Below are positions 1 through 64,000 of a stretch of 64,000 nt of DNA, piece by piece. The stretch spans positions 4,278,001 to 4,342,000 of the forward strand of contig NZ_CP109078.1 in NCBI RefSeq assembly GCF_035917455.1. The letters run 5' to 3'. The notes below the pieces were generated by a model. It was not told the origin of the DNA. It did not search any database and saw only the letters and a list, made by a program, of their open reading frames with translations. This stretch comes from Micromonospora sp. NBC_01796. GTDB taxonomy: Bacteria; Actinomycetota; Actinomycetes; Mycobacteriales; Micromonosporaceae. How positions within the stretch are numbered: the stretch's first letter is position 1; the number at the start of each line of letters is the position of its first letter. The position numbers were made by a program, and so were the translations under genes.

Positions 1-1
1 C

Positions 2-865
2 CTGTTCACGTACGACATCCAGCGGGGGCAGAGCGAGCCGGAACTCGCGCAGGCGCTCGCCACCGGGCACGAGTACGACTACCGGATCAGCCGGGCCGAC
101 CTGCCGAGAATCCTGAACCGGCGGACCAACCGGTGGCTGATCCTCCAGGGGCTGACCGCGCAGGCGGCCTTCGGCTCACTGGTCTGGCTGCCGGTCCTGT
201 TCCAGGAACGGGCGCAGGACCAGGGTTTCTCCAGCTCGACCGCGATCATCATCGGGAGCGTCTTCGCCACCCTGTTCCAACTCGGCGGGGTGCTCTCCAT
301 CGTCGGTGGACTCGTCGGCGACGCACTGCAGCGGCGTACGCCCAGGGGCCGGGCGTTGGTCGCGGCCGTCGGCATTCTCGCGGCCGTGCCGTTCTACCTG
401 GTCCTGTTCTTCGTGCCGATCCGGATCGACGTCCCCGACGGCGCCGGCGCCGGTACGGTCATCAGCTCCGTGGTGGGCAGTGTGTTCACCGAACCGACGG
501 TCGGCTTCAGTCTGCTCACCGCGCTCCTCGCGCTCGCCCTGACCTCGGCGAACTCGCCGAACTGGTTCGCGCTGATCGCCGACGTGAACCCGCCCGAGCA
601 CCGGGGCACCGTCTACAGCCTCGGCAACCTGGTCAACGGGGTCGGCCGGGCCGCCGGCAACGGCCTGGTCGGGATCGCCTTCCAGGGGCTGCGGGCGGCG
701 TTCCCGCCCCCGCTGAACTTCGCCGTCGGCCTGGCCGCCTTCCAGCTCTTCTTCATTCCCACCGGAATCATGTACTGGCTCGCCTCCCGCACCTCCCCCA
801 AGGACATCAAGAACGTCCACACCCTCCTCCAGTCCCGCGCCGACGACGCGGCCCCCCACCCCTGA
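2..865 (+). CDS. MFS transporter, C-terminal half (5' end lies outside the window)
   Basis: The frame is open from the left edge and ends at TGA 863-865, leaving 287 codons. About six hydrophobic segments are visible (roughly bases 130-200, 230-320, 350-420, 500-560, 610-690 and 715-785), the C-terminal six-helix half of a major facilitator superfamily protein. A hydrophilic stretch before the first segment (about 45 residues) would be the central cytoplasmic loop. Substrate cannot be told from this half. It is convergent with the alpha-glucosidase gene; a long hairpin separates them. Confidence 0.8.
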   Translation: MFTYDIQRGQSEPELAQALATGHEYDYRISRADLPRILNRRTNRWLILQGLTAQAAFGSLVWLPVLFQERAQDQGFSSSTAIIIGSVFATLFQLGGVLSIVGGLVGDALQRRTPRGRALVAAVGILAAVPFYLVLFFVPIRIDVPDGAGAGTVISSVVGSVFTEPTVGFSLLTALLALALTSANSPNWFALIADVNPPEHRGTVYSLGNLVNGVGRAAGNGLVGIAFQGLRAAFPPPLNFAVGLAAFQLFFIPTGIMYWLASRTSPKDIKNVHTLLQSRADDAAPHP

Positions 866-872
866 CCGCGCC

Positions 873-941
873 GATCTTGCAGTTGTGGCGCCCAGCTCAT
901 CCCGATTCGGGGCTTATCCGAGCAACCACAACTGCAAGATC
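873..941. terminator. 16-bp inverted repeat between convergent genes
   Basis: Arms at 873-888 (GATCTTGCAGTTGTGG) and 926-941 are perfect reverse complements separated by 37 bases. The position between convergent stops fits a bidirectional transcription terminator, although there is no T tract. The left arm recurs exactly at 38577-38592, so the element belongs to a dispersed palindrome family. No gene is seen in 866-977. Confidence 0.6.
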
Positions 942-977
942 AACGCACGGAGAGGAGGGCGGGAGGGCGGGGAGGGG

Positions 978-2684
978 TCAGGGGTGGAACCAGACGGTTA
1001 CGTCGGTGGGGACGTGGTTGTCGGGGTTGAGGGGTTCGGTGGATTGGAGCACGGTGGCGCCCTCGGGCAGCGGCGCCGGGTCGGGGCCGAAGTTGGTCAG
1101 GACCGAGAGGTTGCCGTTGCGGAAGTGGATGACGTCGTCGGGGCTGGTGAGCCAGTAGACGGTGCCTCGGCCGAGGGCCAGTTCGCGGCGCAGTCGCAGG
1201 GCGGTCCGGTACAGCTCGTACGTCGACCCGGCCACGCCGCGTTGCAGGTCGAGGGCGTACTCGGCGTAGAGGGCCGGCTGCGGCAGCCAGCTCCGGTCGG
1301 TGGGGCCGAAGCCGTACGACGGGGCGTCGGACTCCCACGGGATCGGCACCCGGCAGCCGTCCCGACCCTTGTGGGCGTGTCCGCTGCGCTCCCAGGTCGG
1401 GTCCTGGCGGGCCTCGTCCGGCATCGTGGTGTGCTCGGGCAGGCCCAGTTCCTCACCCTGGAACAGGTACGCCGAGCCGGGCAGAGCCAGCATCAGCAGG
1501 GTCGCCGCACGGGCCCGACGCAACCCGAGTACGGCGTCCGGCTGTGGGTCGTCGGCGCCGATCCCGTTCGGCCGGGTCTGGCCGACCGGGAGCCCGAGCC
1601 GGGTCGCGTGCCGGATCACGTCGTGGTTGGAGAGCACCCAGGTGGTGGGGGCGTTGACCGCCGCACTCGCCTCCAGTGAGCGGGTGATGACCGCGTACTG
1701 GGCGGGTGCGGTCCAGGCCGCCTCCAGGTACTCGAAGTTGAACGCCTGGTGCATCTCGTCCGGGCGGACGTACGCGGCCAGCCGCTCCGCGGGCTGCACC
1801 CACGCCTCGGCGACCAGGATCCGCTCACCCGGATAGCTGTTCAGCACCTGCCGCCAGTCCCGGTAGATGTCGTGCACCCCGTCCTGGTCCCACATCGGCG
1901 GGCGGGGACGGTCGGTGCCCTCGCCGGAGAGCGGTTCGAGCGGGTAGCTCCAGTCGGCGAGATCGGCCTGCTTGATCAGCCCGTGGGCGACGTCGACCCG
2001 GAAGCCGTCGACGCCCCGGTCGAGCCAGAACCGCAGGATGTCGAGGAACTCGGCGCGTACCTCGGGCCGGTCCCAGTTCAGGTCGGGCTGGCCGGGGTCG
2101 AACAGGTGCAGGTACCACTGGCCGGGCTGACCGTCGGCGTCCTTCGTACGGGTCCAGGCCGGTCCGCCGAAGACGCTCTGCCAGTCGTTCGGCGGCTCGT
2201 CGCCGGACGTACCCCGGCCGTCCCGGAAGATGTAGCGCTGGCGCTCCGCGCTGCCGGGGGCGGCGGCCAGGGCCGCGCCGAACCACGGGTGGGCGGACGA
2301 GGTGTGGTTCGGCACCAGGTCGACGATCACCCGCAGGCCAAGCGAGTGCGCCTTCCCGATCAGGGCGTCGGCGTCCGGGAGGCCGCCGAACAGCGGGTCG
2401 ACATTGCGGTAGTCGGCCACGTCGTAACCCGCGTCGGCCTGCGGCGACGGGTAGAACGGGGAGAGCCAGACCGCGTCGGCGCCGAGTTCGACCAGGTGGT
2501 CGAGGCGGGCGGTGATGCCGGGCAGGTCACCGATGCCGTCGCCGTCCAGGTCGGCGAACGAGCGCGGGTAGATCTGGTAGATGACCGCCTCCCGCCACCA
2601 CTGGGTGGGTTCCGGCTGGTCGGTGTCGACCGGTGCGGTCGGTGACGACTCGGTGGTCGACGGCGGAGTCTGCTGGCTGTTCAG
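978..2684 (-). CDS. GH13 alpha-glucosidase (oligo-1,6-/alpha-1,4-glucosidase type)
   Basis: A 568-residue cytoplasmic glycoside hydrolase of family 13, expected to hydrolyse imported malto- or isomalto-oligosaccharides to glucose. The (beta/alpha)8 barrel starts at residues 31-43 (REAVIYQIYPRSF). Conserved motifs follow: DLVPNHTS near 122-129, DGFRVDVAHG with the predicted nucleophile Asp231, VAEAW with predicted acid/base Glu293, and LSNHD near 351-355. Length is normal for the family. The frame stays open far upstream, but the extension is low-complexity Arg/Pro sequence unlike any GH13 N-terminus. The chosen start is CTG 2684 with GGGAG six bases upstream; that codon is uncertain. It is the last gene of the sugar operon, 152 bases after the LacI gene. 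Confidence 0.9.
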   Translation of the reverse strand: MNSQQTPPSTTESSPTAPVDTDQPEPTQWWREAVIYQIYPRSFADLDGDGIGDLPGITARLDHLVELGADAVWLSPFYPSPQADAGYDVADYRNVDPLFGGLPDADALIGKAHSLGLRVIVDLVPNHTSSAHPWFGAALAAAPGSAERQRYIFRDGRGTSGDEPPNDWQSVFGGPAWTRTKDADGQPGQWYLHLFDPGQPDLNWDRPEVRAEFLDILRFWLDRGVDGFRVDVAHGLIKQADLADWSYPLEPLSGEGTDRPRPPMWDQDGVHDIYRDWRQVLNSYPGERILVAEAWVQPAERLAAYVRPDEMHQAFNFEYLEAAWTAPAQYAVITRSLEASAAVNAPTTWVLSNHDVIRHATRLGLPVGQTRPNGIGADDPQPDAVLGLRRARAATLLMLALPGSAYLFQGEELGLPEHTTMPDEARQDPTWERSGHAHKGRDGCRVPIPWESDAPSYGFGPTDRSWLPQPALYAEYALDLQRGVAGSTYELYRTALRLRRELALGRGTVYWLTSPDDVIHFRNGNLSVLTNFGPDPAPLPEGATVLQSTEPLNPDNHVPTDVTVWFHP

Positions 2685-2836
2685 GGCGTACTCCCATGGG
2701 TGTCGGGCACGGTGGAACTCGGGCAGCCGGCCGGTGGCCGGCGTGGTCCGGTGGTGGTGCGGATGCTGCCGGGTCCAGTCTGCCGGTGTTGCGCCCGGTT
2801 CGCCCGTGGGCCGGCCGGGACGACTCGCGGACGGTG

Positions 2837-3859
2837 TCACTCGGTCCGTGGTGGGCCGGTGGACTCGCGGACGACCAGGGCGGTGGGCAGGATGACCGAG
2901 GCCGTCTCGGTCGGCCGGGGGCGGCCTTCGAGCGGGGCGAGGAGCAGCCCGGCGGCGAGCCGGCCGTGGGTGGCGGCGGGTTGGGCGACCGTGGTCAGCC
3001 CGACGACGGCGGCGAGGTCGTGGTCGTCGAGGCCGATCACGCTCACGTCCTGTGGCACCCGGAGCCCGGCCGAGCGGAGGGTGGACATCGCGCCCATCGC
3101 CATCTCGTCGCAGGCCGCGAAGATCGCGGTCGGCGTCTCGCCCCGGCTGAGCAGTTCGGTGGTGGCCCGGCTGCCGCCGTCCACGGTGAACTCGTCCTCG
3201 ACGTCGAGTCGCGGGTCGGGGACCAGGCCGGCGGCGTGCAGCGCCTCGTGGTAACCCCGCCGCCGGTCGAGGTGGGTGGTGAAGGAGAGTTCCGCGGAGG
3301 CGTCCCCGGCCAGGTGGGCGATCCGCCGGTGGCCGAGCGAGACCAGGTGGGCGGTCGCGGTCCGCGCCGCGCTGACGTCGTCGATCCGGACGCTGGGCCA
3401 TCCGGGTACGGCGGCGCCGGAGCTGACCGTGACGCCGGGCATGCGCAACTGGGCGATGACGGCCAGGTCGGCGGCGCCCAGCGGGGTGGCGACCAGCATC
3501 AACGCGTCGACCCGTTTCTGCAGTTTGGTGGTCTGGAACAGACGCCGACGGTTCTGCTCGCGGTCACCGAGGTTGTAGAGCAGGAGGTCGTACCCGGCTT
3601 CGCGCAGCGTCTCCTCGGCCGCGTCGACCACGGTGCCGAAGAACCAGCGGGTGACCTGGGGGACCACCACCGCGATCGAGCCGGTCCGGCCACCGGCCAG
3701 CCGGGAGGCGCTGGGCGAGGCGGTGTAGCCGAGTTGTTCGGCGGCGGCCAGCACGCGGGCGCGGGTGGACTCCGACACCGTCGGCAGCCCGCGCAGGGCG
3801 CGGGAGACCGTGGCGGTGGACACCCGCGCCAGCCGTGCGACGTCGTCGATCTTGGTCAC
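2837..3859 (-). CDS. LacI-family transcriptional regulator
   Basis: About 340 residues. The N-terminal helix-turn-helix (TKIDDVARLARVSTATVSRAL, residues 2-22) with the following hinge helix is diagnostic of LacI/GalR repressors. The rest is a periplasmic-binding-protein-like effector domain. I take GTG 3859, which has GGAG 11 bases upstream and starts just before the HTH; TTG 3880 in the same frame is an alternative. It sits between the transporter genes and the alpha-glucosidase on one strand, so it very likely controls this operon in response to the imported sugar. The palindrome at 7464-7477 upstream of the binding-protein gene is its probable operator. Confidence 0.93.
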   Translation of the reverse strand: MTKIDDVARLARVSTATVSRALRGLPTVSESTRARVLAAAEQLGYTASPSASRLAGGRTGSIAVVVPQVTRWFFGTVVDAAEETLREAGYDLLLYNLGDREQNRRRLFQTTKLQKRVDALMLVATPLGAADLAVIAQLRMPGVTVSSGAAVPGWPSVRIDDVSAARTATAHLVSLGHRRIAHLAGDASAELSFTTHLDRRRGYHEALHAAGLVPDPRLDVEDEFTVDGGSRATTELLSRGETPTAIFAACDEMAMGAMSTLRSAGLRVPQDVSVIGLDDHDLAAVVGLTTVAQPAATHGRLAAGLLLAPLEGRPRPTETASVILPTALVVRESTGPPRTE

Positions 3860-3926
3860 GGTGTTACGTGCTCCGCTCAATCAGGCCGCCGGTCGCGGCC
3901 CCCACCATCGTCGGGCGCCTCCGGCC

Positions 3927-4892
3927 TCAGCCCTTGACGCTGCCGGCGAGCAGGCCACGTACGAAATATCGCTGGAGGGAGAGGAAGACGATCAGTGGTA
4001 CGACGATCGAGATGAACGCGCCGGAGGTGAGCCGTTGCCACTCGCCGCCCCGGGTGCCGGCCATCTCGGCCAGCCGTACGGTCATCGGTGCGGTCTCGTC
4101 CCCGCCCCCGGCGAAGATCAGCGCGACCAGGAGGTCGTTCCAGACCCAGAGGAACTGGAAGATGCCGAACGCGGCCAGCGCCGGGGTGATCAGCGGCAGC
4201 ACGATCGTCCGGAAGATCTTCGGGTGGGTCGCGCCGTCGACGCGGGCCGCCTCCATCAGGTCCCGGGGGAGCTGTGAGACGAAGTTGTGCAGCAGGAAGA
4301 CGGCCAGCGGCAGGGCGAAGCAGGTGTGCGCGAACCAGACCTGGATGAACCGCTGCTCGTCGGCGAGGTCCCAGGCGGGCATGAGCGTGATGCCGCCGAC
4401 GTTGACGCCCTGGGAGAAGAAGCTGAGCAGCGGCACCAGCGCCATCTGCAACGGCACGATCTGCAACGCGAAGATGCCGATGTAGATCCAGTCCCGGCCC
4501 TTGAAGTTGATCCAGGCGAGCGCGTACGCGGCCAGCGCCGCGAAGGCCAGCGGGAACAGCACCGACGGGATCGTGATCACGATCGAGTTGGTGAAGTAGC
4601 TGGCGAGCTGCCCCGAGGAGGACGACCGACCGAACAGCACCTGCTGGTAGTTCTCCAGCGTGAGCTGCGGGTTGCTGAAGAAGGTCCACCAGCCGGTGGT
4701 CTTGATCGCGTCCTCGGGACGGAACGAGGAGATGAACAGACCGAAGGTGGGCAGCGTCCAGACCACCGCGATGACGATGGAGACCACGGTCGCGGTCCGG
4801 CTGTTGAGCCGCTTGCGCACCCGGCCGCCGACGGTGGCCGGACGGTCCGTGCCGATGGCGGTGTCGACGCGTACGGGAACGGCGGTGGTCAT
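3927..4892 (-). CDS. ABC sugar transporter permease, MalG type
   Basis: A 321-residue inner-membrane permease with about six transmembrane helices after a roughly 35-residue cytoplasmic N-terminus. It carries the EAA loop typical of binding-protein-dependent permeases (EAARVDGATHPKIF), which docks to the ATPase. It pairs with the MalF-type permease whose stop is one base upstream of this ATG, so the two are translationally coupled. No ATP-binding gene lies in the operon, so the complex probably borrows a general multiple-sugar ATPase (MsiK type) encoded elsewhere, as known for streptomycete sugar transporters. Confidence 0.93.
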   Translation of the reverse strand: MTTAVPVRVDTAIGTDRPATVGGRVRKRLNSRTATVVSIVIAVVWTLPTFGLFISSFRPEDAIKTTGWWTFFSNPQLTLENYQQVLFGRSSSSGQLASYFTNSIVITIPSVLFPLAFAALAAYALAWINFKGRDWIYIGIFALQIVPLQMALVPLLSFFSQGVNVGGITLMPAWDLADEQRFIQVWFAHTCFALPLAVFLLHNFVSQLPRDLMEAARVDGATHPKIFRTIVLPLITPALAAFGIFQFLWVWNDLLVALIFAGGGDETAPMTVRLAEMAGTRGGEWQRLTSGAFISIVVPLIVFLSLQRYFVRGLLAGSVKG

Positions 4893-4893
4893 G

Positions 4894-5970
4894 TCATACC
4901 TCCCGCTGCTTGCGCAGGTTGCGGATCTGGTAGATCACGATCGGGATCACCAGGACGAAGAGGAAGACCGCGAGGGCGGAGCCCTGTCCGGTCTCGCCGT
5001 AGCGGAACGCCTGGTTGTACATCTCGCTGGCGATCACGTTGGTGTCGAAGTTGCCGTTCGTCGCGGTCCGGACGATGTCGAAGACCTTGAGCGTCCCGAT
5101 CGAGATGGTCACCACGACCACGATCAGCGCCGGCCGGATGCTGGGCAGGGTGACCTGCCAGAACATCTGCCAGGGGGTGACCCCGTCCAGCCGGGCCGCC
5201 TCGACGATGTCGCCGGGGATCGCCTTGATCGCGGCGGATAGGACCACCATGGCGAAGCCAGCCTGGATCCAGATCAGGATCACGATCAGCAGGAGGGTGT
5301 TCAGCGGCGGTTCCTGCAACCACTGCCGGGGGACTCCGCCGAGCCACACCACTATCTGGTTGAGCAGGCCGATCTGGGTTTCGCCCTCGCCCCGGTAGGC
5401 GTAGACGAAGCGCCAGATGATGCCGGCGCCGACGAACGAGATCGCCATCGGCAGGAAGATCAGTGACTTGGCGACCGCCTCGAACCGGGCCTTGTCCACC
5501 ATCACGGCGTAGAGCAGGCCGGTGGTGGTGGCCAGCAGCGGGACCAGGATCACCCAGATCAGGGTGTTGACCAGCACCCGGATGATCTCGTCCTGGCTGA
5601 ACAGCCAGCCGTAGTTCTGCAGGCCGACCCAGGTGTCGCTGCCGCCGTCCATGAAGGAGAGCACCAGCGTACGGATGGCCGGGATGACCAGGCCGATGAG
5701 GAGCAGCAGCACGGTCGGTAGCAGGAAGAAGAGGCCGAAGAGTCCTTCGGCGCGTTTGGGCCGGCGTACCCGGGGGGCCGGGCCACCGCCGCCGGCCACG
5801 GCACCGCCACCGGCGGAGACCGCGACCAGCCGGGCCTCGCGCCGGCGGGCGAACCAGTTGGGTACGACATCGAGCAGGAGCAGCAGGCCGCCGACCACGA
5901 CGACGAAGGCCACCAGCCCGTACAACAGCATGACGAGCTTCGGTGTCTCGTCCGCGAAGTCGAAGTTCAT
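4894..5970 (-). CDS. ABC sugar transporter permease, MalF type
   Basis: 358 residues. An extra N-terminal membrane helix (about residues 12-34) and an Ala/Gly/Arg linker precede the usual six-helix core. The EAA loop reads EAARLDGVTPWQMF. It forms the translocation pore with the MalG-type protein. The start is ATG 5970. A strong hairpin (5997-6035) lies in the 71-base gap behind the binding-protein gene, a common way to make less permease than binding protein from one transcript. Confidence 0.93.
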   Translation of the reverse strand: MNFDFADETPKLVMLLYGLVAFVVVVGGLLLLLDVVPNWFARRREARLVAVSAGGGAVAGGGGPAPRVRRPKRAEGLFGLFFLLPTVLLLLIGLVIPAIRTLVLSFMDGGSDTWVGLQNYGWLFSQDEIIRVLVNTLIWVILVPLLATTTGLLYAVMVDKARFEAVAKSLIFLPMAISFVGAGIIWRFVYAYRGEGETQIGLLNQIVVWLGGVPRQWLQEPPLNTLLLIVILIWIQAGFAMVVLSAAIKAIPGDIVEAARLDGVTPWQMFWQVTLPSIRPALIVVVVTISIGTLKVFDIVRTATNGNFDTNVIASEMYNQAFRYGETGQGSALAVFLFVLVIPIVIYQIRNLRKQREV

Positions 5971-5996
5971 CCGCCCTCCCCGGGGCCGTCTACGGA

Positions 5997-6035
5997 CCGG
6001 TGGCCCGGCCCGACGTCATCGGGCCGGACCACCGG
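5997..6035 (-). promoter_or_regulatory. Intra-operon stem-loop between binding-protein and permease genes
   Basis: CCGGTGG at 5997-6003 pairs with CCACCGG at 6029-6035, and CCGGCCCGA at 6005-6013 pairs with TCGGGCCGG at 6019-6027, with one internal mismatch and a 5-base loop. There is no T tract. I infer it stabilises the upstream binding-protein message or causes partial termination. Confidence 0.6.
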
Positions 6036-6041
6036 TGGAGC

Positions 6042-7388
6042 TCATTTCGGCCAGGTGCTCTCGATCTGCGAGAGCGTTGCGGCGGTGTCCTTACCGTTGA
6101 TCCACTCGATCATGCCCTTCCAGAACGTGCCCGCGCCGACGGCGGCCGGCATCAGGTCCGAGCCGTCGAACCGGAAGACGGTGTTCGGGTCCTGGAGGAT
6201 CTGTACGGAGAGCTTGTCGATCGGGTTCGGGACGTTGTTGATGTCCAGGCCCTTGTTGGCGGAGACGTTGTTGCCGAGCTTGGCCCGGGCGTTGGCGTAC
6301 TCCGGCGAGGCGAGGTAGGTCTGCACCTTCTGCACCTCGGGACGGTCGGCGAAGGCGACGGAGAACTCGCCGCCACCCAGCACCGGCTTGCCCTTGGCCG
6401 GGTCGACGGCCGGGAAGTAGAAGGCGTAGACGTCGCCGTCCTCGGCCACCCGGGTGCCCTGCGGCCAGTTGTTGGCGTAGAACGACGCCTGCCGGTGCAG
6501 GGCGCACTTGCCCTGGAGGATCGGCAGTCCGGCCTCCTGGAAGGAGGTGGCCGCGATGCTCTTGACGTCGCCGTACCCGCCGTTGACGTACTTCGGGTTC
6601 TTCAGGATCTTGCCGGCTTCGTTGAGCGCGGAGACGACCTGCGGGTCGTTGAACGGGATGCCGTGGGTCGTCCACTGGTCGTAGACCTCGGGGGTGACCG
6701 TACGCAGCATCAGGTCTTCGATCCAGTCGGTCGCCGGCCATCCGGTGGCGTCACCGGACTCGATCCCGGCACACCACGGCTTCTCACCGGTGGCGGCGAT
6801 CTTGTCGCTCAGGGTGAGCAGTTCGGCCCAGGTGGTCGGGACCGTCCAGCCCTTCTCCTTGAAGGTCTTCGGCGAGTACCAGACGAAGGACTTCACGTTG
6901 GAGCCGAGCGGCGCCCCGTAGAAGGTGCCCTTGACCGTGGAGTACTTCAGCCAGTCCGCCGGGTAGTTCTTCTCGGCCATCGCCTTGGTCTCGGCCGAGG
7001 CGGGCTTGAGCTTGCCGGCCTCGGCGAAGCGGTTGAGCAGGCCGGGCTGCGGGATGAAGGTGATGTCGGGGGCGTTGCCGCCGTCCACCCGTACCTGCAA
7101 CTGGGCCTCGAACTCGCCGCTGCCCTCGTAGTCGATCTCGATCCCGGTGCAGTCCTCGAACTGCTTCCACGAGTCCTGCAGGATGTCGGCCTCCGCGTCC
7201 CGGATGGACGCGTAGATGCTGACCTGCTCGCCGTCGCTGCCCTGGTATGCCTCGTAGGCGGCGCACTCCGGGGAGTCCGCGTTGCTGTTGCTGTCGCTGT
7301 CGCTTGAAGAGCAGGCGGTGGCGCTGAAGGTCAGCGCCAGCGCGCTGGCGATCACGAGGGCCTGGCGTGGTCTGGTGAAGACCGCCAT
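6042..7388 (-). CDS. Sugar ABC transporter solute-binding lipoprotein
   Basis: 448 residues. The N-terminus MAVFTRPRQALVIASALAL is a signal peptide ending in a lipobox-like ATAC followed by a Ser/Asp/Asn linker, so the protein is an exported lipoprotein. The rest matches the family 1 (MalE-like) extracellular binding fold, with segments such as EGSGEFEAQLQVRVDGGNAP and GIPFNDPQVVSALNEAGKIL. I chose ATG 7388 because AGGAGG lies five bases upstream and the signal peptide begins there; the frame is open further up without protein-like sequence. It is the first gene of the sugar operon and follows the LacI-type operator. Confidence 0.93.
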   Translation of the reverse strand: MAVFTRPRQALVIASALALTFSATACSSSDSDSNSNADSPECAAYEAYQGSDGEQVSIYASIRDAEADILQDSWKQFEDCTGIEIDYEGSGEFEAQLQVRVDGGNAPDITFIPQPGLLNRFAEAGKLKPASAETKAMAEKNYPADWLKYSTVKGTFYGAPLGSNVKSFVWYSPKTFKEKGWTVPTTWAELLTLSDKIAATGEKPWCAGIESGDATGWPATDWIEDLMLRTVTPEVYDQWTTHGIPFNDPQVVSALNEAGKILKNPKYVNGGYGDVKSIAATSFQEAGLPILQGKCALHRQASFYANNWPQGTRVAEDGDVYAFYFPAVDPAKGKPVLGGGEFSVAFADRPEVQKVQTYLASPEYANARAKLGNNVSANKGLDINNVPNPIDKLSVQILQDPNTVFRFDGSDLMPAAVGAGTFWKGMIEWINGKDTAATLSQIESTWPK

Positions 7389-7861
7389 GCCGTCCTCCTT
7401 CCTTCGCCGGCGCATGGGGAGACCCCCGGGGGATCCGCGCCGGCCCCGATGGGCGTCCCCACATGTAAGCGCTTGCAGGAGGGGCCGTCCAGCCCTGGAG
7501 CGGCACGAGCCCGTAACGATTCGGAAACCTGATCGTTGACCTGGGCTCGCTCCCACACGAGGCCGGGCGATCGGGCCCCGTCCCACATAGTGGATCTTGT
7601 CACATGCGGGAATCGACAAATGTGAACATTCACCCATTGCTCGGGCTCAATGGGCGGACGGCGCCGGAGACCGCCGCCGGGGGGAAGCACGCAAGACGCC
7701 GGGGCCGTCGCTCCGGGCCTTCCGTCGGGGAGGACGAAGACCCGGTACGACGACCCCGGCGGGTCGAAGGGAACCGAGGTTCCGAGGGGATGGAACGAGG
7801 AGGGAGGGTGGATCGGGAGGAGGGACGGGGGATAGGGGATAGGGGATGGTGGATCAGGCGG
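7389..7861. other. Intergenic region upstream of the sugar operon
   Basis: No gene is supported here. Besides the operator at 7464-7477 it holds a second perfect palindrome, GTGAACATTCAC at 7622-7633, and a nearby inverted pair TTGTC/GACAA, possible sites for another regulator. A short 7-bp tandem GGGGATA repeat lies near 7828-7848. Purine-rich sequence fills much of 7690-7850. Confidence 0.5.
7464..7477. promoter_or_regulatory. LacI-type operator upstream of the sugar operon
   Basis: TGTAAGCGCTTGCA is a near-perfect 14-bp palindrome centred on AGCGCT, the usual core of LacI/GalR and catabolite-type operators. It lies 76 bases upstream of the binding-protein start, on the path of its transcription. 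The operon encodes a LacI repressor, its likely ligand. Confidence 0.7.
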
Positions 7862-8005
7862 TTAATTGAAGATGCTGACCCCGCCCGGGCCCACCAGCAG
7901 CCCGATGATGATGAGGACGATGCCCCAGAGGAGCTGCCGCCGGAACAGTGCGAGCACGCCCGAGACGACCAGTACGACTGCGAGAATCCAAAGAATCAGG
8001 TCCAT
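7862..8005 (-). CDS. GPGG-motif small membrane protein (47 aa)
   Basis: ATG 8005 to TAA 7862-7864 gives 47 residues: one N-terminal hydrophobic helix (MDLILWILAVVLVVSGVLAL), a short basic FRRQ turn, a second helix and a C-terminal LLVGPGGVSIFN. The two-helix hairpin with a terminal GPGG matches small membrane proteins common in actinobacteria, known to me only by that motif. The ATG overlaps the end of the metallophosphoesterase gene by 10 bases, so translation is probably coupled. Function unknown. Confidence 0.8.
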   Translation of the reverse strand: MDLILWILAVVLVVSGVLALFRRQLLWGIVLIIIGLLVGPGGVSIFN

Positions 8006-8772
8006 GACCGGTCAGTACCCGACCCGAATTCCGCGGAAACCTTCTCTCGTTCCGACTGCTCTGCGAGGTGGAACACACTGTAGGCCTGCTTGATCACAGG
8101 GTGTGCCACGTTGCGTACGCGTACCCCTCCGGGGGTGGTGCCGCGCTCGGTGCCGTGGTGGGCGTGGCCGTGGATGGCCAGCGCCGTCGGCGCCGAGTCG
8201 ATGGCCTCGCCGAGCAGGTACGAGCCGAGGAACGGGTAGATCTCCAGCGGCTCACCGGCGAGGGTGTCCGGCACCGGGGCGTAGTGGGTCAGCGCCACCC
8301 GTACGTCGGCGTCCAGCTCCCGCAGGGCGGTGCCGAGCCGGTCCGCGACCGTGGTGGTGGTACGGATGAACGCCTTCATCTCGGGCTCACCGAACTCGCT
8401 GGCGCACCGGCCGGCGAACCCGCCGCCGAAGCCCTTCGCCCCGGCGATGCCGAGCCGGTGCTCCCCGCACTTCAGCACCACCCCGGTCCCCTCCAGCACG
8501 GTGATGCCCGCGTCCTCCAGCACCCGGACCACGGCCGGGACCTGGTCACAGTGATGGTCGTGGTTGCCCAGCACGGACACCACCGGCACGTCCAGCCCGC
8601 CGAACTCGGTGGCCACGCAGCGCGCCTCGGACTCCGAACCGTGCCGGGTCAGGTCCCCGGCGAGCAGGAGCACGTCGGCGTACTCGCTGATCTGGTCGAG
8701 GGCCGGGCGGAACCGTCCGACCACGTCCTCGTCGAGGTGTACGTCGCCCACGGCGGCGATCCGGATCACCAT
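7996..8772 (-). CDS. Calcineurin-like metallophosphoesterase
   Basis: 258 residues. All core metal-binding motifs are present in order: GDVHLDED (D-x-H), GDLTRHG, GNHDHH and GHAHHG, defining a dinuclear-metal phosphoesterase. No signal peptide, so cytoplasmic. Substrate is not evident. ATG 8772 follows the BON gene stop by 10 bases, and the gene end overlaps the small GPGG membrane protein start. All four genes from 9714 down to 7862 look like one operon. Confidence 0.92.
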   Translation of the reverse strand: MVIRIAAVGDVHLDEDVVGRFRPALDQISEYADVLLLAGDLTRHGSESEARCVATEFGGLDVPVVSVLGNHDHHCDQVPAVVRVLEDAGITVLEGTGVVLKCGEHRLGIAGAKGFGGGFAGRCASEFGEPEMKAFIRTTTTVADRLGTALRELDADVRVALTHYAPVPDTLAGEPLEIYPFLGSYLLGEAIDSAPTALAIHGHAHHGTERGTTPGGVRVRNVAHPVIKQAYSVFHLAEQSEREKVSAEFGSGTDRSWT

Positions 8773-8782
8773 GTCGTCTCCC

Positions 8783-9058
8783 TCACGGCAGCTCCTCCAC
8801 CTCGGTCGGGGCCTGGGTGCGAATCAGTCCGATGTCGACCTTCAACGGCAGGTCGGGGTACGCGTCGGCCACCCGGCGCAGGATCTCGGCCCGGCGTTGC
8901 TGGCTCTCGACCTCGCCGTACAGCACCAGCGAACCGTCGCGGCGGTCCACGGTGATGCCCTGTTCGGCGATGTCGGTGTTCTCGGTCAACAGTCGCTGTA
9001 CGGCCGCTTCCAGATAGTCGTCGGATCGCTCGACGGCGACCCGGTCGGGTTCGGTCAT
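8783..9058 (-). CDS. BON-domain protein (91 aa)
   Basis: The whole protein is one BON (OsmY/nodulation) domain: DDYLEAAVQRLLTENTDIAE, then the conserved glycine strand GITVDRRDGSLVLYGEVES and the closing VADAYP segment. BON domains bind phospholipid or polypeptide surfaces. No signal peptide is visible, unlike periplasmic OsmY. It overlaps the upstream nucleotidyltransferase stop by four bases (ATGA), which indicates translational coupling. Confidence 0.88.
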   Translation of the reverse strand: MTEPDRVAVERSDDYLEAAVQRLLTENTDIAEQGITVDRRDGSLVLYGEVESQQRRAEILRRVADAYPDLPLKVDIGLIRTQAPTEVEELP

Positions 9059-9714
9059 GCCAGCACCTCCTTCTCGGTCCGTTCGGCTTCCGTCCGAGCG
9101 GCCTCGGTCCGGCCGGACTCCACCCGAGCGGCCTCGGTCCGGGCATCCGCCTCGGCGGTCGCGTCCGGTACGACGTCCAGCCGGTGCAGCAGGATCAGGA
9201 ACGCCTCCGCGTACGGCGAGTGCCCCGTCTCCGCACGGACCCGGTCCCAGTCGATCTGTTCACGCAGGGAACGGGCCAGCGGCAGTCCGCGGGCGAAGTC
9301 GCAGTAGTGCTGGGAGAAGCTGAGCAGCTTGTGCACCATCAGCCGGGTGGCGGTGAGCACCGGCATGTGGATCGCGTCGACCGGGCGGACCACGGTGTCG
9401 AGCAGCGTCTCGTCGGTGACCGGGGTTTCGATCGGGCGGTGGATCAGGTCGACGAGCCGGCCGTCGTCGTACACCTTGACCAGCCAGTCCTCCGGCGGGC
9501 GTTCGGCGACGAAACCCTCTGCCACCAGGGCTTCGAGGGCGCGTTCGGCGTCCTGCTCACGAAGCAGGAAGTCGACGTCATGGTCGCTGGAGTGGCCGCC
9601 GTGTGCGTACACGGCGAAGCTTCCGCCCAGCGCGAAGGGAATCTCGGACTGTTTGAGGACGGCGGCGACCCGCTTGAGGGTGTGCAGCAGACCCTCGTCC
9701 CCGCGGTGATCCAT
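9055..9714 (-). CDS. Nucleotidyltransferase-fold protein with repeat tail
   Basis: 219 residues. The segment FALGGSFAVYAHGGHSSDHD followed by VDFLL is the GGS...DxD motif of the pol-beta-type nucleotidyltransferase superfamily (near residues 30-50). The start is ATG 9714 with GGGAG five bases upstream; an upstream in-frame extension is not protein-like. The C-terminus is a charged repeat built on RTEAAR/RTEAE units, probably disordered. It heads a four-gene operon with BON, phosphoesterase and small membrane genes. Its substrate is unknown; such domains can add nucleotides to antibiotics, proteins or RNAs. Confidence 0.85.
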   Translation of the reverse strand: MDHRGDEGLLHTLKRVAAVLKQSEIPFALGGSFAVYAHGGHSSDHDVDFLLREQDAERALEALVAEGFVAERPPEDWLVKVYDDGRLVDLIHRPIETPVTDETLLDTVVRPVDAIHMPVLTATRLMVHKLLSFSQHYCDFARGLPLARSLREQIDWDRVRAETGHSPYAEAFLILLHRLDVVPDATAEADARTEAARVESGRTEAARTEAERTEKEVLA

Positions 9715-9940
9715 ATCGTCTCCCGTGGTGGTCGATGGCGGGCATCTGGTCGGTTGGGTGCAGATTTGTCGGTACCCGGCACCCTGCGCGTTCACACCTC
9801 GGGTGGGATTTCGGCCGGGAATCCACCCCGCTGCCAATTGCCTCATTGTCGCCTAAACCCGACGGCGATTTTCCGGAAATTCACCTCAAACGATCACGAA
9901 AATCATCGAGGGGTGCGAGCGCCCGGTACCGTTGCTGAGC
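9715..9940. other. Divergent intergenic region
   Basis: It holds promoters for the minus-strand nucleotidyltransferase operon and the plus-strand kinase. Bases 9840-9905 are relatively AT-rich, with a perfect palindrome TTTCCGGAAA at 9870-9879. A -10-like TACCGT at 9927-9932 lies eight bases before GTG 9941. Confidence 0.5.
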
Positions 9941-10690
9941 GTGGCCCCATCTGCGCAGGATCGGCACGTTGAAACGGTCGGCAGGGGGCGACTCCGCGTC
10001 GTCGCACTTGTCGGCATCGATGGTTCGGGCAAGACGACCCAGGCGCACCGACTCGCCGCCGCACTCGAGCGCGCCGGAGTACGGACCACCTACTCACGCA
10101 ACGCCGGTGGCCGGCGGTGGTTCGGCCGGGCCGCCCACCGGCTCGGCCGCCGCGACGCCCGACGACTGCTCGGTGACAGCGGGCTGCTGCTCGCCGAGTC
10201 GATACTCCGGTGGCTGGCCATCGCCCGCGCGCTGGTCCGGTCCGCCGTCCGCCGCCGGCTCGCGGTCATGGACCGCTACTCCTTCGACCAGTACGCCAGC
10301 ATCCGGGTGCACCACGGAACCCCGCGTGCGGCACGGCTGGCCCGGCTCGGTTACCGCATCTTCCCCGAGCCCGAGGTCACCTTCCTGCTCGTGGTCGACC
10401 CGGTCGAGGCGTACCGGAGGATCGAGTTGCGGGGCACCGACCACGAGAGCATGGAGTACCTGATCGCGGCCGACGCCGCGTACCGGTCCCTACCCGAGTA
10501 CGGCACCTTCGTGGTGATCGACGCGAACCGGTCGCCGGACGAGGTGACCGCCCAGATCGCGGTGTACCTGCGGCCATGGCTGTCGCCGGAACCGCCACCG
10601 GCGCCGCCGGCCCGGCTGCCCGAACCGCCACCGTCACCGCCCCTGCCACCACCCGCCGTGCTGAGTCGGGCCGCCCGTCCCGGCGCCTGA
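9941..10690 (+). CDS. Thymidylate-kinase-like P-loop kinase
   Basis: About 249 residues. P-loop VALVGIDGSGKTTQAHRLAAAL near the start, DRYSFDQYASIR in the middle and a lid-like Arg-rich region match the dTMP-kinase fold, which phosphorylates a nucleoside monophosphate. The C-terminal 50 residues are proline-rich (PEPPPAPPARLPEPPPSPP) and outside the fold. GTG 9941 lies eight bases after a TANNNT -10 box and is probably leaderless; TTG 9932 is an alternative. With no DNA-metabolism partner beside it, it may be a divergent paralogue rather than the essential Tmk. Confidence 0.8.
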   Translation: MAPSAQDRHVETVGRGRLRVVALVGIDGSGKTTQAHRLAAALERAGVRTTYSRNAGGRRWFGRAAHRLGRRDARRLLGDSGLLLAESILRWLAIARALVRSAVRRRLAVMDRYSFDQYASIRVHHGTPRAARLARLGYRIFPEPEVTFLLVVDPVEAYRRIELRGTDHESMEYLIAADAAYRSLPEYGTFVVIDANRSPDEVTAQIAVYLRPWLSPEPPPAPPARLPEPPPSPPLPPPAVLSRAARPGA

Positions 10691-10825
10691 CGCCCGTGGC
10701 CGCCCGTCCCGGCGGCTGACCGGCATGGTCAGCCGCCGTCGGGTGGCTGCGCTGTCGGCGTAAGCCTTCTGCTGTCGGCAGACGGGGGTGGCCGTACCCG
10801 CCCGCCGGGCAGCAGGATCGGTCGC

Positions 10826-11839
10826 ATGCGTCTACTCGTACTCGGTGGCACCATGTTCCTCGGCCGCGCGGTGGCCCGACTCGCGGCGGCGGCCGGACAC
10901 GACGTCACCTGCGCCGCCCGAGGCGTCTCGGGTGAGCCGGTGCCCGGCGTCCGGTTCGTCCGGGCGGACCGCGACGACCCGGCCGGGCTGTCCGCTCTGG
11001 ACGGTGAGCGGTTCGACGCGGTGGTCGACGTGACCCGGCGTCCGAGCCACGCCCGGCACGCGGTCGCCGCGCTCGCCGACCGGGTCGGCCACTGGTCGTA
11101 CGTCTCCACCTGCTCGGTCTACGCCGACAACAGCACCCCCGGTCAGCGGGCCGCGACGGCGGAGATCGTGGCACCCGCCCCGGTCGAGGTGGACAACCCG
11201 GTGGGCGAGCACGCCGAGTACTACGGCCCGTGCAAGGTCTCCTGCGAGCAGGCGGTGCTCGACACGATCGGAGCGGCGCGGTCGTTCGTCTGCCGGGCCG
11301 GCCTGATCGTCGGGCCGGAGGACCCGAGCGACCGCTTCCCGTACTGGGTCGCCCGGCTGGACCGGGGCGGCGAGGTGCTGGCCCCGGGCGCGCCGGACGA
11401 GGTGGTCCAGCTCGTCGACGTCGAGGACCTCGCCCAGTGGCTCCTGTACGCCGCCGAGACCGGGCTGACCGGCATCTTCGACGGCATGGGTGCGCCGCTG
11501 CCCCGGGCCGGGTTCCTGGCCGAGGTGGCCGCCGGAGTGGGCCGCCCCGACCCGGACCTGACCTGGGTCGAGCAGGATTTCCTGGTCGAGCGGGACGTCC
11601 GGGAATGGTCGGGTGAGCGGGCCCTGCCGCTCTGGCTTCCGCTGCCCGAATACGCGGGATTCCTGAGTAGGGACGTGACCGCCTCACTCGCCGCCGGACT
11701 GCGTACCCGGCCGATCGCGGAAACCGCGGCCAGGACCCTGGAGTGGCTGCGGACCCACCCGGATGACGTACGGCGGGGCGGGCTGGAACCCGCCGACGAG
11801 GCGAAGGTGTTGCGGGAATGGTCGACCCGGATCGCCTGA
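10826..11839 (+). CDS. NAD-dependent epimerase/dehydratase (extended SDR)
   Basis: 337 residues. N-terminal Rossmann motif VLGGTMFLGRAVARLA (GGxxxxG), then VSTCSVYAD and an active-site YYGPCK, a Tyr-x-x-x-Lys pair typical of extended short-chain dehydrogenases. Such enzymes act on nucleotide sugars or related substrates; its substrate is not evident. ATG 10826 is seven bases downstream of CAGGAT, suggesting a leaderless message. The flanking genes are a kinase and an RpiR regulator on the same strand, with no overlap. Confidence 0.88.
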   Translation: MRLLVLGGTMFLGRAVARLAAAAGHDVTCAARGVSGEPVPGVRFVRADRDDPAGLSALDGERFDAVVDVTRRPSHARHAVAALADRVGHWSYVSTCSVYADNSTPGQRAATAEIVAPAPVEVDNPVGEHAEYYGPCKVSCEQAVLDTIGAARSFVCRAGLIVGPEDPSDRFPYWVARLDRGGEVLAPGAPDEVVQLVDVEDLAQWLLYAAETGLTGIFDGMGAPLPRAGFLAEVAAGVGRPDPDLTWVEQDFLVERDVREWSGERALPLWLPLPEYAGFLSRDVTASLAAGLRTRPIAETAARTLEWLRTHPDDVRRGGLEPADEAKVLREWSTRIA

Positions 11840-11931
11840 CGGCGCGGCGCGCCCACCGGTTCGGCCGTATCCGCCCGGCTGTTCCCGCCGCGTGGTTGAC
11901 GCTTCTCCAGGGGCGTGAGTAACTTTCGCAG

Positions 11932-12858
11932 GTGGGGAAGATTGCGAAGATTTCCGCAGGTCATGCGCCTCGCGGCCTGATCGTCCAGATCAGTGGTCTG
12001 CTTCCGTCGCTGTCCCCGGCACAACTGCGGGTGGCGCGGTTCATCCTCAGCGATCCGGCCGAGGCCGCCCGCCGCACCATCACCGATCTCGCCGCCGCCG
12101 CCGAGACGTCCGAGGCCACCGTCGTCCGGTTCTGCCGTTCGGTCGGACTGACCGGCTATCCACAGCTACGGATCCGGCTCGCCGCCGAGGCGGCGAGCCG
12201 GATCGATCCGCCGGACGCCCGGGTGGCCGGCGGCGACATCCCGCCCGGTGCCGACCTGGCCCAGATCATCGCGACCATCGGCTTCCACGATGCGCGGGCG
12301 GTGGCGGAGACCGCCGAGCAACTCGACCCGGCCGTCTGCGAGCGGGTCGTCGCGGCGATCCACACCGCCGCCCGGATCGAGATCTACGGCGCCGGGGCGA
12401 GCGGTCTGGTCGCCGCCGACTTCCAGCGGAAACTTCACCGGATCGGCCGGGTCGCCTTCTGTTTCCCGGACGGGCACACGGCTCTGACCTCGGCCGCACT
12501 GCTCGGCAAGGGTGACGTGGCGGTCGCCATCTCGCACACCGGCCGTACCGTCGAGGCGATCGGGGTGCTGGCGCGGGCGCGGGCGCGGGGCGCGACCACG
12601 GTGGCGCTGACCAACCATCCCCGTGCCCCGATCGGTACGGTCGCCGATTTCGTCCTGGCCACGGCGGCTCGCGAGACGACGTACCGGACCGGTGCGATGG
12701 CCAGCCGACTGGCCCAGCTCACCGTGATCGACTGCCTCTTCGTCGGGGTCGCGACCCGCAACCGGGCCCGGACCAGGCGGGCCCTCGAAACCACCGCCGA
12801 GCCCCTGTCGGTCGCCGCCGGCAGGGGTACCGCCAAACCCGACTCCGGGGCGAGTTGA
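11932..12858 (+). CDS. MurR/RpiR-family transcriptional regulator
   Basis: 308 residues. The N-terminal HTH_6 domain includes SPAQLRVARFILSDP and SEATVVRFCRSVGLTGYPQL, the classic RpiR recognition region (about residues 30-85). The C-terminal SIS domain includes IYGAGASGLVAADFQRKL and AISHTGRTVEAIG, which bind phosphosugars. It is probably a sugar-phosphate-responsive regulator. Nothing next to it is an obvious amino-sugar gene, so its target is unknown. GTG 11932 is the chosen start. Confidence 0.93.
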   Translation: MGKIAKISAGHAPRGLIVQISGLLPSLSPAQLRVARFILSDPAEAARRTITDLAAAAETSEATVVRFCRSVGLTGYPQLRIRLAAEAASRIDPPDARVAGGDIPPGADLAQIIATIGFHDARAVAETAEQLDPAVCERVVAAIHTAARIEIYGAGASGLVAADFQRKLHRIGRVAFCFPDGHTALTSAALLGKGDVAVAISHTGRTVEAIGVLARARARGATTVALTNHPRAPIGTVADFVLATAARETTYRTGAMASRLAQLTVIDCLFVGVATRNRARTRRALETTAEPLSVAAGRGTAKPDSGAS

Positions 12859-13241
12859 TCAAGGGGACTTTGCGGGCCGGCCGGATTGTTCACCAGGTAC
12901 GGGGGTAATCCTCAGCCGTGGTGAACCGTTCAGGGTCCTGGTGCGTGTTGTCGGAGTGACGAGGATCGCAGGTCGGTGGTGATGCGGATCGCTGCACGTC
13001 GTTGTGTCGTGGTGTTGCTATTTATCCGGCCGAAGACTGCGCAACCGATCCGATAACCAGTACGGAAACGGGCTTCGCGGCAGCTGAAGAGGCCTCCTGA
13101 CAGCAAACGTCGATCGTGCTCACAGCAACTACTCAGGCATTCGTGACACTTTCGACCCACGGGATGGAATCCCCAACGCGTCTCAACTGTTGTGTAGGTG
13201 TCAGCGCCACAGGGCACAGCAGGGGTTACGGGGGAGGGCTG
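12859..13241. promoter_or_regulatory. Long leader upstream of the sigma-factor gene
   Basis: 383 bases with no supported gene. At 13166-13191 is GGAAT, an 18-base spacer, then GTT. This is exactly the -35/-10 layout of SigR/SigH-type ECF promoters in actinobacteria, 51 bases before the ATG at 13242. The more distal part (12960-13140) shows no other convincing motif to me. Confidence 0.55.
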
Positions 13242-14243
13242 ATGAACGTGGGGATGGCAGGTAACCGGGCAACCGGGGTAGACGAGGGGACCGTGAGCGA
13301 CGTGGAGAAGAGCATCGTTATGCGTACCGACGAGGTCGCCGAGGAGCGTGACCTGGTTGGCGTCTACCTGCACGAGATCTCCCGCACACCGCTGCTCGAC
13401 GCCGCCAAGGAGGTCGACCTCTCGAAGTCGATCGAGGCGGGCCTCTATGCGGAGCACCTGCTCGAAGAGGGCCGGGTTCCGGTGGGCGTCGGTCGCGAGG
13501 AGCTGGAGCGCCTGGTGGTCGAGGGGGATCGGGCGAAGGATCTGTTCATCCGGGCGAACCTGCGACTGGTGGTTTCGATCGCCCGTCGTTACGTACGTTC
13601 CGGGATGCCGATGCTCGACCTGATCCAGGAGGGCAACACCGGCCTGGTTCGGGCGGTGGAGAAGTTCGACTACGAGCGGGGCTACAAGTTCTCGACGTAC
13701 GCCACCTGGTGGATCCGTCAGGCGATCAGCCGGGCGATAGCCCAGCAGGAGCGGACCGTACGGCTGCCGGTGCACCTGGTCGAGGACGTCAACCGGATGC
13801 GCAACGTGGCACGCCAGCTCACCCGCGAGTTGGGTGCCGACCCGGAGCCCGAGCAGATCGCGGCGTCCCTGGGCGTGACCGTGGAACGGGTCCACGAGCT
13901 GGTTCGCTGGTCGCAGGACACGGTGTCGTTGGACACCCCGGTCGGCGACGACGGCGACACCAATCTCGGTGACCTGGTCGCGGACAGCGACGCGCCGTCG
14001 CCCGAGGAGATCGTGCTGACCGCACTGGAGCGGCAGCGGATCGAGGGCCTGCTCAACCACCTCGACGACCGTTCGGCCGGCATCATGCGGGCCCGCTACG
14101 GCCTCGAGGACGGGCGCGAGCACTCGCTCACCGAGGTCGCGTCGCGTTTCTCGCTCTCCCGGGAGCGGATCCGCCAGCTCGAGATCCAGGCGCTGGGCCG
14201 GCTGCGTGAGCTGGCCCGTGCGGAGGGCCTGCAGGCCGCCTGA
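13242..14243 (+). CDS. Primary-like sigma factor (group 2, SigB/HrdD type)
   Basis: 333 residues. Region 1.2 (RDLVGVYLHEISRTPLLD), region 2 (RANLRLVVSIARRYVRSGMP, then FSTYATWWIRQAISRAI), region 3 (RLPVHLVEDVNRM) and region 4 (LTEVASRFSLSRERIRQLEI) are all intact. It lacks the long acidic region 1.1 of the housekeeping sigma factor, so I class it as a group 2 factor like mycobacterial SigB or streptomycete HrdD. The start ATG 13242 has GGGAGG just upstream. The candidate SigR/SigH promoter suggests control by a thiol- or heat-stress sigma factor. Confidence 0.93.
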   Translation: MNVGMAGNRATGVDEGTVSDVEKSIVMRTDEVAEERDLVGVYLHEISRTPLLDAAKEVDLSKSIEAGLYAEHLLEEGRVPVGVGREELERLVVEGDRAKDLFIRANLRLVVSIARRYVRSGMPMLDLIQEGNTGLVRAVEKFDYERGYKFSTYATWWIRQAISRAIAQQERTVRLPVHLVEDVNRMRNVARQLTRELGADPEPEQIAASLGVTVERVHELVRWSQDTVSLDTPVGDDGDTNLGDLVADSDAPSPEEIVLTALERQRIEGLLNHLDDRSAGIMRARYGLEDGREHSLTEVASRFSLSRERIRQLEIQALGRLRELARAEGLQAA

Positions 14244-14343
14244 TCGCCTGCCAGGACAAACACAACGGCGAAGATGGCCGGTTTTCCCGGAGTTCCGGGA
14301 ACACCGGCCATCACCGTTTTCCGGCGATCGGGTGCCGACGTTT

Positions 14344-15018
14344 TCAGTTGCCGAGCCGCGCCACCACGTCGCCGAGCCGGCTGTCCGGTTCGGCGGCGCA
14401 GGCCTGGGTGACGGCGGTCAGGGCCAGCGGGGTGTCCAGCTCGGGTAGACCCCGGGCCAGGGCGATCGCCCGCAGTGCCCGGCTCCGGTCCTCTCTCGGC
14501 GCCTGGCGGAAGTCGGCGCAGGAGGACTGGGTGGTGAGTCCGCCGCTGTCGTCGAGGTCACCGAGGATGTTCCGGGCCACCAGGCAGACCACCACCACCG
14601 CGACGGTCAGCACCGCCAGGGCGACGAGCAGCGTACGCCGGGACAACCGTCGTCCGCCGACGGGCGCGGGGCGATCCGGGGAGTCGTTGCGGGTGGCGGC
14701 GGGGGTGGTTTCCGGCCCGTCGGGCGGGAGCGCCGCGACGGCGCCGGCCAGCTCGGCCGCGTACGCCGGGTCGTCGTGGACGGCGGTGGTGAGCAGCCGG
14801 CGTACGAGGGAGTTGTTGCGGGGTTGCCGGACGAACTCGGCCAGCGCCTCCGCTTCGCCCATGGCCCGCAGCCGGGCGGCGAGAAGGTCGTGGAGCGATC
14901 GGGCGGCGGTGTCCCCACCCGGCTCCACCGCCCCGGTGGTGCCGATCGCCGGCAGGTACGGCGTCAGGCGTTCGATCGCCGTACCCGCCAGCGTGTCGGG
15001 ACTCTCGGGCGTGGTCAC
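14344..15018 (-). CDS. Single-pass membrane protein of unknown function
   Basis: 224 residues from GTG 15018. A cytoplasmic N-terminal half (residues 1-125) with short helices is followed by an RRLSRRT basic stretch, one transmembrane helix at about 129-148 and an external C-terminal domain of about 75 residues with two cysteines (SSCADF and TQACAAEP) that could form a disulfide. The topology recalls anti-sigma or septal helper proteins, but no family motif is recognisable. It is nine bases beyond the NlpC/P60 gene stop, on the same strand. Confidence 0.7.
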   Translation of the reverse strand: MTTPESPDTLAGTAIERLTPYLPAIGTTGAVEPGGDTAARSLHDLLAARLRAMGEAEALAEFVRQPRNNSLVRRLLTTAVHDDPAYAAELAGAVAALPPDGPETTPAATRNDSPDRPAPVGGRRLSRRTLLVALAVLTVAVVVVCLVARNILGDLDDSGGLTTQSSCADFRQAPREDRSRALRAIALARGLPELDTPLALTAVTQACAAEPDSRLGDVVARLGN

Positions 15019-15027
15019 CCGGGCAGG

Positions 15028-15990
15028 TTAGCGGACCCGCCCGTAACCGTAGGGTTTCATCATGTCCACGCTGGCGAGTTTCACGCTGTCGCCGAAGCTC
15101 GGCGCGTGGATCACCTGGTTGCCGCCGACGTAGAGCGCGACGTGCCCCAGGCCGCTGTAGAAGACCAGATCACCGGCTTGCAGTGAGCTTCGGCTGATGT
15201 GCGCCACCTGGCCCCACTGCATCTCCGCGTTGTGGGGCAGGGACTTGCCGGCCGCCTTCCACGCGGCCAGGGTCAGCCCGGAGCAGTCGTAACCGTTCGG
15301 CCCTTCGGCCGCCCAGACGTACGGTTTGCCGATCGCGTTGTACGCGTACGTCACCGCCACCCCGGCCTTGCCGGAGACCGCCGGGATCTTGCCGGTGTAC
15401 TTGGTGCCGGTCGAGGTCGCCGAGCCGTACACCTTGCGGCGCAGGTCGGAGAGTTTCTTGATGTCGGCCTCGATCTTCTTCTTGCCGGCGTCCAGTTCCT
15501 TGGCCTGTGCGGTCTGCTTGGCCAGGACGCCGTCGAGCTTGGCCTTCTGGTCGACGTACTGCTTCTGCGTGGCGGTCAGGCCGGCGAGCTGCTGGTCCCG
15601 GTCGCGGGCCAGGTAGTCGAGGGTGCCGAGCCGGTCGACCAGGCTGTCCGCGGCGTTGTCGCCGAGCAACGCGTCCGCCGTACGCAGACCGCCCGCCTTG
15701 TACGCCTTCGTGGCGAGTGCCGCCACGTCGGCGCGGCTCTGCGTGGCCTGCTGCTCCAGCGGTGCGAGTTTTGTGCTCAGATCGGCGGTCGCGGCCTTGG
15801 TGCTCTTGATCTGCTCGTTGAGTTTGTTGTACGACTCGACGATCTTTTCCAGCTCGGTCGAAGCTTTGTTGATCTGCTGCGTGAGCTCGGCGGCGGATGG
15901 TTCCGCCTGGGCGATCGTTGTCGGTGCGATCAGCCCGACCGACAGACCCGCCAGGACGAGCGAGCGCAACAGGATCCGCGCGGATGGCAA
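15028..15990 (-). CDS. Secreted NlpC/P60 peptidoglycan hydrolase (RipA-like)
   Basis: About 320 residues. A signal peptide (PSARILLRSLVLAGLSVGLI, cleaved after IAQA) is followed by a coiled coil of about 170 residues and a C-terminal NlpC/P60 domain. The catalytic Cys is in NGYDCSGLTLAAWKAAG and the His in GLGHVALYVGG. It should cut stem peptides in the cell wall, with the coiled coil restraining activity. I chose TTG 15990 because AAGGAAGGGG lies about ten bases upstream and the signal peptide follows at once; the frame stays open to 16080 without signal-like sequence. Confidence 0.88.
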   Translation of the reverse strand: MPSARILLRSLVLAGLSVGLIAPTTIAQAEPSAAELTQQINKASTELEKIVESYNKLNEQIKSTKAATADLSTKLAPLEQQATQSRADVAALATKAYKAGGLRTADALLGDNAADSLVDRLGTLDYLARDRDQQLAGLTATQKQYVDQKAKLDGVLAKQTAQAKELDAGKKKIEADIKKLSDLRRKVYGSATSTGTKYTGKIPAVSGKAGVAVTYAYNAIGKPYVWAAEGPNGYDCSGLTLAAWKAAGKSLPHNAEMQWGQVAHISRSSLQAGDLVFYSGLGHVALYVGGNQVIHAPSFGDSVKLASVDMMKPYGYGRVR

Positions 15991-16450
15991 GAGTGCGGAG
16001 CCCCTTCCTTTCTCATCGCCGATCGGATCTCCCGATCCACCGGTCCTGTCGGACCGGGTCGAGCCGGTGTGCCGCGCCACGGACAGCGGTGGTGACCGCT
16101 GCGGGCACCACCGGGAAACGGCAATGTCCGCTGTGGAGCGACTGCGGACCGCGACTGCGGAGTGTCACTGCGTGGTCGGGTCCGGCCGGTGCGGTTCGGC
16201 GGTGCCGGGCCGGCATCACCCAGGGGGATGACTGACCACCGGACCAGCGAAAACCAACCTAGTCGCAGGTCCGGGGCCGGCAACAGTGGGGGCCGAGCGT
16301 TCTGCGGCAAGGGCAACGGATAAGTGGAATGTCGTGATCACCCGGCGTGGCGAGTCGGAGTCGCTTGGTGACATACCGGGTGGGTCCCGTACCCGGACTC
16401 GCCGAGTGCCCCTTTGGCCGGTGTTGGCAAATGGGGTAGCGCGTGGGTGT
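15991..16450. other. Intergenic region between divergent envelope genes
   Basis: No protein gene is supported. The minus-strand leader of the NlpC/P60 gene lies here. Related hydrolase genes in actinobacteria often carry a c-di-AMP (ydaO-type) riboswitch, so I looked for its conserved elements and did not find a convincing set. Confidence 0.4.
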
Positions 16451-16650
16451 GGGCTAAAGCATCACAAAGAAGGACATAAATCTGTCCAGGGAGCTAGCTG
16501 CCGCCTGGAAATCTGCCAGGTGGCTGAAATAGCCCTTCCCACTGCTGGCACGTCCTTCGCACAATGATTGCAGGGCCGGAATCGAATTCCGGCAACGGCA
16601 TCGTTGCAAAACGATGATCGGCACCTGGCTGCCACCAAGTGCCGATCTTT
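16451..16650 (+). ncRNA. Candidate structured RNA leader with five hairpins
   Basis: The first element is a three-way junction. GGGCTA (16451-16456) pairs with TAGCCC (16530-16535) and encloses GGACA/TGTCC (16472-16487) and GCCGCCTGG/CCAGGTGGC (16500-16524). Three more hairpins follow: GCCGGAA/TTCCGGC (16575-16593), CATCGT/ACGATG (16599-16616) and GATCGGCAC/GTGCCGATC plus TTT (16616-16650). The last resembles a terminator or attenuator, 47 bases before the DUF6232-like gene. I recognise no RNA family. The base pairs are seen directly; the function is inference. Confidence 0.45.
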
Positions 16651-16696
16651 ACAGATCCCCCACACCAGCCCGCCTCACGAGCCGTTGGAGGCTGTC

Positions 16697-17245
16697 ATGC
16701 ATCCTACTCGCGACTCCGCGCGCCGAACAGGTACACAATCCGTCACCGGAAAACAGGCTGACCGGCCGGCGCCGATCGAGTTCTACCGGCAGCCCGGCGT
16801 ACAGGTCACGAGTGAATCGTTCACCGTGGCGGGGCGCCGGTTTCCGGTCACCGAACTGACCCAGCTCAAGACCGCCCGGGGGCCGCACGACCCGCTCACC
16901 GTACGGGCCGTGGTCGTGACCGGTGGTGTGCTGGTCGCGATCGGCATCGCGTTCGGCTACACCGGCGAGTTCTACCGGCTGACCGCCGCCACCTACCTGG
17001 CCCTCGGCGCCGCCGCGTTCCTCCCGGTGGTGCTCGCCTTCCTCGGCCACCGGCTGCGCCCGCCGACCCACGAACTGTGGGGGCGGTACCGGGGGGAGAT
17101 GATCCTGTTGTTCAGCAGCGACCAGGAGCGCCAGTTCGGCCAGCTCACCCGGGCCCTGCGCCGGGCCCAGGAGGTGGCCCGCTTCGGTGGCGTCGCCGAG
17201 CCGGTGGTCACCTCTTCGCAGCCCTGGGAACCGCCGGCCCGCTGA
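16697..17245 (+). CDS. DUF6232-like membrane protein
   Basis: 182 residues. A soluble N-terminal segment (EFYRQPGVQVTSESFTVAGR, then the pattern FPVTELTQLKTARGPHD) precedes two hydrophobic helices (about residues 73-93 and 99-119) and a basic C-terminal tail. The motif set fits the DUF6232 family as I remember it; function unknown. ATG 16697 has GGAGG five bases upstream. It lies downstream of the hairpin-rich leader and may be regulated by it. Confidence 0.75.
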   Translation: MHPTRDSARRTGTQSVTGKQADRPAPIEFYRQPGVQVTSESFTVAGRRFPVTELTQLKTARGPHDPLTVRAVVVTGGVLVAIGIAFGYTGEFYRLTAATYLALGAAAFLPVVLAFLGHRLRPPTHELWGRYRGEMILLFSSDQERQFGQLTRALRRAQEVARFGGVAEPVVTSSQPWEPPAR

Positions 17246-17290
17246 CCGGTGTGGACCCGGCGACTGCCGTTTCCTGCCTCGCCGTGCCGG

Positions 17291-18154
17291 TCAGGAGAGG
17301 TCGCGGGCGATGGCCGCGATCCGTTCGAGGGACTCCGCCGGGCTCATCGCCGCCCGTTGCAGTCCCTCGAACGTCATCAGGTGCGAGGTGACCGACTCCG
17401 GATGGTCGAGTACGTCCTCCAGTCCGGTGCTCTCCAGGTAGACCGCGTCGGTCTCCTCCGAGCCGGCGAAGCAGACGATCACGAACTGGCCGAGCGGGGT
17501 GTAGATGGTGGAGGTGAACGGCAACACCTGGATCGTGATGTGTTCCACCCGGGCGAGGCGTACCAGGTTGAGCAACTGTTCGCGGATCACCTCGCGGCCA
17601 CCGGTCTGCCGGTGCAGGGTCGCCTCGTCGAGCACCACGTCGATGGTCGGCGGGTCGGGTCGGTCGAGGACCTCCCGCTGCCGGCGCAGCCGTAGTGCCA
17701 CCGACGCCTGGGCCTCCGCCGCGTCGTTGAAGTTCGGGATCACGGACTGCACCACGGCCTGGGCGAACGCCTCGGTCTGGAGCAGCCCGGGCATGCCGAC
17801 CGACTGGTAGAAGCAGAGCCGGGACGCCTCCGCCTCGAGTCCGATGTAGGCGTAGTAGGCCGGCGGCACGCTGTCCCGGTACTGCGACCACCAGGTGCGC
17901 TGCCGGGCCACCCGGGCCAGGTCCACCAGTTTCGCCACCTGCGCCGGGTCGGTCACCTGGTAGTGGTGCAGCAGGGCCTTGACGTCGTTGGTGGAGATGG
18001 AGACGTACCCGGACTCGATCCGGATCAGCTTGGAGAGCGACCAGTCCATCGCGACGGCCACCTGCTCCTGGGTGAGCCCGGAAGCCTCACGGGCCCGGCG
18101 GATCGCCGAGCGGAGCCTGCGCCTGCCCACCGTCGGGCCAAATGCCGTGGTCAT
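17291..18154 (-). CDS. XRE-family regulator with DUF5753 domain
   Basis: 287 residues. The N-terminal Xre helix-turn-helix (RSAIRRAREASGLTQEQVAV, residues 14-33, then SLSKLIRIESGYVSIS) is followed by a DUF5753 effector domain including YIGLEAEASRLCFYQS and MPGLLQTEAFAQAVVQ. These regulators pair with DUF397 proteins, as here, where a DUF397 gene is divergently encoded 304 bases away. Known pairs (WhiJ-, BldB- and Scr1/Scr3-related) affect actinomycete development and antibiotic production. Confidence 0.93.
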   Translation of the reverse strand: MTTAFGPTVGRRRLRSAIRRAREASGLTQEQVAVAMDWSLSKLIRIESGYVSISTNDVKALLHHYQVTDPAQVAKLVDLARVARQRTWWSQYRDSVPPAYYAYIGLEAEASRLCFYQSVGMPGLLQTEAFAQAVVQSVIPNFNDAAEAQASVALRLRRQREVLDRPDPPTIDVVLDEATLHRQTGGREVIREQLLNLVRLARVEHITIQVLPFTSTIYTPLGQFVIVCFAGSEETDAVYLESTGLEDVLDHPESVTSHLMTFEGLQRAAMSPAESLERIAAIARDLS

Positions 18155-18458
18155 CAGACTCTCTCCGTCAACGGCAGACCGGCGGCTGGGCGAGGGGTCG
18201 CCGTGCCGGTGTCGTCAGGATGCCACCTGGCTATCCGCTACCTACCAGATGGGCGGGCTATCGAGCAGGCTACACCGGGCGCGCAAACGAATACCAGAGC
18301 TTTGCAGCGGCCCGCAACCGGCCGGTAGCCGTCGGTATAGCGAACAGGTGAAACACCATAATGTACGCAAATCCGGGCTATCCGCCTTGGTGGTCGACCG
18401 GTATCGTCTCCTCGGCGCGGCACCCGCCGTGCAAGGTAACGGGTCGCAAGGAGGACGC
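18155..18458. promoter_or_regulatory. Divergent promoter region of the XRE/DUF397 pair
   Basis: 304 bases without a gene. The 10-bp direct repeat GGCTATCCGC occurs at 18229-18238 and 18376-18385, with a related GGGCTATCG near 18252, so these are candidate operators for the divergent XRE regulator. A strong Shine-Dalgarno AAGGAGG precedes the DUF397 ATG at 18459. Confidence 0.45.
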
Positions 18459-18659
18459 ATGTCGCAGCCGGGTCCCGTCACGGGTACGTGGCGGAAGAGC
18501 ACTCGATGCGAATCGCAGAAATGCGTAGAGGTATCCGAGGTCACGGCCGGAATGGCGGTCCGCAACTCCACCGACCCGGACCGCTACGTCGTCTTCCCCG
18601 CGACCGCCTGGCAGGCGTTCGTCGACACCGTCCGCGCGAACGAGTTCAACCACCGCTGA
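18459..18659 (+). CDS. DUF397 protein (66 aa), partner of the XRE/DUF5753 regulator
   Basis: ATG 18459 with AAGGAGG at ideal spacing; 66 residues. The motifs WRKSTRCESQKCVEVSE, VRNSTDPD and FPATAWQAFVDTVR define the DUF397 family. Members act as small partners or antagonists of adjacent XRE/DUF5753 regulators. The gene is divergent from that regulator, which allows shared control. Confidence 0.95.
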   Translation: MSQPGPVTGTWRKSTRCESQKCVEVSEVTAGMAVRNSTDPDRYVVFPATAWQAFVDTVRANEFNHR

Positions 18660-18936
18660 CCAACCACACGGCCACCGAGGCGGCGTACCGGGCATCGGTC
18701 GGGGCGGGTCCGTGACCCGTCGACCGGGTGGATTCACGTACGCGCTCACGCTTCACTCAGGATCGCCGCCTTCTGCGGCCGGTTCCACCGTGCGACATTG
18801 GATCGACGTGGAACGTCACGCCCCGACGTCGACACCGGCCCCACCGGTCCATGATCACGGACCGGTCGGCCGGGACGGCGGGCGGTTCCACACCGCCGTA
18901 CGGGAGGGGCGCCCGCGGTCGTGATCGACCCGGGGG
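18660..18936. terminator. Convergent intergenic region with hairpin at 18843-18866
   Basis: Between the convergent DUF397 and DUF3817 genes. ACCGGTCC (18843-18850) pairs with GGACCGGT (18859-18866) over an 8-base loop, a plausible bidirectional terminator. No coding sequence is supported in the rest. Confidence 0.5.
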
Positions 18937-19272
18937 TCAGCCGGCGACGGTCTGCGGCTGCGGCTGCTCCTCCCGTACCTGGGCGGCGATCCGGCGGCGC
19001 ACCACGCGTTCGGCGTAGAACGACACGAACGGGACGGTGCCGGCGAGCATCACCAGGAGCATCTGGCCGAGCGGCCACTTCGCCCGGCGGGTCACGTCGA
19101 ACGCGGCCACCAGGTAGATCATGTACAGGAAACCGTGCGCGGGACCGATCGTCTCGACCACCACCGGCTCGTCCCAGCCGTACTTCAACGGCATCCCCAC
19201 GATGACCAGCAGGATCAGTACGACACCTACGACGTAGGCGATCACACGGTATCGGGTCAGGGCTGCGCCCAC
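18937..19272 (-). CDS. DUF3817-domain membrane protein
   Basis: 111 residues with three hydrophobic helices. The segment TIGPAHGFLYMIYLVAAFDV is the conserved DUF3817 pattern (GPxHGxLY). It is a small integral membrane protein of unknown function, widespread in actinobacteria. Its ATG lies 16 bases after the stop of the upstream gene (19289), and the two are probably co-transcribed. Confidence 0.9.
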   Translation of the reverse strand: MGAALTRYRVIAYVVGVVLILLVIVGMPLKYGWDEPVVVETIGPAHGFLYMIYLVAAFDVTRRAKWPLGQMLLVMLAGTVPFVSFYAERVVRRRIAAQVREEQPQPQTVAG

Positions 19273-19288
19273 TTCGTTCCGTTCCTTC

Positions 19289-19702
19289 CTACCGGCCGGG
19301 GCCGGGGTAGTCGCCGGGCCGGGCGCCCGGATTCGCGTTCAACCACGACAGGTAGTGGTTGTACTCGCTCAGTTCGGGATCGCTCTCCTGTGCCGGCACC
19401 AGCACCCGGGCGGTACGGGCAGACCGGACCGGTCGCCGTACGCCGGGGGTGCCGGCTTTCGGCGGTGCCGGCGGGGTCGGCGCGGCCGGGTCCCCGCCGC
19501 GCAGGGTGTGCCGGGCCTCGCGGATCCACAGGAAGATCACGAAACCGGCGAAGATCGGCCACTCGACCGCGTACGCCCAGCTCAGCGTGTTGCCCGCCGC
19601 CGCCCGGCTGATCTGCCACCAGCCGAGCGCCATGAACCCGGCCACGAGCGCGATGGTGAGCACGTGGCGGCCTATCCACGCCGGTGTCCACAACCGTCTC
19701 AT
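19289..19702 (-). CDS. Two-helix membrane protein of unknown function
   Basis: 137 residues. An N-terminal pair of hydrophobic helices (IGRHVLTIALVAGFMALGWW and YAVEWPIFAGFVIFLWIREA) is followed by a proline-rich linker and a C-terminal ELSEYNHYLSWLNANPGARP segment. I know this architecture as a conserved hypothetical next to DUF3817 genes but cannot assign a function. The arrangement with the DUF3817 gene looks operonic. Confidence 0.75.
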   Translation of the reverse strand: MRRLWTPAWIGRHVLTIALVAGFMALGWWQISRAAAGNTLSWAYAVEWPIFAGFVIFLWIREARHTLRGGDPAAPTPPAPPKAGTPGVRRPVRSARTARVLVPAQESDPELSEYNHYLSWLNANPGARPGDYPGPGR

Positions 19703-19839
19703 GGCTCTAGAGCGTACCGGCGGCCGAGCGGCTTCTCCGACGAGGCGTCGTAGTTCGCGCTCACCCGCGTGTGGTTTGGGGTGTCACCGGGATGGGCAAC
19801 CGTCCAGTCGCCAACCCAGTCGAGCAACCGGGGGCGATA

Positions 19840-20190
19840 ATGACCGATTCAGCACGTGGTGCCCAGTTCGGGGTGCCCGGATCCCCGGACGACAGTCCCG
19901 AGCAACGGGTCGGGGAGTGGGACGGCGACCACGCCGCCCACCGGGCGACGGTCCCCGCCGACTTTGTCGTCGACACCGTCGACCTCGGTATCGACCCGGC
20001 CGAACTCGGTGACGAGGACCTGATCCGGGAGCTGCACAGCCTGCACCGGACCCGGCTGGACACGCTCCGGCACGCCGCCGACACGGCACTCGCGAACCAT
20101 CTGCGCCGTACCGCCGAGCTGGAGACCGAGTACCTCAGCCGGCATCCCGGCCGCGAGGTCGACCCGGCCCGGCTCCGGAACGGCGACTGA
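19840..20190 (+). CDS. DUF6158-like small protein
   Basis: 116 residues from ATG 19840; upstream in-frame starts exist but are not protein-like. The core GIDPAELGDEDLIRELHSLH, then RTRLDTLRHAADTAL, LETEYLSRHPGREVD, is an alpha-helical unit matching DUF6158 as I recall it. No membrane segment. The next gene starts one base after its stop, so translation of the two is linked. Confidence 0.78.
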   Translation: MTDSARGAQFGVPGSPDDSPEQRVGEWDGDHAAHRATVPADFVVDTVDLGIDPAELGDEDLIRELHSLHRTRLDTLRHAADTALANHLRRTAELETEYLSRHPGREVDPARLRNGD

Positions 20191-20191
20191 C

Positions 20192-20527
20192 GTGGCGGCC
20201 CACGCGGAGCGTGGGATGTCCGCGCCACCCGAGGTGGTCTTCAACACCGCGACCGACCCGGACCGGGCGGACGCCTGGCTGCCGGCACCGCTGCGCCGCG
20301 ACGGCGGCACCCCCGCCGGGGTCACCGAGGCGCTCGGGGCCCACTGGCGGACCAGCGGCTCGCCGGCCTGGTCGGCCCGGCTCCAGGTCCGACCCACCGA
20401 TGCCGGCGGGGCCAGCGTACGGCTGGAGCTGGAGGCCGACCCGCCGGACCAGGGACTCGACCGGCTCGCCGACGAGTCGCTGACCAACCTGGCCCGCGAG
20501 GTGGCCGACAACCTGACCGCCGGCTGA
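20192..20527 (+). CDS. SRPBCC-like (START-fold) small protein
   Basis: 111 residues from GTG 20192, or 103 from ATG 20216, which has GGAG upstream. The opening PPEVVFNTATDPDRADAWLP and the closing amphipathic helix (LADESLTNLAREVADNLTAG) fit a compact polyketide-cyclase/SRPBCC domain, which usually binds a hydrophobic ligand. It is shorter than most family members. Coupled to the DUF6158-like gene. Confidence 0.7.
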   Translation: MAAHAERGMSAPPEVVFNTATDPDRADAWLPAPLRRDGGTPAGVTEALGAHWRTSGSPAWSARLQVRPTDAGGASVRLELEADPPDQGLDRLADESLTNLAREVADNLTAG

Positions 20528-20587
20528 CCGGCACCCGAAGCTGCACCGCGCCGAAAGCTTGCACGCGAAGGATCGAGGGAGCCGGTA

Positions 20588-21145
20588 ATGACTGTTCGGG
20601 ACAGGGTGGCGCGGTTGCGCCGGGCGTACGCGCCGCACGAGCACCGCCCGCTCGGCGGTTACCTGGTGGCGCTCGGCGCGTACGCGGGGGTCACCGCCGG
20701 GCTGACCGGGGTGGTACGGGCCACCCGTACCCCGGTGCCGGACGCCCCGTCGACCAAGGACGTCGTCCTGCTCGCCATCGCCACCCACAAGCTCAGCCGG
20801 CTGCTGACCAAGGACGCCATCACCAGCCCGCTGCGCGCCCCGTTCACCAGCTACGACCACCCGATCGGCAGCGGCGAGGTGATGGAGCAGGTACGCGACC
20901 AGGGCAGCAGCACCCGGCACGCCCTCGGTGAGCTGCTGAGCTGTCCGTTCTGCCTGGCGGTCTGGGTGGCCACCGGACTGACCGGCGGGCTGGTCCTCGC
21001 CCCTCGCCTAACCCGCCTGGTCGCGACCGCCCTCACCGCCGTCGCCGCCTCCGACTTCCTCCAGCTCGCGTACGCCACCGCCCAACAGACCGCCAACGGC
21101 GGCCCGCACCCCGCCCCGCCGCCCACCCCGCCGCCCGCGATCTAG
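20588..21145 (+). CDS. DUF1360-domain membrane protein
   Basis: 185 residues. The motif LAIATHKLSRLLTKDAITSP followed by LRAPFT, and LLSCPFCLAVWVATGLTGG with the CPFC pair, is typical of DUF1360, a family related to the spore-coat-associated YjbE region. Two or three hydrophobic helices. The last codons (PPPAI-stop) lie inside the left arm of a 29-bp inverted repeat, so the gene end is shaped by that element. Confidence 0.9.
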   Translation: MTVRDRVARLRRAYAPHEHRPLGGYLVALGAYAGVTAGLTGVVRATRTPVPDAPSTKDVVLLAIATHKLSRLLTKDAITSPLRAPFTSYDHPIGSGEVMEQVRDQGSSTRHALGELLSCPFCLAVWVATGLTGGLVLAPRLTRLVATALTAVAASDFLQLAYATAQQTANGGPHPAPPPTPPPAI

Positions 21146-21202
21146 GGCAAATACGTGTGGACTGATCTCTGAGCACACGTATTTGCCCTAGATCGCGGGC
21201 GG
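21131..21202. terminator. 29-bp perfect inverted repeat between convergent genes
   Basis: The left arm 21131-21159 and the right arm 21174-21202 are exact reverse complements over 29 bases with a 14-base loop. The left arm contains the stop codon of the DUF1360 gene, and the right arm ends one base before the stop of the convergent gene at 21204. The inner arm carries GCGATC, like the other palindromes in this window. Confidence 0.7.
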
Positions 21203-21203
21203 G

Positions 21204-21410
21204 TCAGGTGGGGGTGGCGCCCAGGAGGTCGGCGGCTTCGTCGTTGGCGTACTCGCCCTCGGGCATGGCGGTGATCCGGGTCAGCAGCTCGGCGGGGAGG
21301 TCGGCGGCTATCGCGCGACGGTGGATCTCGCCCTGGGTGAGGCGTTCCTGGCCGTCGTAGAGGTCGTCGAGCAGGTCGTCGAGCGCGGGGCGGAGCGGAT
21401 CGTCGGTCAC
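21204..21410 (-). CDS. Small conserved-looking helical protein (68 aa)
   Basis: GTG 21410 gives 68 residues: VTDDPLRPALDDLLDDLYDG, then ERLTQGEIHRRAIAADLPAE, LLTRITAMPEGEYANDEAAD. It is acidic and helical with no membrane part. The last segment resembles small actinobacterial proteins with a LPxxEY-type motif, but I cannot name the family. Codon usage is like its neighbours. The Shine-Dalgarno is weak. Confidence 0.65.
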   Translation of the reverse strand: MTDDPLRPALDDLLDDLYDGQERLTQGEIHRRAIAADLPAELLTRITAMPEGEYANDEAADLLGATPT

Positions 21411-21479
21411 GCAAGCCCAGCTACCCCGCCCGAGGTGGGTCAAACACGCCGGTGGCGGGCGGCGGGACGTGCTGGTGGC

Positions 21480-21689
21480 GCAGTGACATGAGCCACAGCG
21501 GTGGGTGGAATCCCGGACGGGGTCGGCTCGTTGTGATGACTGTCGGTGTGACCAGTGTCCCCGGGCCTCACCTAACTGCCCTCGCGGAATACCGTTCGGC
21601 TGGAGCCGCGTCGTGCCACTCGCCGAGAGGCGACCTGCACACCGACACCCGCGCCGCCCATGGCACCAGCCGTGGGCGGCGTATTTTTT
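21480..21689 (+). ncRNA. Candidate small RNA ending in an intrinsic terminator
   Basis: At 21653-21689 GCCGCCCA pairs with TGGGCGGC over a 12-base loop and is followed by GTATTTTTT, a textbook Rho-independent terminator on the plus strand and rare in such GC-rich DNA. The nearest plus-strand gene ended at 21145 behind its own hairpin, and no plausible protein is encoded between. The simplest reading is an unannotated short transcript; the 5' end is a guess. It points away from the minus-strand penicillin-binding-protein gene, whose 3' end lies beyond it. Confidence 0.4.
21653..21689 (+). terminator. Rho-independent terminator
   Basis: 8-bp G+C-rich stem (21653-21660 with 21673-21680) followed by GTATTTTTT. 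The T tract is only on the plus strand, so it does not serve the minus-strand gene ending at 21804. Confidence 0.75.
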
Positions 21690-21803
21690 GCCGTACCCCG
21701 TCCCTTATCAGCCTGTTCATCCACCCGTGCCGCCCACGACGGTGTCGTGGGCGGCATCGTGGGCGGCCTCCCCAGGCGTGGTCGGCGAGGGACGGAGGAT
21801 CGG

Positions 21804-24206
21804 TCAGTCGGGTACGGGCACACCCGTGGTCGGCGCGAACCGCCCGTTGCTCAGCCGCAGGGTCACCACGGCACCGGTGACCGCACGGGTGCCGGGATCG
21901 GTCTCGGCGACCACACCCTCCGGGCAGTCCGAGTCGACCCGCTTCGGATACACCGCCACCCGGAAGCCGGCCGCCCGCAGCCGCTCGGTCGCCTGTTGCG
22001 CCGGAAGGCACCTCAGCTTCGGCAGGGGCAGCTCGGGCAGTCCCATCAGGGTCGCCGTCGCCTTCGGGAACTCGCGCTCCGGCCTGCCCTCCATCGCGTC
22101 GGCCAGGGTCTGCGAAACCGCCGGGCTCACCACCTCACGCGGCATCCCGGTGGTGCCTCCCGGCAAGTCCGGATCGGCGAGGATGCCGGCGACGGTGAGC
22201 GAGGTGGTCGTCTCCACCACCGAGGCCGTACGCCGGTCGTCCGTGGTGCCGGTCTTGCCGGCCATCGGGTGCCCGACGAGCCGGCGGGCATCGCCCGCGG
22301 TCGCCTCCCGGCACCGGTTCGCGGTCGACGTGTCACCGACCGGGCACCGGGCGGCGTCGATCGCCGCGTACGCCACCTCAGGCTTGACCGCGCGCCGGCA
22401 GCGCGGCGCCACCGCGTCGAGCTGACCACCGGTCCGGTCCCGGATCTCCTGCACCGGAGTGGGTACGCAGTACCGGCCCCCGGCCGCCAGGGTCGCGTAC
22501 GCGTTCGCCAGGTCCAGCGGGGTGGTCGCCGACACGCCCAGGGTGAAGGCGCCCCACCGGTCGGCCGACTTCGGGTCGTCCGCCAGCGCCGCGTCGCTGC
22601 GTGCCCGGAACCCGATCCCGAGCCGCCGGGCCACGTCCACCGTGTTCGCCGCACCGACCCGTTCGATCAGCGGCACGAAGTAGGTGTTGACCGAGGAGCC
22701 GAACGCGGTCCACATGTCGTGCCGGCCGGCGATGCTCTCGTCGTAGTTCGTCGGGCAGTACCGCTGCGTACCCGGACAGGCCGCCGGACTGCCCGGCTCG
22801 ACGGTGTACGACGACTCGTACCGCTGCGCCGCGTCGATCGGGTGGGACAGTGGGATGCCCCGTTCCAGGGCGGCCACCACGGTGAAGATCTTGAAGGTGG
22901 ACCCGGCCTGGTACCCGGTGACGTCGGCGCCCCCGGTGAGCAGCGGATTGGTCGTACGCGGGTAGGTGCCCCTGACCCCGGCCGCCGCTTTCGCCGGATC
23001 GGTGGCGGGACCGTTGACCGGCTTCGCCGGGTCGTCCAGGGCGAAGTCACGGTTGGCGGCCAGGGCCCGTACCCGCCCGGTGCCGGGCTCGACCGCGGCC
23101 AGCATCAGCGCCTGGGACGCCCCGGTCGGCAGTTCCCGCTCGACGTTGCGGTGCGCCGCCGCCTGGGTGGGCGCGTCCAGGGTGCTGACGATCCGGTACC
23201 CGCCGCCCTTCAACCGCCGCTCCCGGTCGTACTCGGTGCTCCCGAACGTCTCCTGCTCCAGCCACCACCGGTAGAAGTAGTCGCAGAAGAAACCCCAGTC
23301 CTGCTTGCCGGTGACCGAGCACCCGTTCGCCGCCACCCGCCCCTGCACCGCCAGCGGGACCGCCCGCGCGGCGGTCGCGTCCGCCTCGTTGATCGCCGAG
23401 GTCTCGACCATCTGCCCGATCACCCAGTTGCGCCGGTTCAGCGTCTCGGCCGCACCCCGCCCGGCGGTGTCCAGGGCGTTGTAGAAGTTCGGCGACTTGA
23501 CCAGCCCGGCCAGCATCGCGGCCTCCGGCACGGTCAACTCGCGGGGCCGCTTGCCGAAGTAGAACCGGGCGGCGGCCGAGACGCCGTAGGTGCCGTTCCC
23601 GAACGGGGCCAGGTTCAGATAGCGCCGGAGGATCTCGTCCTTGCTCAGGTGCACCTCCAACAGCGACGCCAGGCGCATCTCCCGCAGCTTGCGCGCCTTG
23701 GTGTCCTCGCTGGCCGCGACGACCGACCGCGGATCCGACGCCGAGTAGGTGGCGGTCATCCGTACCAGTTGCATGGTCAGTGTCGACGCGCCCTGCCGGC
23801 CGCCGACACTGTTGGCGACCAGGGCCCGCAGGAAGCCCCGCACGTCGAAGCCCCGGTGCCGGTAGAACCCGTGGTCCTCGGCCGCGATGATCGCGTCGCG
23901 CATCGCCGGGGCGATGTCGTCGAGCGCCACGTCCTGGCGGTTCTCGTCGAAGAAGACGGCCAGCGGGGTACGGCCGTCGGCGGCGAACACCCGGGTCGCC
24001 TGCGGCGCCTCGCTCACCCGCAACTCGACCGGAAGGGTCTCGAACGCCTCCACCCCGGCCTTCGCCGCCAGCCCGGTGAACGCCAGCCCGGGGAACGCCA
24101 ACGCGGCGACCAGCACTCCGGCGGCCACACCGGCGACCAGCATCGTCCCGATCCTGATCAGCCGGACCTGCCGGGGCGTGCGCGTGCGGACTTGTCGCGG
24201 GGACAT
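21804..24206 (-). CDS. Class A penicillin-binding protein with PASTA domain
   Basis: 800 residues. A basic N-terminus and one membrane anchor (about residues 17-45) precede a GT51 glycosyltransferase domain (AAEDHGFYRHRGFDV, QGASTLTMQLVR) and a transpeptidase domain with the active-site motif GSTFKIFT (SxxK), SSVNTYF (SxN) and GKTGTTDD (KTG). A C-terminal PASTA domain follows (PAQQATERLRAAGFRVAVYP). It polymerises and cross-links peptidoglycan outside the membrane. ATG 24206 has AAGGTGG upstream and begins with a basic run; the open frame above it is not protein-like. Confidence 0.95.
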   Translation of the reverse strand: MSPRQVRTRTPRQVRLIRIGTMLVAGVAAGVLVAALAFPGLAFTGLAAKAGVEAFETLPVELRVSEAPQATRVFAADGRTPLAVFFDENRQDVALDDIAPAMRDAIIAAEDHGFYRHRGFDVRGFLRALVANSVGGRQGASTLTMQLVRMTATYSASDPRSVVAASEDTKARKLREMRLASLLEVHLSKDEILRRYLNLAPFGNGTYGVSAAARFYFGKRPRELTVPEAAMLAGLVKSPNFYNALDTAGRGAAETLNRRNWVIGQMVETSAINEADATAARAVPLAVQGRVAANGCSVTGKQDWGFFCDYFYRWWLEQETFGSTEYDRERRLKGGGYRIVSTLDAPTQAAAHRNVERELPTGASQALMLAAVEPGTGRVRALAANRDFALDDPAKPVNGPATDPAKAAAGVRGTYPRTTNPLLTGGADVTGYQAGSTFKIFTVVAALERGIPLSHPIDAAQRYESSYTVEPGSPAACPGTQRYCPTNYDESIAGRHDMWTAFGSSVNTYFVPLIERVGAANTVDVARRLGIGFRARSDAALADDPKSADRWGAFTLGVSATTPLDLANAYATLAAGGRYCVPTPVQEIRDRTGGQLDAVAPRCRRAVKPEVAYAAIDAARCPVGDTSTANRCREATAGDARRLVGHPMAGKTGTTDDRRTASVVETTTSLTVAGILADPDLPGGTTGMPREVVSPAVSQTLADAMEGRPEREFPKATATLMGLPELPLPKLRCLPAQQATERLRAAGFRVAVYPKRVDSDCPEGVVAETDPGTRAVTGAVVTLRLSNGRFAPTTGVPVPD

Positions 24207-24435
24207 TCGACACCACCTTCGGGTACGACCGGACCTTCGGGTACGACGGGCAGCAGGCATCCGTGACCAGTAGATCGGCCGGGCCGACCGGTGGTGGCCG
24301 ACGCGGCCAGGATCCCCCGAAGGGGATCGCGATCGCCCCGACCGGCAGCGCGCCACGACACCGCGCGCCGATGATCCGGCAGTTCGCTCGACCACCTGTG
24401 CCGTGGCGGCGTCCGGATCGGATAGCGTCGTGCCC
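24207..24435. promoter_or_regulatory. Divergent promoter region (PBP / M16 peptidase)
   Basis: No gene is seen. On the plus strand TAGCGT at 24423-24428 is a good -10 box seven bases from ATG 24436, suggesting a leaderless peptidase message. Confidence 0.5.
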
Positions 24436-25728
24436 ATGCCCGAGACCGGTTACCCCTGGCCGATCGAGACCACCCGGCTGGACAACGGCCTGCGTGTGGT
24501 TGTCAGCGAGGACCGCACCGCCCCCGTGGTGGCGGTCAACCTCTGGTACGACGTCGGGTCGCGACACGAACCCGAGGGCCAGACCGGCTTCGCCCACCTC
24601 TTCGAACACCTGATGTTCGAGGGCTCGGTCAACGTGGCCAAGACCGAACACATGAAGCTCATCCAGGGCTCCGGCGGGTCGCTCAACGCGACCACCAACC
24701 CGGACCGGACCAACTACTTCAACACGGTGCCGGCCGAGCACCTGGCCCTGGTGCTCTGGCTGGAGGCCGACCGGATGGGCGGCCTGGTGCCGGCACTGAC
24801 CCAGGAGACGCTGGACAACCAGCGCGAGGTGGTGAAGAACGAGCGGCGCCAGCGGTACGAGAACGTCCCGTACGGCGACGCGTGGCTGCGTCTGCTGCCG
24901 CTGCTCTACCCGCCGGGGCACCCGTACCACCACTCGACGATCGGGTCGATGGACGACCTGAACGCGGCCGACCTGACCACCTTCCAGAACTTCCACACCA
25001 CCTACTACGCGCCGAACAACGCGGTCCTCACCGTCGTCGGCGACACCTCGGCCGGCGAGGTCTTCGCACTGGCCGAGCGGTTCTTCGGCGGGCTGAAGCC
25101 ACGGGCCGACATCCCGTCCGCACCGGACGGGCTGGTGGTGCCGTCGACCGGCGTACCGGCACGGGAGACGGTGTACGCCGACGTACCGGCGCCGCGGGTC
25201 TTCCTGGCCCACCGCACGTACCCGTTCGGCACCCCGGAGTACGACGCGGTGACGGTCCTCGGCTACCTGCTCGGCCACGGCCGGGGCAGCCGGCTCTACC
25301 AGCGGCTCGCCGACGGGGCCCGGCTCGCCCAGCCGGACAACATCGGCTCGTACGGGGTCGACCTGGCGCACGCTCCCGCCCCGCTGATCATCACCGCCAC
25401 CGCCCGCCCCGGAGTCTCCGCCGACGAGCTGACCGCCGGGCTGACCGAGGTGGTGGACGAGCTCGCCGACGGCGGGGTGACCGGGGCCGAACTGGACCGG
25501 GCCCGCGCCCTGCTGACCACCGCCTGGTGGCGTTCGCTGTCGACGGTCGACGGCCGGGCCGACACCCTCGGCCGGTACGCGCTCCAGTTCGGTGACCCGG
25601 CCCGTGCGGCCGACCGGCTGCCGGGCTGGCTCGGGGTCGGTGCCGACCAACTGGCCGAGGTGGCCGCCGAGGTGCTGCGTCCGGCCGACCGGGTGACCCT
25701 GACCTACCTGCCGGAGGAGAAGGCATGA
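24436..25728 (+). CDS. M16 zinc peptidase, catalytic subunit
   Basis: 430 residues of the pitrilysin/processing-peptidase family. The inverted zinc motif HLFEH (His54, Glu57, His58) is intact, with the distal Glu in NQREVVKNERRQRYE. The second half is the usual non-catalytic repeat. M16B enzymes of this length work as heterodimers, and the next gene encodes the partner. ATG 24436 follows a -10 box by seven bases; GTG 24430 is possible. Confidence 0.93.
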   Translation: MPETGYPWPIETTRLDNGLRVVVSEDRTAPVVAVNLWYDVGSRHEPEGQTGFAHLFEHLMFEGSVNVAKTEHMKLIQGSGGSLNATTNPDRTNYFNTVPAEHLALVLWLEADRMGGLVPALTQETLDNQREVVKNERRQRYENVPYGDAWLRLLPLLYPPGHPYHHSTIGSMDDLNAADLTTFQNFHTTYYAPNNAVLTVVGDTSAGEVFALAERFFGGLKPRADIPSAPDGLVVPSTGVPARETVYADVPAPRVFLAHRTYPFGTPEYDAVTVLGYLLGHGRGSRLYQRLADGARLAQPDNIGSYGVDLAHAPAPLIITATARPGVSADELTAGLTEVVDELADGGVTGAELDRARALLTTAWWRSLSTVDGRADTLGRYALQFGDPARAADRLPGWLGVGADQLAEVAAEVLRPADRVTLTYLPEEKA

Positions 25729-27071
25729 CGCTCATCGCTGACCGTCCGGAGACGGGCGAGCCGCGCCCGTACCGGTTCCCGCAGGTGGTCCGGCGGACGG
25801 TGGCCGGCGGTGACGTGGTCGCCGCCCACCTGCCCGGCCACAACCTGGCCGCCGCCACGCTGCTGCTCGACGCGGGCGCCGGCCGGGAGCCGCTCGGCCG
25901 CGAGGGGCTCGGCGGGGTGCTGGCCAAGGCCCTCGAAGAGGGGACCGCCCAGCGGGACTCGTCCGCGTACGCGCTGGCCCTGGAGGGGCTCGGTACCGAG
26001 CTGAGCATCGGCAGCGACTGGGACGCGTTCCAGGTCGGGGTCCAGGTGCCGGCGCGCCGGCTGCTGGCCGCGGTGCAACTGATGGCCGAGGCCGTCCGGA
26101 CGCCCAGGCTCGACCCCGCCGACATCACCCGGGTACGCGACGACGAGGTCACCGCCCTGCGGATGTACTGGGCCAACCCCGGCCCCCGGGCCGACGCGGC
26201 GCTGCGGGCCGACCTGTTCGGGGCCGACCAGCGGCACGGGCGGCCGATGGACGGCGACCCGGACTCGGTGGCCGCGATCGGCATCGACGACGTGACCGCG
26301 TTCCACGCCGACCGGCTGCTCCGGCCCGGCACCCTGCTCGTCGCCGGTGACCTGGACAAACTCGATCTCGACGCGCTCGGCGGGGCGGCCTTCGCCGGTG
26401 CCTCCGGTGCCCCGGCCCCGGTCGAGGCGCCGCTCGACGTCGCCGTACGCGACCAGCGGCGGATCATCGTGGTGGACCGGCCCGGTTCGGTGCAGTCGAC
26501 GCTGCGCATCGGGCACCCCGGACCCCACCGCGCGCACCCCGACTACGTGTCGATGACCCTGGTCGGCACCGTGCTCGGCGGGGCGTTCACCTCCCGGCTG
26601 AACCACCTCCTGCGGGAGGTACGCGGCTACACCTACGGCATCCGCGCCGACTTCGGCCTGTCCCGGCGGTTCGGCCGGTTCGTCGTCGCCGGAAACGTAC
26701 AGACGGCGGTGACCGCGCCCGCCCTGGTGGACGCGATCGGTGAGATCAGCCGTACCGCGATCGAGGGCGTGACCGAGCCGGAGTTGGCGGTCGCCCGGTC
26801 CTGGCGGGCCGGTCAGCTCTCGGTGGAACTCCAGTCGCCTCGGGCGATCGTCGGCGCCCTCGGCACCCTGGTCCTGTACGGGCTGCCGGACGACTACCAC
26901 GCGACGTTGCGTACCCGGTTGTTGGCCTCGACCGAGGCGGAGGTGTCTGCGGCGGCCGCGACCCACCTGCACCCGGACGGCCTGACCCTGGTGGTGGAGG
27001 GCGACGCGGCGATGATCCGGGACGAGATCGCGGCGACCGGGCTCGGCGACGTGGTCGACGCCGGGCAGTAG
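25725..27071 (+). CDS. M16 peptidase partner, non-catalytic subunit
   Basis: 448 residues with the same two-domain M16 fold, but at the zinc site it reads GLGGVLAKALEEGT instead of HxxEH, so it cannot bind the metal in the normal way. The C-terminal half keeps LNHLLREVRGYTYGIRADFG, the conserved substrate-binding R/Y region. It overlaps the catalytic gene by four bases (ATGA), so the pair is expected to be made in equal amounts and to form the active heterodimer. Confidence 0.93.
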   Translation: MTLIADRPETGEPRPYRFPQVVRRTVAGGDVVAAHLPGHNLAAATLLLDAGAGREPLGREGLGGVLAKALEEGTAQRDSSAYALALEGLGTELSIGSDWDAFQVGVQVPARRLLAAVQLMAEAVRTPRLDPADITRVRDDEVTALRMYWANPGPRADAALRADLFGADQRHGRPMDGDPDSVAAIGIDDVTAFHADRLLRPGTLLVAGDLDKLDLDALGGAAFAGASGAPAPVEAPLDVAVRDQRRIIVVDRPGSVQSTLRIGHPGPHRAHPDYVSMTLVGTVLGGAFTSRLNHLLREVRGYTYGIRADFGLSRRFGRFVVAGNVQTAVTAPALVDAIGEISRTAIEGVTEPELAVARSWRAGQLSVELQSPRAIVGALGTLVLYGLPDDYHATLRTRLLASTEAEVSAAAATHLHPDGLTLVVEGDAAMIRDEIAATGLGDVVDAGQ

Positions 27072-27098
27072 CCCGACCAGGTGGTGTGGCGGAGCCGG

Positions 27099-28334
27099 TC
27101 AGCGGGAACGCTGGCCGGCTTCCGTCGTCTGGTTGCCCGTGCCGACCCGTGCGCCGTCCTGCTCGGGTGCCTGCCTCGGCCGGGGTGTCCCGGCCGGGTC
27201 GGTCGCACCGGTGTCGGTCGCCCCGGCCGACCGGTCCGGTCCGGTCGGGGCGACGGGGCCGGCGGGTGGCTCGTCCGGACCGCCGGGAGCGGTCGGTGGG
27301 CCGGACGGACCGGCGGGACCGGTGCTCGGGCCGATCGGCGGATGGGGGCCGCCCGGGTCGGGGCCGGGGCCGGCCAGCCGTGCCCGGCGCGCGGCCCACC
27401 AGCGTTCACCCGCGCCGACCAGCAGGAACACACCCACCACGTAGGCCCAGCCGACCAGCACGTCGATCACGTAGTGCTCGCCGGTGTAGACCAGGGTGAA
27501 GGTCATCGCCAGGGGATACGCCAGCAGCAGCGGCCACCATCGGCGCTTCACCGACGGCAGGAAGAAGAGCACGACAAAGAGCGCGAACGCGGTGTGCAGC
27601 GACGGCATCGCGGCCACCGGGTTCGAGGCGAGCTGGAGCACGTTGAGCGTGTTGCCGGCACCGTGCAGGCCGAACTCCTGCCAACCCCGGTTCGAGATCC
27701 GGGCCACCTCGACCGGGAGGAAGCCCTCCACCGAGGCCCACCACGGCGGAGCCGCCGGATAGACGAAGTACGTGATCAGGCCGGCCAGGCTGAGCGCGAA
27801 CCAGCGGCGCATGAAGGCGGCCCAGCGCGGGCGGGACTTCAACCAGAGCACGACCGCGGCGGCCAGCGCGGCGACGAAGTGGGAGAAGTAGACGAAGCTC
27901 GCGAGGACGTCGTACCAGCGGACGTCGGGGTGGAAGAGATGCTCCTGCAACCAGATCGTCGGGACCACGCCCCCGGTCGCCCACCCGAACATCCACTCGT
28001 CGGCGTGGATCAGCTCGGTGACGTGCGGGTCGAAGTAGTCGTCGGCGAAGCCCCGGGAGACGTTGTAGATCGCGAGCAGGATCACCACCGGCAGCCAGTC
28101 CCGGGCGAAGACCAGGTGCTGCCGCCACGGCAGGTGGATGCCCCAGGCGACGGTCGCCGCCCAGAGCCAGAAGAAGGCGTAGAGCGGGTCGGTGGGCAAC
28201 CCGATCAGCAGCCAACCGGCCACGAAGGCGACGATCCAGACCGCCATCGCGCCGGCCCGCCGCAGACGCAGCTCAGCGGCGGTGCGCTCGGGGGCGGACC
28301 CGGCCGGCGACCCGGGCGGTTGCTTCCTCTCCAT
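27099..28334 (-). CDS. PAP2/Aur1-like phosphatase, multi-pass membrane protein
   Basis: 411 residues with about six hydrophobic helices. Conserved PAP2 motifs are MPSLHTAFALFVVLFF (central His) and YTGEHYVIDVLVGW (His and Asp of the third motif). The layout resembles inositol-phosphate-transferase/Aur1-type members. It probably dephosphorylates or transfers a lipid-linked phosphate. The last 80 residues are a Pro/Gly/Ala tail. ATG 28334 is chosen because the frame above it is not protein-like. Convergent with the M16 pair. Confidence 0.9.
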   Translation of the reverse strand: MERKQPPGSPAGSAPERTAAELRLRRAGAMAVWIVAFVAGWLLIGLPTDPLYAFFWLWAATVAWGIHLPWRQHLVFARDWLPVVILLAIYNVSRGFADDYFDPHVTELIHADEWMFGWATGGVVPTIWLQEHLFHPDVRWYDVLASFVYFSHFVAALAAAVVLWLKSRPRWAAFMRRWFALSLAGLITYFVYPAAPPWWASVEGFLPVEVARISNRGWQEFGLHGAGNTLNVLQLASNPVAAMPSLHTAFALFVVLFFLPSVKRRWWPLLLAYPLAMTFTLVYTGEHYVIDVLVGWAYVVGVFLLVGAGERWWAARRARLAGPGPDPGGPHPPIGPSTGPAGPSGPPTAPGGPDEPPAGPVAPTGPDRSAGATDTGATDPAGTPRPRQAPEQDGARVGTGNQTTEAGQRSR

Positions 28335-28451
28335 GGCGACCCAGGCTAGCCGTCCGGTCTGATCGCGACCGACGGCGGGGCGGGATGTCCGGGATGGGAC
28401 GAGCAGGCCGGGGGAGGAATTTTCCGGGCGACGGCCAGTATTGTGCGGCGA

Positions 28452-28888
28452 ATGGAAACGCTGACCGCCCGCGGTCGCCTGGTCCGGGTGGTGGTGACCC
28501 TGGTCGGCGCGGGCCTGTTGTTGGCCGGGACGCTGGTCGGCTCGGACGACAACTTCCCGTTCGGTCCGTTCCGCATGTACGCCACCACCGACCGGCTCGA
28601 CGCCCCGGTGGCCGAGGCACTGGTGCTGGCCCGGGACGCGGCCGGGGACGAGTTCGTGCTGACCGAGCGGGAGACCGGTATCCGCCGGGCGGAGATCGAG
28701 GGGCAGCTGAGCCGCTTCGCCGCCGACCCGACGCGGCTGAACCTGGTCGTGGACGCGTACCACCGGCGCAACCCGGATCGGCCGGCGCTGGACACCGTCT
28801 CGATCGTGATCCGCCGGCACGCCATGACCGGCGGCCGACCGACCGGGGTCGACACCGACGAGACCGTCGTCAACTGGCAGGTGACCCG

Positions 28889-28892
<4 letters not shown>
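28452..28892 (+). CDS. Small anchored protein upstream of HTTM gene
   Basis: 146 residues from ATG 28452, which lies seven bases after a TATTGT -10 box and is probably leaderless; GTG 28443 is an alternative. One N-terminal membrane helix (LVRVVVTLVGAGLLLAGTLV), then FPFGPFRMYATT and a soluble domain of alternating strands and helices. Such an FGPFRMY-type domain commonly sits next to HTTM proteins. It overlaps the HTTM gene (GTGA), suggesting a complex. Function unknown. Confidence 0.8.
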
Positions 28893-31056
<2,164 letters not shown>

Positions 31057-31120
31057 GTGACGTACGCCGGGTCGCCGGTCAGTGTCGCCCGGCGACCGGC
31101 CCGGAACAGGGGAGGAAGAC

Positions 31121-31561
31121 ATGGCTGACGACCGTTTCGACGAGGCACTGCTCGACCTGCTGGGCAGCCGACCGTACGGGGTGCTGGCGACCATCAAGCG
31201 CGATGGTCAACCCCAGCTCTCCAACGTCGTCTACCACCTCGACCGGAAGCAGGACCTGATCCGGGTCTCGGTCACCGACGGCCGGCCCAAGACGGCGAAC
31301 CTCCGGCGGGACCCGAGGGCCAGCCTGCACGCCACCTCGCCCGACGGCTGGGCGTACGTGGTCGCCGAGTGCGGTGCCGAGCTGGCGCCGCCGGCCACCG
31401 ACCCGCACGACGCCACGGTGGAGGAACTGGTCGACCTCTACCGCGCCGTCAGCGGTGAACACCCGGACTGGGACGACTACCGGCGGGCCATGGTGGCCGA
31501 CCGGCGGCTGGTGCTCCGGTTGACCATCAGGCGGGTCTATGGCATTCCGCCCCGGAGCTGA
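31121..31561 (+). CDS. PPOX-class F420-dependent oxidoreductase
   Basis: 146 residues of the pyridoxamine-phosphate-oxidase split-barrel fold: ALLDLLGSRPYGVLATIKRD, then GQPQLSNVVYHLD and VTDGRPKTANLRRDPRASLH. The pattern fits the actinobacterial F420-binding branch rather than true PNPOx. It would reduce an unknown substrate with F420H2. ATG 31121 has GGGGAGG upstream. Confidence 0.9.
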   Translation: MADDRFDEALLDLLGSRPYGVLATIKRDGQPQLSNVVYHLDRKQDLIRVSVTDGRPKTANLRRDPRASLHATSPDGWAYVVAECGAELAPPATDPHDATVEELVDLYRAVSGEHPDWDDYRRAMVADRRLVLRLTIRRVYGIPPRS

Positions 31562-31686
31562 CGCCCGGCACCGTCAACCGCCGGGGATATCGCCGGAATG
31601 CTCTCTTGCCGCCCATCATGGTCGTAGGAATGCTCTCTTGTCGTTGATCGGCGATTCGGGCGCGATTCCGCTCCTACCATCAGGCA
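31562..31686. repeat. Intergenic 14-bp direct repeats and leaderless promoter
   Basis: GGAATGCTCTCTTG occurs at 31595-31608 and again at 31627-31640, 32 bases apart. TACCAT at 31675-31680 is a -10 box six bases before ATG 31687. Confidence 0.6.
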
Positions 31687-33012
31687 ATGGTGCATCTCGA
31701 TGCGATCCGATCCGCCGCCCGGTCACTCACTCCGATGTGGACCGACCGGATCGGTGAACTTGTCTCGTACGAATCACCGCCAGGAGCGCTGCCCCAGCTG
31801 AACGCCTGCGCCGACCTGCTCGCCGGCTGGGGCGAGACGATCCTCGGCCGTCCCGCCCAGCGCCTGCTCCGCGACGGGCTACCCCACCTGCTCTGGCCCG
31901 CCGAGCGGCAGAAGGTGCTGCTGCTCGGACACTTCGACACCGTCTGGCCCGAGGGCACCATCCGGGAGTGGCCGTACCGGGTGCGGGACGGGATCGCCAC
32001 CGGTCCGGGGGTGTGCGACATGAAGGGCGGCATCGTCCAGCTCCTCGCGGCGCTGTCCCTGGTGACCGACCCCTCCGACGTGGGCGTGCTGCTCACCTGC
32101 GACGAGGAGACCGGCTCGACCACCTCACGGGCGCTGATCGAGGAACAGGCCCGGCGCTCGGGCGTGGTGCTGGTCTGCGAACCGTCCACGGAGGACGGAG
32201 CGCTCAAGGTGGCCCGCAAGGGAGGGTCGGTCTACCGGGTCGAGGTCCGGGGCCGGGCCGCGCACGCCGGGGTGGAGCCGTTCCGGGGCATCAACGCCAC
32301 CATCGAGCTGGCCCACCAGGTGCTGGCCGTACAGGCGCTGGCCTCCGTACCGGACGGTACGACGGTGACGCCGACCGTGGCCAGCGCCGGCACCACCACG
32401 AACACGGTGCCCGAGTCGGCGACCTTCTGCGTCGACGTACGGTCCTGGAGCCGGGCCGAACTGCACCGGGTGGACCGGATGATGCACCGCCTGGTGCCCC
32501 GGCTGGCCGAGGCCGGGCTGACCCTGGGCGGGGGCCTCAACCGGTACCCGATGACCCAGGCGGTGGCGCTGCCGCTGCTCGCGCTCACCCGGTCCGCGGC
32601 CGTCGCGATCGGCCTGGAACCACCGGCGGGTGTCTCCGCCCCCGGCGCCTCGGACGGGAACTTCACCGCCGCGCTCGGCGTGCCCACCCTGGACGGACTC
32701 GGCGCGGTCGGCGGATATCCGCACGGCCGGGGCGAGTACATGGACCTGCGGCGGATGCCGGAGCGGGTGGCGCTGCTGACCGCACTGGTCGAGCGGCTGC
32801 TGACCGGCCCGCTGCCGCCGCACCTCCCGCCCGCCGCGCTGGACACCCCGGCCGGAGCCGGATCACCGGCGCCGCTCGGCGCGCCGGCCGGAGCCGGATC
32901 GCCGTCACCACTCGACGCGCCGAGCCTGCTCGACCCGTCGGCCCGGCACGGTTCGCCGGTTGCGCGGGACCTCCAGGCGGGACACGACGTGCCGGCGGGG
33001 CAGCCCGGCTGA
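31687..33012 (+). CDS. M20 metallopeptidase (carboxypeptidase G2-like)
   Basis: 441 residues. The di-zinc site motifs LLLGHFDTVWPEG (His/Asp), GVCDMKGGIVQLLAALS (bridging Asp), LTCDEETGS (catalytic Glu) and CEPS are in the expected order, with a dimerisation domain in between (AHAGVEPFRGINATIELAHQ). It hydrolyses an N-acyl or peptide bond, possibly glutamate-type. The last 70 residues are a Pro/Ala/Gly tail with a 36-bp duplication at 32839-32910. No signal peptide. Confidence 0.93.
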   Translation: MVHLDAIRSAARSLTPMWTDRIGELVSYESPPGALPQLNACADLLAGWGETILGRPAQRLLRDGLPHLLWPAERQKVLLLGHFDTVWPEGTIREWPYRVRDGIATGPGVCDMKGGIVQLLAALSLVTDPSDVGVLLTCDEETGSTTSRALIEEQARRSGVVLVCEPSTEDGALKVARKGGSVYRVEVRGRAAHAGVEPFRGINATIELAHQVLAVQALASVPDGTTVTPTVASAGTTTNTVPESATFCVDVRSWSRAELHRVDRMMHRLVPRLAEAGLTLGGGLNRYPMTQAVALPLLALTRSAAVAIGLEPPAGVSAPGASDGNFTAALGVPTLDGLGAVGGYPHGRGEYMDLRRMPERVALLTALVERLLTGPLPPHLPPAALDTPAGAGSPAPLGAPAGAGSPSPLDAPSLLDPSARHGSPVARDLQAGHDVPAGQPG

Positions 33013-33217
33013 GCGCCCCGGCCGGGGACACAGAGACGCGTACCGGCGGTTTCGTCCGGCGACACCCGCCCGCCGGATCGCCCCGGAACCCGTCCGTCTG
33101 CCTAGGATCGGAGCACCAACTGCTGTCCGCCGCTCCGGGTCCGGCGGACCGGGCCGACGCCGTCCGACGCCTCGGCGACCGGCTCGCCGAGCGCACCCGG
33201 CGAAGGTGGGCGCGGGT
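33013..33217. other. Short intergenic region before the ligase gene
   Basis: TAGGAT at 33103-33108 is a plausible -10 box. After it a 33-codon frame starting at CTG with GGAG upstream overlaps the ligase ATG (ATGA). It looks more like chance or a leader than a gene, so I do not call it. Confidence 0.4.
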
Positions 33218-34366
33218 ATGACCGGCACAGCCGAACTTCCAGTGGAGCACGCCGTCGGTCCCCGGTTCGGGGTCGAGGAGGAGTTCCTCGTGGTCGATCC
33301 GGAGACCCGGGAGGCGGTTCCGCAGGCGGAGGCGGTGCTGCGGCGGGCAAAGGCGGAACTCGGCGAACGGGTCGGTGGCGAGATCACCACGTTGCAGGTC
33401 GAGACCAAGACGACACCCTGCCACGACGTGACCGAACTGCACCGGCAACTGGTCGAGGGGCGGGCCGTACTCGGGGTCGCCGCCGGGGCCGAGGGACTGC
33501 GGGTGGTGGCGAGCGGCAGCGCCGTGCTCGGCGACGTCGTACCGCCGCCGATCGTCTCCGGCGAGCGCCCGGCCAGGGGTACGGCGACCTTCCGGGGCCT
33601 GCACGACGAGGTGGCCATCTGCTCGGTGCACGTGCACGTCGAGATGCCCGACCGGGACCGGGCGGCGCTGGTCAGCAACCACCTGCGGCCGTACCTGCCG
33701 GTGCTGATCGGGTTGACCGCGAACTCGCCGTACTGGGCGGGGCGGGACACCGGGTACGCGAGCTGGCGCACCATCGCCTGGCACCGGTGGCCGGTCGCCG
33801 GGCCGCCGCCGTACTTCACCTCGGCCGAGCACTACGACCGGGTGGTGGACACCCTGCTCGACGCCGGTGCCCTGGTCGACCTCGGCACCCTGTTCTGGGA
33901 CATCCGGCTGTCGGCACACCTGCCCACCCTGGAGATCCGGGTCGCCGACGTGCCGATCACCGCCGAGGAGTCCGCGCTGTTCGCCGCCCTGGTCCGGGCG
34001 CTGGTCGTACGCGTCGGCACGGAGGTCGACCGGGGCGAACCCGGACCGGTGGTCCCGCCCGAACTGCTCCGGGTGGCCTACTGGCGGGCCGCCCGCGACG
34101 GGCTCGCCGGACACGGGGTCGACCCGCTCACCGGCGAGCTGCGCCCGGCGGTCGACCTGGTCGACCGGCTGTTCCGGTACGTCCGACCGGTGCTGGCCGA
34201 ACACGGCGACCTGCCGCTGGTCACCCCCTGGCTGGACCGGCTCCTCGGCACCGCCGCCGACGGTGCGGTACGGCAGCGCCGGGCGGCGGCGCGGCGCGAC
34301 CGGCTCACCGACGTGGTCGACGAACTCGTCGCGCAGACCGTCCCGGAGCTGGTCAACGCCGACTGA
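33218..34366 (+). CDS. GCS2-family carboxylate-amine ligase (YbdK-like)
   Basis: 382 residues. The opening FGVEEEFLVVDPETREAVPQ and later LQVETKTTPCHDV and SVHVHVEMPDRD are signatures of glutamate-cysteine ligase family 2, ATP-grasp-like enzymes that join glutamate to an amine. It could be a weak gamma-glutamyl-cysteine ligase or act on another amine. Actinobacteria generally use mycothiol, so a glutathione role is uncertain. ATG 33218. Confidence 0.92.
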   Translation: MTGTAELPVEHAVGPRFGVEEEFLVVDPETREAVPQAEAVLRRAKAELGERVGGEITTLQVETKTTPCHDVTELHRQLVEGRAVLGVAAGAEGLRVVASGSAVLGDVVPPPIVSGERPARGTATFRGLHDEVAICSVHVHVEMPDRDRAALVSNHLRPYLPVLIGLTANSPYWAGRDTGYASWRTIAWHRWPVAGPPPYFTSAEHYDRVVDTLLDAGALVDLGTLFWDIRLSAHLPTLEIRVADVPITAEESALFAALVRALVVRVGTEVDRGEPGPVVPPELLRVAYWRAARDGLAGHGVDPLTGELRPAVDLVDRLFRYVRPVLAEHGDLPLVTPWLDRLLGTAADGAVRQRRAAARRDRLTDVVDELVAQTVPELVNAD

Positions 34367-34442
34367 GCACGCTCGCGGTGGGCAGCGGAGCCGGTCCGGG
34401 TGACCCTTGTGGGGTACGGCCATACACCCCGGGGAGGCGTGG

Positions 34443-35105
34443 ATGAGCACCACCCAGCAGGCTGAAACGAAACTGGTCCAGACGGCACGGCGACCGCCGG
34501 TCGAGATGGTCCGGACCGCACGGGCGTACGCGGAGCAGATGGTCGCCCGCCGCTCGGTCCGCGACTTCTCCGACGAACCGGTCCCACCGGAGGTGATCGA
34601 GGCGGCCGTGTCGGCCGCGGCGAGCGCACCGAGTGGAGCCAACCGGCAGCCGTGGCGGTTCGTGGTGCTCACCGACCCGGCCCGCAAGCGGCTGCTGCGG
34701 GATCGGGCCGAGGCGGAGGAGCGGGACTTCTACGACCATCGGGCCACCGAGGAGTGGCTGAGCGCCATCGCCCCGATCGGCACCGACTGGCGCAAGCCGT
34801 TCCTCGAGGTCGCCCCGGTGGTGATCGTGGTGTTCGAGGTGCACCGGGGCGGGGAGGACCCCAAGCCGTACTACGTGAAGGAGTCGGTCGGGATCGCGGT
34901 GGGGATGCTGATCAGCGCCCTGCACCTGGCCGGGCTGGCGACGCTGACGCACACCCCCAGCCCGATGCGGTTCCTCAACGAGGTCTGTGAACGCCCGGCG
35001 CACGAGCGCCCGTACCTGGTGCTGCCGGTGGGTTACCCGGCCGACGACGCACGGGTGCCGGAGCTGACCCGCAAGCCGCTGGCCGAGGTGATGATCGAAC
35101 GGTGA
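34443..35105 (+). CDS. Nitroreductase-family flavoprotein
   Basis: 220 residues. The FMN-binding motif [20 protein letters not shown], then [16 protein letters not shown] and a C-terminal [14 protein letters not shown] are typical of the nitroreductase superfamily; the long central insertion and [20 protein letters not shown] place it near the BluB / iodotyrosine-deiodinase branch. It ends seven bases before the stop of the convergent flavoprotein. The substrate is unknown. Confidence 0.9.
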
Positions 35106-35111
35106 GTGGGA

Positions 35112-36755
35112 TCAGCGCAGTTGCGCCTCCGGTACGGCGACGTCGGCACTCAGGTGGGCCTGGAAGAACGCGTGCAGCGGAGCCACGTGCCGGTCCGGGC
35201 GGGTCCAGTGGGCGAGCAGGTCCTCCAGCAGGTGCCGTTCCTCGACGATCGAGCCGTTGCGGTACCGCCGCACGACGGGATGGATGAAGGCACTCTCCGC
35301 GGCCCGGTCCGGTGACGGGTGCCGCTCTATCGCGAACACGTCCGAGTAGTCGTCCCGGCCCCACCGCAGGGTGACCGTGTAGAAGTGCGACGAGTCGCCG
35401 AACCGCTGCACCGCATAGTCCTCGGGCAGGTCCTGGTAGTGCCGGAACTCGCCGGTCCGCTCGTCGCGTACCAGCACGTCGCAGAGGTACTCGAACTGGG
35501 TCCACAGGGCGGAACTCCAGTTCAGCCGCTCCAGCGTGAGCGAGGTCAGTTCCTTCGGCTCGGCCGGCAGCAGGTCGTAGGCCAGCGGCACCTCCTCGTA
35601 CGACTCCTGTAGTAAACGGGTGAGCGTACGGAGGTTGTAGCGAAAGCCGTCGATGAAGGCCGACGACGCGCGCTTGAAGTCCCTGGCCTGGGCGATGGTT
35701 CCGGCGAAGTACAGCCCCGGCACGTTGGTCGACTGCCAGTCCGGGCCGGTCGCCGGCATCCGCCCGTTCGGGGCCAGCTCGGGGCGGCAGTTCGGGGCGA
35801 ACACCGAGGTGTCCATCACGAACCCGGTGCAGCGGATCACCGAGTCGTACTCCAGCAGCTCCCGCTCGCCGTCGGCGTGGGTGTAACTGATCTCGACCTC
35901 GTACGCGTCACCCGCCGGGCGGATCACGTCCACCGTGCAGTCGAGCACCGAGTGCAGGGTCTTGAACTGGTAGCTGTCGAGCAGCGCGCCGTAGTGGGTC
36001 CGTACGTTGCCGGGGTGTTTGGTGTTCCAGGCGAGCTGGAGCGGTCGGGGGCTGGCCAGGTGCACCATCGCCGCGTGGCCGAGGATCGCCGACGCCGTCT
36101 CGAACGCCGAGTTGCCCTTGCCCAGGATGAGCACCCGCTGGTCGGCGAAGGCGGCCGGATCGGTGTCGACCTCCTCGTACCCGATCGCGTGCTCGATCCC
36201 GTCGATCTGCGGTACGTAGGGCGTGGCCCACCCGGTGGCCACGATGACACAGCCGGCCCGGATCGCCCCCCGGCTCGTACGGACCAGGAAGCCGGTGTCG
36301 CCCTCGACCCGCTCGATCCGTTCGACGGGTTCGTCGAACCGGATCGCTAGGTGGTGTTCGCGCTGGAAGTCGTCGAGGTAGCGGACCAGGTCGTCGGCGT
36401 GCGGGAAGTAGTCGCTGCTGTAGTGCGGGAAGTGCAGCTCGGGCTTGTCGTTGAGCAGCGAGTTCCAGTCCCAGCGGAGCCGGATCTCGGGGTCGTTGCT
36501 GCGGGTGTGCACCTTGTTGAGGGAGATCAACCGGCGGTGTCGGGGGTAGTGCCGGAAGAAGTGCGCGGGCGCCGGCTCGCGTTCGAGCGTGACGTAGTCC
36601 GCGCCCACCTGTTGCAGGTAGTAGCTGAGCTGGATCCCGGCCGGGCCGCCACCGACGATCACGTACTGGTGCCGTTCAGGTTCCGGTTGCGTCGTGTGGG
36701 CTGGGTCGGTTGGCCGGTGCTCGTAACGCTGCTCGCTGGTCCGGATCTCGGGCAC
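35112..36755 (-). CDS. FAD-dependent oxidoreductase, FOXRED2/ERFAD-like
   Basis: 547 residues. A Rossmann FAD motif (YVIVGGGPAGIQLSYYL, residues about 31-47) is followed by FFRHYPRHRRLISLNKVHTR and DWNSLL, sequences I associate with FOXRED2 (ERFAD), then a second nucleotide-binding motif VLILGKGNSAFETASAIL. The C-terminal 200 residues include GTIAQARDFKRASSAFIDGF. It is not a classical Baeyer-Villiger enzyme. A bacterial relative of an ER reductase involved in glycoprotein degradation; the bacterial role is unknown. Confidence 0.9.
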   Translation of the reverse strand: MPEIRTSEQRYEHRPTDPAHTTQPEPERHQYVIVGGGPAGIQLSYYLQQVGADYVTLEREPAPAHFFRHYPRHRRLISLNKVHTRSNDPEIRLRWDWNSLLNDKPELHFPHYSSDYFPHADDLVRYLDDFQREHHLAIRFDEPVERIERVEGDTGFLVRTSRGAIRAGCVIVATGWATPYVPQIDGIEHAIGYEEVDTDPAAFADQRVLILGKGNSAFETASAILGHAAMVHLASPRPLQLAWNTKHPGNVRTHYGALLDSYQFKTLHSVLDCTVDVIRPAGDAYEVEISYTHADGERELLEYDSVIRCTGFVMDTSVFAPNCRPELAPNGRMPATGPDWQSTNVPGLYFAGTIAQARDFKRASSAFIDGFRYNLRTLTRLLQESYEEVPLAYDLLPAEPKELTSLTLERLNWSSALWTQFEYLCDVLVRDERTGEFRHYQDLPEDYAVQRFGDSSHFYTVTLRWGRDDYSDVFAIERHPSPDRAAESAFIHPVVRRYRNGSIVEERHLLEDLLAHWTRPDRHVAPLHAFFQAHLSADVAVPEAQLR

Positions 36756-36908
36756 GCCGTCATCCTCCTGTTGCTCACCGTCAGAGATCGACCATGGATG
36801 ATCCGATCGAGCCTGTCAAACGGTGGCTGGGAAGGCCCCTTCCCACCCAAAAAGCGATAACAAGGGGCCCTTCCCTCCCTTTCAGGCGGGCGCTGTTTAA
36901 TACCGATC
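36756..36908. promoter_or_regulatory. Divergent intergenic region with palindromes
   Basis: GGGAAGG/CCTTCCC at 36829-36844 is a palindrome. AAGCGATAACAAGGGGCCC followed by TTCC spans 36852-36874 and contains a second near-palindrome (AAGGGGCCCTT). I recognise this motif as a common intergenic element of Micromonosporaceae. It separates the flavoprotein (minus) from the Gfo/Idh/MocA gene (plus). Confidence 0.55.
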
Positions 36909-37979
36909 ATGAGTACGGACACAAGCGCTGACCTGCGAGTTGGCATTCTCGGTTACGGCATCGGTGGCCAACGTTTCCACGCCCCGCTGGTGGCGGCGAC
37001 GCCCGGCCTGTCAGTGGCGGTGATCGTCACGGGTGACCCCGAGCGCGCCGCTCGGGCCGGGGCGGACTATCCACAGGCGCAGGTGGTGCCCACCGCCGAC
37101 GACCTGTTCGCGGTCGCCGGGTCGCTGGACCTGGTGGTGGTGAGCACACCGAACCGGACCCACGTGCCGCTCGCCCTTCGGGCCATCGAGGCGGGGCTCC
37201 CGGTGGTGGTCGACAAGCCGTTCGCGCCGACCTCGGCGGACGCCCGGCAGGTTCTCGACGCGGCGACACGGGCCGGGGTCGGGCTGACGGTGTTCCAGAA
37301 CCGGCGGCTGGACTCGGACTTCCTGACCGTACGCGGGGTGCTGGCGTCGGGGCGGCTCGGCAACGTCTACCGCTTCGAGTCGCGGTACGACCGCTGGGTG
37401 CCGACGCCGAAGGAGAACTGGCGCGAGTTCGGCGACCCGGCCGAGGCCGGCGGGCTGCTGTACGACCTCGGCGCGCACATCGTCGACCAGGCGCTGCAAC
37501 TGTTCGGCCCGGTCGCCGAGGTCTACGCCGAACTCGACCGCCGCCGGGCCGGGGTGCAGGTCGACGACGACACCTTCGTCGCGTTGCGGCACGTCAACGG
37601 GGTCCGTACGCATCTCTGGGCGTCGGCGCTGGCCGGCACCCGCAACCCGCGCTTCCGGGTCCTGGGCGACCAGGGCACCTTCACCAAGTACGGGCTCGAC
37701 GTGCAGGAGCCGCAGGTGCTCGCCGGCACCCGCCCGGGTGACCCCGGCTGGGGCGTCGAGCCGGCGGAGAACGCGGGAGTCCTGGGCGTGAACGACGAGG
37801 TCGAGACCGTACCGACCGAGATCGGGCGGTATGAGCAGTTCTACGCCGAGGTTCGGGATGCCCTCCTGGGCCGGGGCGGGTTCCCGGTCGACCCCGCGAG
37901 CGCGGTGGAGGGGCTGCGGGTGATCGAGGCGGCGTACACCTCCGCGACCGAGCGCCGGGTGGTCCTGCTCGACCACTGA
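36909..37979 (+). CDS. Gfo/Idh/MocA-family oxidoreductase
   Basis: 356 residues. N-terminal Rossmann fold (LRVGILGYGIGGQRFHAPLV) and the catalytic EKP-type motif, here VVVDKPFAPTSADARQ, then a C-terminal substrate domain with GGLLYDLGAHIVDQALQLFG. NAD(P)-dependent sugar or inositol dehydrogenase type; the substrate is not evident. The ATG 36909 lies shortly after AT-rich TAATACC. Confidence 0.93.
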   Translation: MSTDTSADLRVGILGYGIGGQRFHAPLVAATPGLSVAVIVTGDPERAARAGADYPQAQVVPTADDLFAVAGSLDLVVVSTPNRTHVPLALRAIEAGLPVVVDKPFAPTSADARQVLDAATRAGVGLTVFQNRRLDSDFLTVRGVLASGRLGNVYRFESRYDRWVPTPKENWREFGDPAEAGGLLYDLGAHIVDQALQLFGPVAEVYAELDRRRAGVQVDDDTFVALRHVNGVRTHLWASALAGTRNPRFRVLGDQGTFTKYGLDVQEPQVLAGTRPGDPGWGVEPAENAGVLGVNDEVETVPTEIGRYEQFYAEVRDALLGRGGFPVDPASAVEGLRVIEAAYTSATERRVVLLDH

Positions 37980-38060
37980 GCGCGTCAACCGGTCGGGTTC
38001 CCTCTGTTACCCGGCGGCGGTCGCGGGTAGACGGCAACCGCCGACAGAGAGAGGAGCACC

Positions 38061-38477
38061 ATGACGACCGTCGGAGAGTTCATGACGACCCGGTTGGTGA
38101 CCATGGACGGCACCGACACGCTCACCGCCGCGGCCCAGGAGATGCGGGACAGCGCCATTGGCGATGTGATCGTGACCAGCGGGGACGCGGTGATCGGCAT
38201 CGTCACCGACCGTGACATTACGGTGCGCGGGGTGGCAGATGGGCTGGATGTCGGCAGTGCGACGCTCAGCCAGATCCTGAGCCACGACGTCGTCACGGTG
38301 ACCCAGTACGACGACGCCGTGGCAGCCGCCGACCTGATGCGGACGTACGGCGTACGGCGGCTGCCGGTGATCGAGGAGGGCCGCCTGATCGGGTTGGTCT
38401 CGCTCGGAGACCTGGCGGTGGAGCGGGAGCCGCAGTCCGTTCTCGCCGACATCAGCGCCGACGACCCGAACAACTAG
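38061..38477 (+). CDS. CBS-domain protein (tandem CBS pair)
   Basis: 138 residues consisting of two CBS motifs: MTTRLVTMDGTDTLTAAAQE with GIVTDRDITVRGVADG, and LSHDVVTVTQYDDAVAAADL with LIGLVSLGDLAVEREPQSVL. The pair forms a Bateman module binding adenosine nucleotides. It stands alone, as stress-related actinobacterial CBS proteins often do. AGAGGAG lies just upstream of ATG 38061. Confidence 0.95.
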   Translation: MTTVGEFMTTRLVTMDGTDTLTAAAQEMRDSAIGDVIVTSGDAVIGIVTDRDITVRGVADGLDVGSATLSQILSHDVVTVTQYDDAVAAADLMRTYGVRRLPVIEEGRLIGLVSLGDLAVEREPQSVLADISADDPNN

Positions 38478-38775
38478 AACACCCGCACCAAGAACGACAG
38501 GCCGTGACCGCGCTGATCCCCCTACCGGGACTCAGCGCGGTCGCGTCTCCCCCCTCCCCCGGCTGCCAAACGCGACGATCTTGCAGTTGTGGTGGCGCAC
38601 AAATCCGGATAAGTGCCTTGATCCGGGGCGCCACAAGTGCAAGATCGACGAGGGAATGTCGGGGGTCGGGGGGCGGGGGGCAACCTCACCCTTTGGGGAG
38701 GATGCCTGGCCACCGGGGTGTGGGGGACGCTGCGGGGGACGTGGGCTACTCGGGCAGTACGGAAGAGGGGGACCG
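38478..38775. repeat. Intergenic region with GATC-type palindrome (38576-38647)
   Basis: Arms CGATCTTGCAGTTGTGG (38576-38592) and its near-complement at 38631-38647 differ by one base, around a 38-base loop. The left arm is identical to that at 873. It lies in a gap of about 300 bases between two plus-strand genes, so it is not only a convergent terminator. No gene is seen. Confidence 0.65.
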
Positions 38776-39150
38776 ATGGCAGATCCGACCGCCGACTTCT
38801 TCGACGGCCTCGGCCATCGCGGGCCGGAGCCGATGCTGACGAGGGTCCGGGGCACGGTCCGGTTCGACCTCGGGCACCGGGACGGGACCGACCACTGGGT
38901 GCTGGTGATGAGCGAGGGGAACATCAGCGCCAGTCGCGGGGAACGTCCGGCGGACTGCGTGGTCAGCACCCAACTCCAGTTCTTCGACCGGGTGACCGTG
39001 GGCGAGGCGAATCCGATCGCGGCCCTGCTGCGCAACGAGATCACGGTCGAGGGCAACCTGCTGCTGTTCCACTACTTCCAACGTCTCCTACCCGGTCCTC
39101 CGGGCGCACGCGACCCCCGTGAGCTGGTCCAGGAGAGGCGGCAGAAGTGA
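38776..39150 (+). CDS. SCP2-like sterol/lipid-binding-fold protein
   Basis: 124 residues. The pattern GTVRFDLGHRDGTDHWVLVM, SEGNISASRGERPADCVVST and LRNEITVEGNLLLFHYFQRL matches the SCP2 fold, which encloses a hydrophobic ligand. It overlaps the following debranching-enzyme gene by four bases. A paralogue of equal length is encoded at 44069-44443 next to a paralogous debranching enzyme, so the partnership is conserved. Confidence 0.85.
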   Translation: MADPTADFFDGLGHRGPEPMLTRVRGTVRFDLGHRDGTDHWVLVMSEGNISASRGERPADCVVSTQLQFFDRVTVGEANPIAALLRNEITVEGNLLLFHYFQRLLPGPPGARDPRELVQERRQK

Positions 39151-41264
39151 CGGACCTGGTAAGCATCCTCGACGGCAACACCTTCCTGGTCAGCGACAGC
39201 CGGGGCGACATCGACCCGTCGCCGACGTTCCCCACCGGCCTGTTCTCGTTCGACACCCGGTTCCTGTCCCGGTGGGAGCTGACCATCGACGGGGAACGGC
39301 TCAACCCCCTGTCCATCGACGATCTCCAGTACTACGAGACCCGGTTCTTCCTCGTACCGGGGGAGCCGACGCACTACGTCGACGCGAAGGTGTCGGTGGT
39401 CCGCCAGCGGACCATCGGCGGCAGCTTCGACGAGCAGCTCACCGTCCTGAACCACCAGGGCGAACCGGTCGAGCTGACCATCCGGATGGAGGTCGGGTGC
39501 GACTTCGCCGACCTGTTCGAGATCAAGGACGTGAAGGAGAAGGTCGGTGCGGCGCAGGCGTACGTCGAGGAGGGGCGGCTGCGGCTCAGCTACCGCCGGG
39601 ACACCTTCCGGCGTGAAACCTTCATCACGTCGACCACCCCGGCCGAGATCGACGAGCACGGGCTGACCTTCCGGGTACGGATCGAGGCGCACGCGGAGTG
39701 GACCACCAACCTGCACGTCGAGACCATGGTGGAGGGCGCCGGTGGGCGCGACCTGCGACTCGGACTGATCAACCACACCAGCCGGATCAAGACGGAGATG
39801 CAGAGCGACCTCGCCGAGTGGATCGGACGGGCGCCGAAGCTCGCCTGCGACTGCGAGCCGCTGGGTGACACGTACGAGCGCAGCCTGGCCGACCTCGCCG
39901 CGCTGCGGTACACCCCGCTCGCCTTCGAGACGAAGGTGCCGACCGCCGGCCTGCCCTGGTTCATGACCCTGTTCGGCCGGGACAGCATCTTCACCTGCCT
40001 GCAGTCGCTCCCGTTCACCCCGGAACTCGCCGGGCCGACGTTGCGGATCCTCGCCGTGAAGCAGGGCACCAAACTGGACGACTTCCGGGACGAGGAGCCG
40101 GGCAAGATCCTGCACGAGCTGCGGTACGGGGAGTCGGCGGCGTTCCAGGACCAACCGCACTCGCCGTACTACGGCGCCGCCGACTCGACGCCGCTGTTCG
40201 TGATCCTGCTGGACGAGTACGAGCGCTGGACCGGGGACGTGGAACTCGTTCGCAACCTGGAGCAGGAGGCGCGTGCCGCCCTGCGCTGGCTCGACACGTA
40301 CGGCGACCTCAGGGGCGACGGTTACCTCTGGTACGAGCGCCGCAACACCCGCAACGGGCTGGAGAACCAGTGCTGGAAGGATTCGTTCGACGCCATCTCG
40401 TACCGCGACGGGAGGCTGCCGTCGTTCCCCCGGGCAACCTGTGAGCTACAGGGTTACGCGTACGACGCGAAGATGCGCGGGGCCCGGTTGGCCCGACGGG
40501 TCTGGCACGATCCGGTCTTCGCCGACCGGCTGGAGCGGGAGGCGGCGGACCTGAAGGCCCGGTTCAACCGGGACTACTGGGTGGAGGACGGCGAGTACTA
40601 CGCGCTGGCGTTGGACGCCGAGGGCGGTCAGGTCGACGCGTTGTCGTCGAACATCGGCCACCTGCTCTGGAGCGGGATCGTCGACGAGGACAAGGCCCCG
40701 AAGGTGGCCGCGCACCTGCTCGGGCCCCGGCTCTTCTCCGGCTGGGGCGTACGCACCCTGGCGGAGGGGGAGGGACGGTACAACCCGGTCGGATACCACG
40801 TCGGTACGGTCTGGCCGTTCGACAACTCGTTCATCGCCTGGGGACTGCGCCGGTACGGGTTCGACGAGGAGGCCGGAAGGATCGCCGAGGCGATCATCGA
40901 CGCGTCGCAGTACTTCCGGGGCCGGCTGCCCGAGGCTTTCGCCGGCTACGACCGGGTGCTGACCAAGTACCCGGTGCAGTACCCGACCGCGTGCAGTCCG
41001 CAGGCGTGGTCGACCGGTACGCCGATGCTGCTGCTCCGGGTCATGCTGGGGCTCGAACCGCACGACGAGCACCTGGTGGTCGACCCGGCCCTGCCGCGCG
41101 GAATGGGCCGGTTGGAACTGCTCGACATTCCCGGCCGGTGGGGCAAGATCGACGCCTTCGGTCGCGGCCGGGTCGACATCCACCACGAGCAGGAGGTGGT
41201 CGACCTGGAAAGCGACCGGTCGAACGAGCCACTGATGCAGGCGTTGCCGGACAGCAACGGCTGA
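39147..41264 (+). CDS. Glycogen debranching-type enzyme (amylo-alpha-1,6-glucosidase family)
   Basis: 705 residues from GTG 39147. The N-terminal bacterial debranching-enzyme domain (VSILDGNTFLVSDSRGDIDP, about residues 1-220) is followed by a GH63-like (alpha/alpha)6 catalytic barrel with LPWFMTLFGRDSIFTCLQS, NGLENQCWKDSFDAI, WVEDGEYYALALDAE and VGTVWPFDNSFIAWGLRRYG. It would remove alpha-1,6 branches or act on a related alpha-glucan. Over the first 60 residues it is identical to the convergent paralogue at 41991 in 43 positions. Confidence 0.9.
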   Translation: MTDLVSILDGNTFLVSDSRGDIDPSPTFPTGLFSFDTRFLSRWELTIDGERLNPLSIDDLQYYETRFFLVPGEPTHYVDAKVSVVRQRTIGGSFDEQLTVLNHQGEPVELTIRMEVGCDFADLFEIKDVKEKVGAAQAYVEEGRLRLSYRRDTFRRETFITSTTPAEIDEHGLTFRVRIEAHAEWTTNLHVETMVEGAGGRDLRLGLINHTSRIKTEMQSDLAEWIGRAPKLACDCEPLGDTYERSLADLAALRYTPLAFETKVPTAGLPWFMTLFGRDSIFTCLQSLPFTPELAGPTLRILAVKQGTKLDDFRDEEPGKILHELRYGESAAFQDQPHSPYYGAADSTPLFVILLDEYERWTGDVELVRNLEQEARAALRWLDTYGDLRGDGYLWYERRNTRNGLENQCWKDSFDAISYRDGRLPSFPRATCELQGYAYDAKMRGARLARRVWHDPVFADRLEREAADLKARFNRDYWVEDGEYYALALDAEGGQVDALSSNIGHLLWSGIVDEDKAPKVAAHLLGPRLFSGWGVRTLAEGEGRYNPVGYHVGTVWPFDNSFIAWGLRRYGFDEEAGRIAEAIIDASQYFRGRLPEAFAGYDRVLTKYPVQYPTACSPQAWSTGTPMLLLRVMLGLEPHDEHLVVDPALPRGMGRLELLDIPGRWGKIDAFGRGRVDIHHEQEVVDLESDRSNEPLMQALPDSNG

Positions 41265-41291
41265 CCCCGACCGGATCCGGGCAGCCGGCCG

Positions 41292-41564
41292 TCAGCTCCA
41301 GCTACGGTCGGGGTTCCGGCTGGCGCTCAGCGGGCGCTCGCTCCAGTGCACGAACCGCTCGGCGAGTTCCTCGTTGGTCAGCGCCGGCAACTCCTCCCGG
41401 GCCTGCCGCAGCAACAGGTGCAACTGGTTCTCGAGCCCGATCGGATTGCCCTGGTAGAGGTATTTCAACTGTCGCTTGCGGACGATGCACGGCCATTCCT
41501 GTCCGCAGGCGCGACACGACCAGTCGGGGCGGGCGGCTACGTGGATCCCGGGTCCGTCAGTCAC
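41292..41564 (-). CDS. Small Cys-motif protein downstream of DivIVA-like gene
   Basis: 90 residues from GTG 41564. N-terminal RPDWSCRACGQEWPCIVRKR resembles a zinc knuckle (CxxCxxxxxC); the remainder is helical (LENQLHLLLRQAREELPALT) ending in FVHWSERPLS. It overlaps the DivIVA-like gene stop by eight bases. No named family is recognised. Context suggests a cell-pole or septum partner, which is inference. Confidence 0.75.
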   Translation of the reverse strand: MTDGPGIHVAARPDWSCRACGQEWPCIVRKRQLKYLYQGNPIGLENQLHLLLRQAREELPALTNEELAERFVHWSERPLSASRNPDRSWS

Positions 41565-41883
41565 CGTGGCGTTCCTGGGGGCGGCGATACGACTCGTTCG
41601 TTTCCTGCGTGCCCCGTACGTAGCAGACGCTGTGCTGGCGCTGCCAGTCCCGCAGCGCGGTCTTCATCATCGCGGCCTCCTCTCGTGCGCTCGCCAGTTC
41701 CTGGTACAGCACCGCCAGGTCCACCTCGACCAGGTCGAGGAACTCGCGTACCTCGCCCGGCGCGTAACCGCGCCGGCCGAGCCCGGTCGGGTTGAATCTC
41801 TTTCTTCGTACGTCCCTGGGGGTCAGGAGGGCGCTGCCCCGTGGGCGGCGAATCGTGTCGCGCGCGTCCTCCATGGCCCTCAT
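41557..41883 (-). CDS. DivIVA-domain protein (short)
   Basis: 108 residues from ATG 41883; ATG 41874 is an alternative. The segment VRRKRFNPTGLGRRGYAPGE followed by VREFLDLVEVDLAVLYQELA is the DivIVA N-terminal module plus the start of a coiled coil. Much shorter than Wag31/DivIVA of polar growth, so an accessory member. It lies exactly between the two inverted SCP2/debranching cassettes. Confidence 0.85.
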   Translation of the reverse strand: MRAMEDARDTIRRPRGSALLTPRDVRRKRFNPTGLGRRGYAPGEVREFLDLVEVDLAVLYQELASAREEAAMMKTALRDWQRQHSVCYVRGTQETNESYRRPQERHGD

Positions 41884-41990
41884 CCCGATCCCATTGACGT
41901 GTCTGACGTGGGTCAAACGGAAACTGGCAGGTTGCCGTGACGGTAACCGCTGTCGCGTCCCCACTCGTAAGACAGTCGTATTTCCGGCAG

Positions 41991-44072
41991 TTACGCCGCG
42001 CCGTCACGACCGTTGTCGTCCGTCGCCGGCTGGGCCGCGGTACGCAACCGACCGCGCCCGAACGCGTCGATCCGCCCCCATCGGCCGGGTATGCCGAGCA
42101 GTTCGATCCGACCCAGGCTGGCCGGCACCGCGGGCCGTACGGTCAGCCCGTCCTCCTGGGGTTCGAGCCCGAGCATCGTACGGAGGAGCAGCAGTGGCGC
42201 CCCGGCCGACCAGGCCTGCGGGCTGCACGCGGTCGGGTACTGCACCGGGTAGGTGGTGAGGTCCCGGTCGTAGCCGGCGAACGCCTCCGGCAGCCGGCCC
42301 TGGAAGTACTTGGCCGCGTCGATGATGCTCTCCGCGATCCGGGCCGACTCCTCGGTGAACCCGTACTTCGCCAGGCCGGCGGCGATGATCGAGTTGTCGA
42401 ACGGCCAGACCGTGCCGACGTGGTAGCCGAGCGGGTTGTACCGGCCGTTGCCCTCGGCGAGCGTACGCACACCCCAGCCGGAGAACATCGCCGGACCGAG
42501 CAGGTGCCGGGCCACCATCGGTGCCTTGTCCTCGTCGACGATCCCGCTCCAGAGCAGGTGCCCCATGTTCGAGGCGAGCCCGTCGACCTGCCGGCCGTCA
42601 CCGTCGAGCGCGAGCGCGTAGTACTCCCCGTCCTCCACCCAGAAGTCGCGGTTGAACCGCATCTTCAGGTCGGCAGCCTCCCGCTCCAACCGGTCGGCGA
42701 GCACGGGGTCGTCCCAGAACTTCCGGGCCATCCGGGCGCCCCGGATCTTCGCGTCGTAGGCGTACCCCTGGATCTCGCAGGTCGCCCGGGGGAAGCTCGG
42801 CAGGGTGCCGTCCCGGAAGCAGATGGCGTCCCAGGAGTCCTTCCAGCACTGGTTCTCCAGGCCGTTGCGGGTGTTGCGGCGCTCGTACCAGATGTAGCCG
42901 TTGCCGACCAGGTCGCCGTAGCTGTCGATCCAGGACAGTGCCAGTCGCGTCTCGTCGGCCAGTTCGCGTACGAGTGCGGTGTCGCCGCTCCAGCGTTCGT
43001 ACTCGTCCAGCAGGATCACGAACAGCGGGGTCGAGTCGGCCGCACCGTAGTACGGCGAGTGCGGCTGCTCCTCGAACGCGGCCGACTCGCCGTACCGGAT
43101 CTCGTGCAGGATCTTTCCGGGCTCCTCGTCGCGCAGGTTGTCCAGCCTGGTGCCCTGAAGGTCGGCCAGGGTACGCAGGGTGGACGGGGCGATCTCCGGG
43201 ATGAACGGCAGCGTCTGCAGGCAGGTGATCATGCTGTCCCGGCCGAACAGGGTCATGAACCAGGGCAGGCCGGCGGCGGGCAGTTTCTCCTTGCGCAGCA
43301 GACCGGTGTAGCGCAGCGCGGCCAGGTCGGTGATGCTGCGTTCGTACGAGTCGTTCAGCGGCTCGCAGTCGCAGGCCAGGTGCGGCGCCCGGGCCATCCA
43401 CTCGTCCAGGCGGCGCTGCACGTCGGGGCGTCCCCGTCCCCGTTCGGACGTCGGGAGTTCCGCCGCCGCCGACTCGTCCGCGCTCGGGAAGAGGGTGACC
43501 ACCCGCAGTACGGTGGTCCACTTCCCGTGCGGCTCGATCCGGATCCGGAACGTCATGCCCTGCTCGTCGATCTCGGCCTCGTGGCTCGCCGAGATGACCG
43601 TCTCGCGGTAGAAGGCGTCCCGCCGGTAGCTCAGCCGCAGCGTGCCGTCCTGCACCCGAGTGGTGATCACACCGCGCTTCGGCAGCAGGTTCTTGATCTC
43701 GAACAGGTCCGCGAAGTCGCTGCCGATCTCCATCCGTACGGTGAAGTCGACCGCTTCCTCCTGGTGGTTCAGTACGGTCAACCGCTCCTCGAAACCACCG
43801 CCGACCGTACGTTTCCGGATCACCGACGCCTTGGCGTCGATGTAGTGCGTCGGCTCGCCCGGAGCGAGGAAGAAGCTGGTCTGGAAGTACCGCAGGTCGT
43901 CGACGGAGAGCGAGTGCAGGTGCTCACCGTTGATGGTCAGCTCCCAGCGCGCGATGAACCGGGTGTCGAGCGCGAACAGACCCGTCGGAAAGCTGGGCGA
44001 GGGGTCGATGTCGCCGTTGCGGCTGCTCACCACGAAGGTGGCGCCGTCGAGGATGCTGACCGGCTCGGTCAC
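41991..44072 (-). CDS. Glycogen debranching-type enzyme, inverted paralogue
   Basis: 693 residues from GTG 44072. The same two domains as the gene at 39147: N-terminal VSILDGATFVVSSRNGDIDP and the catalytic barrel motifs LPWFMTLFGRDSMITCLQTL, NGLENQCWKDSWDAICFRDG, WVEDGEYYALALDGDGRQ and VGTVWPFDNSIIAAGLAKYG. Active-site-region motifs of both paralogues are intact, so both may be functional. It has a small insertion (DESAAAELPTSERGRGRPDV) that the first copy lacks. Coupled to its SCP2-like partner. Confidence 0.9.
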   Translation of the reverse strand: MTEPVSILDGATFVVSSRNGDIDPSPSFPTGLFALDTRFIARWELTINGEHLHSLSVDDLRYFQTSFFLAPGEPTHYIDAKASVIRKRTVGGGFEERLTVLNHQEEAVDFTVRMEIGSDFADLFEIKNLLPKRGVITTRVQDGTLRLSYRRDAFYRETVISASHEAEIDEQGMTFRIRIEPHGKWTTVLRVVTLFPSADESAAAELPTSERGRGRPDVQRRLDEWMARAPHLACDCEPLNDSYERSITDLAALRYTGLLRKEKLPAAGLPWFMTLFGRDSMITCLQTLPFIPEIAPSTLRTLADLQGTRLDNLRDEEPGKILHEIRYGESAAFEEQPHSPYYGAADSTPLFVILLDEYERWSGDTALVRELADETRLALSWIDSYGDLVGNGYIWYERRNTRNGLENQCWKDSWDAICFRDGTLPSFPRATCEIQGYAYDAKIRGARMARKFWDDPVLADRLEREAADLKMRFNRDFWVEDGEYYALALDGDGRQVDGLASNMGHLLWSGIVDEDKAPMVARHLLGPAMFSGWGVRTLAEGNGRYNPLGYHVGTVWPFDNSIIAAGLAKYGFTEESARIAESIIDAAKYFQGRLPEAFAGYDRDLTTYPVQYPTACSPQAWSAGAPLLLLRTMLGLEPQEDGLTVRPAVPASLGRIELLGIPGRWGRIDAFGRGRLRTAAQPATDDNGRDGAA

Positions 44073-44443
44073 CGGGTGTCCCGCTCCCGGACCATCCGGC
44101 GCGGGTCGACCGCGCCCGGTGCGGCGGGAAAGAACCGGCGGAACATCATCAGCAGCGGGATGTCACCGTCGAGCACACACTCGGTACGGATCATCGCGGA
44201 GATGACGTTCGCCTGGCCGGTGGTGAAGCGGTCGAACAGTTCGCTCTCGACGTGCACCACACAGTCGGCGTCCCGCAGGTCCGGGGAGACCGAGATGTTG
44301 CCGTGGTGCATGGCGACGAACCAGTGCTCGATCTCCGTACCGTGTCGCAGGTCGAAGCGGAGCGTGCCGTGGGCCCGCTTAGGCAGCAGGTCGGGTGCGC
44401 GCTCGCCGAGACCGTGGAAGAAGCTCGTTGTCACCTCGCCCAT
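44069..44443 (-). CDS. SCP2-like protein, inverted paralogue
   Basis: 124 residues, exactly the length of the paralogue at 38776. Shared blocks are FFHGLGERAPDLL, GTLRFDLRHG, HHGNISVSPDLRDADCVVHV and LFDRFTTGQANVISAMIRTE. ATG 44443 has GGAGGAG seven bases upstream. It overlaps the debranching gene by four bases. The ligand is unknown. Confidence 0.85.
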   Translation of the reverse strand: MGEVTTSFFHGLGERAPDLLPKRAHGTLRFDLRHGTEIEHWFVAMHHGNISVSPDLRDADCVVHVESELFDRFTTGQANVISAMIRTECVLDGDIPLLMMFRRFFPAAPGAVDPRRMVRERDTR

Positions 44444-44497
44444 ACGCGTACTCCTCCTCGTACGAAGAAGCATCACCCCGTACGCGGGGCGGGCACA

Positions 44498-45751
44498 TCA
44501 CCCGGAGGAGGTGAACTCCGTACCCCCGCCCCGGCGGCCACGGAGCAGGAGCAGGCCGCTGGCCAGGGCGGCGGCGACGGGAGCGAGCACGAATCCCACG
44601 GTGACCCGCCCGCTCGTGTCGAGCAGGGCGCCGTTGACCGCCGCGCCACCGGCGCTGCCCACGGAGAAGGCGGTGGCCGCCCAGGCGAACGCCTCGGCGA
44701 CCGTGCCCACCGGGGCGACCCGGTCGATCGCCACGAACGCGACGGTGAGCAGCGGCGGGAGCGCGAGCCCGCTGACCGCCATCAGGACCAGCATCGCGGG
44801 CGGGGCCGGGGTGAGGAGCAGGGGCACGTATCCGGCTGCGAAGACCGCTGTCGCCCGGGGCAGGGTGGCGTGCCGGCGCAGGCCGGTGAAGCGTACGTAG
44901 AGCAGGCCGCCGGCCAGCGCCCCGGTGGCCTGGGCGGCGAGCAGCCAGCCGGCCCAGGAGCGGGCACCGGACGCCTCGGCGTACGCGGTGGCGGCCACCG
45001 TCACGCTGCCCACCCCGGCACCGACCAGCACCAGCGTGCCGAGGATCAACCGCAGCCGGGCGGCGCGCAGCGGACCGGCCCAGTGGCGTACGGCCGGCTC
45101 GCCCCGCCACCGGCGGACCGCACCGGTGGTGGCGAACCAGGCGGTGCCGGCGGCCTGGAACAGTGCGGCGGCGGCCAGGCCACCGGACGGGCCGACCAGG
45201 CCGACCGCGGCGAGGGTGACCACCGGGCCGAGGATGAAGATCGCCTCCTGGACCGCGATGTCCAGCGTGTACGCGGTCTGCACCTGGTGGGCCGGGAGCA
45301 GGTCGCGCCAGAGCACCCGCAGGCATGACTCGAACGGCGGTGCGCCCGCCCCGGCCAGCGCGGCGGCGAACACCGTGACCGGGAGGTTGACGTGGGCGGC
45401 GGTGAGCGCGAAACCGACCGTGGAGACGACCATGGCCAGCCACAGCACCGGCGGTTGGCGCCACCGGTCGGCGACCCGGGCGAGCATCGGCTGCCCGACC
45501 GCCATGCCGGCGGTGTACGCGCCGACCAGCAGCCCGGCCACGGTCAGCGTCATCGTCTCGCGGGCGAAGATCAGCAGGGCCAGTGGCGCGGCACCGAGCG
45601 GGATCCGGCCGAGCAGGCTGGCCGCCAGTACCCGCGCGGTCTGCGGCGCCCGGAGCACGGCCAGCGCGGAGGTGTCGGTGGGTGACGCCGGTTCAGAGCC
45701 TGGCGCGTTGGTGGACTCGGTATACGGCGTGTTGGCGGAGTTTTCGGGCAT
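44498..45751 (-). CDS. MFS transporter (multidrug-efflux-like)
   Basis: 417 residues with about 12 hydrophobic helices and an MFS-type loop RVADRWRQPPVLWLA after helix 2. An acidic/Ser-Thr-rich N-terminus of about 28 residues precedes helix 1. It resembles efflux-type members; the substrate is unknown. A 33-codon frame ends 58 bases upstream on the same strand. Confidence 0.9.
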   Translation of the reverse strand: MPENSANTPYTESTNAPGSEPASPTDTSALAVLRAPQTARVLAASLLGRIPLGAAPLALLIFARETMTLTVAGLLVGAYTAGMAVGQPMLARVADRWRQPPVLWLAMVVSTVGFALTAAHVNLPVTVFAAALAGAGAPPFESCLRVLWRDLLPAHQVQTAYTLDIAVQEAIFILGPVVTLAAVGLVGPSGGLAAAALFQAAGTAWFATTGAVRRWRGEPAVRHWAGPLRAARLRLILGTLVLVGAGVGSVTVAATAYAEASGARSWAGWLLAAQATGALAGGLLYVRFTGLRRHATLPRATAVFAAGYVPLLLTPAPPAMLVLMAVSGLALPPLLTVAFVAIDRVAPVGTVAEAFAWAATAFSVGSAGGAAVNGALLDTSGRVTVGFVLAPVAAALASGLLLLRGRRGGGTEFTSSG

Positions 45752-45809
45752 GACGGGTCGCTCCCGGAGCGGGGGAAGGGGCCGGACGGTGGTCGGTTCG
45801 GCGAACCCG

Positions 45810-45911
45810 TCAGGGAGCGAAGTCGGCGCGCTCGTGGTCGTTGCCGTACAGCGGCAGCGCGGGCGTGATCCAGCACCGGTACGCGGCGGCGGTGGCGTCG
45901 AGCGGGATCAC
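45810..45911 (-). CDS. Possible 33-residue peptide (uncertain)
   Basis: GTG 45911 to TGA 45810-45812 encodes 33 residues (VIPLDATAAAYRCWITPALP, then LYGNDHERADFAP). The composition is protein-like with local motifs, but there is no good Shine-Dalgarno. The frame also continues in phase downstream of the permease stop at 45939, so it may be a remnant of a longer protein. It lies 58 bases ahead of the MFS gene, where a leader peptide could act. Confidence 0.3.
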   Translation of the reverse strand: MIPLDATAAAYRCWITPALPLYGNDHERADFAP

Positions 45912-45938
45912 GCCCGCAACTGTATCGGTCGTGGCGGC

Positions 45939-46631
45939 TCAGCGGATGGGGCGCAACCTCAGGTGCGACCGCTGTCGGAGCCGGATCCCGGAGGCGAGCG
46001 CGACCAGGGCGGTGAGCGCCACCGCGAAGACGACACCGTGCACCAGGCCACGGGTCAGGTAACCGGTGTCGGTGTGGTCGACCGCGTACGTGCCGATCTC
46101 CCGGCTGGCCCAGAACGGCAGGAACCGGGCGGCGGTACCGGCCGGGTCGAGCATCATCTGCAACCCGAAGACGATCAGCAGGACCAGGGTGCCCTCCAGT
46201 TCACGCGGCAGGACCGCGCTCAGCACCAGCCCGAACGGCGCCGCGGTGGCCACTGTGAGCAGCATGATCAGGGCGATCGCCCCGTACCGGACGTCGTGCT
46301 GGTCGAACCGGATGAGCAGGAAGTACGGCACCGAGAGCAGCAGGCCGACGACCCAGAGCGCGAGCAGCCGGCCCAGGTGCAGGTGGTACGCCCGGTAGCC
46401 GGAGAGCCGCAGCCGGGGTTCGATCTCCCGGGCCGCGCTGCCGGCGAAGAGGGCGGCGGTGCTCAATGCCCAGCCCAGCCCGAGGCAGACGAACCGGATC
46501 GACTGGCCCAGGTGGTCGCCGCGCCGGCTCAGGTAGAACAGCAGTGGCAGGACCAGCAGGATCACCAGGACCGACCGCCGGCGCACCATCTCCCGCAGCG
46601 CCATCTCGGCGACCGTCAACAACTTGATCAT
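45939..46631 (-). CDS. ABC-2-type membrane permease
   Basis: 230 residues with six hydrophobic helices (for example RSVLVILLVLPLLFYL and GAIALIMLLTVATAAPFGLV) and a basic C-terminus. It lies 100 bases downstream of an ABC ATPase gene, so it is the likely transmembrane partner of that half-transporter. The substrate is unknown. Confidence 0.8.
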   Translation of the reverse strand: MIKLLTVAEMALREMVRRRSVLVILLVLPLLFYLSRRGDHLGQSIRFVCLGLGWALSTAALFAGSAAREIEPRLRLSGYRAYHLHLGRLLALWVVGLLLSVPYFLLIRFDQHDVRYGAIALIMLLTVATAAPFGLVLSAVLPRELEGTLVLLIVFGLQMMLDPAGTAARFLPFWASREIGTYAVDHTDTGYLTRGLVHGVVFAVALTALVALASGIRLRQRSHLRLRPIR

Positions 46632-46660
46632 TTTCGTCCCCCACCGCTCGGCCGATTCCG

Positions 46661-46732
46661 CCCGCTCATCCCGCCGCCGATCCGACTCGGCCCGCCGATC
46701 CGATTCGGCCCGTTCATCCGACTCGGACCGCT
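46661..46732. repeat. 18-bp minisatellite between ABC ATPase and permease genes
   Basis: Units 46679-46696, 46697-46714 and 46715-46732 are variants of GATCCGACTCGGCCCGCC. A partial unit follows from 46733 and a degraded one lies at 46661-46678. The last bases reach the stop codon of the ATPase gene. Confidence 0.7.
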
Positions 46733-47577
46733 CATCCGACCGGCTGCCGGACCGGGCTCAGGTCGAGCACGGTGTCGACCCGGTCGAGCTGGTTGAGCAG
46801 GTGGGTGACCACCACGATCGCCTTGCCGGCCGCGCGCCAGTCCCAGAGCTGGTGCCAGAAGTCGAGGTAGGTCCCCCGGTCGAAGCCCTGGTAGGGCTCG
46901 TCCAGCAGCAGCACGTCCGGGTCACCGAGGCCGGCCAGGACCAGGTTGAGTTTCTGCCGGGTGCCGCCGGAGAGGTGCCGGGCCTGGGTCGGCCCGGTCG
47001 GATCCCAGTCCAGCCCGGCGGCCTGCCGCCGGCCCGCCGACCGCGCGGTCTCGCGGGGCAACCCACGGCCCGCGCCCACCAGCACAAAATGCTCCTCGGG
47101 TACGAGGAAATCGCTGGTCCCGCCCGACTGGGGGCAGTAGCCGACGGTCCCGTGCAGTTGTACCTGTCCCCGATCCGGGCTGGCCAGGCCGGCGCAGATG
47201 CGCAGGAAGGTGCTCTTGCCGGAGCCGTTCGAGCCGACCACCGCCGCGATCTCGCCCGCCCGTACGGTCAGGTCCACGTCGGTCAGCACCGGATGCCGGC
47301 GGTAGCGCTTGGTGATGCCGCGCGCCTCCAGCCGTACCTGACCGGGTGCGCCCCGGTAGACCCGAGGTTCGGCCGCGCCGACGCTGTCCGCCACCGCCGC
47401 CGCGTACGTCGCCGGTGGCCCGAACACCCGCAGCGGGGCCTCGCCGCTGTCGCGCAGGTGGGTGGCCGCCTCGGCGACCACGTGTCCGGCCAGGTCCCGG
47501 TCGACGCCGTGCCGGCGCAACTCGCCGGCCAGCGCGGCCAGCCATCCCTCGTGGTTCACCGCTTGCTCGTGGCTCAC
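46732..47577 (-). CDS. ABC transporter ATPase with N-terminal HAAS-like domain
   Basis: 281 residues from GTG 47577, which overlaps the PadR stop. Residues 1-65 (WLAALAGELRRHGVDRDLAG, then HVVAEAATHL) resemble the HAAS (DUF1700-type) signalling domain usually encoded by a separate gene beside PadR regulators. The rest is an ABC ATPase with Walker A GSNGSGKST, signature LSGGTRQKL and Walker B DVLLLDEP. Energises the permease at 45939. Confidence 0.85.
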   Translation of the reverse strand: MSHEQAVNHEGWLAALAGELRRHGVDRDLAGHVVAEAATHLRDSGEAPLRVFGPPATYAAAVADSVGAAEPRVYRGAPGQVRLEARGITKRYRRHPVLTDVDLTVRAGEIAAVVGSNGSGKSTFLRICAGLASPDRGQVQLHGTVGYCPQSGGTSDFLVPEEHFVLVGAGRGLPRETARSAGRRQAAGLDWDPTGPTQARHLSGGTRQKLNLVLAGLGDPDVLLLDEPYQGFDRGTYLDFWHQLWDWRAAGKAIVVVTHLLNQLDRVDTVLDLSPVRQPVG

Positions 47578-47912
47578 CGCGTGCTCACCTCCCGCAGAAT
47601 CGCGCCCACCCCGCCGCTGAACGTGGCCCAGTCGGCGGTGGTCTGGCGCAGCGTCTCGCCGCCCGCGACCGTGATCCGGTAGTACTTGCGGGCCGGGCCG
47701 GTCGTACCCTCCCGCCACTGGGCGCTGACCAGCCCGGTGCGCTGCAACCGCAGCAGCACCGGGTAGAGCGTGCCGCCCTGGATCGGCCCGACACCGGCCG
47801 CGTTCAGCGACTGGGCCAGTTCGTAGCCGTACGACTCGCGTCTGGCGAGCAGTGCCAGTACGCAGAGGTCGAGCACCCCGCGCAACCACTGCCCACGTCG
47901 CTCCTGATCCAC
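47574..47912 (-). CDS. PadR-family transcriptional regulator
   Basis: 112 residues from GTG 47912; TTG 47921 is possible. The winged helix carries the PadR signature (YGYELAQSLNAAGVGPIQGG, TLYPVLLRLQRTGLVSAQWR). First gene of a PadR/ABC operon that it probably represses. The inverted repeat AGGTAG-N5-CTACCT at 47921-47937, right at the start, is the likely operator. Confidence 0.93.
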   Translation of the reverse strand: MDQERRGQWLRGVLDLCVLALLARRESYGYELAQSLNAAGVGPIQGGTLYPVLLRLQRTGLVSAQWREGTTGPARKYYRITVAGGETLRQTTADWATFSGGVGAILREVSTR

Positions 47913-47920
47913 GCCGCACA

Positions 47921-47937
47921 AGGTAGCAGACCTACCT
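47921..47937. promoter_or_regulatory. Predicted PadR operator
   Basis: AGGTAG (47921-47926), five bases, CTACCT (47932-47937): a perfect inverted repeat immediately upstream of the PadR gene start. Confidence 0.6.
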
Positions 47938-47956
47938 AGCTAGCACCACAACCTAG

Positions 47957-47995
47957 CCCTCCCTCCCTCCCTCCCTCCCTCCCCTCTCCCTCTCC
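47957..47995. repeat. CCCT/CCTC simple repeat
   Basis: A nearly pure pyrimidine tract made of tetranucleotide units (CCCT) at 47957-47985, continued by CTCCC-rich sequence. Prone to slippage; no coding function is seen. Confidence 0.7.
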
Positions 47996-48008
47996 CGCCC
48001 CAAGATCG

Positions 48009-48070
48009 CGCTCTTGTAGAGAAAGAGGGCTAATCCGGGGCGGGATAGGCCCTTTTTCTCTACAAGAGCG
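48009..48070. repeat. 22-bp inverted repeat in divergent intergenic region
   Basis: The left arm 48009-48030 and right arm 48049-48070 pair over 22 bases with one mismatch (G-T in RNA) around an 18-base loop. It lies between divergent genes, so it is not a simple convergent terminator. The inner loop ATCCGGGGCGGGATA resembles the loops of the other palindromes here. Confidence 0.65.
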
Positions 48071-48099
48071 GTTGCGGGTTCCGGGGGAGGGGTGAGGGG

Positions 48100-48159
48100 T
48101 TGACAGGGGTTGGAGAGTGCTTGACAGTGGGTGTCAAGTGCTTGACGGGTGGTGTCAAG
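48100..48159 (+). promoter_or_regulatory. Three 21-bp TTGAC repeats (operator array)
   Basis: TTGAC starts at 48100, 48121 and 48142, exactly 21 bases (two helical turns) apart. Two of them form palindromes: CTTGACA-N5-TGTCAAG at 48120-48138 and CTTGAC-N7-GTCAAG at 48141-48159. This is a strong candidate autoregulatory site just upstream of a helix-turn-helix protein gene. Confidence 0.7.
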
Positions 48160-48172
48160 AGGGGGAGTGTTC

Positions 48173-48757
48173 GTGGTGCCCACCGATCGGAAACAGCTCG
48201 CGGAGCAGTTGGTACGGCTGCTCGACATCCGGCTGCTCGACCCGCTGGAGATCCTGCTCGACGGGGACGAGAGCGTGGAGGCACTCCGTACCGTGGTCCG
48301 GATCCGGGCGGTGACCTGGGCGGACCGGATCGTCGCCGGGGACGACCGGGAGGCCGTCGGCGTGATCATGCGGGTGGTGTCGACCCTCTACCCGGACGAC
48401 GGACCGTTCGATCCGCCGCTGGACTGGTGGCGCACCCCGCTGGGGCGGGCGGTGAGCCGCCGGGTCGGTCACCCCACCGCCACCGCCATCTCGTACGCGG
48501 TGGCCGGCGCGATGCTCGGCATCACCCGCCAGGGCGTGCACGACCTGGTGAACCGGGGTCGGCTGACCCGTCACCCGGACGGCGGGGTGGTGCCCTCGTC
48601 GGTCCGCGACCGGCTGCTCCAACTCGACGGGCAGACCGAGCCCGCGCGCTCCGACGGGCAGGCCGAGCCAGCGCGCTCACACGAGCAGGCCGAACCTGCT
48701 CGATCCGACCGGCAGGACGGGCCTGCGCAAACCGAAGGGAAGGCCGATCGTGCGTGA
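48173..48757 (+). CDS. DNA-binding-like protein with C-terminal 27-bp repeats
   Basis: 194 residues from GTG 48173, preceded by GGGGGAG. The segment ISYAVAGAMLGITRQGVHDL followed by VNRGRLTRHPDGGVVP is a typical helix-turn-helix (excisionase/MerR-like) recognition motif near residues 105-145. The C-terminal tail is four 27-bp repeats (48629-48736) encoding GQAEPARSD-type units. Likely a regulator binding the TTGAC repeats upstream. The last eight bases overlap the hydrolase gene. Confidence 0.75.
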   Translation: MVPTDRKQLAEQLVRLLDIRLLDPLEILLDGDESVEALRTVVRIRAVTWADRIVAGDDREAVGVIMRVVSTLYPDDGPFDPPLDWWRTPLGRAVSRRVGHPTATAISYAVAGAMLGITRQGVHDLVNRGRLTRHPDGGVVPSSVRDRLLQLDGQTEPARSDGQAEPARSHEQAEPARSDRQDGPAQTEGKADRA

Positions 48758-49565
48758 TCTGACGGTGGCGGGCGCGGATGTGCCGCTCGCGGTACGCGAC
48801 TTCGGTGGGACGGGCTCGCCGGTTCTGCTGCTGCACGGGGCGGGAGGCACCCTGTCCGCGATGGACGAACTGGCCGAGGGGCTGCGGTCGACGTACCGGG
48901 TGGTGGCGGTGGACCTGCGCGGACACGGCGGGTCCGGCGACGGGCCGTGGACCATCGACGCGGTCCTCGCCGACCTCGACGCGGTCGTGGCCGACCTGGG
49001 TCTGGACGCGCCCGCGATGGTCGGCTGGTCGCTCGGCGGGATGATCGCCACCGAGTGGGTGCGGCGGCATCCGGAGTGTCCGGCCGCGGTGAGCCTGGAC
49101 GGCGTACCGCCGCCGATCCGTCCGGAACAGCTGGTCGGGCTCGCGCCCGAGCATGCGGCGGCCGAACTGGCCCGGCTGCACGCCGTCTTCGCCGAGATGA
49201 ACGCCGGGATGGCCCGGTCGGGTGCCCGTCCCGGTCCGGAGACGGTCGAGCAGATGCGCCTGGCCATGGCGTCGTTCGACCTGGTCCCGGCGCTGCGGGC
49301 GGCGACCTGCCCGCTGTTGCTGGTGCTCGCCACGGCCAACATGCCCCCGCAGGAGCCGTTCGGTGAGCTGTACGACGCGTACCGGCGGGGCACCTCCGCG
49401 GGGGTCGCCGAGGTTGCCGGTGCCAATCCGAAACTGCGGGTGGTCGAGTTGGCTGGGGCGACCCACGCCATGGTCGCCATCCAGCCGCAGCGGGTCGCCG
49501 CCCTGGTCAGGGCCTTCCTCGCCGACCCAGCCGGCGGACCTCCGGACGACACGGATGGGGCGTGA
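48750..49565 (+). CDS. Alpha/beta-fold hydrolase
   Basis: 271 residues from GTG 48750. Oxyanion-hole motif LLLHGAGGTLSAMDELAE, nucleophile elbow GWSLGG (Ser), a conserved VVAVDLRGHGGSGDG and a late His in GATHAMVAIQP give the full catalytic triad pattern. The substrate is unknown. Translation is coupled to the upstream regulator, suggesting control by its repeats. Confidence 0.9.
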   Translation: MRDLTVAGADVPLAVRDFGGTGSPVLLLHGAGGTLSAMDELAEGLRSTYRVVAVDLRGHGGSGDGPWTIDAVLADLDAVVADLGLDAPAMVGWSLGGMIATEWVRRHPECPAAVSLDGVPPPIRPEQLVGLAPEHAAAELARLHAVFAEMNAGMARSGARPGPETVEQMRLAMASFDLVPALRAATCPLLLVLATANMPPQEPFGELYDAYRRGTSAGVAEVAGANPKLRVVELAGATHAMVAIQPQRVAALVRAFLADPAGGPPDDTDGA

Positions 49566-49600
49566 GTTACGTCGTGGTGTGGTCCGGGTAACGTTTGACG

Positions 49601-50380
49601 ATGCCAGAACTCGTGTACCCGCCCGTGATCGCGACCGCCAAGACGCTCTTCCGCGCGCTCGACCTGCGGCTGCGAGTGGAGGGCGGGCAGCACGTGCCCC
49701 GCTCCGGTGGCGCCGTGATGGCCAGCAACCACGTCAGCTACCTCGACTTCATCTTCTGCGGCCTGGGCGCCCAGCCGTCCCGCCGGCTGGTCCGTTTCAT
49801 GGCCAAGCAGGAGGTCTTCACCAACCGGTACGCCGGCCCGCTGATGCGCGGCATGCGGCACATCCCGGTCGACCGGAACAACGGCGCCGGGTCGTACGCG
49901 ACCGCGGTCAGCGCGCTGCGCGCGGGTGAGGTGGTCGGCGTCTTCCCCGAGGCGACGATCAGCCGGTCGTTCACCCTCAAGGGCACCAAGAGCGGGGTGG
50001 CCCGGATGGCCGACACCGCCGGGGTGCCGGTGCTGCCGGTCGCGCTCTGGGGCACCCAGCGGCTCTGGACCAAGGGCCGACCGAAGACCCTGACCCGGCG
50101 GCACACCCCGATCACCATCCTGATCGGCGAGCCGCTGGCGCCCGCCGACTTCGGCACCTCCGGCGCGCTGATGGCGGAACTGCGCCGGCAGCTCACCACC
50201 CTGATTGACCGGGCCCAGCGGGAGTACCCGGACCAGCCGGCCGGGCCGGAGGACACCTGGTGGCAGCCGGCGCACCTCGGCGGTTCGGCACCCACCCCGG
50301 AAGAGGCGGCGGAACTCGACGGCGAGACCCGTCGGCCCCGGCGGCCGAGCGTCGACCTGGTCGGGGAGGCCGAGCGCTGA
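49601..50380 (+). CDS. Lysophospholipid acyltransferase (PlsC-like)
   Basis: 259 residues. The acyltransferase boxes ASNHVSYLDFIFCG (NHxSxxD) and VGVFPEATISRSF (FPEAT) are intact. It acylates lysophosphatidic acid or a related lipid at the membrane face. A TAACGT -10 box six bases before ATG 49601 suggests a leaderless message. Convergent with the VOC gene. Confidence 0.93.
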   Translation: MPELVYPPVIATAKTLFRALDLRLRVEGGQHVPRSGGAVMASNHVSYLDFIFCGLGAQPSRRLVRFMAKQEVFTNRYAGPLMRGMRHIPVDRNNGAGSYATAVSALRAGEVVGVFPEATISRSFTLKGTKSGVARMADTAGVPVLPVALWGTQRLWTKGRPKTLTRRHTPITILIGEPLAPADFGTSGALMAELRRQLTTLIDRAQREYPDQPAGPEDTWWQPAHLGGSAPTPEEAAELDGETRRPRRPSVDLVGEAER

Positions 50381-50396
50381 CCCCCGAAGGGCCGGA

Positions 50397-50795
50397 TCAG
50401 GCCGGCTGGGTCCGGGGCTGGATCAGGTCCCACCGGTTGCCGTACAGGTCCTCGAAGACGGCCACCGAACCGTACGGCTCGTGCCGGGGCGGTTCGGCGA
50501 ACCGTACGCCGGCCGCCGCCATCCGCCCGTGGTCCCGCTCGAAGTTGTCGGTGTTCAGGAACAGGGCCACCCGCCCGCCGGTCTGGTCACCGACCCGGGC
50601 GGCCTGCTCCGGCCCCGCCGCGCGGGCCAGGAGCAGCGCGGTCTCGGTCGAGCCGGGTGGGGCGACCACCACCCACCGGGTGCCGTCACCGCGCGGGGTG
50701 TCCTCGACCAGCCGGAAGCCGACCCGGTCGACGTAGAAGGAGATGGCCTCGTCATAGTCGCGGACGACGAGGGTAACCAGTCCGAGATGTGGCAT
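50397..50795 (-). CDS. VOC-family (glyoxalase-like) protein
   Basis: 132 residues. LVTLVVRDYDEAISFYVDRV with GFRLVEDTPRGDGTRWVVVA and VAVFEDLYGNRWDLIQP make one vicinal-oxygen-chelate module, usually forming a dimer that binds a metal and small substrates. It is in the glyoxalase/bleomycin-resistance superfamily; the substrate is unknown. ATG 50795. Confidence 0.93.
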   Translation of the reverse strand: MPHLGLVTLVVRDYDEAISFYVDRVGFRLVEDTPRGDGTRWVVVAPPGSTETALLLARAAGPEQAARVGDQTGGRVALFLNTDNFERDHGRMAAAGVRFAEPPRHEPYGSVAVFEDLYGNRWDLIQPRTQPA

Positions 50796-50908
50796 CCCTT
50801 CATGATCGCCGGTCGCTCCGACGGGCCGGCGACGGGGGAGCGGGGCAGATATCCGGCCGAATGCGGATTGGCGAGGATTCTTCGCACCCGGTTTGGGTAG
50901 ATGGCCGG

Positions 50909-52285
50909 ATGCGATTGATTCGCGGTTGGCGTGGGGCGCGCCCGGCGGCCAGGCCGAACGGCGGCGCGCCGAGGCCGGCGACGTGGGACCCGTACGCCTC
51001 GGCGGGGGTTCCGTCCGAGCGTCGGCACGCTCCGCCGGAGCGGCCCGCACGGGTGGTGATCATCTCGGCCAGCGCGGGCGCCGGGCACGAGGGCGCGAGC
51101 CGCGAGCTGGCGCACCGGCTGCGGAGTCGGGGATTCGAGGTCGACTGTCGGGACCTGGCGGACATCTTCCCGTACGGGCTCGGCAAGCTCCTGCGGGGCA
51201 CCTACCACGGGATGTTGAGCAGGTTCCCGTGGATCTACGGGTCGCTGTTCGCGATCGGCTGCAACTTCACCGGCGCCGGCCCGATCACCCGGGCACTGCT
51301 CCGCCCGGTCCGGGCACAGGTGCGGCAACTGGTCGGACCGGACACCAGGGCGGTGGTCTCGACCTACCCGATCGCCACCCAACTGCTCGGGCCGCTGCGC
51401 CGCAAGGGCCAGCTCGGCGTACCGGTGATCACGTACCTGACCGACTTCGCGGTCAACCCGCTCTGGGTCTCGCCCGGTGTGGACGTCTACTGCGCCGCGC
51501 ACCCGACCAGCCGGGGTCAGGCCCGTGCGCTCGGCGCGACCGAGGTACGGGTGGTCGGCCGGCTCGTCTCGGCCGGCTTCGGTCCCGGTACGGCACAGGC
51601 CCGGCGACACGCCCGGGAACACTTCGGTCTGCCGGCACAGGGACGGCTCGCCCTGCTGGTCGCCGGCTCCTGGGGGGTCGGCGAGGTGGCCACCACCGCC
51701 GCCGAGATCGCCCGGACCGGAGTCGCCACCCCGGTGGTCGTCTGCGGACACAACGAGGCGCTCTACCGCCGGCTGCGCCGCCAGCGGGTGGCCCACGTCT
51801 TCGGCTGGGTCGACGACATGCCCGCGCTGCTGCAGGCCGCCGACGTACTGGTCGAGAACGCCGGTGGGCTGACCGCGCTGGAGGCGATGGCCAGCGGACT
51901 GCCGGTCGTCACCTACCGGCCGATCCCCGGTCACGGTCGGGCCAACGCCGTCACGATGGCGCAGGCCGGCATGGTGAGCTGGGTGCGTCGGGCCGAGGAC
52001 CTGGGACCGGCCCTGGTGGAGCTGACCGACGGCGTACGCGGCCGTGAGCAGCGCGACGCCGGCCTGGAACTGTTCGAATCCGACCCCGCCCGGGTGGTGG
52101 CCGACGTCGCTCGGGGAGTGGAGGCGCTGCCGAACCCGTTGCCCCGGCCGTCGTCGCGTACCCGTGGCGGGCGCGGTCGCCGGGCCCGTCGGGCCGGGGT
52201 GCTGGTCTGCCTCGCGGTCGCCGCACTGAACTGGTACGCACACCACCACGCCCAGCAGCCGACGCCACCGGGACGACGCCGGTGA
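50909..52285 (+). CDS. GT28-type glycosyltransferase (MGDG-synthase/processive lipid type)
   Basis: 458 residues from ATG 50909; the frame is open further upstream. The N-terminal half VVIISASAGAGHEGASRELA and the diacylglycerol glucosyltransferase-type region (FPWIYGSLFAIGCNFTGAGP) are followed by a nucleotide-sugar-binding C-terminal half (VENAGGLTALEAMASGLPVV). The pattern matches the MurG/MGDG-synthase clan; it probably glycosylates a lipid. A late hydrophobic helix (ARRAGVLVCLAVAALNWYAH) may anchor it. Confidence 0.88.
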   Translation: MRLIRGWRGARPAARPNGGAPRPATWDPYASAGVPSERRHAPPERPARVVIISASAGAGHEGASRELAHRLRSRGFEVDCRDLADIFPYGLGKLLRGTYHGMLSRFPWIYGSLFAIGCNFTGAGPITRALLRPVRAQVRQLVGPDTRAVVSTYPIATQLLGPLRRKGQLGVPVITYLTDFAVNPLWVSPGVDVYCAAHPTSRGQARALGATEVRVVGRLVSAGFGPGTAQARRHAREHFGLPAQGRLALLVAGSWGVGEVATTAAEIARTGVATPVVVCGHNEALYRRLRRQRVAHVFGWVDDMPALLQAADVLVENAGGLTALEAMASGLPVVTYRPIPGHGRANAVTMAQAGMVSWVRRAEDLGPALVELTDGVRGREQRDAGLELFESDPARVVADVARGVEALPNPLPRPSSRTRGGRGRRARRAGVLVCLAVAALNWYAHHHAQQPTPPGRRR

Positions 52286-52315
52286 TGTCGGGCCGACGCC
52301 GAGCGGGCTGATCCC

Positions 52316-53158
52316 GTGTCCCTTCTCGCGATCGTGCTCGGCCTCATATCGGCGCTGTTCTTCGCCTTCAGCTCGGCGCTCGAACAGCACGCGGCCAAGC
52401 AGGAGAAGCCGACCAGGGCCGGCGACCCCCGGCTGCTGATCCGGCTGCTGCACCGGCCACTCTGGCTCTTCGGCGGCATCCCGGACGCCATCGGCACCGG
52501 CGTGCAGGCGGTCGCCCTGCGCTTCGGCCCGCTGGCGCTGGTCGAGCCGCTGCTGATGACCGGCCTGTTCATGGCGATCCCGCTGGAGGCGGCGCTGGAG
52601 AAACGCAAGCCGCACCGCAAGGACCTGATCCTCGCGGGAGTGGCGATCGTCGGCCTGGCCACCTTCCTGGTCACCGCGAACCCGCGTGCCGGGGTCGAGC
52701 AGCCGTCGACCATGGCCTGGCTGGGCGTGGGGGTGGGGGCCGGTGGGCTGATCGCGATCTGCCTGCTCGGCGCGTGGCGCGCCCGGGAAGCGCACCGGGG
52801 CACCCTTCTCGGCATCGCCACCGGGCTGATGTACGCGGTCGCCGCGGCGCTGCTCAAGACGATCAGCGAGGACCTGACCAGTAAACCGTGGCTTCTGCTG
52901 GCCAACTGGCACCTGTACGCGCTGATCGTGGTCGGCGCGGGAGCGCTGATCCTGAACCAGAACGCGTACCAGAGCGGGCCGATCGCGGCGCCACTGACCG
53001 CTATCACGTTGCTCGACCCGTTCGGTGGAGTTGTCATCGGAGTAACCGCGTTCCACGAGACGCTCTCCACCGACGGCCCCCGACTGTTCATCGAAATCAT
53101 CGCCGTGATCCTCATGATCGTCGGGATTTCGCTGGCCAGCACCACCCGGTCCAAGTAG
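52316..53158 (+). CDS. DMT-superfamily transporter (EamA-like)
   Basis: 280 residues from GTG 52316 with ten hydrophobic helices arranged as two repeats (for example LALVEPLLMTGLFMAIPLEA and AAPLTAITLLDPFGGVVIGV). Ligand unknown. The 30-base spacing from the glycosyltransferase gene suggests co-transcription. Confidence 0.88.
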   Translation: MSLLAIVLGLISALFFAFSSALEQHAAKQEKPTRAGDPRLLIRLLHRPLWLFGGIPDAIGTGVQAVALRFGPLALVEPLLMTGLFMAIPLEAALEKRKPHRKDLILAGVAIVGLATFLVTANPRAGVEQPSTMAWLGVGVGAGGLIAICLLGAWRAREAHRGTLLGIATGLMYAVAAALLKTISEDLTSKPWLLLANWHLYALIVVGAGALILNQNAYQSGPIAAPLTAITLLDPFGGVVIGVTAFHETLSTDGPRLFIEIIAVILMIVGISLASTTRSK

Positions 53159-53328
53159 CCCGGCGCGATCGGAACCTGAAACAGACTTCGCCGGCCTCAC
53201 CGTCCAAGCGGGTGAAGTTGGGTACGCTCAGTCACGACTACTTAGCGCGAGTGATGGGTTACTGACATCTGGTGCGGCGGTCCCGGCCGGCTCGCGTCGA
53301 CAGGTGGACTCTGCGCGAGAGGCTGCAT

Positions 53329-54468
53329 GTGCTCGAATTGACCGGCAACGTCTCCAGCCAGCCGCCCGGGGATCCAGCCGCCCGGCCGCCCGGGGATCCG
53401 TCCGCGCTGCGACGGCTCCCGGACACCGCGCTGTCCGGTGAGAACTTCCCGGTTGCCCTGCGGATCCTGCCCGGCGCCATCCGCCGGCACCTGCTGGCCC
53501 TGTACGGGTACGCCCGCTACGTGGACGACCTCGGTGACGAGCCCGTACCGGCACAGGGCCGGGAACCCGCCCGCGACCCGATCAGCGAGCCACCCCGCGA
53601 CCCCGGCAGCCCGCCGCCGCAGGACCCGAACAGTCCGCCCGCCCGCGATCCGGGCAGCCCACCCGCCCGCGACCCGATCAGCGTCCCGCCCCAGGACCCG
53701 AACAGCCCGCCCGCCCGCGACCCGGCACCCGGATCCCTGCGCACCGGGCCGTACGACACACCGGACGGGTGGTACGACATACCGGCCGCCCGGTCGGCGG
53801 CACTGCACCGGTTCGAGGACGAACTCCTGGCCATGTACGCCGGCCACCCGCCCACCCACCCGGTGCTGGTCGCACTCGCCCCGACGGTGGCCGATCGGGG
53901 GCTGCCGATCGAACCACTGCGCCGACTCATCGCCGCCAACCAGCGCGACCAGGTGGTGCACCGCTACGACACGTACGACGAACTGGTCGACTACTGCCAC
54001 CTGTCGGCCGACCCGGTCGGCGAGCTGGTGCTGCACCTCTTCGGGGCCCAGTCGCCCCGGCGGATCGCCCTGTCCGACCGCATCTGCACCGCCCTCCAGG
54101 TGGTCGAACACCTCCAGGACGTCGCGGAGGACTACCGCCGGGACCGGATCTACCTGCCCCGGACCGACCTGGACCGGTACGGCGTGGCGCCGGACGACCT
54201 GGCCGCGCCGTACGCCGGTGACGGGCTCCGGGCGGTGATCCGGTTGCAGGCGGCACGCGCCACCGCCGCCCTGGACGACGGCGCGCCGCTGGTCGGCGAG
54301 TTGCACGGCTGGGCCCGGTTGGCGGTCGCCGGCTACCTCGCCGGCGGACGGGCGGCACTGGCCGCACTGGCCCGCTCCGACCACGACCCGCTGAGCCGGG
54401 TACCCCGGCCGACCCGGGCCGGCACCGCCGGGCAGTGGCTCAAGACCCTGATCGCGAGGCCCGGATGA
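53329..54468 (+). CDS. hpnC: Hydroxysqualene synthase HpnC with internal proline-rich insert
   Basis: 379 residues from GTG 53329, where GAGAGG lies six bases upstream; GTG 53272 is an in-frame alternative. HpnC converts presqualene diphosphate to hydroxysqualene in bacterial squalene synthesis. The prenyl-synthase fold is intact, with ARYVDDLGDE (first Asp motif) and LQDVAEDYRRDRIYLP (second). Between them, residues about 72-150 are a repeat insert of RDPGSPPA/QDPNSPP units (24-bp period) not expected in the family. The first gene of the hopanoid operon. Confidence 0.9.
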   Translation: MLELTGNVSSQPPGDPAARPPGDPSALRRLPDTALSGENFPVALRILPGAIRRHLLALYGYARYVDDLGDEPVPAQGREPARDPISEPPRDPGSPPPQDPNSPPARDPGSPPARDPISVPPQDPNSPPARDPAPGSLRTGPYDTPDGWYDIPAARSAALHRFEDELLAMYAGHPPTHPVLVALAPTVADRGLPIEPLRRLIAANQRDQVVHRYDTYDELVDYCHLSADPVGELVLHLFGAQSPRRIALSDRICTALQVVEHLQDVAEDYRRDRIYLPRTDLDRYGVAPDDLAAPYAGDGLRAVIRLQAARATAALDDGAPLVGELHGWARLAVAGYLAGGRAALAALARSDHDPLSRVPRPTRAGTAGQWLKTLIARPG

Positions 54469-55358
54469 CCGCCCCCGGCCGGATCGCCGGCTCTCCGCTG
54501 GACCTGGCCTACCGGGAGTGCGAACGGATCACCCGGACCGAGGCCCGGAACTTCTCGTACGGCATCCGCCTGCTCCGGCCCGAGCGGCGCGGCGCGCTCT
54601 GCGCGGTCTACGCGGTGGCCCGCCGGATCGACGACATCGGCGACGGCGACCTGCCACCGGCGGCCAAGGTCGCCCGACTCGACCAGGTACGGGCGGCGCT
54701 GCACCAGTTGCCCGAGGCCGGCGGCGACCCGGTCCTGCTCGCGCTCGCCGACTCCGGTGACCGGCTGCCGATCCCGCTGCCGGCGCTGGACGAGATCGTC
54801 GACGGCTGCCTGGCCGACGTCCAGGGCACGGTGTACGACACGTTCGACGACCTGGTCGGCTACTGCCGTCAGGTGGCCGGCTCGGTCGGCCGGCTCTCGC
54901 TCGGTGTCTTCGACGTCCGCCCGAACGTGCCCCGTACCGTCGCCAGCGAGCTGGCCGACACCCTCGGCATCGCCCTGCAACTCACCAACATCCTCCGGGA
55001 CATCGTCGAGGACCGCGGCAACGGCCGGGTCTACCTGCCGCGCGAGGACCTGGACCGGTTCGGGTGCACGCTGACTCCCGGCATCGACGGAGGTCTCGCC
55101 GACCCGCCGGACCGGCTCGCCGAACTCGTCCGCTGGCAGGCGCAGCGGGCCGAACGCTTCTACCGGACCGGGCTGCGGCTGCTGCCGCTGCTCGACCGGC
55201 GCAGCGCCGCCTGCGTCGCGGCGATGGCCGGCATCTACCACCGGCTGCTGGCCCGGATCGTCGCCGACCCGCTGGCGGTCACCCGGCGCAGGGTCTCCCT
55301 GCCCGGCTGGCAGAAGGCGTACGTGGCGGCGCGGGCGATGACCCGGAGCAGCGCGTGA
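54465..55358 (+). CDS. hpnD: Presqualene diphosphate synthase HpnD
   Basis: 297 residues. It condenses two farnesyl diphosphates to presqualene diphosphate. Motifs are ARNFSYGIRLL, ARRIDDIGDGD, the second Asp motif LTNILRDIVEDRGNGRVYLP and LPGWQKAYVAARAM. Starts at ATG 54465, overlapping hpnC by four bases. A clean-length member of the squalene/phytoene synthase family. Confidence 0.95.
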   Translation: MTAPGRIAGSPLDLAYRECERITRTEARNFSYGIRLLRPERRGALCAVYAVARRIDDIGDGDLPPAAKVARLDQVRAALHQLPEAGGDPVLLALADSGDRLPIPLPALDEIVDGCLADVQGTVYDTFDDLVGYCRQVAGSVGRLSLGVFDVRPNVPRTVASELADTLGIALQLTNILRDIVEDRGNGRVYLPREDLDRFGCTLTPGIDGGLADPPDRLAELVRWQAQRAERFYRTGLRLLPLLDRRSAACVAAMAGIYHRLLARIVADPLAVTRRRVSLPGWQKAYVAARAMTRSSA

Positions 55359-56704
55359 ACGGCGAACAGGTCTGCGTCGTCGGTGGCGGCCTGGCCGGCA
55401 TCGCCGCCGCACTGCGCCTGATCGACGCCGGGGCGCGGGTCACCCTGCTCGAGGCCCGGCCGGAGCTGGGCGGGGCCACCTACTCGTTCCGCCGGGGCGA
55501 CCTCGTGGTGGACACCGGCCAGCACGTCTTCCTCCGCTGCTACCACGAATACCGGCACCTGCTCGACCGCCTCGGTACGGCCGGCGACGCGCACGTGCAG
55601 GACGTGTTCGCGGTGCCGATCCTGCGGGTCGGCGTACCGCCGCACCTGCTCACCCGTACCCGGCGACTGCCGGCACCGGCGCACCTGCTGCCGGCCCTGA
55701 TCAACTACCGGCCGTTGCGGATGGGGCAGCGGATCGCCGCGATCCGGGGCGCCGCCGCGCTGCGTACCGTCGACCCGGACGACCCGGCCAACGACAACGT
55801 CAGCTTCGGCGACTGGCTGACCCGGCACGGCCAGGACGCGCCGACCGTACGCCGGTTGTGGGAGCTGATCTGCGTCGCGGCGCTGAACGCGCCGCCGCAC
55901 CTGGCGTCGCTCGCGCTCGCCGCGCGGGTGTTCCGGACCGGGCTGCTCGACCGGGCCGACGCCGGTGACATCGGCCGCCCGACGGTGCCGCTGTCCGAAC
56001 TGCACGGTGAACCGGCCCGTGCGCTGCTGCGCCGGGTCGGCGGCACCGTCCGGACCGGGGTCAAGGTCCGCGAGATCGCCCCCGACCGGGGCGGGTTCCG
56101 GGTCACCGCCGACGGGGTACGCCTCACCGCCGACGCGGTGGTGCTGGCCGTCCCGCACCCGCAGGCGGCCCGGCTGGTGCCGCCCCGGGCGGCCCCGGAC
56201 CGGGAGCGCTGGGCCGGGCTGGGCGCCGCACCGATCGTCAACGTGCACGTGCGCTACCGGGAGCGGGTCACCGACCTGGAGTTCGCCGCGGCGTTGGACA
56301 ACCCGGTCCAGTGGGTCTTCGACCGCACCCCGCCCGGTGTCCGGGGCCAGTACCTGGTCACCTCCATCTCGGCGGCGGAGACCGTACTGCGGACGCCGTC
56401 GGCGGAACTGGGCCGCAGCCAGGTCGCCGCGTTGGCGGACCTCTTCCCGGCGGCGCGGCGGACCCCGGTACGGGACGTGTTCGTGACCCGCGAGCCCCGG
56501 GCGACCTTCCGGCAGGGACCCGGCACCCGCCGGGACCGGCCGGCAGCGGGTACCCGGCTGCCCGGGATGGTGCTGGCGGGGGCGTGGACCGACACCGGAT
56601 GGCCGGACACGATGGAGGGCGCGGTACGCAGCGGCCGGCAGGCCGCCGACGTTGTGCTCGCCCATCTCGGGTCGAAGACGAGTACGACGGAGGCGCTGAG
56701 ATGA
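55355..56704 (+). CDS. hpnE: Hydroxysqualene dehydroxylase HpnE
   Basis: 449 residues. FAD-binding Rossmann motif VCVVGGGLAGIAAALRLIDA with ARVTLLEARPELGG at the N-terminus, and a C-terminal PGMVLAGAWTDTGWPDTMEG pattern shared with phytoene desaturase-type oxidoreductases. In squalene synthesis it reduces hydroxysqualene to squalene. GTG 55355 overlaps hpnD by four bases. Confidence 0.95.
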   Translation: MNGEQVCVVGGGLAGIAAALRLIDAGARVTLLEARPELGGATYSFRRGDLVVDTGQHVFLRCYHEYRHLLDRLGTAGDAHVQDVFAVPILRVGVPPHLLTRTRRLPAPAHLLPALINYRPLRMGQRIAAIRGAAALRTVDPDDPANDNVSFGDWLTRHGQDAPTVRRLWELICVAALNAPPHLASLALAARVFRTGLLDRADAGDIGRPTVPLSELHGEPARALLRRVGGTVRTGVKVREIAPDRGGFRVTADGVRLTADAVVLAVPHPQAARLVPPRAAPDRERWAGLGAAPIVNVHVRYRERVTDLEFAAALDNPVQWVFDRTPPGVRGQYLVTSISAAETVLRTPSAELGRSQVAALADLFPAARRTPVRDVFVTREPRATFRQGPGTRRDRPAAGTRLPGMVLAGAWTDTGWPDTMEGAVRSGRQAADVVLAHLGSKTSTTEALR

Positions 56705-57750
56705 CCATGACCTTGCCTGGCTTCCTGGCCGAGGTGGACACGCTCGTGCAACCCGAGATCCGGGCGGCGCTCGACCGGATCGACGAACGCACCCGGCTCA
56801 CCGCCGGCTACCAGCTCGGCTACTGGGACGCCGAGGGGCAGCCGACCACCCGGGGAGGTGGCAAGGGGCTGCGACCGGCCCTGGTGCTGCTCTCCGCGCG
56901 GGCCGCCGGCAAGACCGCCGAGGACGCGCTGCCCGGCGCGGTGGCGGTGGAGCTGGTGCACAACTTCTCCCTGCTGCACGACGACGTGATCGACGGCGAC
57001 GCGGAACGGCGACACCGGCCGACCGCCTGGGCCGCGTTCGGCATCGGCCCGGCGATCCTGGCCGGTGACGCGCTGCTCAGCCTCGCCGGGGACGTGCTGT
57101 CGGCGATGCCGGGACACGGCGGCACCTGGGGGCTGCGCTACCTGAACGCGGCGGTACGCCGGCTGATCGCCGGCCAGGCCGCCGACGTGGCGTTCGAACA
57201 CCGGGACACGGTCACCCTGGACGAGTGCCTGACCATGGCCCGGGACAAGACCGCCGCGCTGCTCTCCTGCTCCGCGACCCTGGGCGCGGTCCTCTGCGGC
57301 GGCCCACCCGCCCTCACCCTGGGCCTGGCCCTCTACGGTGACCGGCTCGGTCTCGCCTTCCAGCTCGTCGACGACCTGCTCGGGATCTGGGGCGAACCGG
57401 CGGTGACCGGCAAGCCGGTCCTGTCCGACCTGGTGGCGCGGAAGAAGTCGGTCCCGGTGGTACGCGCCCTCACCGCCGGCGGTACCGCCAGCGACCAGCT
57501 CCGCGAGCTGTACGCCACACCGGGCGAGCTGTCCGCCACCGACCTGACCCTGGCCGCCACCCTGATCGAGGAGACCGGCGCCCGGGACTGGACCGAGAAG
57601 GAGGCGGACCGACTGCTCACCGAGGCCCTGGCCGAACTGGACCGGCTGACCGAACTCGGCGCGGCCGGCGGACCGGACGCGAACACGGTGGCCGACGTAC
57701 ACCGGGAACTGGTGGAGATCGCCCGGTTCATGACCGGTAGGGACCACTGA
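56701..57750 (+). CDS. Polyprenyl (farnesyl/geranylgeranyl) diphosphate synthase
   Basis: 349 residues. The first Asp-rich motif HDDVIDGDAERRHRP and the second FQLVDDLLGIWG are intact, with GGGKGLRPALVLLSARAA and AFEHRDTVTLDECL. It makes the prenyl diphosphate for the operon, most likely farnesyl diphosphate, although chain length cannot be read safely. ATG 56701 overlaps hpnE by four bases. Confidence 0.93.
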   Translation: MTMTLPGFLAEVDTLVQPEIRAALDRIDERTRLTAGYQLGYWDAEGQPTTRGGGKGLRPALVLLSARAAGKTAEDALPGAVAVELVHNFSLLHDDVIDGDAERRHRPTAWAAFGIGPAILAGDALLSLAGDVLSAMPGHGGTWGLRYLNAAVRRLIAGQAADVAFEHRDTVTLDECLTMARDKTAALLSCSATLGAVLCGGPPALTLGLALYGDRLGLAFQLVDDLLGIWGEPAVTGKPVLSDLVARKKSVPVVRALTAGGTASDQLRELYATPGELSATDLTLAATLIEETGARDWTEKEADRLLTEALAELDRLTELGAAGGPDANTVADVHRELVEIARFMTGRDH

Positions 57751-59894
57751 TGGCCACCGCCCGCTCCGAGTCCGGCGTCGACGGGGCCGTCGAACTCGGC
57801 GTCGAGCAGGCCGTCGACCTGGCCGTGGCCGAAGCGGTCGACTCGGCCGTGGTGCCCGGCATCGGCGCGGCGGCCGAAACCCCCGGCGTCGGCGCGCCCG
57901 GCGACACCCCGCCGGGCCTACCGACCGGCGGCGACCGTACGCGGCGGTTGGGCGAAGCGCTCGGCCGGGCCCGGGAGCACCTGCTCGCCGGCCAGGAACC
58001 GGGCGGGTGGTGGCAGGGGGAACTCGCCACCAACGTGACCATGGAGGCCGAGGACCTGCTGATGCGGCAGTTCCTCGGCATCCGTACCGAGGAGGAGACC
58101 GAGGCCACCGCCCGGTGGATCCGCAGCCAGCAGCAACCCGAGGGAAGCTGGGCCAACTTCCACGGTGGACCCGGCGACCTCTCCACCACCATCGAGGCGT
58201 ACGCGGCGCTGCGGCTGGCCGGGGACCGGGCCGACGACCACCACCTGCGCCTGGCCCGCGAGTTCGTCCTCGCCCACGGGGGCATCGAACGCAGCCGGGT
58301 CTTCACCCGGATCTGGCTGGCCCTGTTCGGCGAGTGGTCCTGGGACAAGGTCCCGGCGGTCCCGCCGGAGGTGGTGCTGCTGCCGTCCTGGGTGCCGCTG
58401 AACGTCTACGACTTCGCCTGCTGGGCCCGGCAGACCATCGTGCCCCTGTCGATCGTCCGGGCCCTGCGCCCGGTCCGCCCGCTCGGCTTCGCCCTGGACG
58501 AGCTGCGTACGGGTGTCCGTACGGCACCGGTCACCTCGCTGCGTACGCGTGCCGGCTGGTTCCAGCGCCTCGACGGGGCGCTGCGCGGGTACGAGCGCCG
58601 CCCGGTCCGTGCCGTACGCCGCAACGCCCTGCGCCGGGCCGCAGAGTGGATCGTGGCCCGGCAGGAGGCGGACGGGTCCTGGGGCGGCATCCAGCCCCCG
58701 TGGGTCTACTCCCTGATCGCGCTGCACCTGCTCGGTTACCCGCTCGACCACCCGGTCCTGCGTACGGGCCTGGCCGGGCTGGACCGGTTCACCGTGCGGG
58801 AGGCGTCCCCGGAGGGTGAACTGCGCCGGCTGGAGGCGTGCCAGTCACCGGTCTGGGACACCGCGCTCGCGGTGACCGCGCTCGCCGACGCCGGCCTGCC
58901 CGGCGACCATCCGGCCCTGGTCCGGGCCAACCGCTGGCTGCTCGACGAGGAGATCCGGGTCGGCGGCGACTGGGCGGTACGCCGGCCGGACCTGCCGCCG
59001 AGCGGGTGGGCGTTCGAGTTCGACAACGACGGTTACCCGGACACCGACGACACCGCCGAGGTCCTGTTGGCGCTGCGGCGAAGCGACGGCGACCCGCGTA
59101 CGGCGGAGGCCCTGGAACGGGGCGAGCAGTGGCTGCGCGGGATGCAGTGCCGTGACGGTGGCTGGGGCGCGTTCGACGCCGACAACACCCGTACGATCGC
59201 CCGCGAGCTGCCGTTCTGCGACTTCGGTGAGGTGATCGACCCGCCGACCGCCGACGTCACCGCGCACGTGGTGGAGGCGCTCTGCGCCCGTGGACCGTCC
59301 GACACGGCGGCGGTCCGGCGCGGGGTGGGATGGCTGCTGCGGGCCCAGGAACGCGACGGCTCCTGGTTCGGCCGCTGGGGCGCCAACCACGTCTACGGCA
59401 CCGGCGCGGTGGTGCCCGCACTGGTCGCGGCGGGCCTCCCGGTCGACGATCCGGTGATCGTACGCGCGGTCGGGTGGCTGCACCGGGCCCAGAACCCGGA
59501 CGGCGGCTGGGGTGAGGACATGCGGTCGTACCGGGACCGGTCCTGGCGGGGTCGGGGCGACTCGACCGCGTCGCAGACCGCCTGGGCGCTGCTGGCCCTG
59601 CACGCCACCGGGGCCGGCGACAGCGCACCGGCCCGGCGGGGTGTCGACTGGCTGCTGGCGACCCAGCGTCCCGACGGTGGTTGGGACGAGCCGCAGTACA
59701 CCGGGACCGGCTTCCCCGGTGACTTCTACATCAACTACCACCTGTACCGGCTGGTCTTCCCGATCAGCGCCCTCGGCCGCATCCTCGCCGGCCTCACCGG
59801 CGCGGACACCCCGGCCACCGGGGCGGTCACCCTGACCACCGGCGCGGACGCCTCGGTCACCGCCGCCTCGGATCCGGTACGGGGGCGCGGGTGA
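57750..59894 (+). CDS. shc: Squalene-hopene cyclase
   Basis: 714 residues. It cyclises squalene to hopene at the membrane. Catalytic DTDD motif at residues 431-434 (GYPDTDDTAEVLLAL), with several QW repeats (QQPEGSWANF, QEADGSWGG, CRDGGWGAFD, QERDGSWFGRW, QNPDGGWGED, QRPDGGWDE). The N-terminal 60 residues are an Ala/Val-rich extension with repeated (V/A)xxAV pieces absent from most cyclases, and the last 30 residues are Thr/Ala-rich. It overlaps the upstream gene by one base. Confidence 0.96.
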   Translation: MATARSESGVDGAVELGVEQAVDLAVAEAVDSAVVPGIGAAAETPGVGAPGDTPPGLPTGGDRTRRLGEALGRAREHLLAGQEPGGWWQGELATNVTMEAEDLLMRQFLGIRTEEETEATARWIRSQQQPEGSWANFHGGPGDLSTTIEAYAALRLAGDRADDHHLRLAREFVLAHGGIERSRVFTRIWLALFGEWSWDKVPAVPPEVVLLPSWVPLNVYDFACWARQTIVPLSIVRALRPVRPLGFALDELRTGVRTAPVTSLRTRAGWFQRLDGALRGYERRPVRAVRRNALRRAAEWIVARQEADGSWGGIQPPWVYSLIALHLLGYPLDHPVLRTGLAGLDRFTVREASPEGELRRLEACQSPVWDTALAVTALADAGLPGDHPALVRANRWLLDEEIRVGGDWAVRRPDLPPSGWAFEFDNDGYPDTDDTAEVLLALRRSDGDPRTAEALERGEQWLRGMQCRDGGWGAFDADNTRTIARELPFCDFGEVIDPPTADVTAHVVEALCARGPSDTAAVRRGVGWLLRAQERDGSWFGRWGANHVYGTGAVVPALVAAGLPVDDPVIVRAVGWLHRAQNPDGGWGEDMRSYRDRSWRGRGDSTASQTAWALLALHATGAGDSAPARRGVDWLLATQRPDGGWDEPQYTGTGFPGDFYINYHLYRLVFPISALGRILAGLTGADTPATGAVTLTTGADASVTAASDPVRGRG

Positions 59895-61429
59895 CCGGGC
59901 TCGGCGAACGAACCGACCGGGCCGGCGACTGGGTGCTCTTCGCCCCGATGCGGATGGAGGCGCACGCGTTGCGTCGTGCCCTGCCGTCGGGCGTGCCGCT
60001 GCGGCGTACCGGTCGGGGGTTGCTCCGGGCCACCCGCGCCGCCGCCGGTTACGGCGAAACCTCGGCCCTCGCGGTCGCCGGGATCGCCGGTGGCCTCGAC
60101 CCGGCGCTGCGCCCTGGTGACGTGGTCGTCGCCACCGAGGTACGCCGGGACAGCCGGACCGGGGACGAGGCGCTGCCCTGCCCGTCCGCGCCGATGATCG
60201 CCGCCGCGCTGCGCCGGCAGGGGCTCACCGTGCACCTGGGACCGGTGGTGAGCAGTGACCGGCTGGTCGACGGCGCCGATCGGGCCCGGCTGGCGGCCAC
60301 CGGCGCACTGGCCGTGGACACCGAGTCGTCCGCGCTGCTGGCGGGCCCACCGGGGAGGCCCACCGCCTGCGTACGGGTGATCGCCGACGTGGCGCCGGAG
60401 CCCCTGTTCCGGGCGGCGACCCTGGGTCGGATCGCGACCGCGCTGCGGACCCTGACCCTGGTCGGGCCGGTCCTGACCGAGTGGGCGGCGGCGACCACCG
60501 TACGGGAGGTGGTGCTGGCCGCGCCCCGGTCGTTCTGCGCCGGGGTGGAACGAGCCATCGCCGTGGTCGAGCAGGCCCTGGACCGGCACGGCGCCCCCGT
60601 GTACGTCCGCAAGCAGATCGTGCACAACACGCACGTCATCGACGACCTGAGCCGGCGGGGTGCGGTCTTCGTGGACGAGCTGACCGAGGTGCCGGACGGC
60701 GCGGTCACGGTCTTCTCCGCACACGGCGTCTCGACCGAGGTACGCGAGACCGCCGCCGCCCGTGGGCTGCCGGTGATCGACGCGACCTGTCCACTGGTGA
60801 CGAAGGTGCACAGCGAGGCCCGCCGGTTCACCGGACAGGGCCGTACGGTGCTGCTGATCGGTCACGCCGGACACGAGGAGACCGAGGGGACCCTCGGCGA
60901 GGTCCCGGGCGCGATCACCCTGGTGCAGAGCCCCCTGGAGGCCGAACGGGTCGAGGTCCCCGACCCCGGCCAGGTCTCCTACCTCGTGCAGACCACCCTG
61001 GCGGTGGACGAGGTGAGCGGGGTCCTGGACGTGTTGCGCCGCCGCTTCCCGGCACTGACCGGGCCCTCCTCGGACGACATCTGCTACGCCACCACCAACC
61101 GCCAGGTCGCGCTCCGGGCGATCGCCGACGAGGCGGACCTGGTCCTGGTGGTCGGCTCGGCGAACTCGTCGAATTCGCTCCGGCTGGTCGAGGTGGCCAG
61201 CCGGGCCGGTACCCCCGCCCACCTGGTCGACGACGTCGGCTCGGTGGACCTGCGTTGGCTCGCCGGTGTCCGCACCGTCGGTGTCACCGCCGGGGCGTCA
61301 GCCCCGCCGCACCTGGTCGACCAGACCGTGGCGGCGCTGGTCGGGCTGGGCGCGCAGGCCGTACGGGAACGCACGACCAGTACCGAAGATGTGCACTTCA
61401 CCCTGCCGAAGGAGAAACGTCCGCGATGA
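59891..61429 (+). CDS. ispH: HpnG-like nucleosidase fused to IspH (HMB-PP reductase)
   Basis: 512 residues in two parts. Residues 1-195 are a phosphorylase/nucleosidase domain (WVLFAPMRMEAHALRRALPS, VAGIAGGLDPALRPGDVVVA, AVDTESSALL) as in HpnG, which cleaves adenine from adenosylhopane. Residues 205-512 are a complete IspH with the three Fe-S cysteines Cys216 (PRSFCAGVERA), Cys300 (DATCPLVTKVH) and Cys398 (DDICYATTNRQVA). IspH makes IPP and DMAPP from HMB-PP. The joint is uninterrupted. The usual genes are separate, so this is a fusion. It overlaps shc and hpnH by four bases each. Confidence 0.92.
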   Translation: MTGLGERTDRAGDWVLFAPMRMEAHALRRALPSGVPLRRTGRGLLRATRAAAGYGETSALAVAGIAGGLDPALRPGDVVVATEVRRDSRTGDEALPCPSAPMIAAALRRQGLTVHLGPVVSSDRLVDGADRARLAATGALAVDTESSALLAGPPGRPTACVRVIADVAPEPLFRAATLGRIATALRTLTLVGPVLTEWAAATTVREVVLAAPRSFCAGVERAIAVVEQALDRHGAPVYVRKQIVHNTHVIDDLSRRGAVFVDELTEVPDGAVTVFSAHGVSTEVRETAAARGLPVIDATCPLVTKVHSEARRFTGQGRTVLLIGHAGHEETEGTLGEVPGAITLVQSPLEAERVEVPDPGQVSYLVQTTLAVDEVSGVLDVLRRRFPALTGPSSDDICYATTNRQVALRAIADEADLVLVVGSANSSNSLRLVEVASRAGTPAHLVDDVGSVDLRWLAGVRTVGVTAGASAPPHLVDQTVAALVGLGAQAVRERTTSTEDVHFTLPKEKRPR

Positions 61430-62433
61430 GTATGCCGTTGCGTCAGAGCATCCGGGTCGGCCGCTACCTGGTCGGGCAGAAGCTGCGTCGTAAGCAGTAC
61501 TTCCCGCTGTTGGTGGAGTTGGAGCCGCTCTTCGCCTGCAACCTCGCCTGCGCCGGTTGCGGGAAGATCCAGCATCCGGCCGACGTGTTGAAACGCCGGA
61601 TGCCGGTGGAGCAGGCGGTCGGCGCGGTGATGGAGTCCGGTGCGCCGATGGTCTCGATCGCCGGTGGCGAGCCCCTCATGCACCCGCAGATCGAAGTGAT
61701 CGTCAACGAGTTGGTCAAGCGCCGCAAGTACGTCATCCTCTGCACCAACGCGGCCCTGCTGACGAAGAAGTTGGACAAGTTCCGGCCGTCGCGGTACTTC
61801 TCGTTCGCCGTGCACATCGACGGGCTGAAGGAGCGGCACGACGCCTCGGTCTGCAAGGAGGGCGTCTTCGACGAGGCGGTGGCGGCGATCAAGGAGGCCA
61901 AGCGACGCGGCTTCCGGGTCACCAGCAACACCACGTTCTTCTCCACCGACACCCCGCAGACGGTGATCGAGGTGCTCGACTACCTCAACGACGATCTCGC
62001 CGTCGACCAGATGATGCTCTCCCCGGCGTACGCGTACGACAAGGCGCCGGACCAGGAGCACTTCCTCGGGGTGCAGGAGACCCGGTCGATGTTCAGCAAG
62101 GCGTTCGGGGACGGGCGGCGGCGCAAGTGGCGGCTGAACCACTCGCCGCTGTTCCTGGACTTCCTGGAGGGGAAGGTCGACTTCCCGTGCACCGCCTGGG
62201 CGATCCCGTCGTACTCGCTGTTCGGGTGGCAGCGCCCGTGTTACCTGATGAACGACGGCTACACCAAGACGTACAAGGAGTTGATCGAGACCACCGACTG
62301 GGAGAGTTACGGTCGGGGCAAGGACTCCCGGTGCGCCAACTGCATGGCCCACTGCGGGTACGAGCCCACCGCCGTCCTGGCCACCATGAACTCCCTGACC
62401 CAGTCCATCCGGGCGCTCCGCTCGACGAGCTGA
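61426..62433 (+). CDS. hpnH: Adenosyl-hopene transferase HpnH (radical SAM)
   Basis: 335 residues. Radical SAM cysteines are Cys38, Cys42 and Cys45 in ACNLACAGCGK, with GGEPLMHP and a C-terminal Cys-rich SRCANCMAHCGYEP. It joins an adenosyl radical to hopene, the first step of extended hopanoids. Last gene of the operon; ATG 61426 overlaps the fusion gene. Confidence 0.96.
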   Translation: MSMPLRQSIRVGRYLVGQKLRRKQYFPLLVELEPLFACNLACAGCGKIQHPADVLKRRMPVEQAVGAVMESGAPMVSIAGGEPLMHPQIEVIVNELVKRRKYVILCTNAALLTKKLDKFRPSRYFSFAVHIDGLKERHDASVCKEGVFDEAVAAIKEAKRRGFRVTSNTTFFSTDTPQTVIEVLDYLNDDLAVDQMMLSPAYAYDKAPDQEHFLGVQETRSMFSKAFGDGRRRKWRLNHSPLFLDFLEGKVDFPCTAWAIPSYSLFGWQRPCYLMNDGYTKTYKELIETTDWESYGRGKDSRCANCMAHCGYEPTAVLATMNSLTQSIRALRSTS

Positions 62434-62451
62434 GCCCCCGGGGCAGTCCGT

Positions 62452-63213
62452 TCAGCCCCACCGTCGGGAGAGGGTCCGGTAGGTGTGGGGGAGGGTGGAG
62501 CGGATCGCCACCGGCAGGCGTAGCCAGTTGGGCAGGTACGCCTCGGGGCGCCCGGCGAACATGGCGGTGAGCAGGGCGGCCGAGGCCCGTGCGGCCGGCA
62601 CCGGCCGGGGGGACCGGCGGTCGTAGGGGCGACCCCGGCGTACGAAGAAGGCGGTGTCCACGACGGCCGGCACGAGTTCGGTGACCACGATCCCGTGTCC
62701 GGCCGTCTCGTGGCGCAGGCTGTCGGCGAAGACGCTCAGCCCGGCCTTGGTCCCCGAGTAGACGGCCTCCTCGCGTACGCCGAGCCGGCCGGCGATCGAG
62801 CCGACGAAACCGAGGTGTCCCCGGCCCCGGGCCAGCATGCCGGGCAGTACGGCCCGGGTGAGCAGGATCGGCGCGGTCAGGTTGAGTGCGACCATCCGCG
62901 CGATCTCCGGCTCGGTCATCCCGGTCAACGGCCCGGCCCACCCCTGACCGGCGTTGTTGACCAGCACGTCGACGCGTCCCGCCTCGGTCAGCACCCGCTC
63001 GGCCAGGTCGGCCGCCCCGGCCGGCTCGGTGAGGTCCCCGATGATCGCCGTACCACCGATCCGGTCGGCGAGTTCGGTGAGCCGGGTGGCGTCCCGGCCG
63101 GCGAGGAAGACCGTGGCGCCGGCGCCGGCGAGTTGCCGGGCCGCCGCCGCGCCGATCCCGGACGACCCACCGGTGACCAGCGCCGTAGCGCCGTCGATGC
63201 GGAAAGCTCCCAT
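62452..63213 (-). CDS. Short-chain dehydrogenase/reductase
   Basis: 253 residues. GxxxGxG cofactor motif TGGSSGIGAAAARQL, NNAGQGW, and catalytic Ser and YxxxK in GSIAGRLGVREEAVYSGTKA. The C-terminal region (PNWLRLPVAIRSTLP) may contact membrane lipid. Convergent with hpnH with 18 bases between stops; a hopanoid role is possible but not supported. ATG 63213 is chosen because the fold starts there. Confidence 0.93.
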   Translation of the reverse strand: MGAFRIDGATALVTGGSSGIGAAAARQLAGAGATVFLAGRDATRLTELADRIGGTAIIGDLTEPAGAADLAERVLTEAGRVDVLVNNAGQGWAGPLTGMTEPEIARMVALNLTAPILLTRAVLPGMLARGRGHLGFVGSIAGRLGVREEAVYSGTKAGLSVFADSLRHETAGHGIVVTELVPAVVDTAFFVRRGRPYDRRSPRPVPAARASAALLTAMFAGRPEAYLPNWLRLPVAIRSTLPHTYRTLSRRWG

Positions 63214-63474
63214 CCCGGTAGTGTCGCCGCTCCGCGCCCCGAAGACCGGCAGACCGGACAAACTCGGCGCGTCGTATGGCTGTTCGTCGATGCCCGGTCC
63301 CTAGGGGTATGCACCGCGTGTGGAGCGCCAACCCCTATTGCCGTTCCCGAACGGGGCTGATTAGCTACAGCGAGCTATGACGCAAAACCCTCGAACCATA
63401 AATAAATGGTGTGCCCGTGGTGAGTTCGTCACTGATCCGGAAGAACAGGATATGTGCTGCTCAAAGGCTTGCCG
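63214..63474. promoter_or_regulatory. Intergenic region upstream of the histidine-kinase-like gene
   Basis: No gene is seen. CCGTTCCCGAACGG near 63339-63353 and an AT-rich ACCATAAATAAATGGT (near 63396) form short palindromes, unusual in this GC-rich DNA and possible regulator sites. Confidence 0.4.
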
Positions 63475-64000
63475 ATGAACCGGCCGGGTGGACTACGACG
63501 TCGGGTTGCCCGCTGGTTGGACCCGTCCGTGGACGACAGGTTCCCGCCCGGACCGACCGCGACGTACGACGTCACCACGCCCCCGCCCGTCCCCGTCCCG
63601 CCCGGTCCGGACACCGGCGCCGCGCGGGCCTGGCCGGCGCTCTGTGAACAGTTCGCGCTGCGGATCCTCTCCGCCGCCTACCAGACCGGTGGGCAGCTCG
63701 CGGCGGTCGAGGCGGACGAACAGGATCCGGGCCGGCTGGCCCAGTTCTACCGGATCGACCACGCCAACACCCGGATCCGGCGGCAGGCGGAGAACCTGCT
63801 GGTCCTGGCCGGTCGTACGGTCGACGACGCCGGACGTCAGATCACCTCGCTGCTGGACGTGGTACGGGCGGGGACCTCGGCGATCGAGCACTACCCCCGG
63901 GTACGCCTCGGCGTGATCGCCCATCTCGCCGTGGTCGACTTCGCGGCGGACGACGTGATCCGGGTGCTGACCGAGGTGCTCGACAACGCGACCCGGTTCT
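63475..64000 (+). CDS. Histidine-kinase-like ATPase (CvnA type), N-terminal part
   Basis: Starts at ATG 63475 and runs off the right edge after 175 codons. A Pro-rich N-terminal 50 residues is followed by a dimerisation-like helical region FYRIDHANTRIRRQAENLLV and then the start of the HATPase domain (VLTEVLDNATRF, the N box). The sequence without a sensor fits the CvnA/DrrC-type kinases of actinobacterial conservons, usually followed by roadblock and GTPase genes. Those would lie beyond the window. Confidence 0.8.
   Translation, partial: MNRPGGLRRRVARWLDPSVDDRFPPGPTATYDVTTPPPVPVPPGPDTGAARAWPALCEQFALRILSAAYQTGGQLAAVEADEQDPGRLAQFYRIDHANTRIRRQAENLLVLAGRTVDDAGRQITSLLDVVRAGTSAIEHYPRVRLGVIAHLAVVDFAADDVIRVLTEVLDNATRF

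Follow-up and report, generated by a model that had tools for sequence, protein, structure and literature searches.

Organization of the hopanoid operon

The window, a 64,000-nucleotide stretch of the Micromonospora sp. NBC_01796 genome, contains a hopanoid operon that lies on the forward strand throughout. Its genes include hpnC, with a repeat-coded insert (53272..54468; TIGR03464, 272.7 bits), hpnD (54435..55358; TIGR03465, 278.1 bits against a cut-off of 278.6), hpnE (55358..56704; TIGR03467, 413 bits), a polyprenyl diphosphate synthase gene (56701..57750; PF00348, and NF041169 at 397 bits, below the cut-off of 450), the squalene-hopene cyclase gene shc (57750..59894; TIGR01507, 762 bits) and hpnH, coding for the radical SAM adenosylhopane synthase (61426..62433; TIGR03470, 519 bits); the starts of hpnE and the polyprenyl synthase gene are of our choosing. 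Between shc and hpnH is a gene (59891..61429) with a GTG start and 512 codons, open throughout, in which an HpnG-like nucleosidase is joined to IspH. It overlaps shc by four bases (GTGA, 59891–59894) and hpnH by another four (ATGA, 61426–61429). A preliminary description of this DNA had reported the single 512-codon frame with its two domains and the overlaps with both neighbours, and the open frame, the Pfam matches and the sequences of the overlaps confirm this. Its statement that there is no frameshift at the joint is borne out by the recurrence of the fusion in 68 further distinct sequences; a frameshift, missed stop codon or sequencing artefact is ruled out because the 69 different fused sequences have nearly one joint length. 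Two congeners have proteins 94 and 91% identical to this one over its full length.

At the joint (W198–C216; 60482..60538, forward strand) the last HpnG helix (residues 175–201) is followed by the first IspH strand (206–211), and the spacing is 18 residues in 68 of the 69 fusions. An AlphaFold model of one chain (pLDDT 88.5, pTM 0.85) has a block mean pLDDT of 95–96 across residues 181–210, and predicts an ordered joint in which the HpnG helix leads into the first strand of IspH.

IspH and hpnH occur together in 62 locus rows (repeats of one place included), and HpnG adjoins IspH in frame in 61 of these; the exception (L076) ends at the contig end. No separated pair of hpnG and a second ispH was found beside hpnH in the 62 rows. 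Among 14 regions of hpnH genomes lacking the fusion, nine have a stand-alone hpnG (by similarity) between shc and hpnH, the same slot that the fusion gene occupies. Genes of precursor synthesis are present in some of the clusters. Directly after hpnH there is a dxs gene in ten of 49 fused loci, four of which have ispG too, and both genes follow hpnH in five of seven regions of an unfused family (f20). Neither was found in the available stretch after hpnH in the seven unfused regions outside this family, nor in the other 39 fused loci, where some stretches are short (less than 170 bases in L014 and L049); these 39 loci count against the dedicated role proposed below.

The nucleosidase domain

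The nucleosidase domain (residues 13–201; 59927..60493, forward strand) is delimited by Pfam, NCBIfam and alignment. It matches PNP_UDP_1 over residues 47–169 (43.7 bits, cut-off 25.1) and MTAN structures from E 4.4e-10, and aligns with 13 stand-alone actinobacterial HpnG proteins to near their C-terminal ends. Its score with the HpnG model TIGR03468 is 74.9 bits, below the cut-off of 187.1, a shortfall that speaks against the role proposed below. None of 296 genomes of the class reaches this cut-off, not even where a separate hpnG gene lies next to hpnH, so the low score is a property of the model and not of the window protein. Because the cut-off is missed we call the domain HpnG-like, and predict that it works like HpnG: it has the nucleoside phosphorylase/MTAN fold and catalytic residues, and lies beside hpnH in a hopanoid cluster. 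E23, E145 and D166 correspond to E12, E174 and D197 of Escherichia coli MTAN. The equivalents of E174 and D197 are kept in all 69 fusions and that of E12 in 67; the N-terminal glutamate is absent from the extracted frames of L042 and L061, which the homology search matched over residues 104–508 and 59–508 only, and a broken gene, a frameshift or the alignment may account for this. The window protein has T at the position of MTAN M173 and A at that of S196, two further points on the contrary side.

The IspH domain

The IspH domain (residues 205–510; 60503..61420, forward strand) matches LYTB in Pfam over residues 207–483 (294.9 bits, cut-off 24.5) and TIGR00216 with 292 bits (cut-off 187.85). 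The preliminary description had it as a complete IspH with three Fe-S cysteines, C216, C300 and C398, and the LYTB match and the alignments agree. These are equivalent to E. coli IspH C12, C96 and C197, and are invariant in all 69 fusions as well as in the alignment of 38 sequences for structure prediction, which comprises the window and 37 of 49 fused loci (L014–L061 and L070, omitting L032, L037, L042, L044, L047, L050, L051, L052, L055, L060, L061 and L070). The equivalents of twelve E. coli residues that we take to be the cluster cysteines and HMBPP-site residues (C12, H41, H74, C96, H124, E126, T167, T168, C197, S225, N227 and S269) are invariant in all 69 fusions, the window included. 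Near the site some positions that are invariant in the other two groups vary among the fusions: A replaces S72 in 25 of 69, S226 in 15 (the window keeps S226) and S228 in six, and T100 is variable. This variation, too, counts against the proposed role.

Among three congeners dN/dS is 0.15–0.21 for the nucleosidase and 0.10–0.13 for the fused IspH half, compared with 0.06–0.15 for the stand-alone IspH, values that indicate purifying selection on both domains. Between the window and Plantactinospora mayteni it is higher (nucleosidase 0.36, IspH 0.23), another observation on the opposing side. As judged from residues and selection, the fused IspH domain gives no sign of inactivity and the fusion probably works.

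Distribution of the fusion

The fusion is conserved in many actinobacteria, including members of Parafrankia, Pseudofrankia, Amycolatopsis, Pseudonocardia and Plantactinospora. A search for the two-domain architecture across actinobacterial genomes, which had been suggested for this locus, finds it widespread: it is in 39 of 296 genomes of the class, counted by hand from the search listing with weaker rows (e.g. G021, G101, G132 and G236) excluded, and all 39 have hpnH. In a draw from the phylum it is present in five of 396 genomes, the window's own and four outside its class. A recent oddity of a single genome is ruled out by these many other carriers. It is missing from 31 of the 70 hpnH genomes of the class sample, which weighs against a dedicated hopanoid role.

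In the homology search 80 loci were kept of 582, all with actinobacterial names as judged by title. L130 has HpnG on its own, with no IspH, and identical sequences (L128, L141 and L086) were removed before tree building and residue counts. Some of the 69 fused rows are nearly identical, and 16 group closely in a single clade with Parafrankia and Pseudofrankia, so these are counts of rows and not of events. The fusions group together with bootstrap 37 and SH-aLRT 83 in a tree built from 65 of the 132 rows, and with SH-aLRT 89 in a quick tree of all 132, where L076 falls inside their clade. The trees are thus compatible with a single origin, which is weakly supported.

A second IspH lineage

The genome of the window has a stand-alone IspH besides the fused one, and single copies of IspG and Dxs. 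At least two IspH copies are present in 46 of 48 fusion genomes (L055 is excluded from this count), with IspG single in 40 of 49 and in at least two copies in eight, and Dxs single in 38 of 49 and in at least two copies in 11. A role as the cell's sole IspH is ruled out by the stand-alone copies. Two fusion genomes show the fused IspH alone, where it would be the general IspH if the assemblies are complete; these two genomes do not favour hopanoid dedication. The preliminary description had raised the possibility of a separate ispH supplying the pathway while the fused domain is inactive; a separate ispH does exist, but nothing in the fused domain points to inactivity.

The fused IspH falls outside the housekeeping actinobacterial IspH clade with 100/100 support and, by sequence, is a member of a second IspH lineage that also has unfused members. 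Nine positions separate the two lineages, one of which (A270) is beside the site residue S269. Unfused IspH of the second lineage lies beside a polyprenyl synthase gene in 29 of 30 loci, and family 2B encapsulin shell genes are present in all three loci scanned; the loci of the closest unfused relatives gave no match to shc, hpnH or hpnG. The possibility that a polyprenyl synthase–IspH pair moved as a unit from the encapsulin loci is mostly rejected: the hopanoid polyprenyl synthase belongs to a lineage apart from the encapsulin-locus one in 43 of 46 fused-cluster rows, and joins the encapsulin side in the other three (two Prauserella and Speluncibacter).

Possible functions of HpnG-IspH

From the single frame, the catalytic residues, the joint, the operon and the second IspH elsewhere in the genome, we infer that HpnG-IspH is probably a hopanoid-dedicated bifunctional enzyme. 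The N-terminal half would remove adenine from adenosylhopane after HpnH has acted, and the C-terminal half would be a second, hopanoid-dedicated IspH converting HMBPP to IPP and DMAPP; from these C5 units the enzymes of the operon are predicted to make squalene and hopene. One protein would then feed the start of the pathway and trim its end, and because the two reactions are not consecutive, no intermediate would pass between the two sites. The fusion would set a 1:1 enzyme ratio under one operon, and the short ordered joint a fixed geometry of the halves. Structural relatives of HpnG form oligomers, and if HpnG does so too, IspH would become oligomeric as well. The preliminary description had suggested that the fusion ties precursor supply to hopanoid synthesis, and a dedicated supply is likely given the retained catalytic residues, the purifying selection and the presence of dxs or ispG in part of the related clusters.

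It is possible, with lower probability, that an accident in the operon, since frozen, created the fusion: hpnG ran into a newly placed second ispH, and co-expression is all that matters. The four-base overlaps on both flanks, the trees compatible with a single origin and the unfused MEP genes beside hpnH in other clusters are consistent with this, but a neutral join is expected to split or drift, and the joint length hardly changes and no split pair is seen beside hpnH in the 62 rows. A slightly less favoured suggestion adds to the dedicated-enzyme interpretation rather than opposing it: the fusion may anchor IspH in a hopanoid enzyme complex, as in the preliminary description, with C5 units or electrons passed locally. 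The nearly constant joint length and its confidently predicted helix-to-strand course would fit, as would the doubling of IspH in more genomes (46/48) than IspG (8/49) or Dxs (11/49), although the two reactions are at opposite ends of the pathway and the model is of a single chain.

In a third reading, the IspH half reduces ribosylhopane to bacteriohopanetetrol, a reaction for which the enzyme was described as not yet known in a 2017 paper (PMC5462960); with the HpnG half making ribosylhopane, the fusion would then catalyze two successive steps. Attachment to the presumed ribosylhopane-forming enzyme, the nine lineage-separating positions and the variation of S72, T100 and S226 within fusions would suit it, but it is very improbable: the twelve HMBPP-site residues are unchanged throughout, the closest relatives are in loci with no matched shc, hpnH or hpnG, the dxs and ispG neighbours indicate precursor supply, and many hpnH genomes do without the fusion. 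That the IspH half has no catalytic activity and acts as a partner or scaffold, as the separate IspH in most fusion genomes might allow, is hardly credible with its cysteines and pocket residues invariant and purifying selection among congeners resembling that on the stand-alone copy.

If both halves of HpnG-IspH work, many actinobacteria tie the Fe-S enzyme that ends C5 synthesis to hopanoid production, separately from the housekeeping copy. One could then test whether part of the isoprenoid supply belongs to a lipid pathway and whether IspH is the limiting step, and the fused IspH offers a natural variant for terpenoid engineering. The fusion also draws attention to a second IspH lineage, some members of which are found in encapsulin loci. 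The preliminary description dealt with one window; beyond it, the fusion is widespread, with a nearly fixed joint length and an IspH of the second lineage.

Comparison with known systems

No HpnG-IspH fusion model is among the 11 NCBIfam matches, and no description of such a fusion was found in titles or abstract openings of open-licence PubMed Central papers. The IspH half resembles E. coli IspH in fold (51–53% identity to its structures) and in the twelve site residues, but is fused to a nucleosidase and belongs to a lineage apart from the housekeeping copy. The nucleosidase half is like HpnG (TIGR03468) in its operon slot beside hpnH and its MTAN-type residues, but falls under the model cut-off, as do all matches in the class, and has no stop before ispH. 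Passages on the hopanoid clusters of Acidobacteria and Burkholderia group ispH with shc and hpnH, or as hpnABH/ispH (PMC5462960, PMC5472815), and name it there as its own gene, whereas in the window it is part of the HpnG gene. Family 2B encapsulin loci with a polyprenyl transferase have an unfused IspH of the same lineage just after the polyprenyl synthase, but there is no encapsulin among the annotated operon genes of the window. IspH is also fused in the bifunctional IspH/30S ribosomal protein S1 (NF000907), although to another partner. IspDF, which in a passage describing it joins MEP enzymes of non-consecutive steps (PMC13001223), is similar in that a MEP enzyme is fused and the steps are not consecutive, but differs from HpnG-IspH in the fusion partner.

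The fusion gene and its hopanoid operon

The genome of Micromonospora sp. NBC_01796 is a single contig of 8.56 Mb, and the window (contig 1, 4278001–4342000) ends in a unidirectional hopanoid operon with the order hpnC, hpnD, hpnE, polyprenyl synthase, squalene-hopene cyclase, fusion gene and hpnH, followed by a short-chain dehydrogenase gene on the opposite strand. The fusion gene (59891–61429, forward strand) has 512 codons, a GTG start, and GTGA and ATGA overlaps. Among named organisms, Plantactinospora has its closest relatives (79–80% identity), and two congeners also carry the fusion (91 and 94%). We note that hpnC contains a tandem array (53566–53724; 24–72 base periods) encoding a proline-rich repeat, and that a glycosyltransferase with weak similarity to MGDG synthase lies upstream of the operon (50789–52285).

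In the predicted model of the fusion protein (pLDDT 88.5, pTM 0.85) the N-terminal half has an MTAN/purine nucleoside phosphorylase fold, and the IspH half, starting at its first strand and continuing to the C-terminus, aligns with E. coli IspH structures at 51–53% identity (rmsd 1.4–1.5 Å). The N-terminal half is putatively named HpnG because of where it lies, how it is predicted to fold and a weak score against the HpnG model. Actinobacterial stand-alone HpnG proteins encoded next to hpnH align with it into its last helix (residues 175–201), which in the model extends to the first IspH strand at residue 206, and there is virtually no linker between the halves. Of 69 fusions, 68 have 18 residues between W198 in this helix and C216, the first IspH cysteine, and the remaining one has 19; such constancy across these organisms suggests that the fusion may have arisen once and that the two halves may be held in a set geometry.

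Distribution

The fusion is real, conserved and widespread in Actinomycetota. Full-length copies (alignment starting no later than query residue 57 and reaching at least 508, at least 498 bits, no stop) are present in 39 of 296 genomes in an even draw of the class. In the phylum draw the fusion is also present in four genomes outside the class. All 39 are among the 70 class genomes with hpnH; the other 31 are 24 genomes of one genus (family f20) and seven others. In 14 of these 31 the hpnH region was examined, and a stand-alone HpnG adjoins hpnH in all except L160; similarity places hpnG between shc and hpnH in nine, and no shc appears in the stretch examined for L151 and L152. Hopanoid clusters in general can do without the fusion. 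Where IspH and hpnH occur together (62 locus rows, repeats of one place included), HpnG adjoins in frame in 61, the exception (L076) being cut by a contig end.

Conservation of both halves

At twelve listed IspH positions the same residue occurs in all 69 fusions, 29 unfused members of the same IspH lineage and 32 housekeeping IspH proteins; variation at S72, T100, S226 and S228, near the IspH site, occurs only or mostly in fusions. Equivalents of E. coli MTAN E174, D197 and R193 are present in 69/69 fusions and 13/13 stand-alone HpnGs, and that of E12 in 67/69 and 12/13. In the frames extracted for the L042 and L061 fusions, the N-terminal portion bearing the catalytic glutamate is missing, reflecting a broken gene, a frameshift or another start. 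Among three congeners dN/dS (NG86) is 0.15–0.21 for the nucleosidase, 0.10–0.13 for the IspH half and 0.06–0.15 for their stand-alone IspH; values for nucleosidase and IspH half are 0.11 and 0.18 between two Plantactinospora, and 0.36 and 0.23 between the window and P. mayteni. Judged by sequence, both halves look active and the protein is probably bifunctional. The title of PDB 9ql0 (2026) describes E. coli IspH crystallized in the presence of adenosine hemisulfate; HpnG handles adenosine chemistry, perhaps a coincidence.

A second IspH and a probable role in precursor supply

A PF02401 search found at least two IspH in 46 of 48 fusion genomes; the stand-alone copy in NBC_01796 (contig 1, 3862076–3863143) shares 53% identity with the fused IspH. 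IspG occurs once in 40 of 49 fusion genomes (twice in eight, absent in one) and Dxs once in 38 (more often in 11), and IspH is therefore the precursor enzyme most regularly doubled with the fused cluster. In two genomes, the metagenome bin L034 (3.0 Mb) and Microbispora triticiradicis (L049; 8.1 Mb), only the fused copy was found. Two other Microbispora (L037, L044) have two IspH; in L049 either the assembly has a gap or nature shows that the fused copy can be enough. In a 65-row tree the fused and unfused extra IspH form one lineage separate from housekeeping IspH (support 100/100); the tree alone weakly suggests a single origin of the fusion (37/83).

A dxs homologue directly follows hpnH in 10 of 49 fused loci (L035, L038, L041, L043, L048, L052, L055, L057, L058, L059), with ispG after it in four, all Nocardia; in another fused cluster (L164) dxs is upstream of hpnC. 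Among unfused regions, ispG and dxs follow hpnH in five of seven from f20, and neither is present in the seven others within the stretch covered. Hopanoid clusters thus gather differing parts of the MEP pathway, IspH joining as an HpnG fusion, and these neighbouring genes favour a role in precursor supply. Most fused loci have no other MEP gene in view; the window's cluster has IspH only, as far as the window extends, and the genome's single dxs and single ispG lie elsewhere. The preliminary description proposed that the fusion couples precursor supply to hopanoid synthesis, maybe in one complex; complex formation is a guess.

Comparison with known systems

The unfused members of the second lineage occupy 30 loci (L062–L093 minus L070 and L076) and contribute 29 different sequences to a tree of 132 rows. 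In 29 of the 30, all except L091, a polyprenyl synthase is nearby, mostly ~1 kb upstream. Family 2B encapsulin shell genes (758–782 bits) lie upstream in all three loci scanned (L062:4521–8619, with two shell genes; L065:4977–8845; L081:4891–6324), which also contain a polyprenyl synthase. A passage in a 2021 encapsulin survey (PMC8346489) states that polyprenyl transferase systems often encode terpenoid precursor synthesis genes. No description of an HpnG–IspH fusion was found in the open-access literature searched; the individual parts are already known, and their combination is new.
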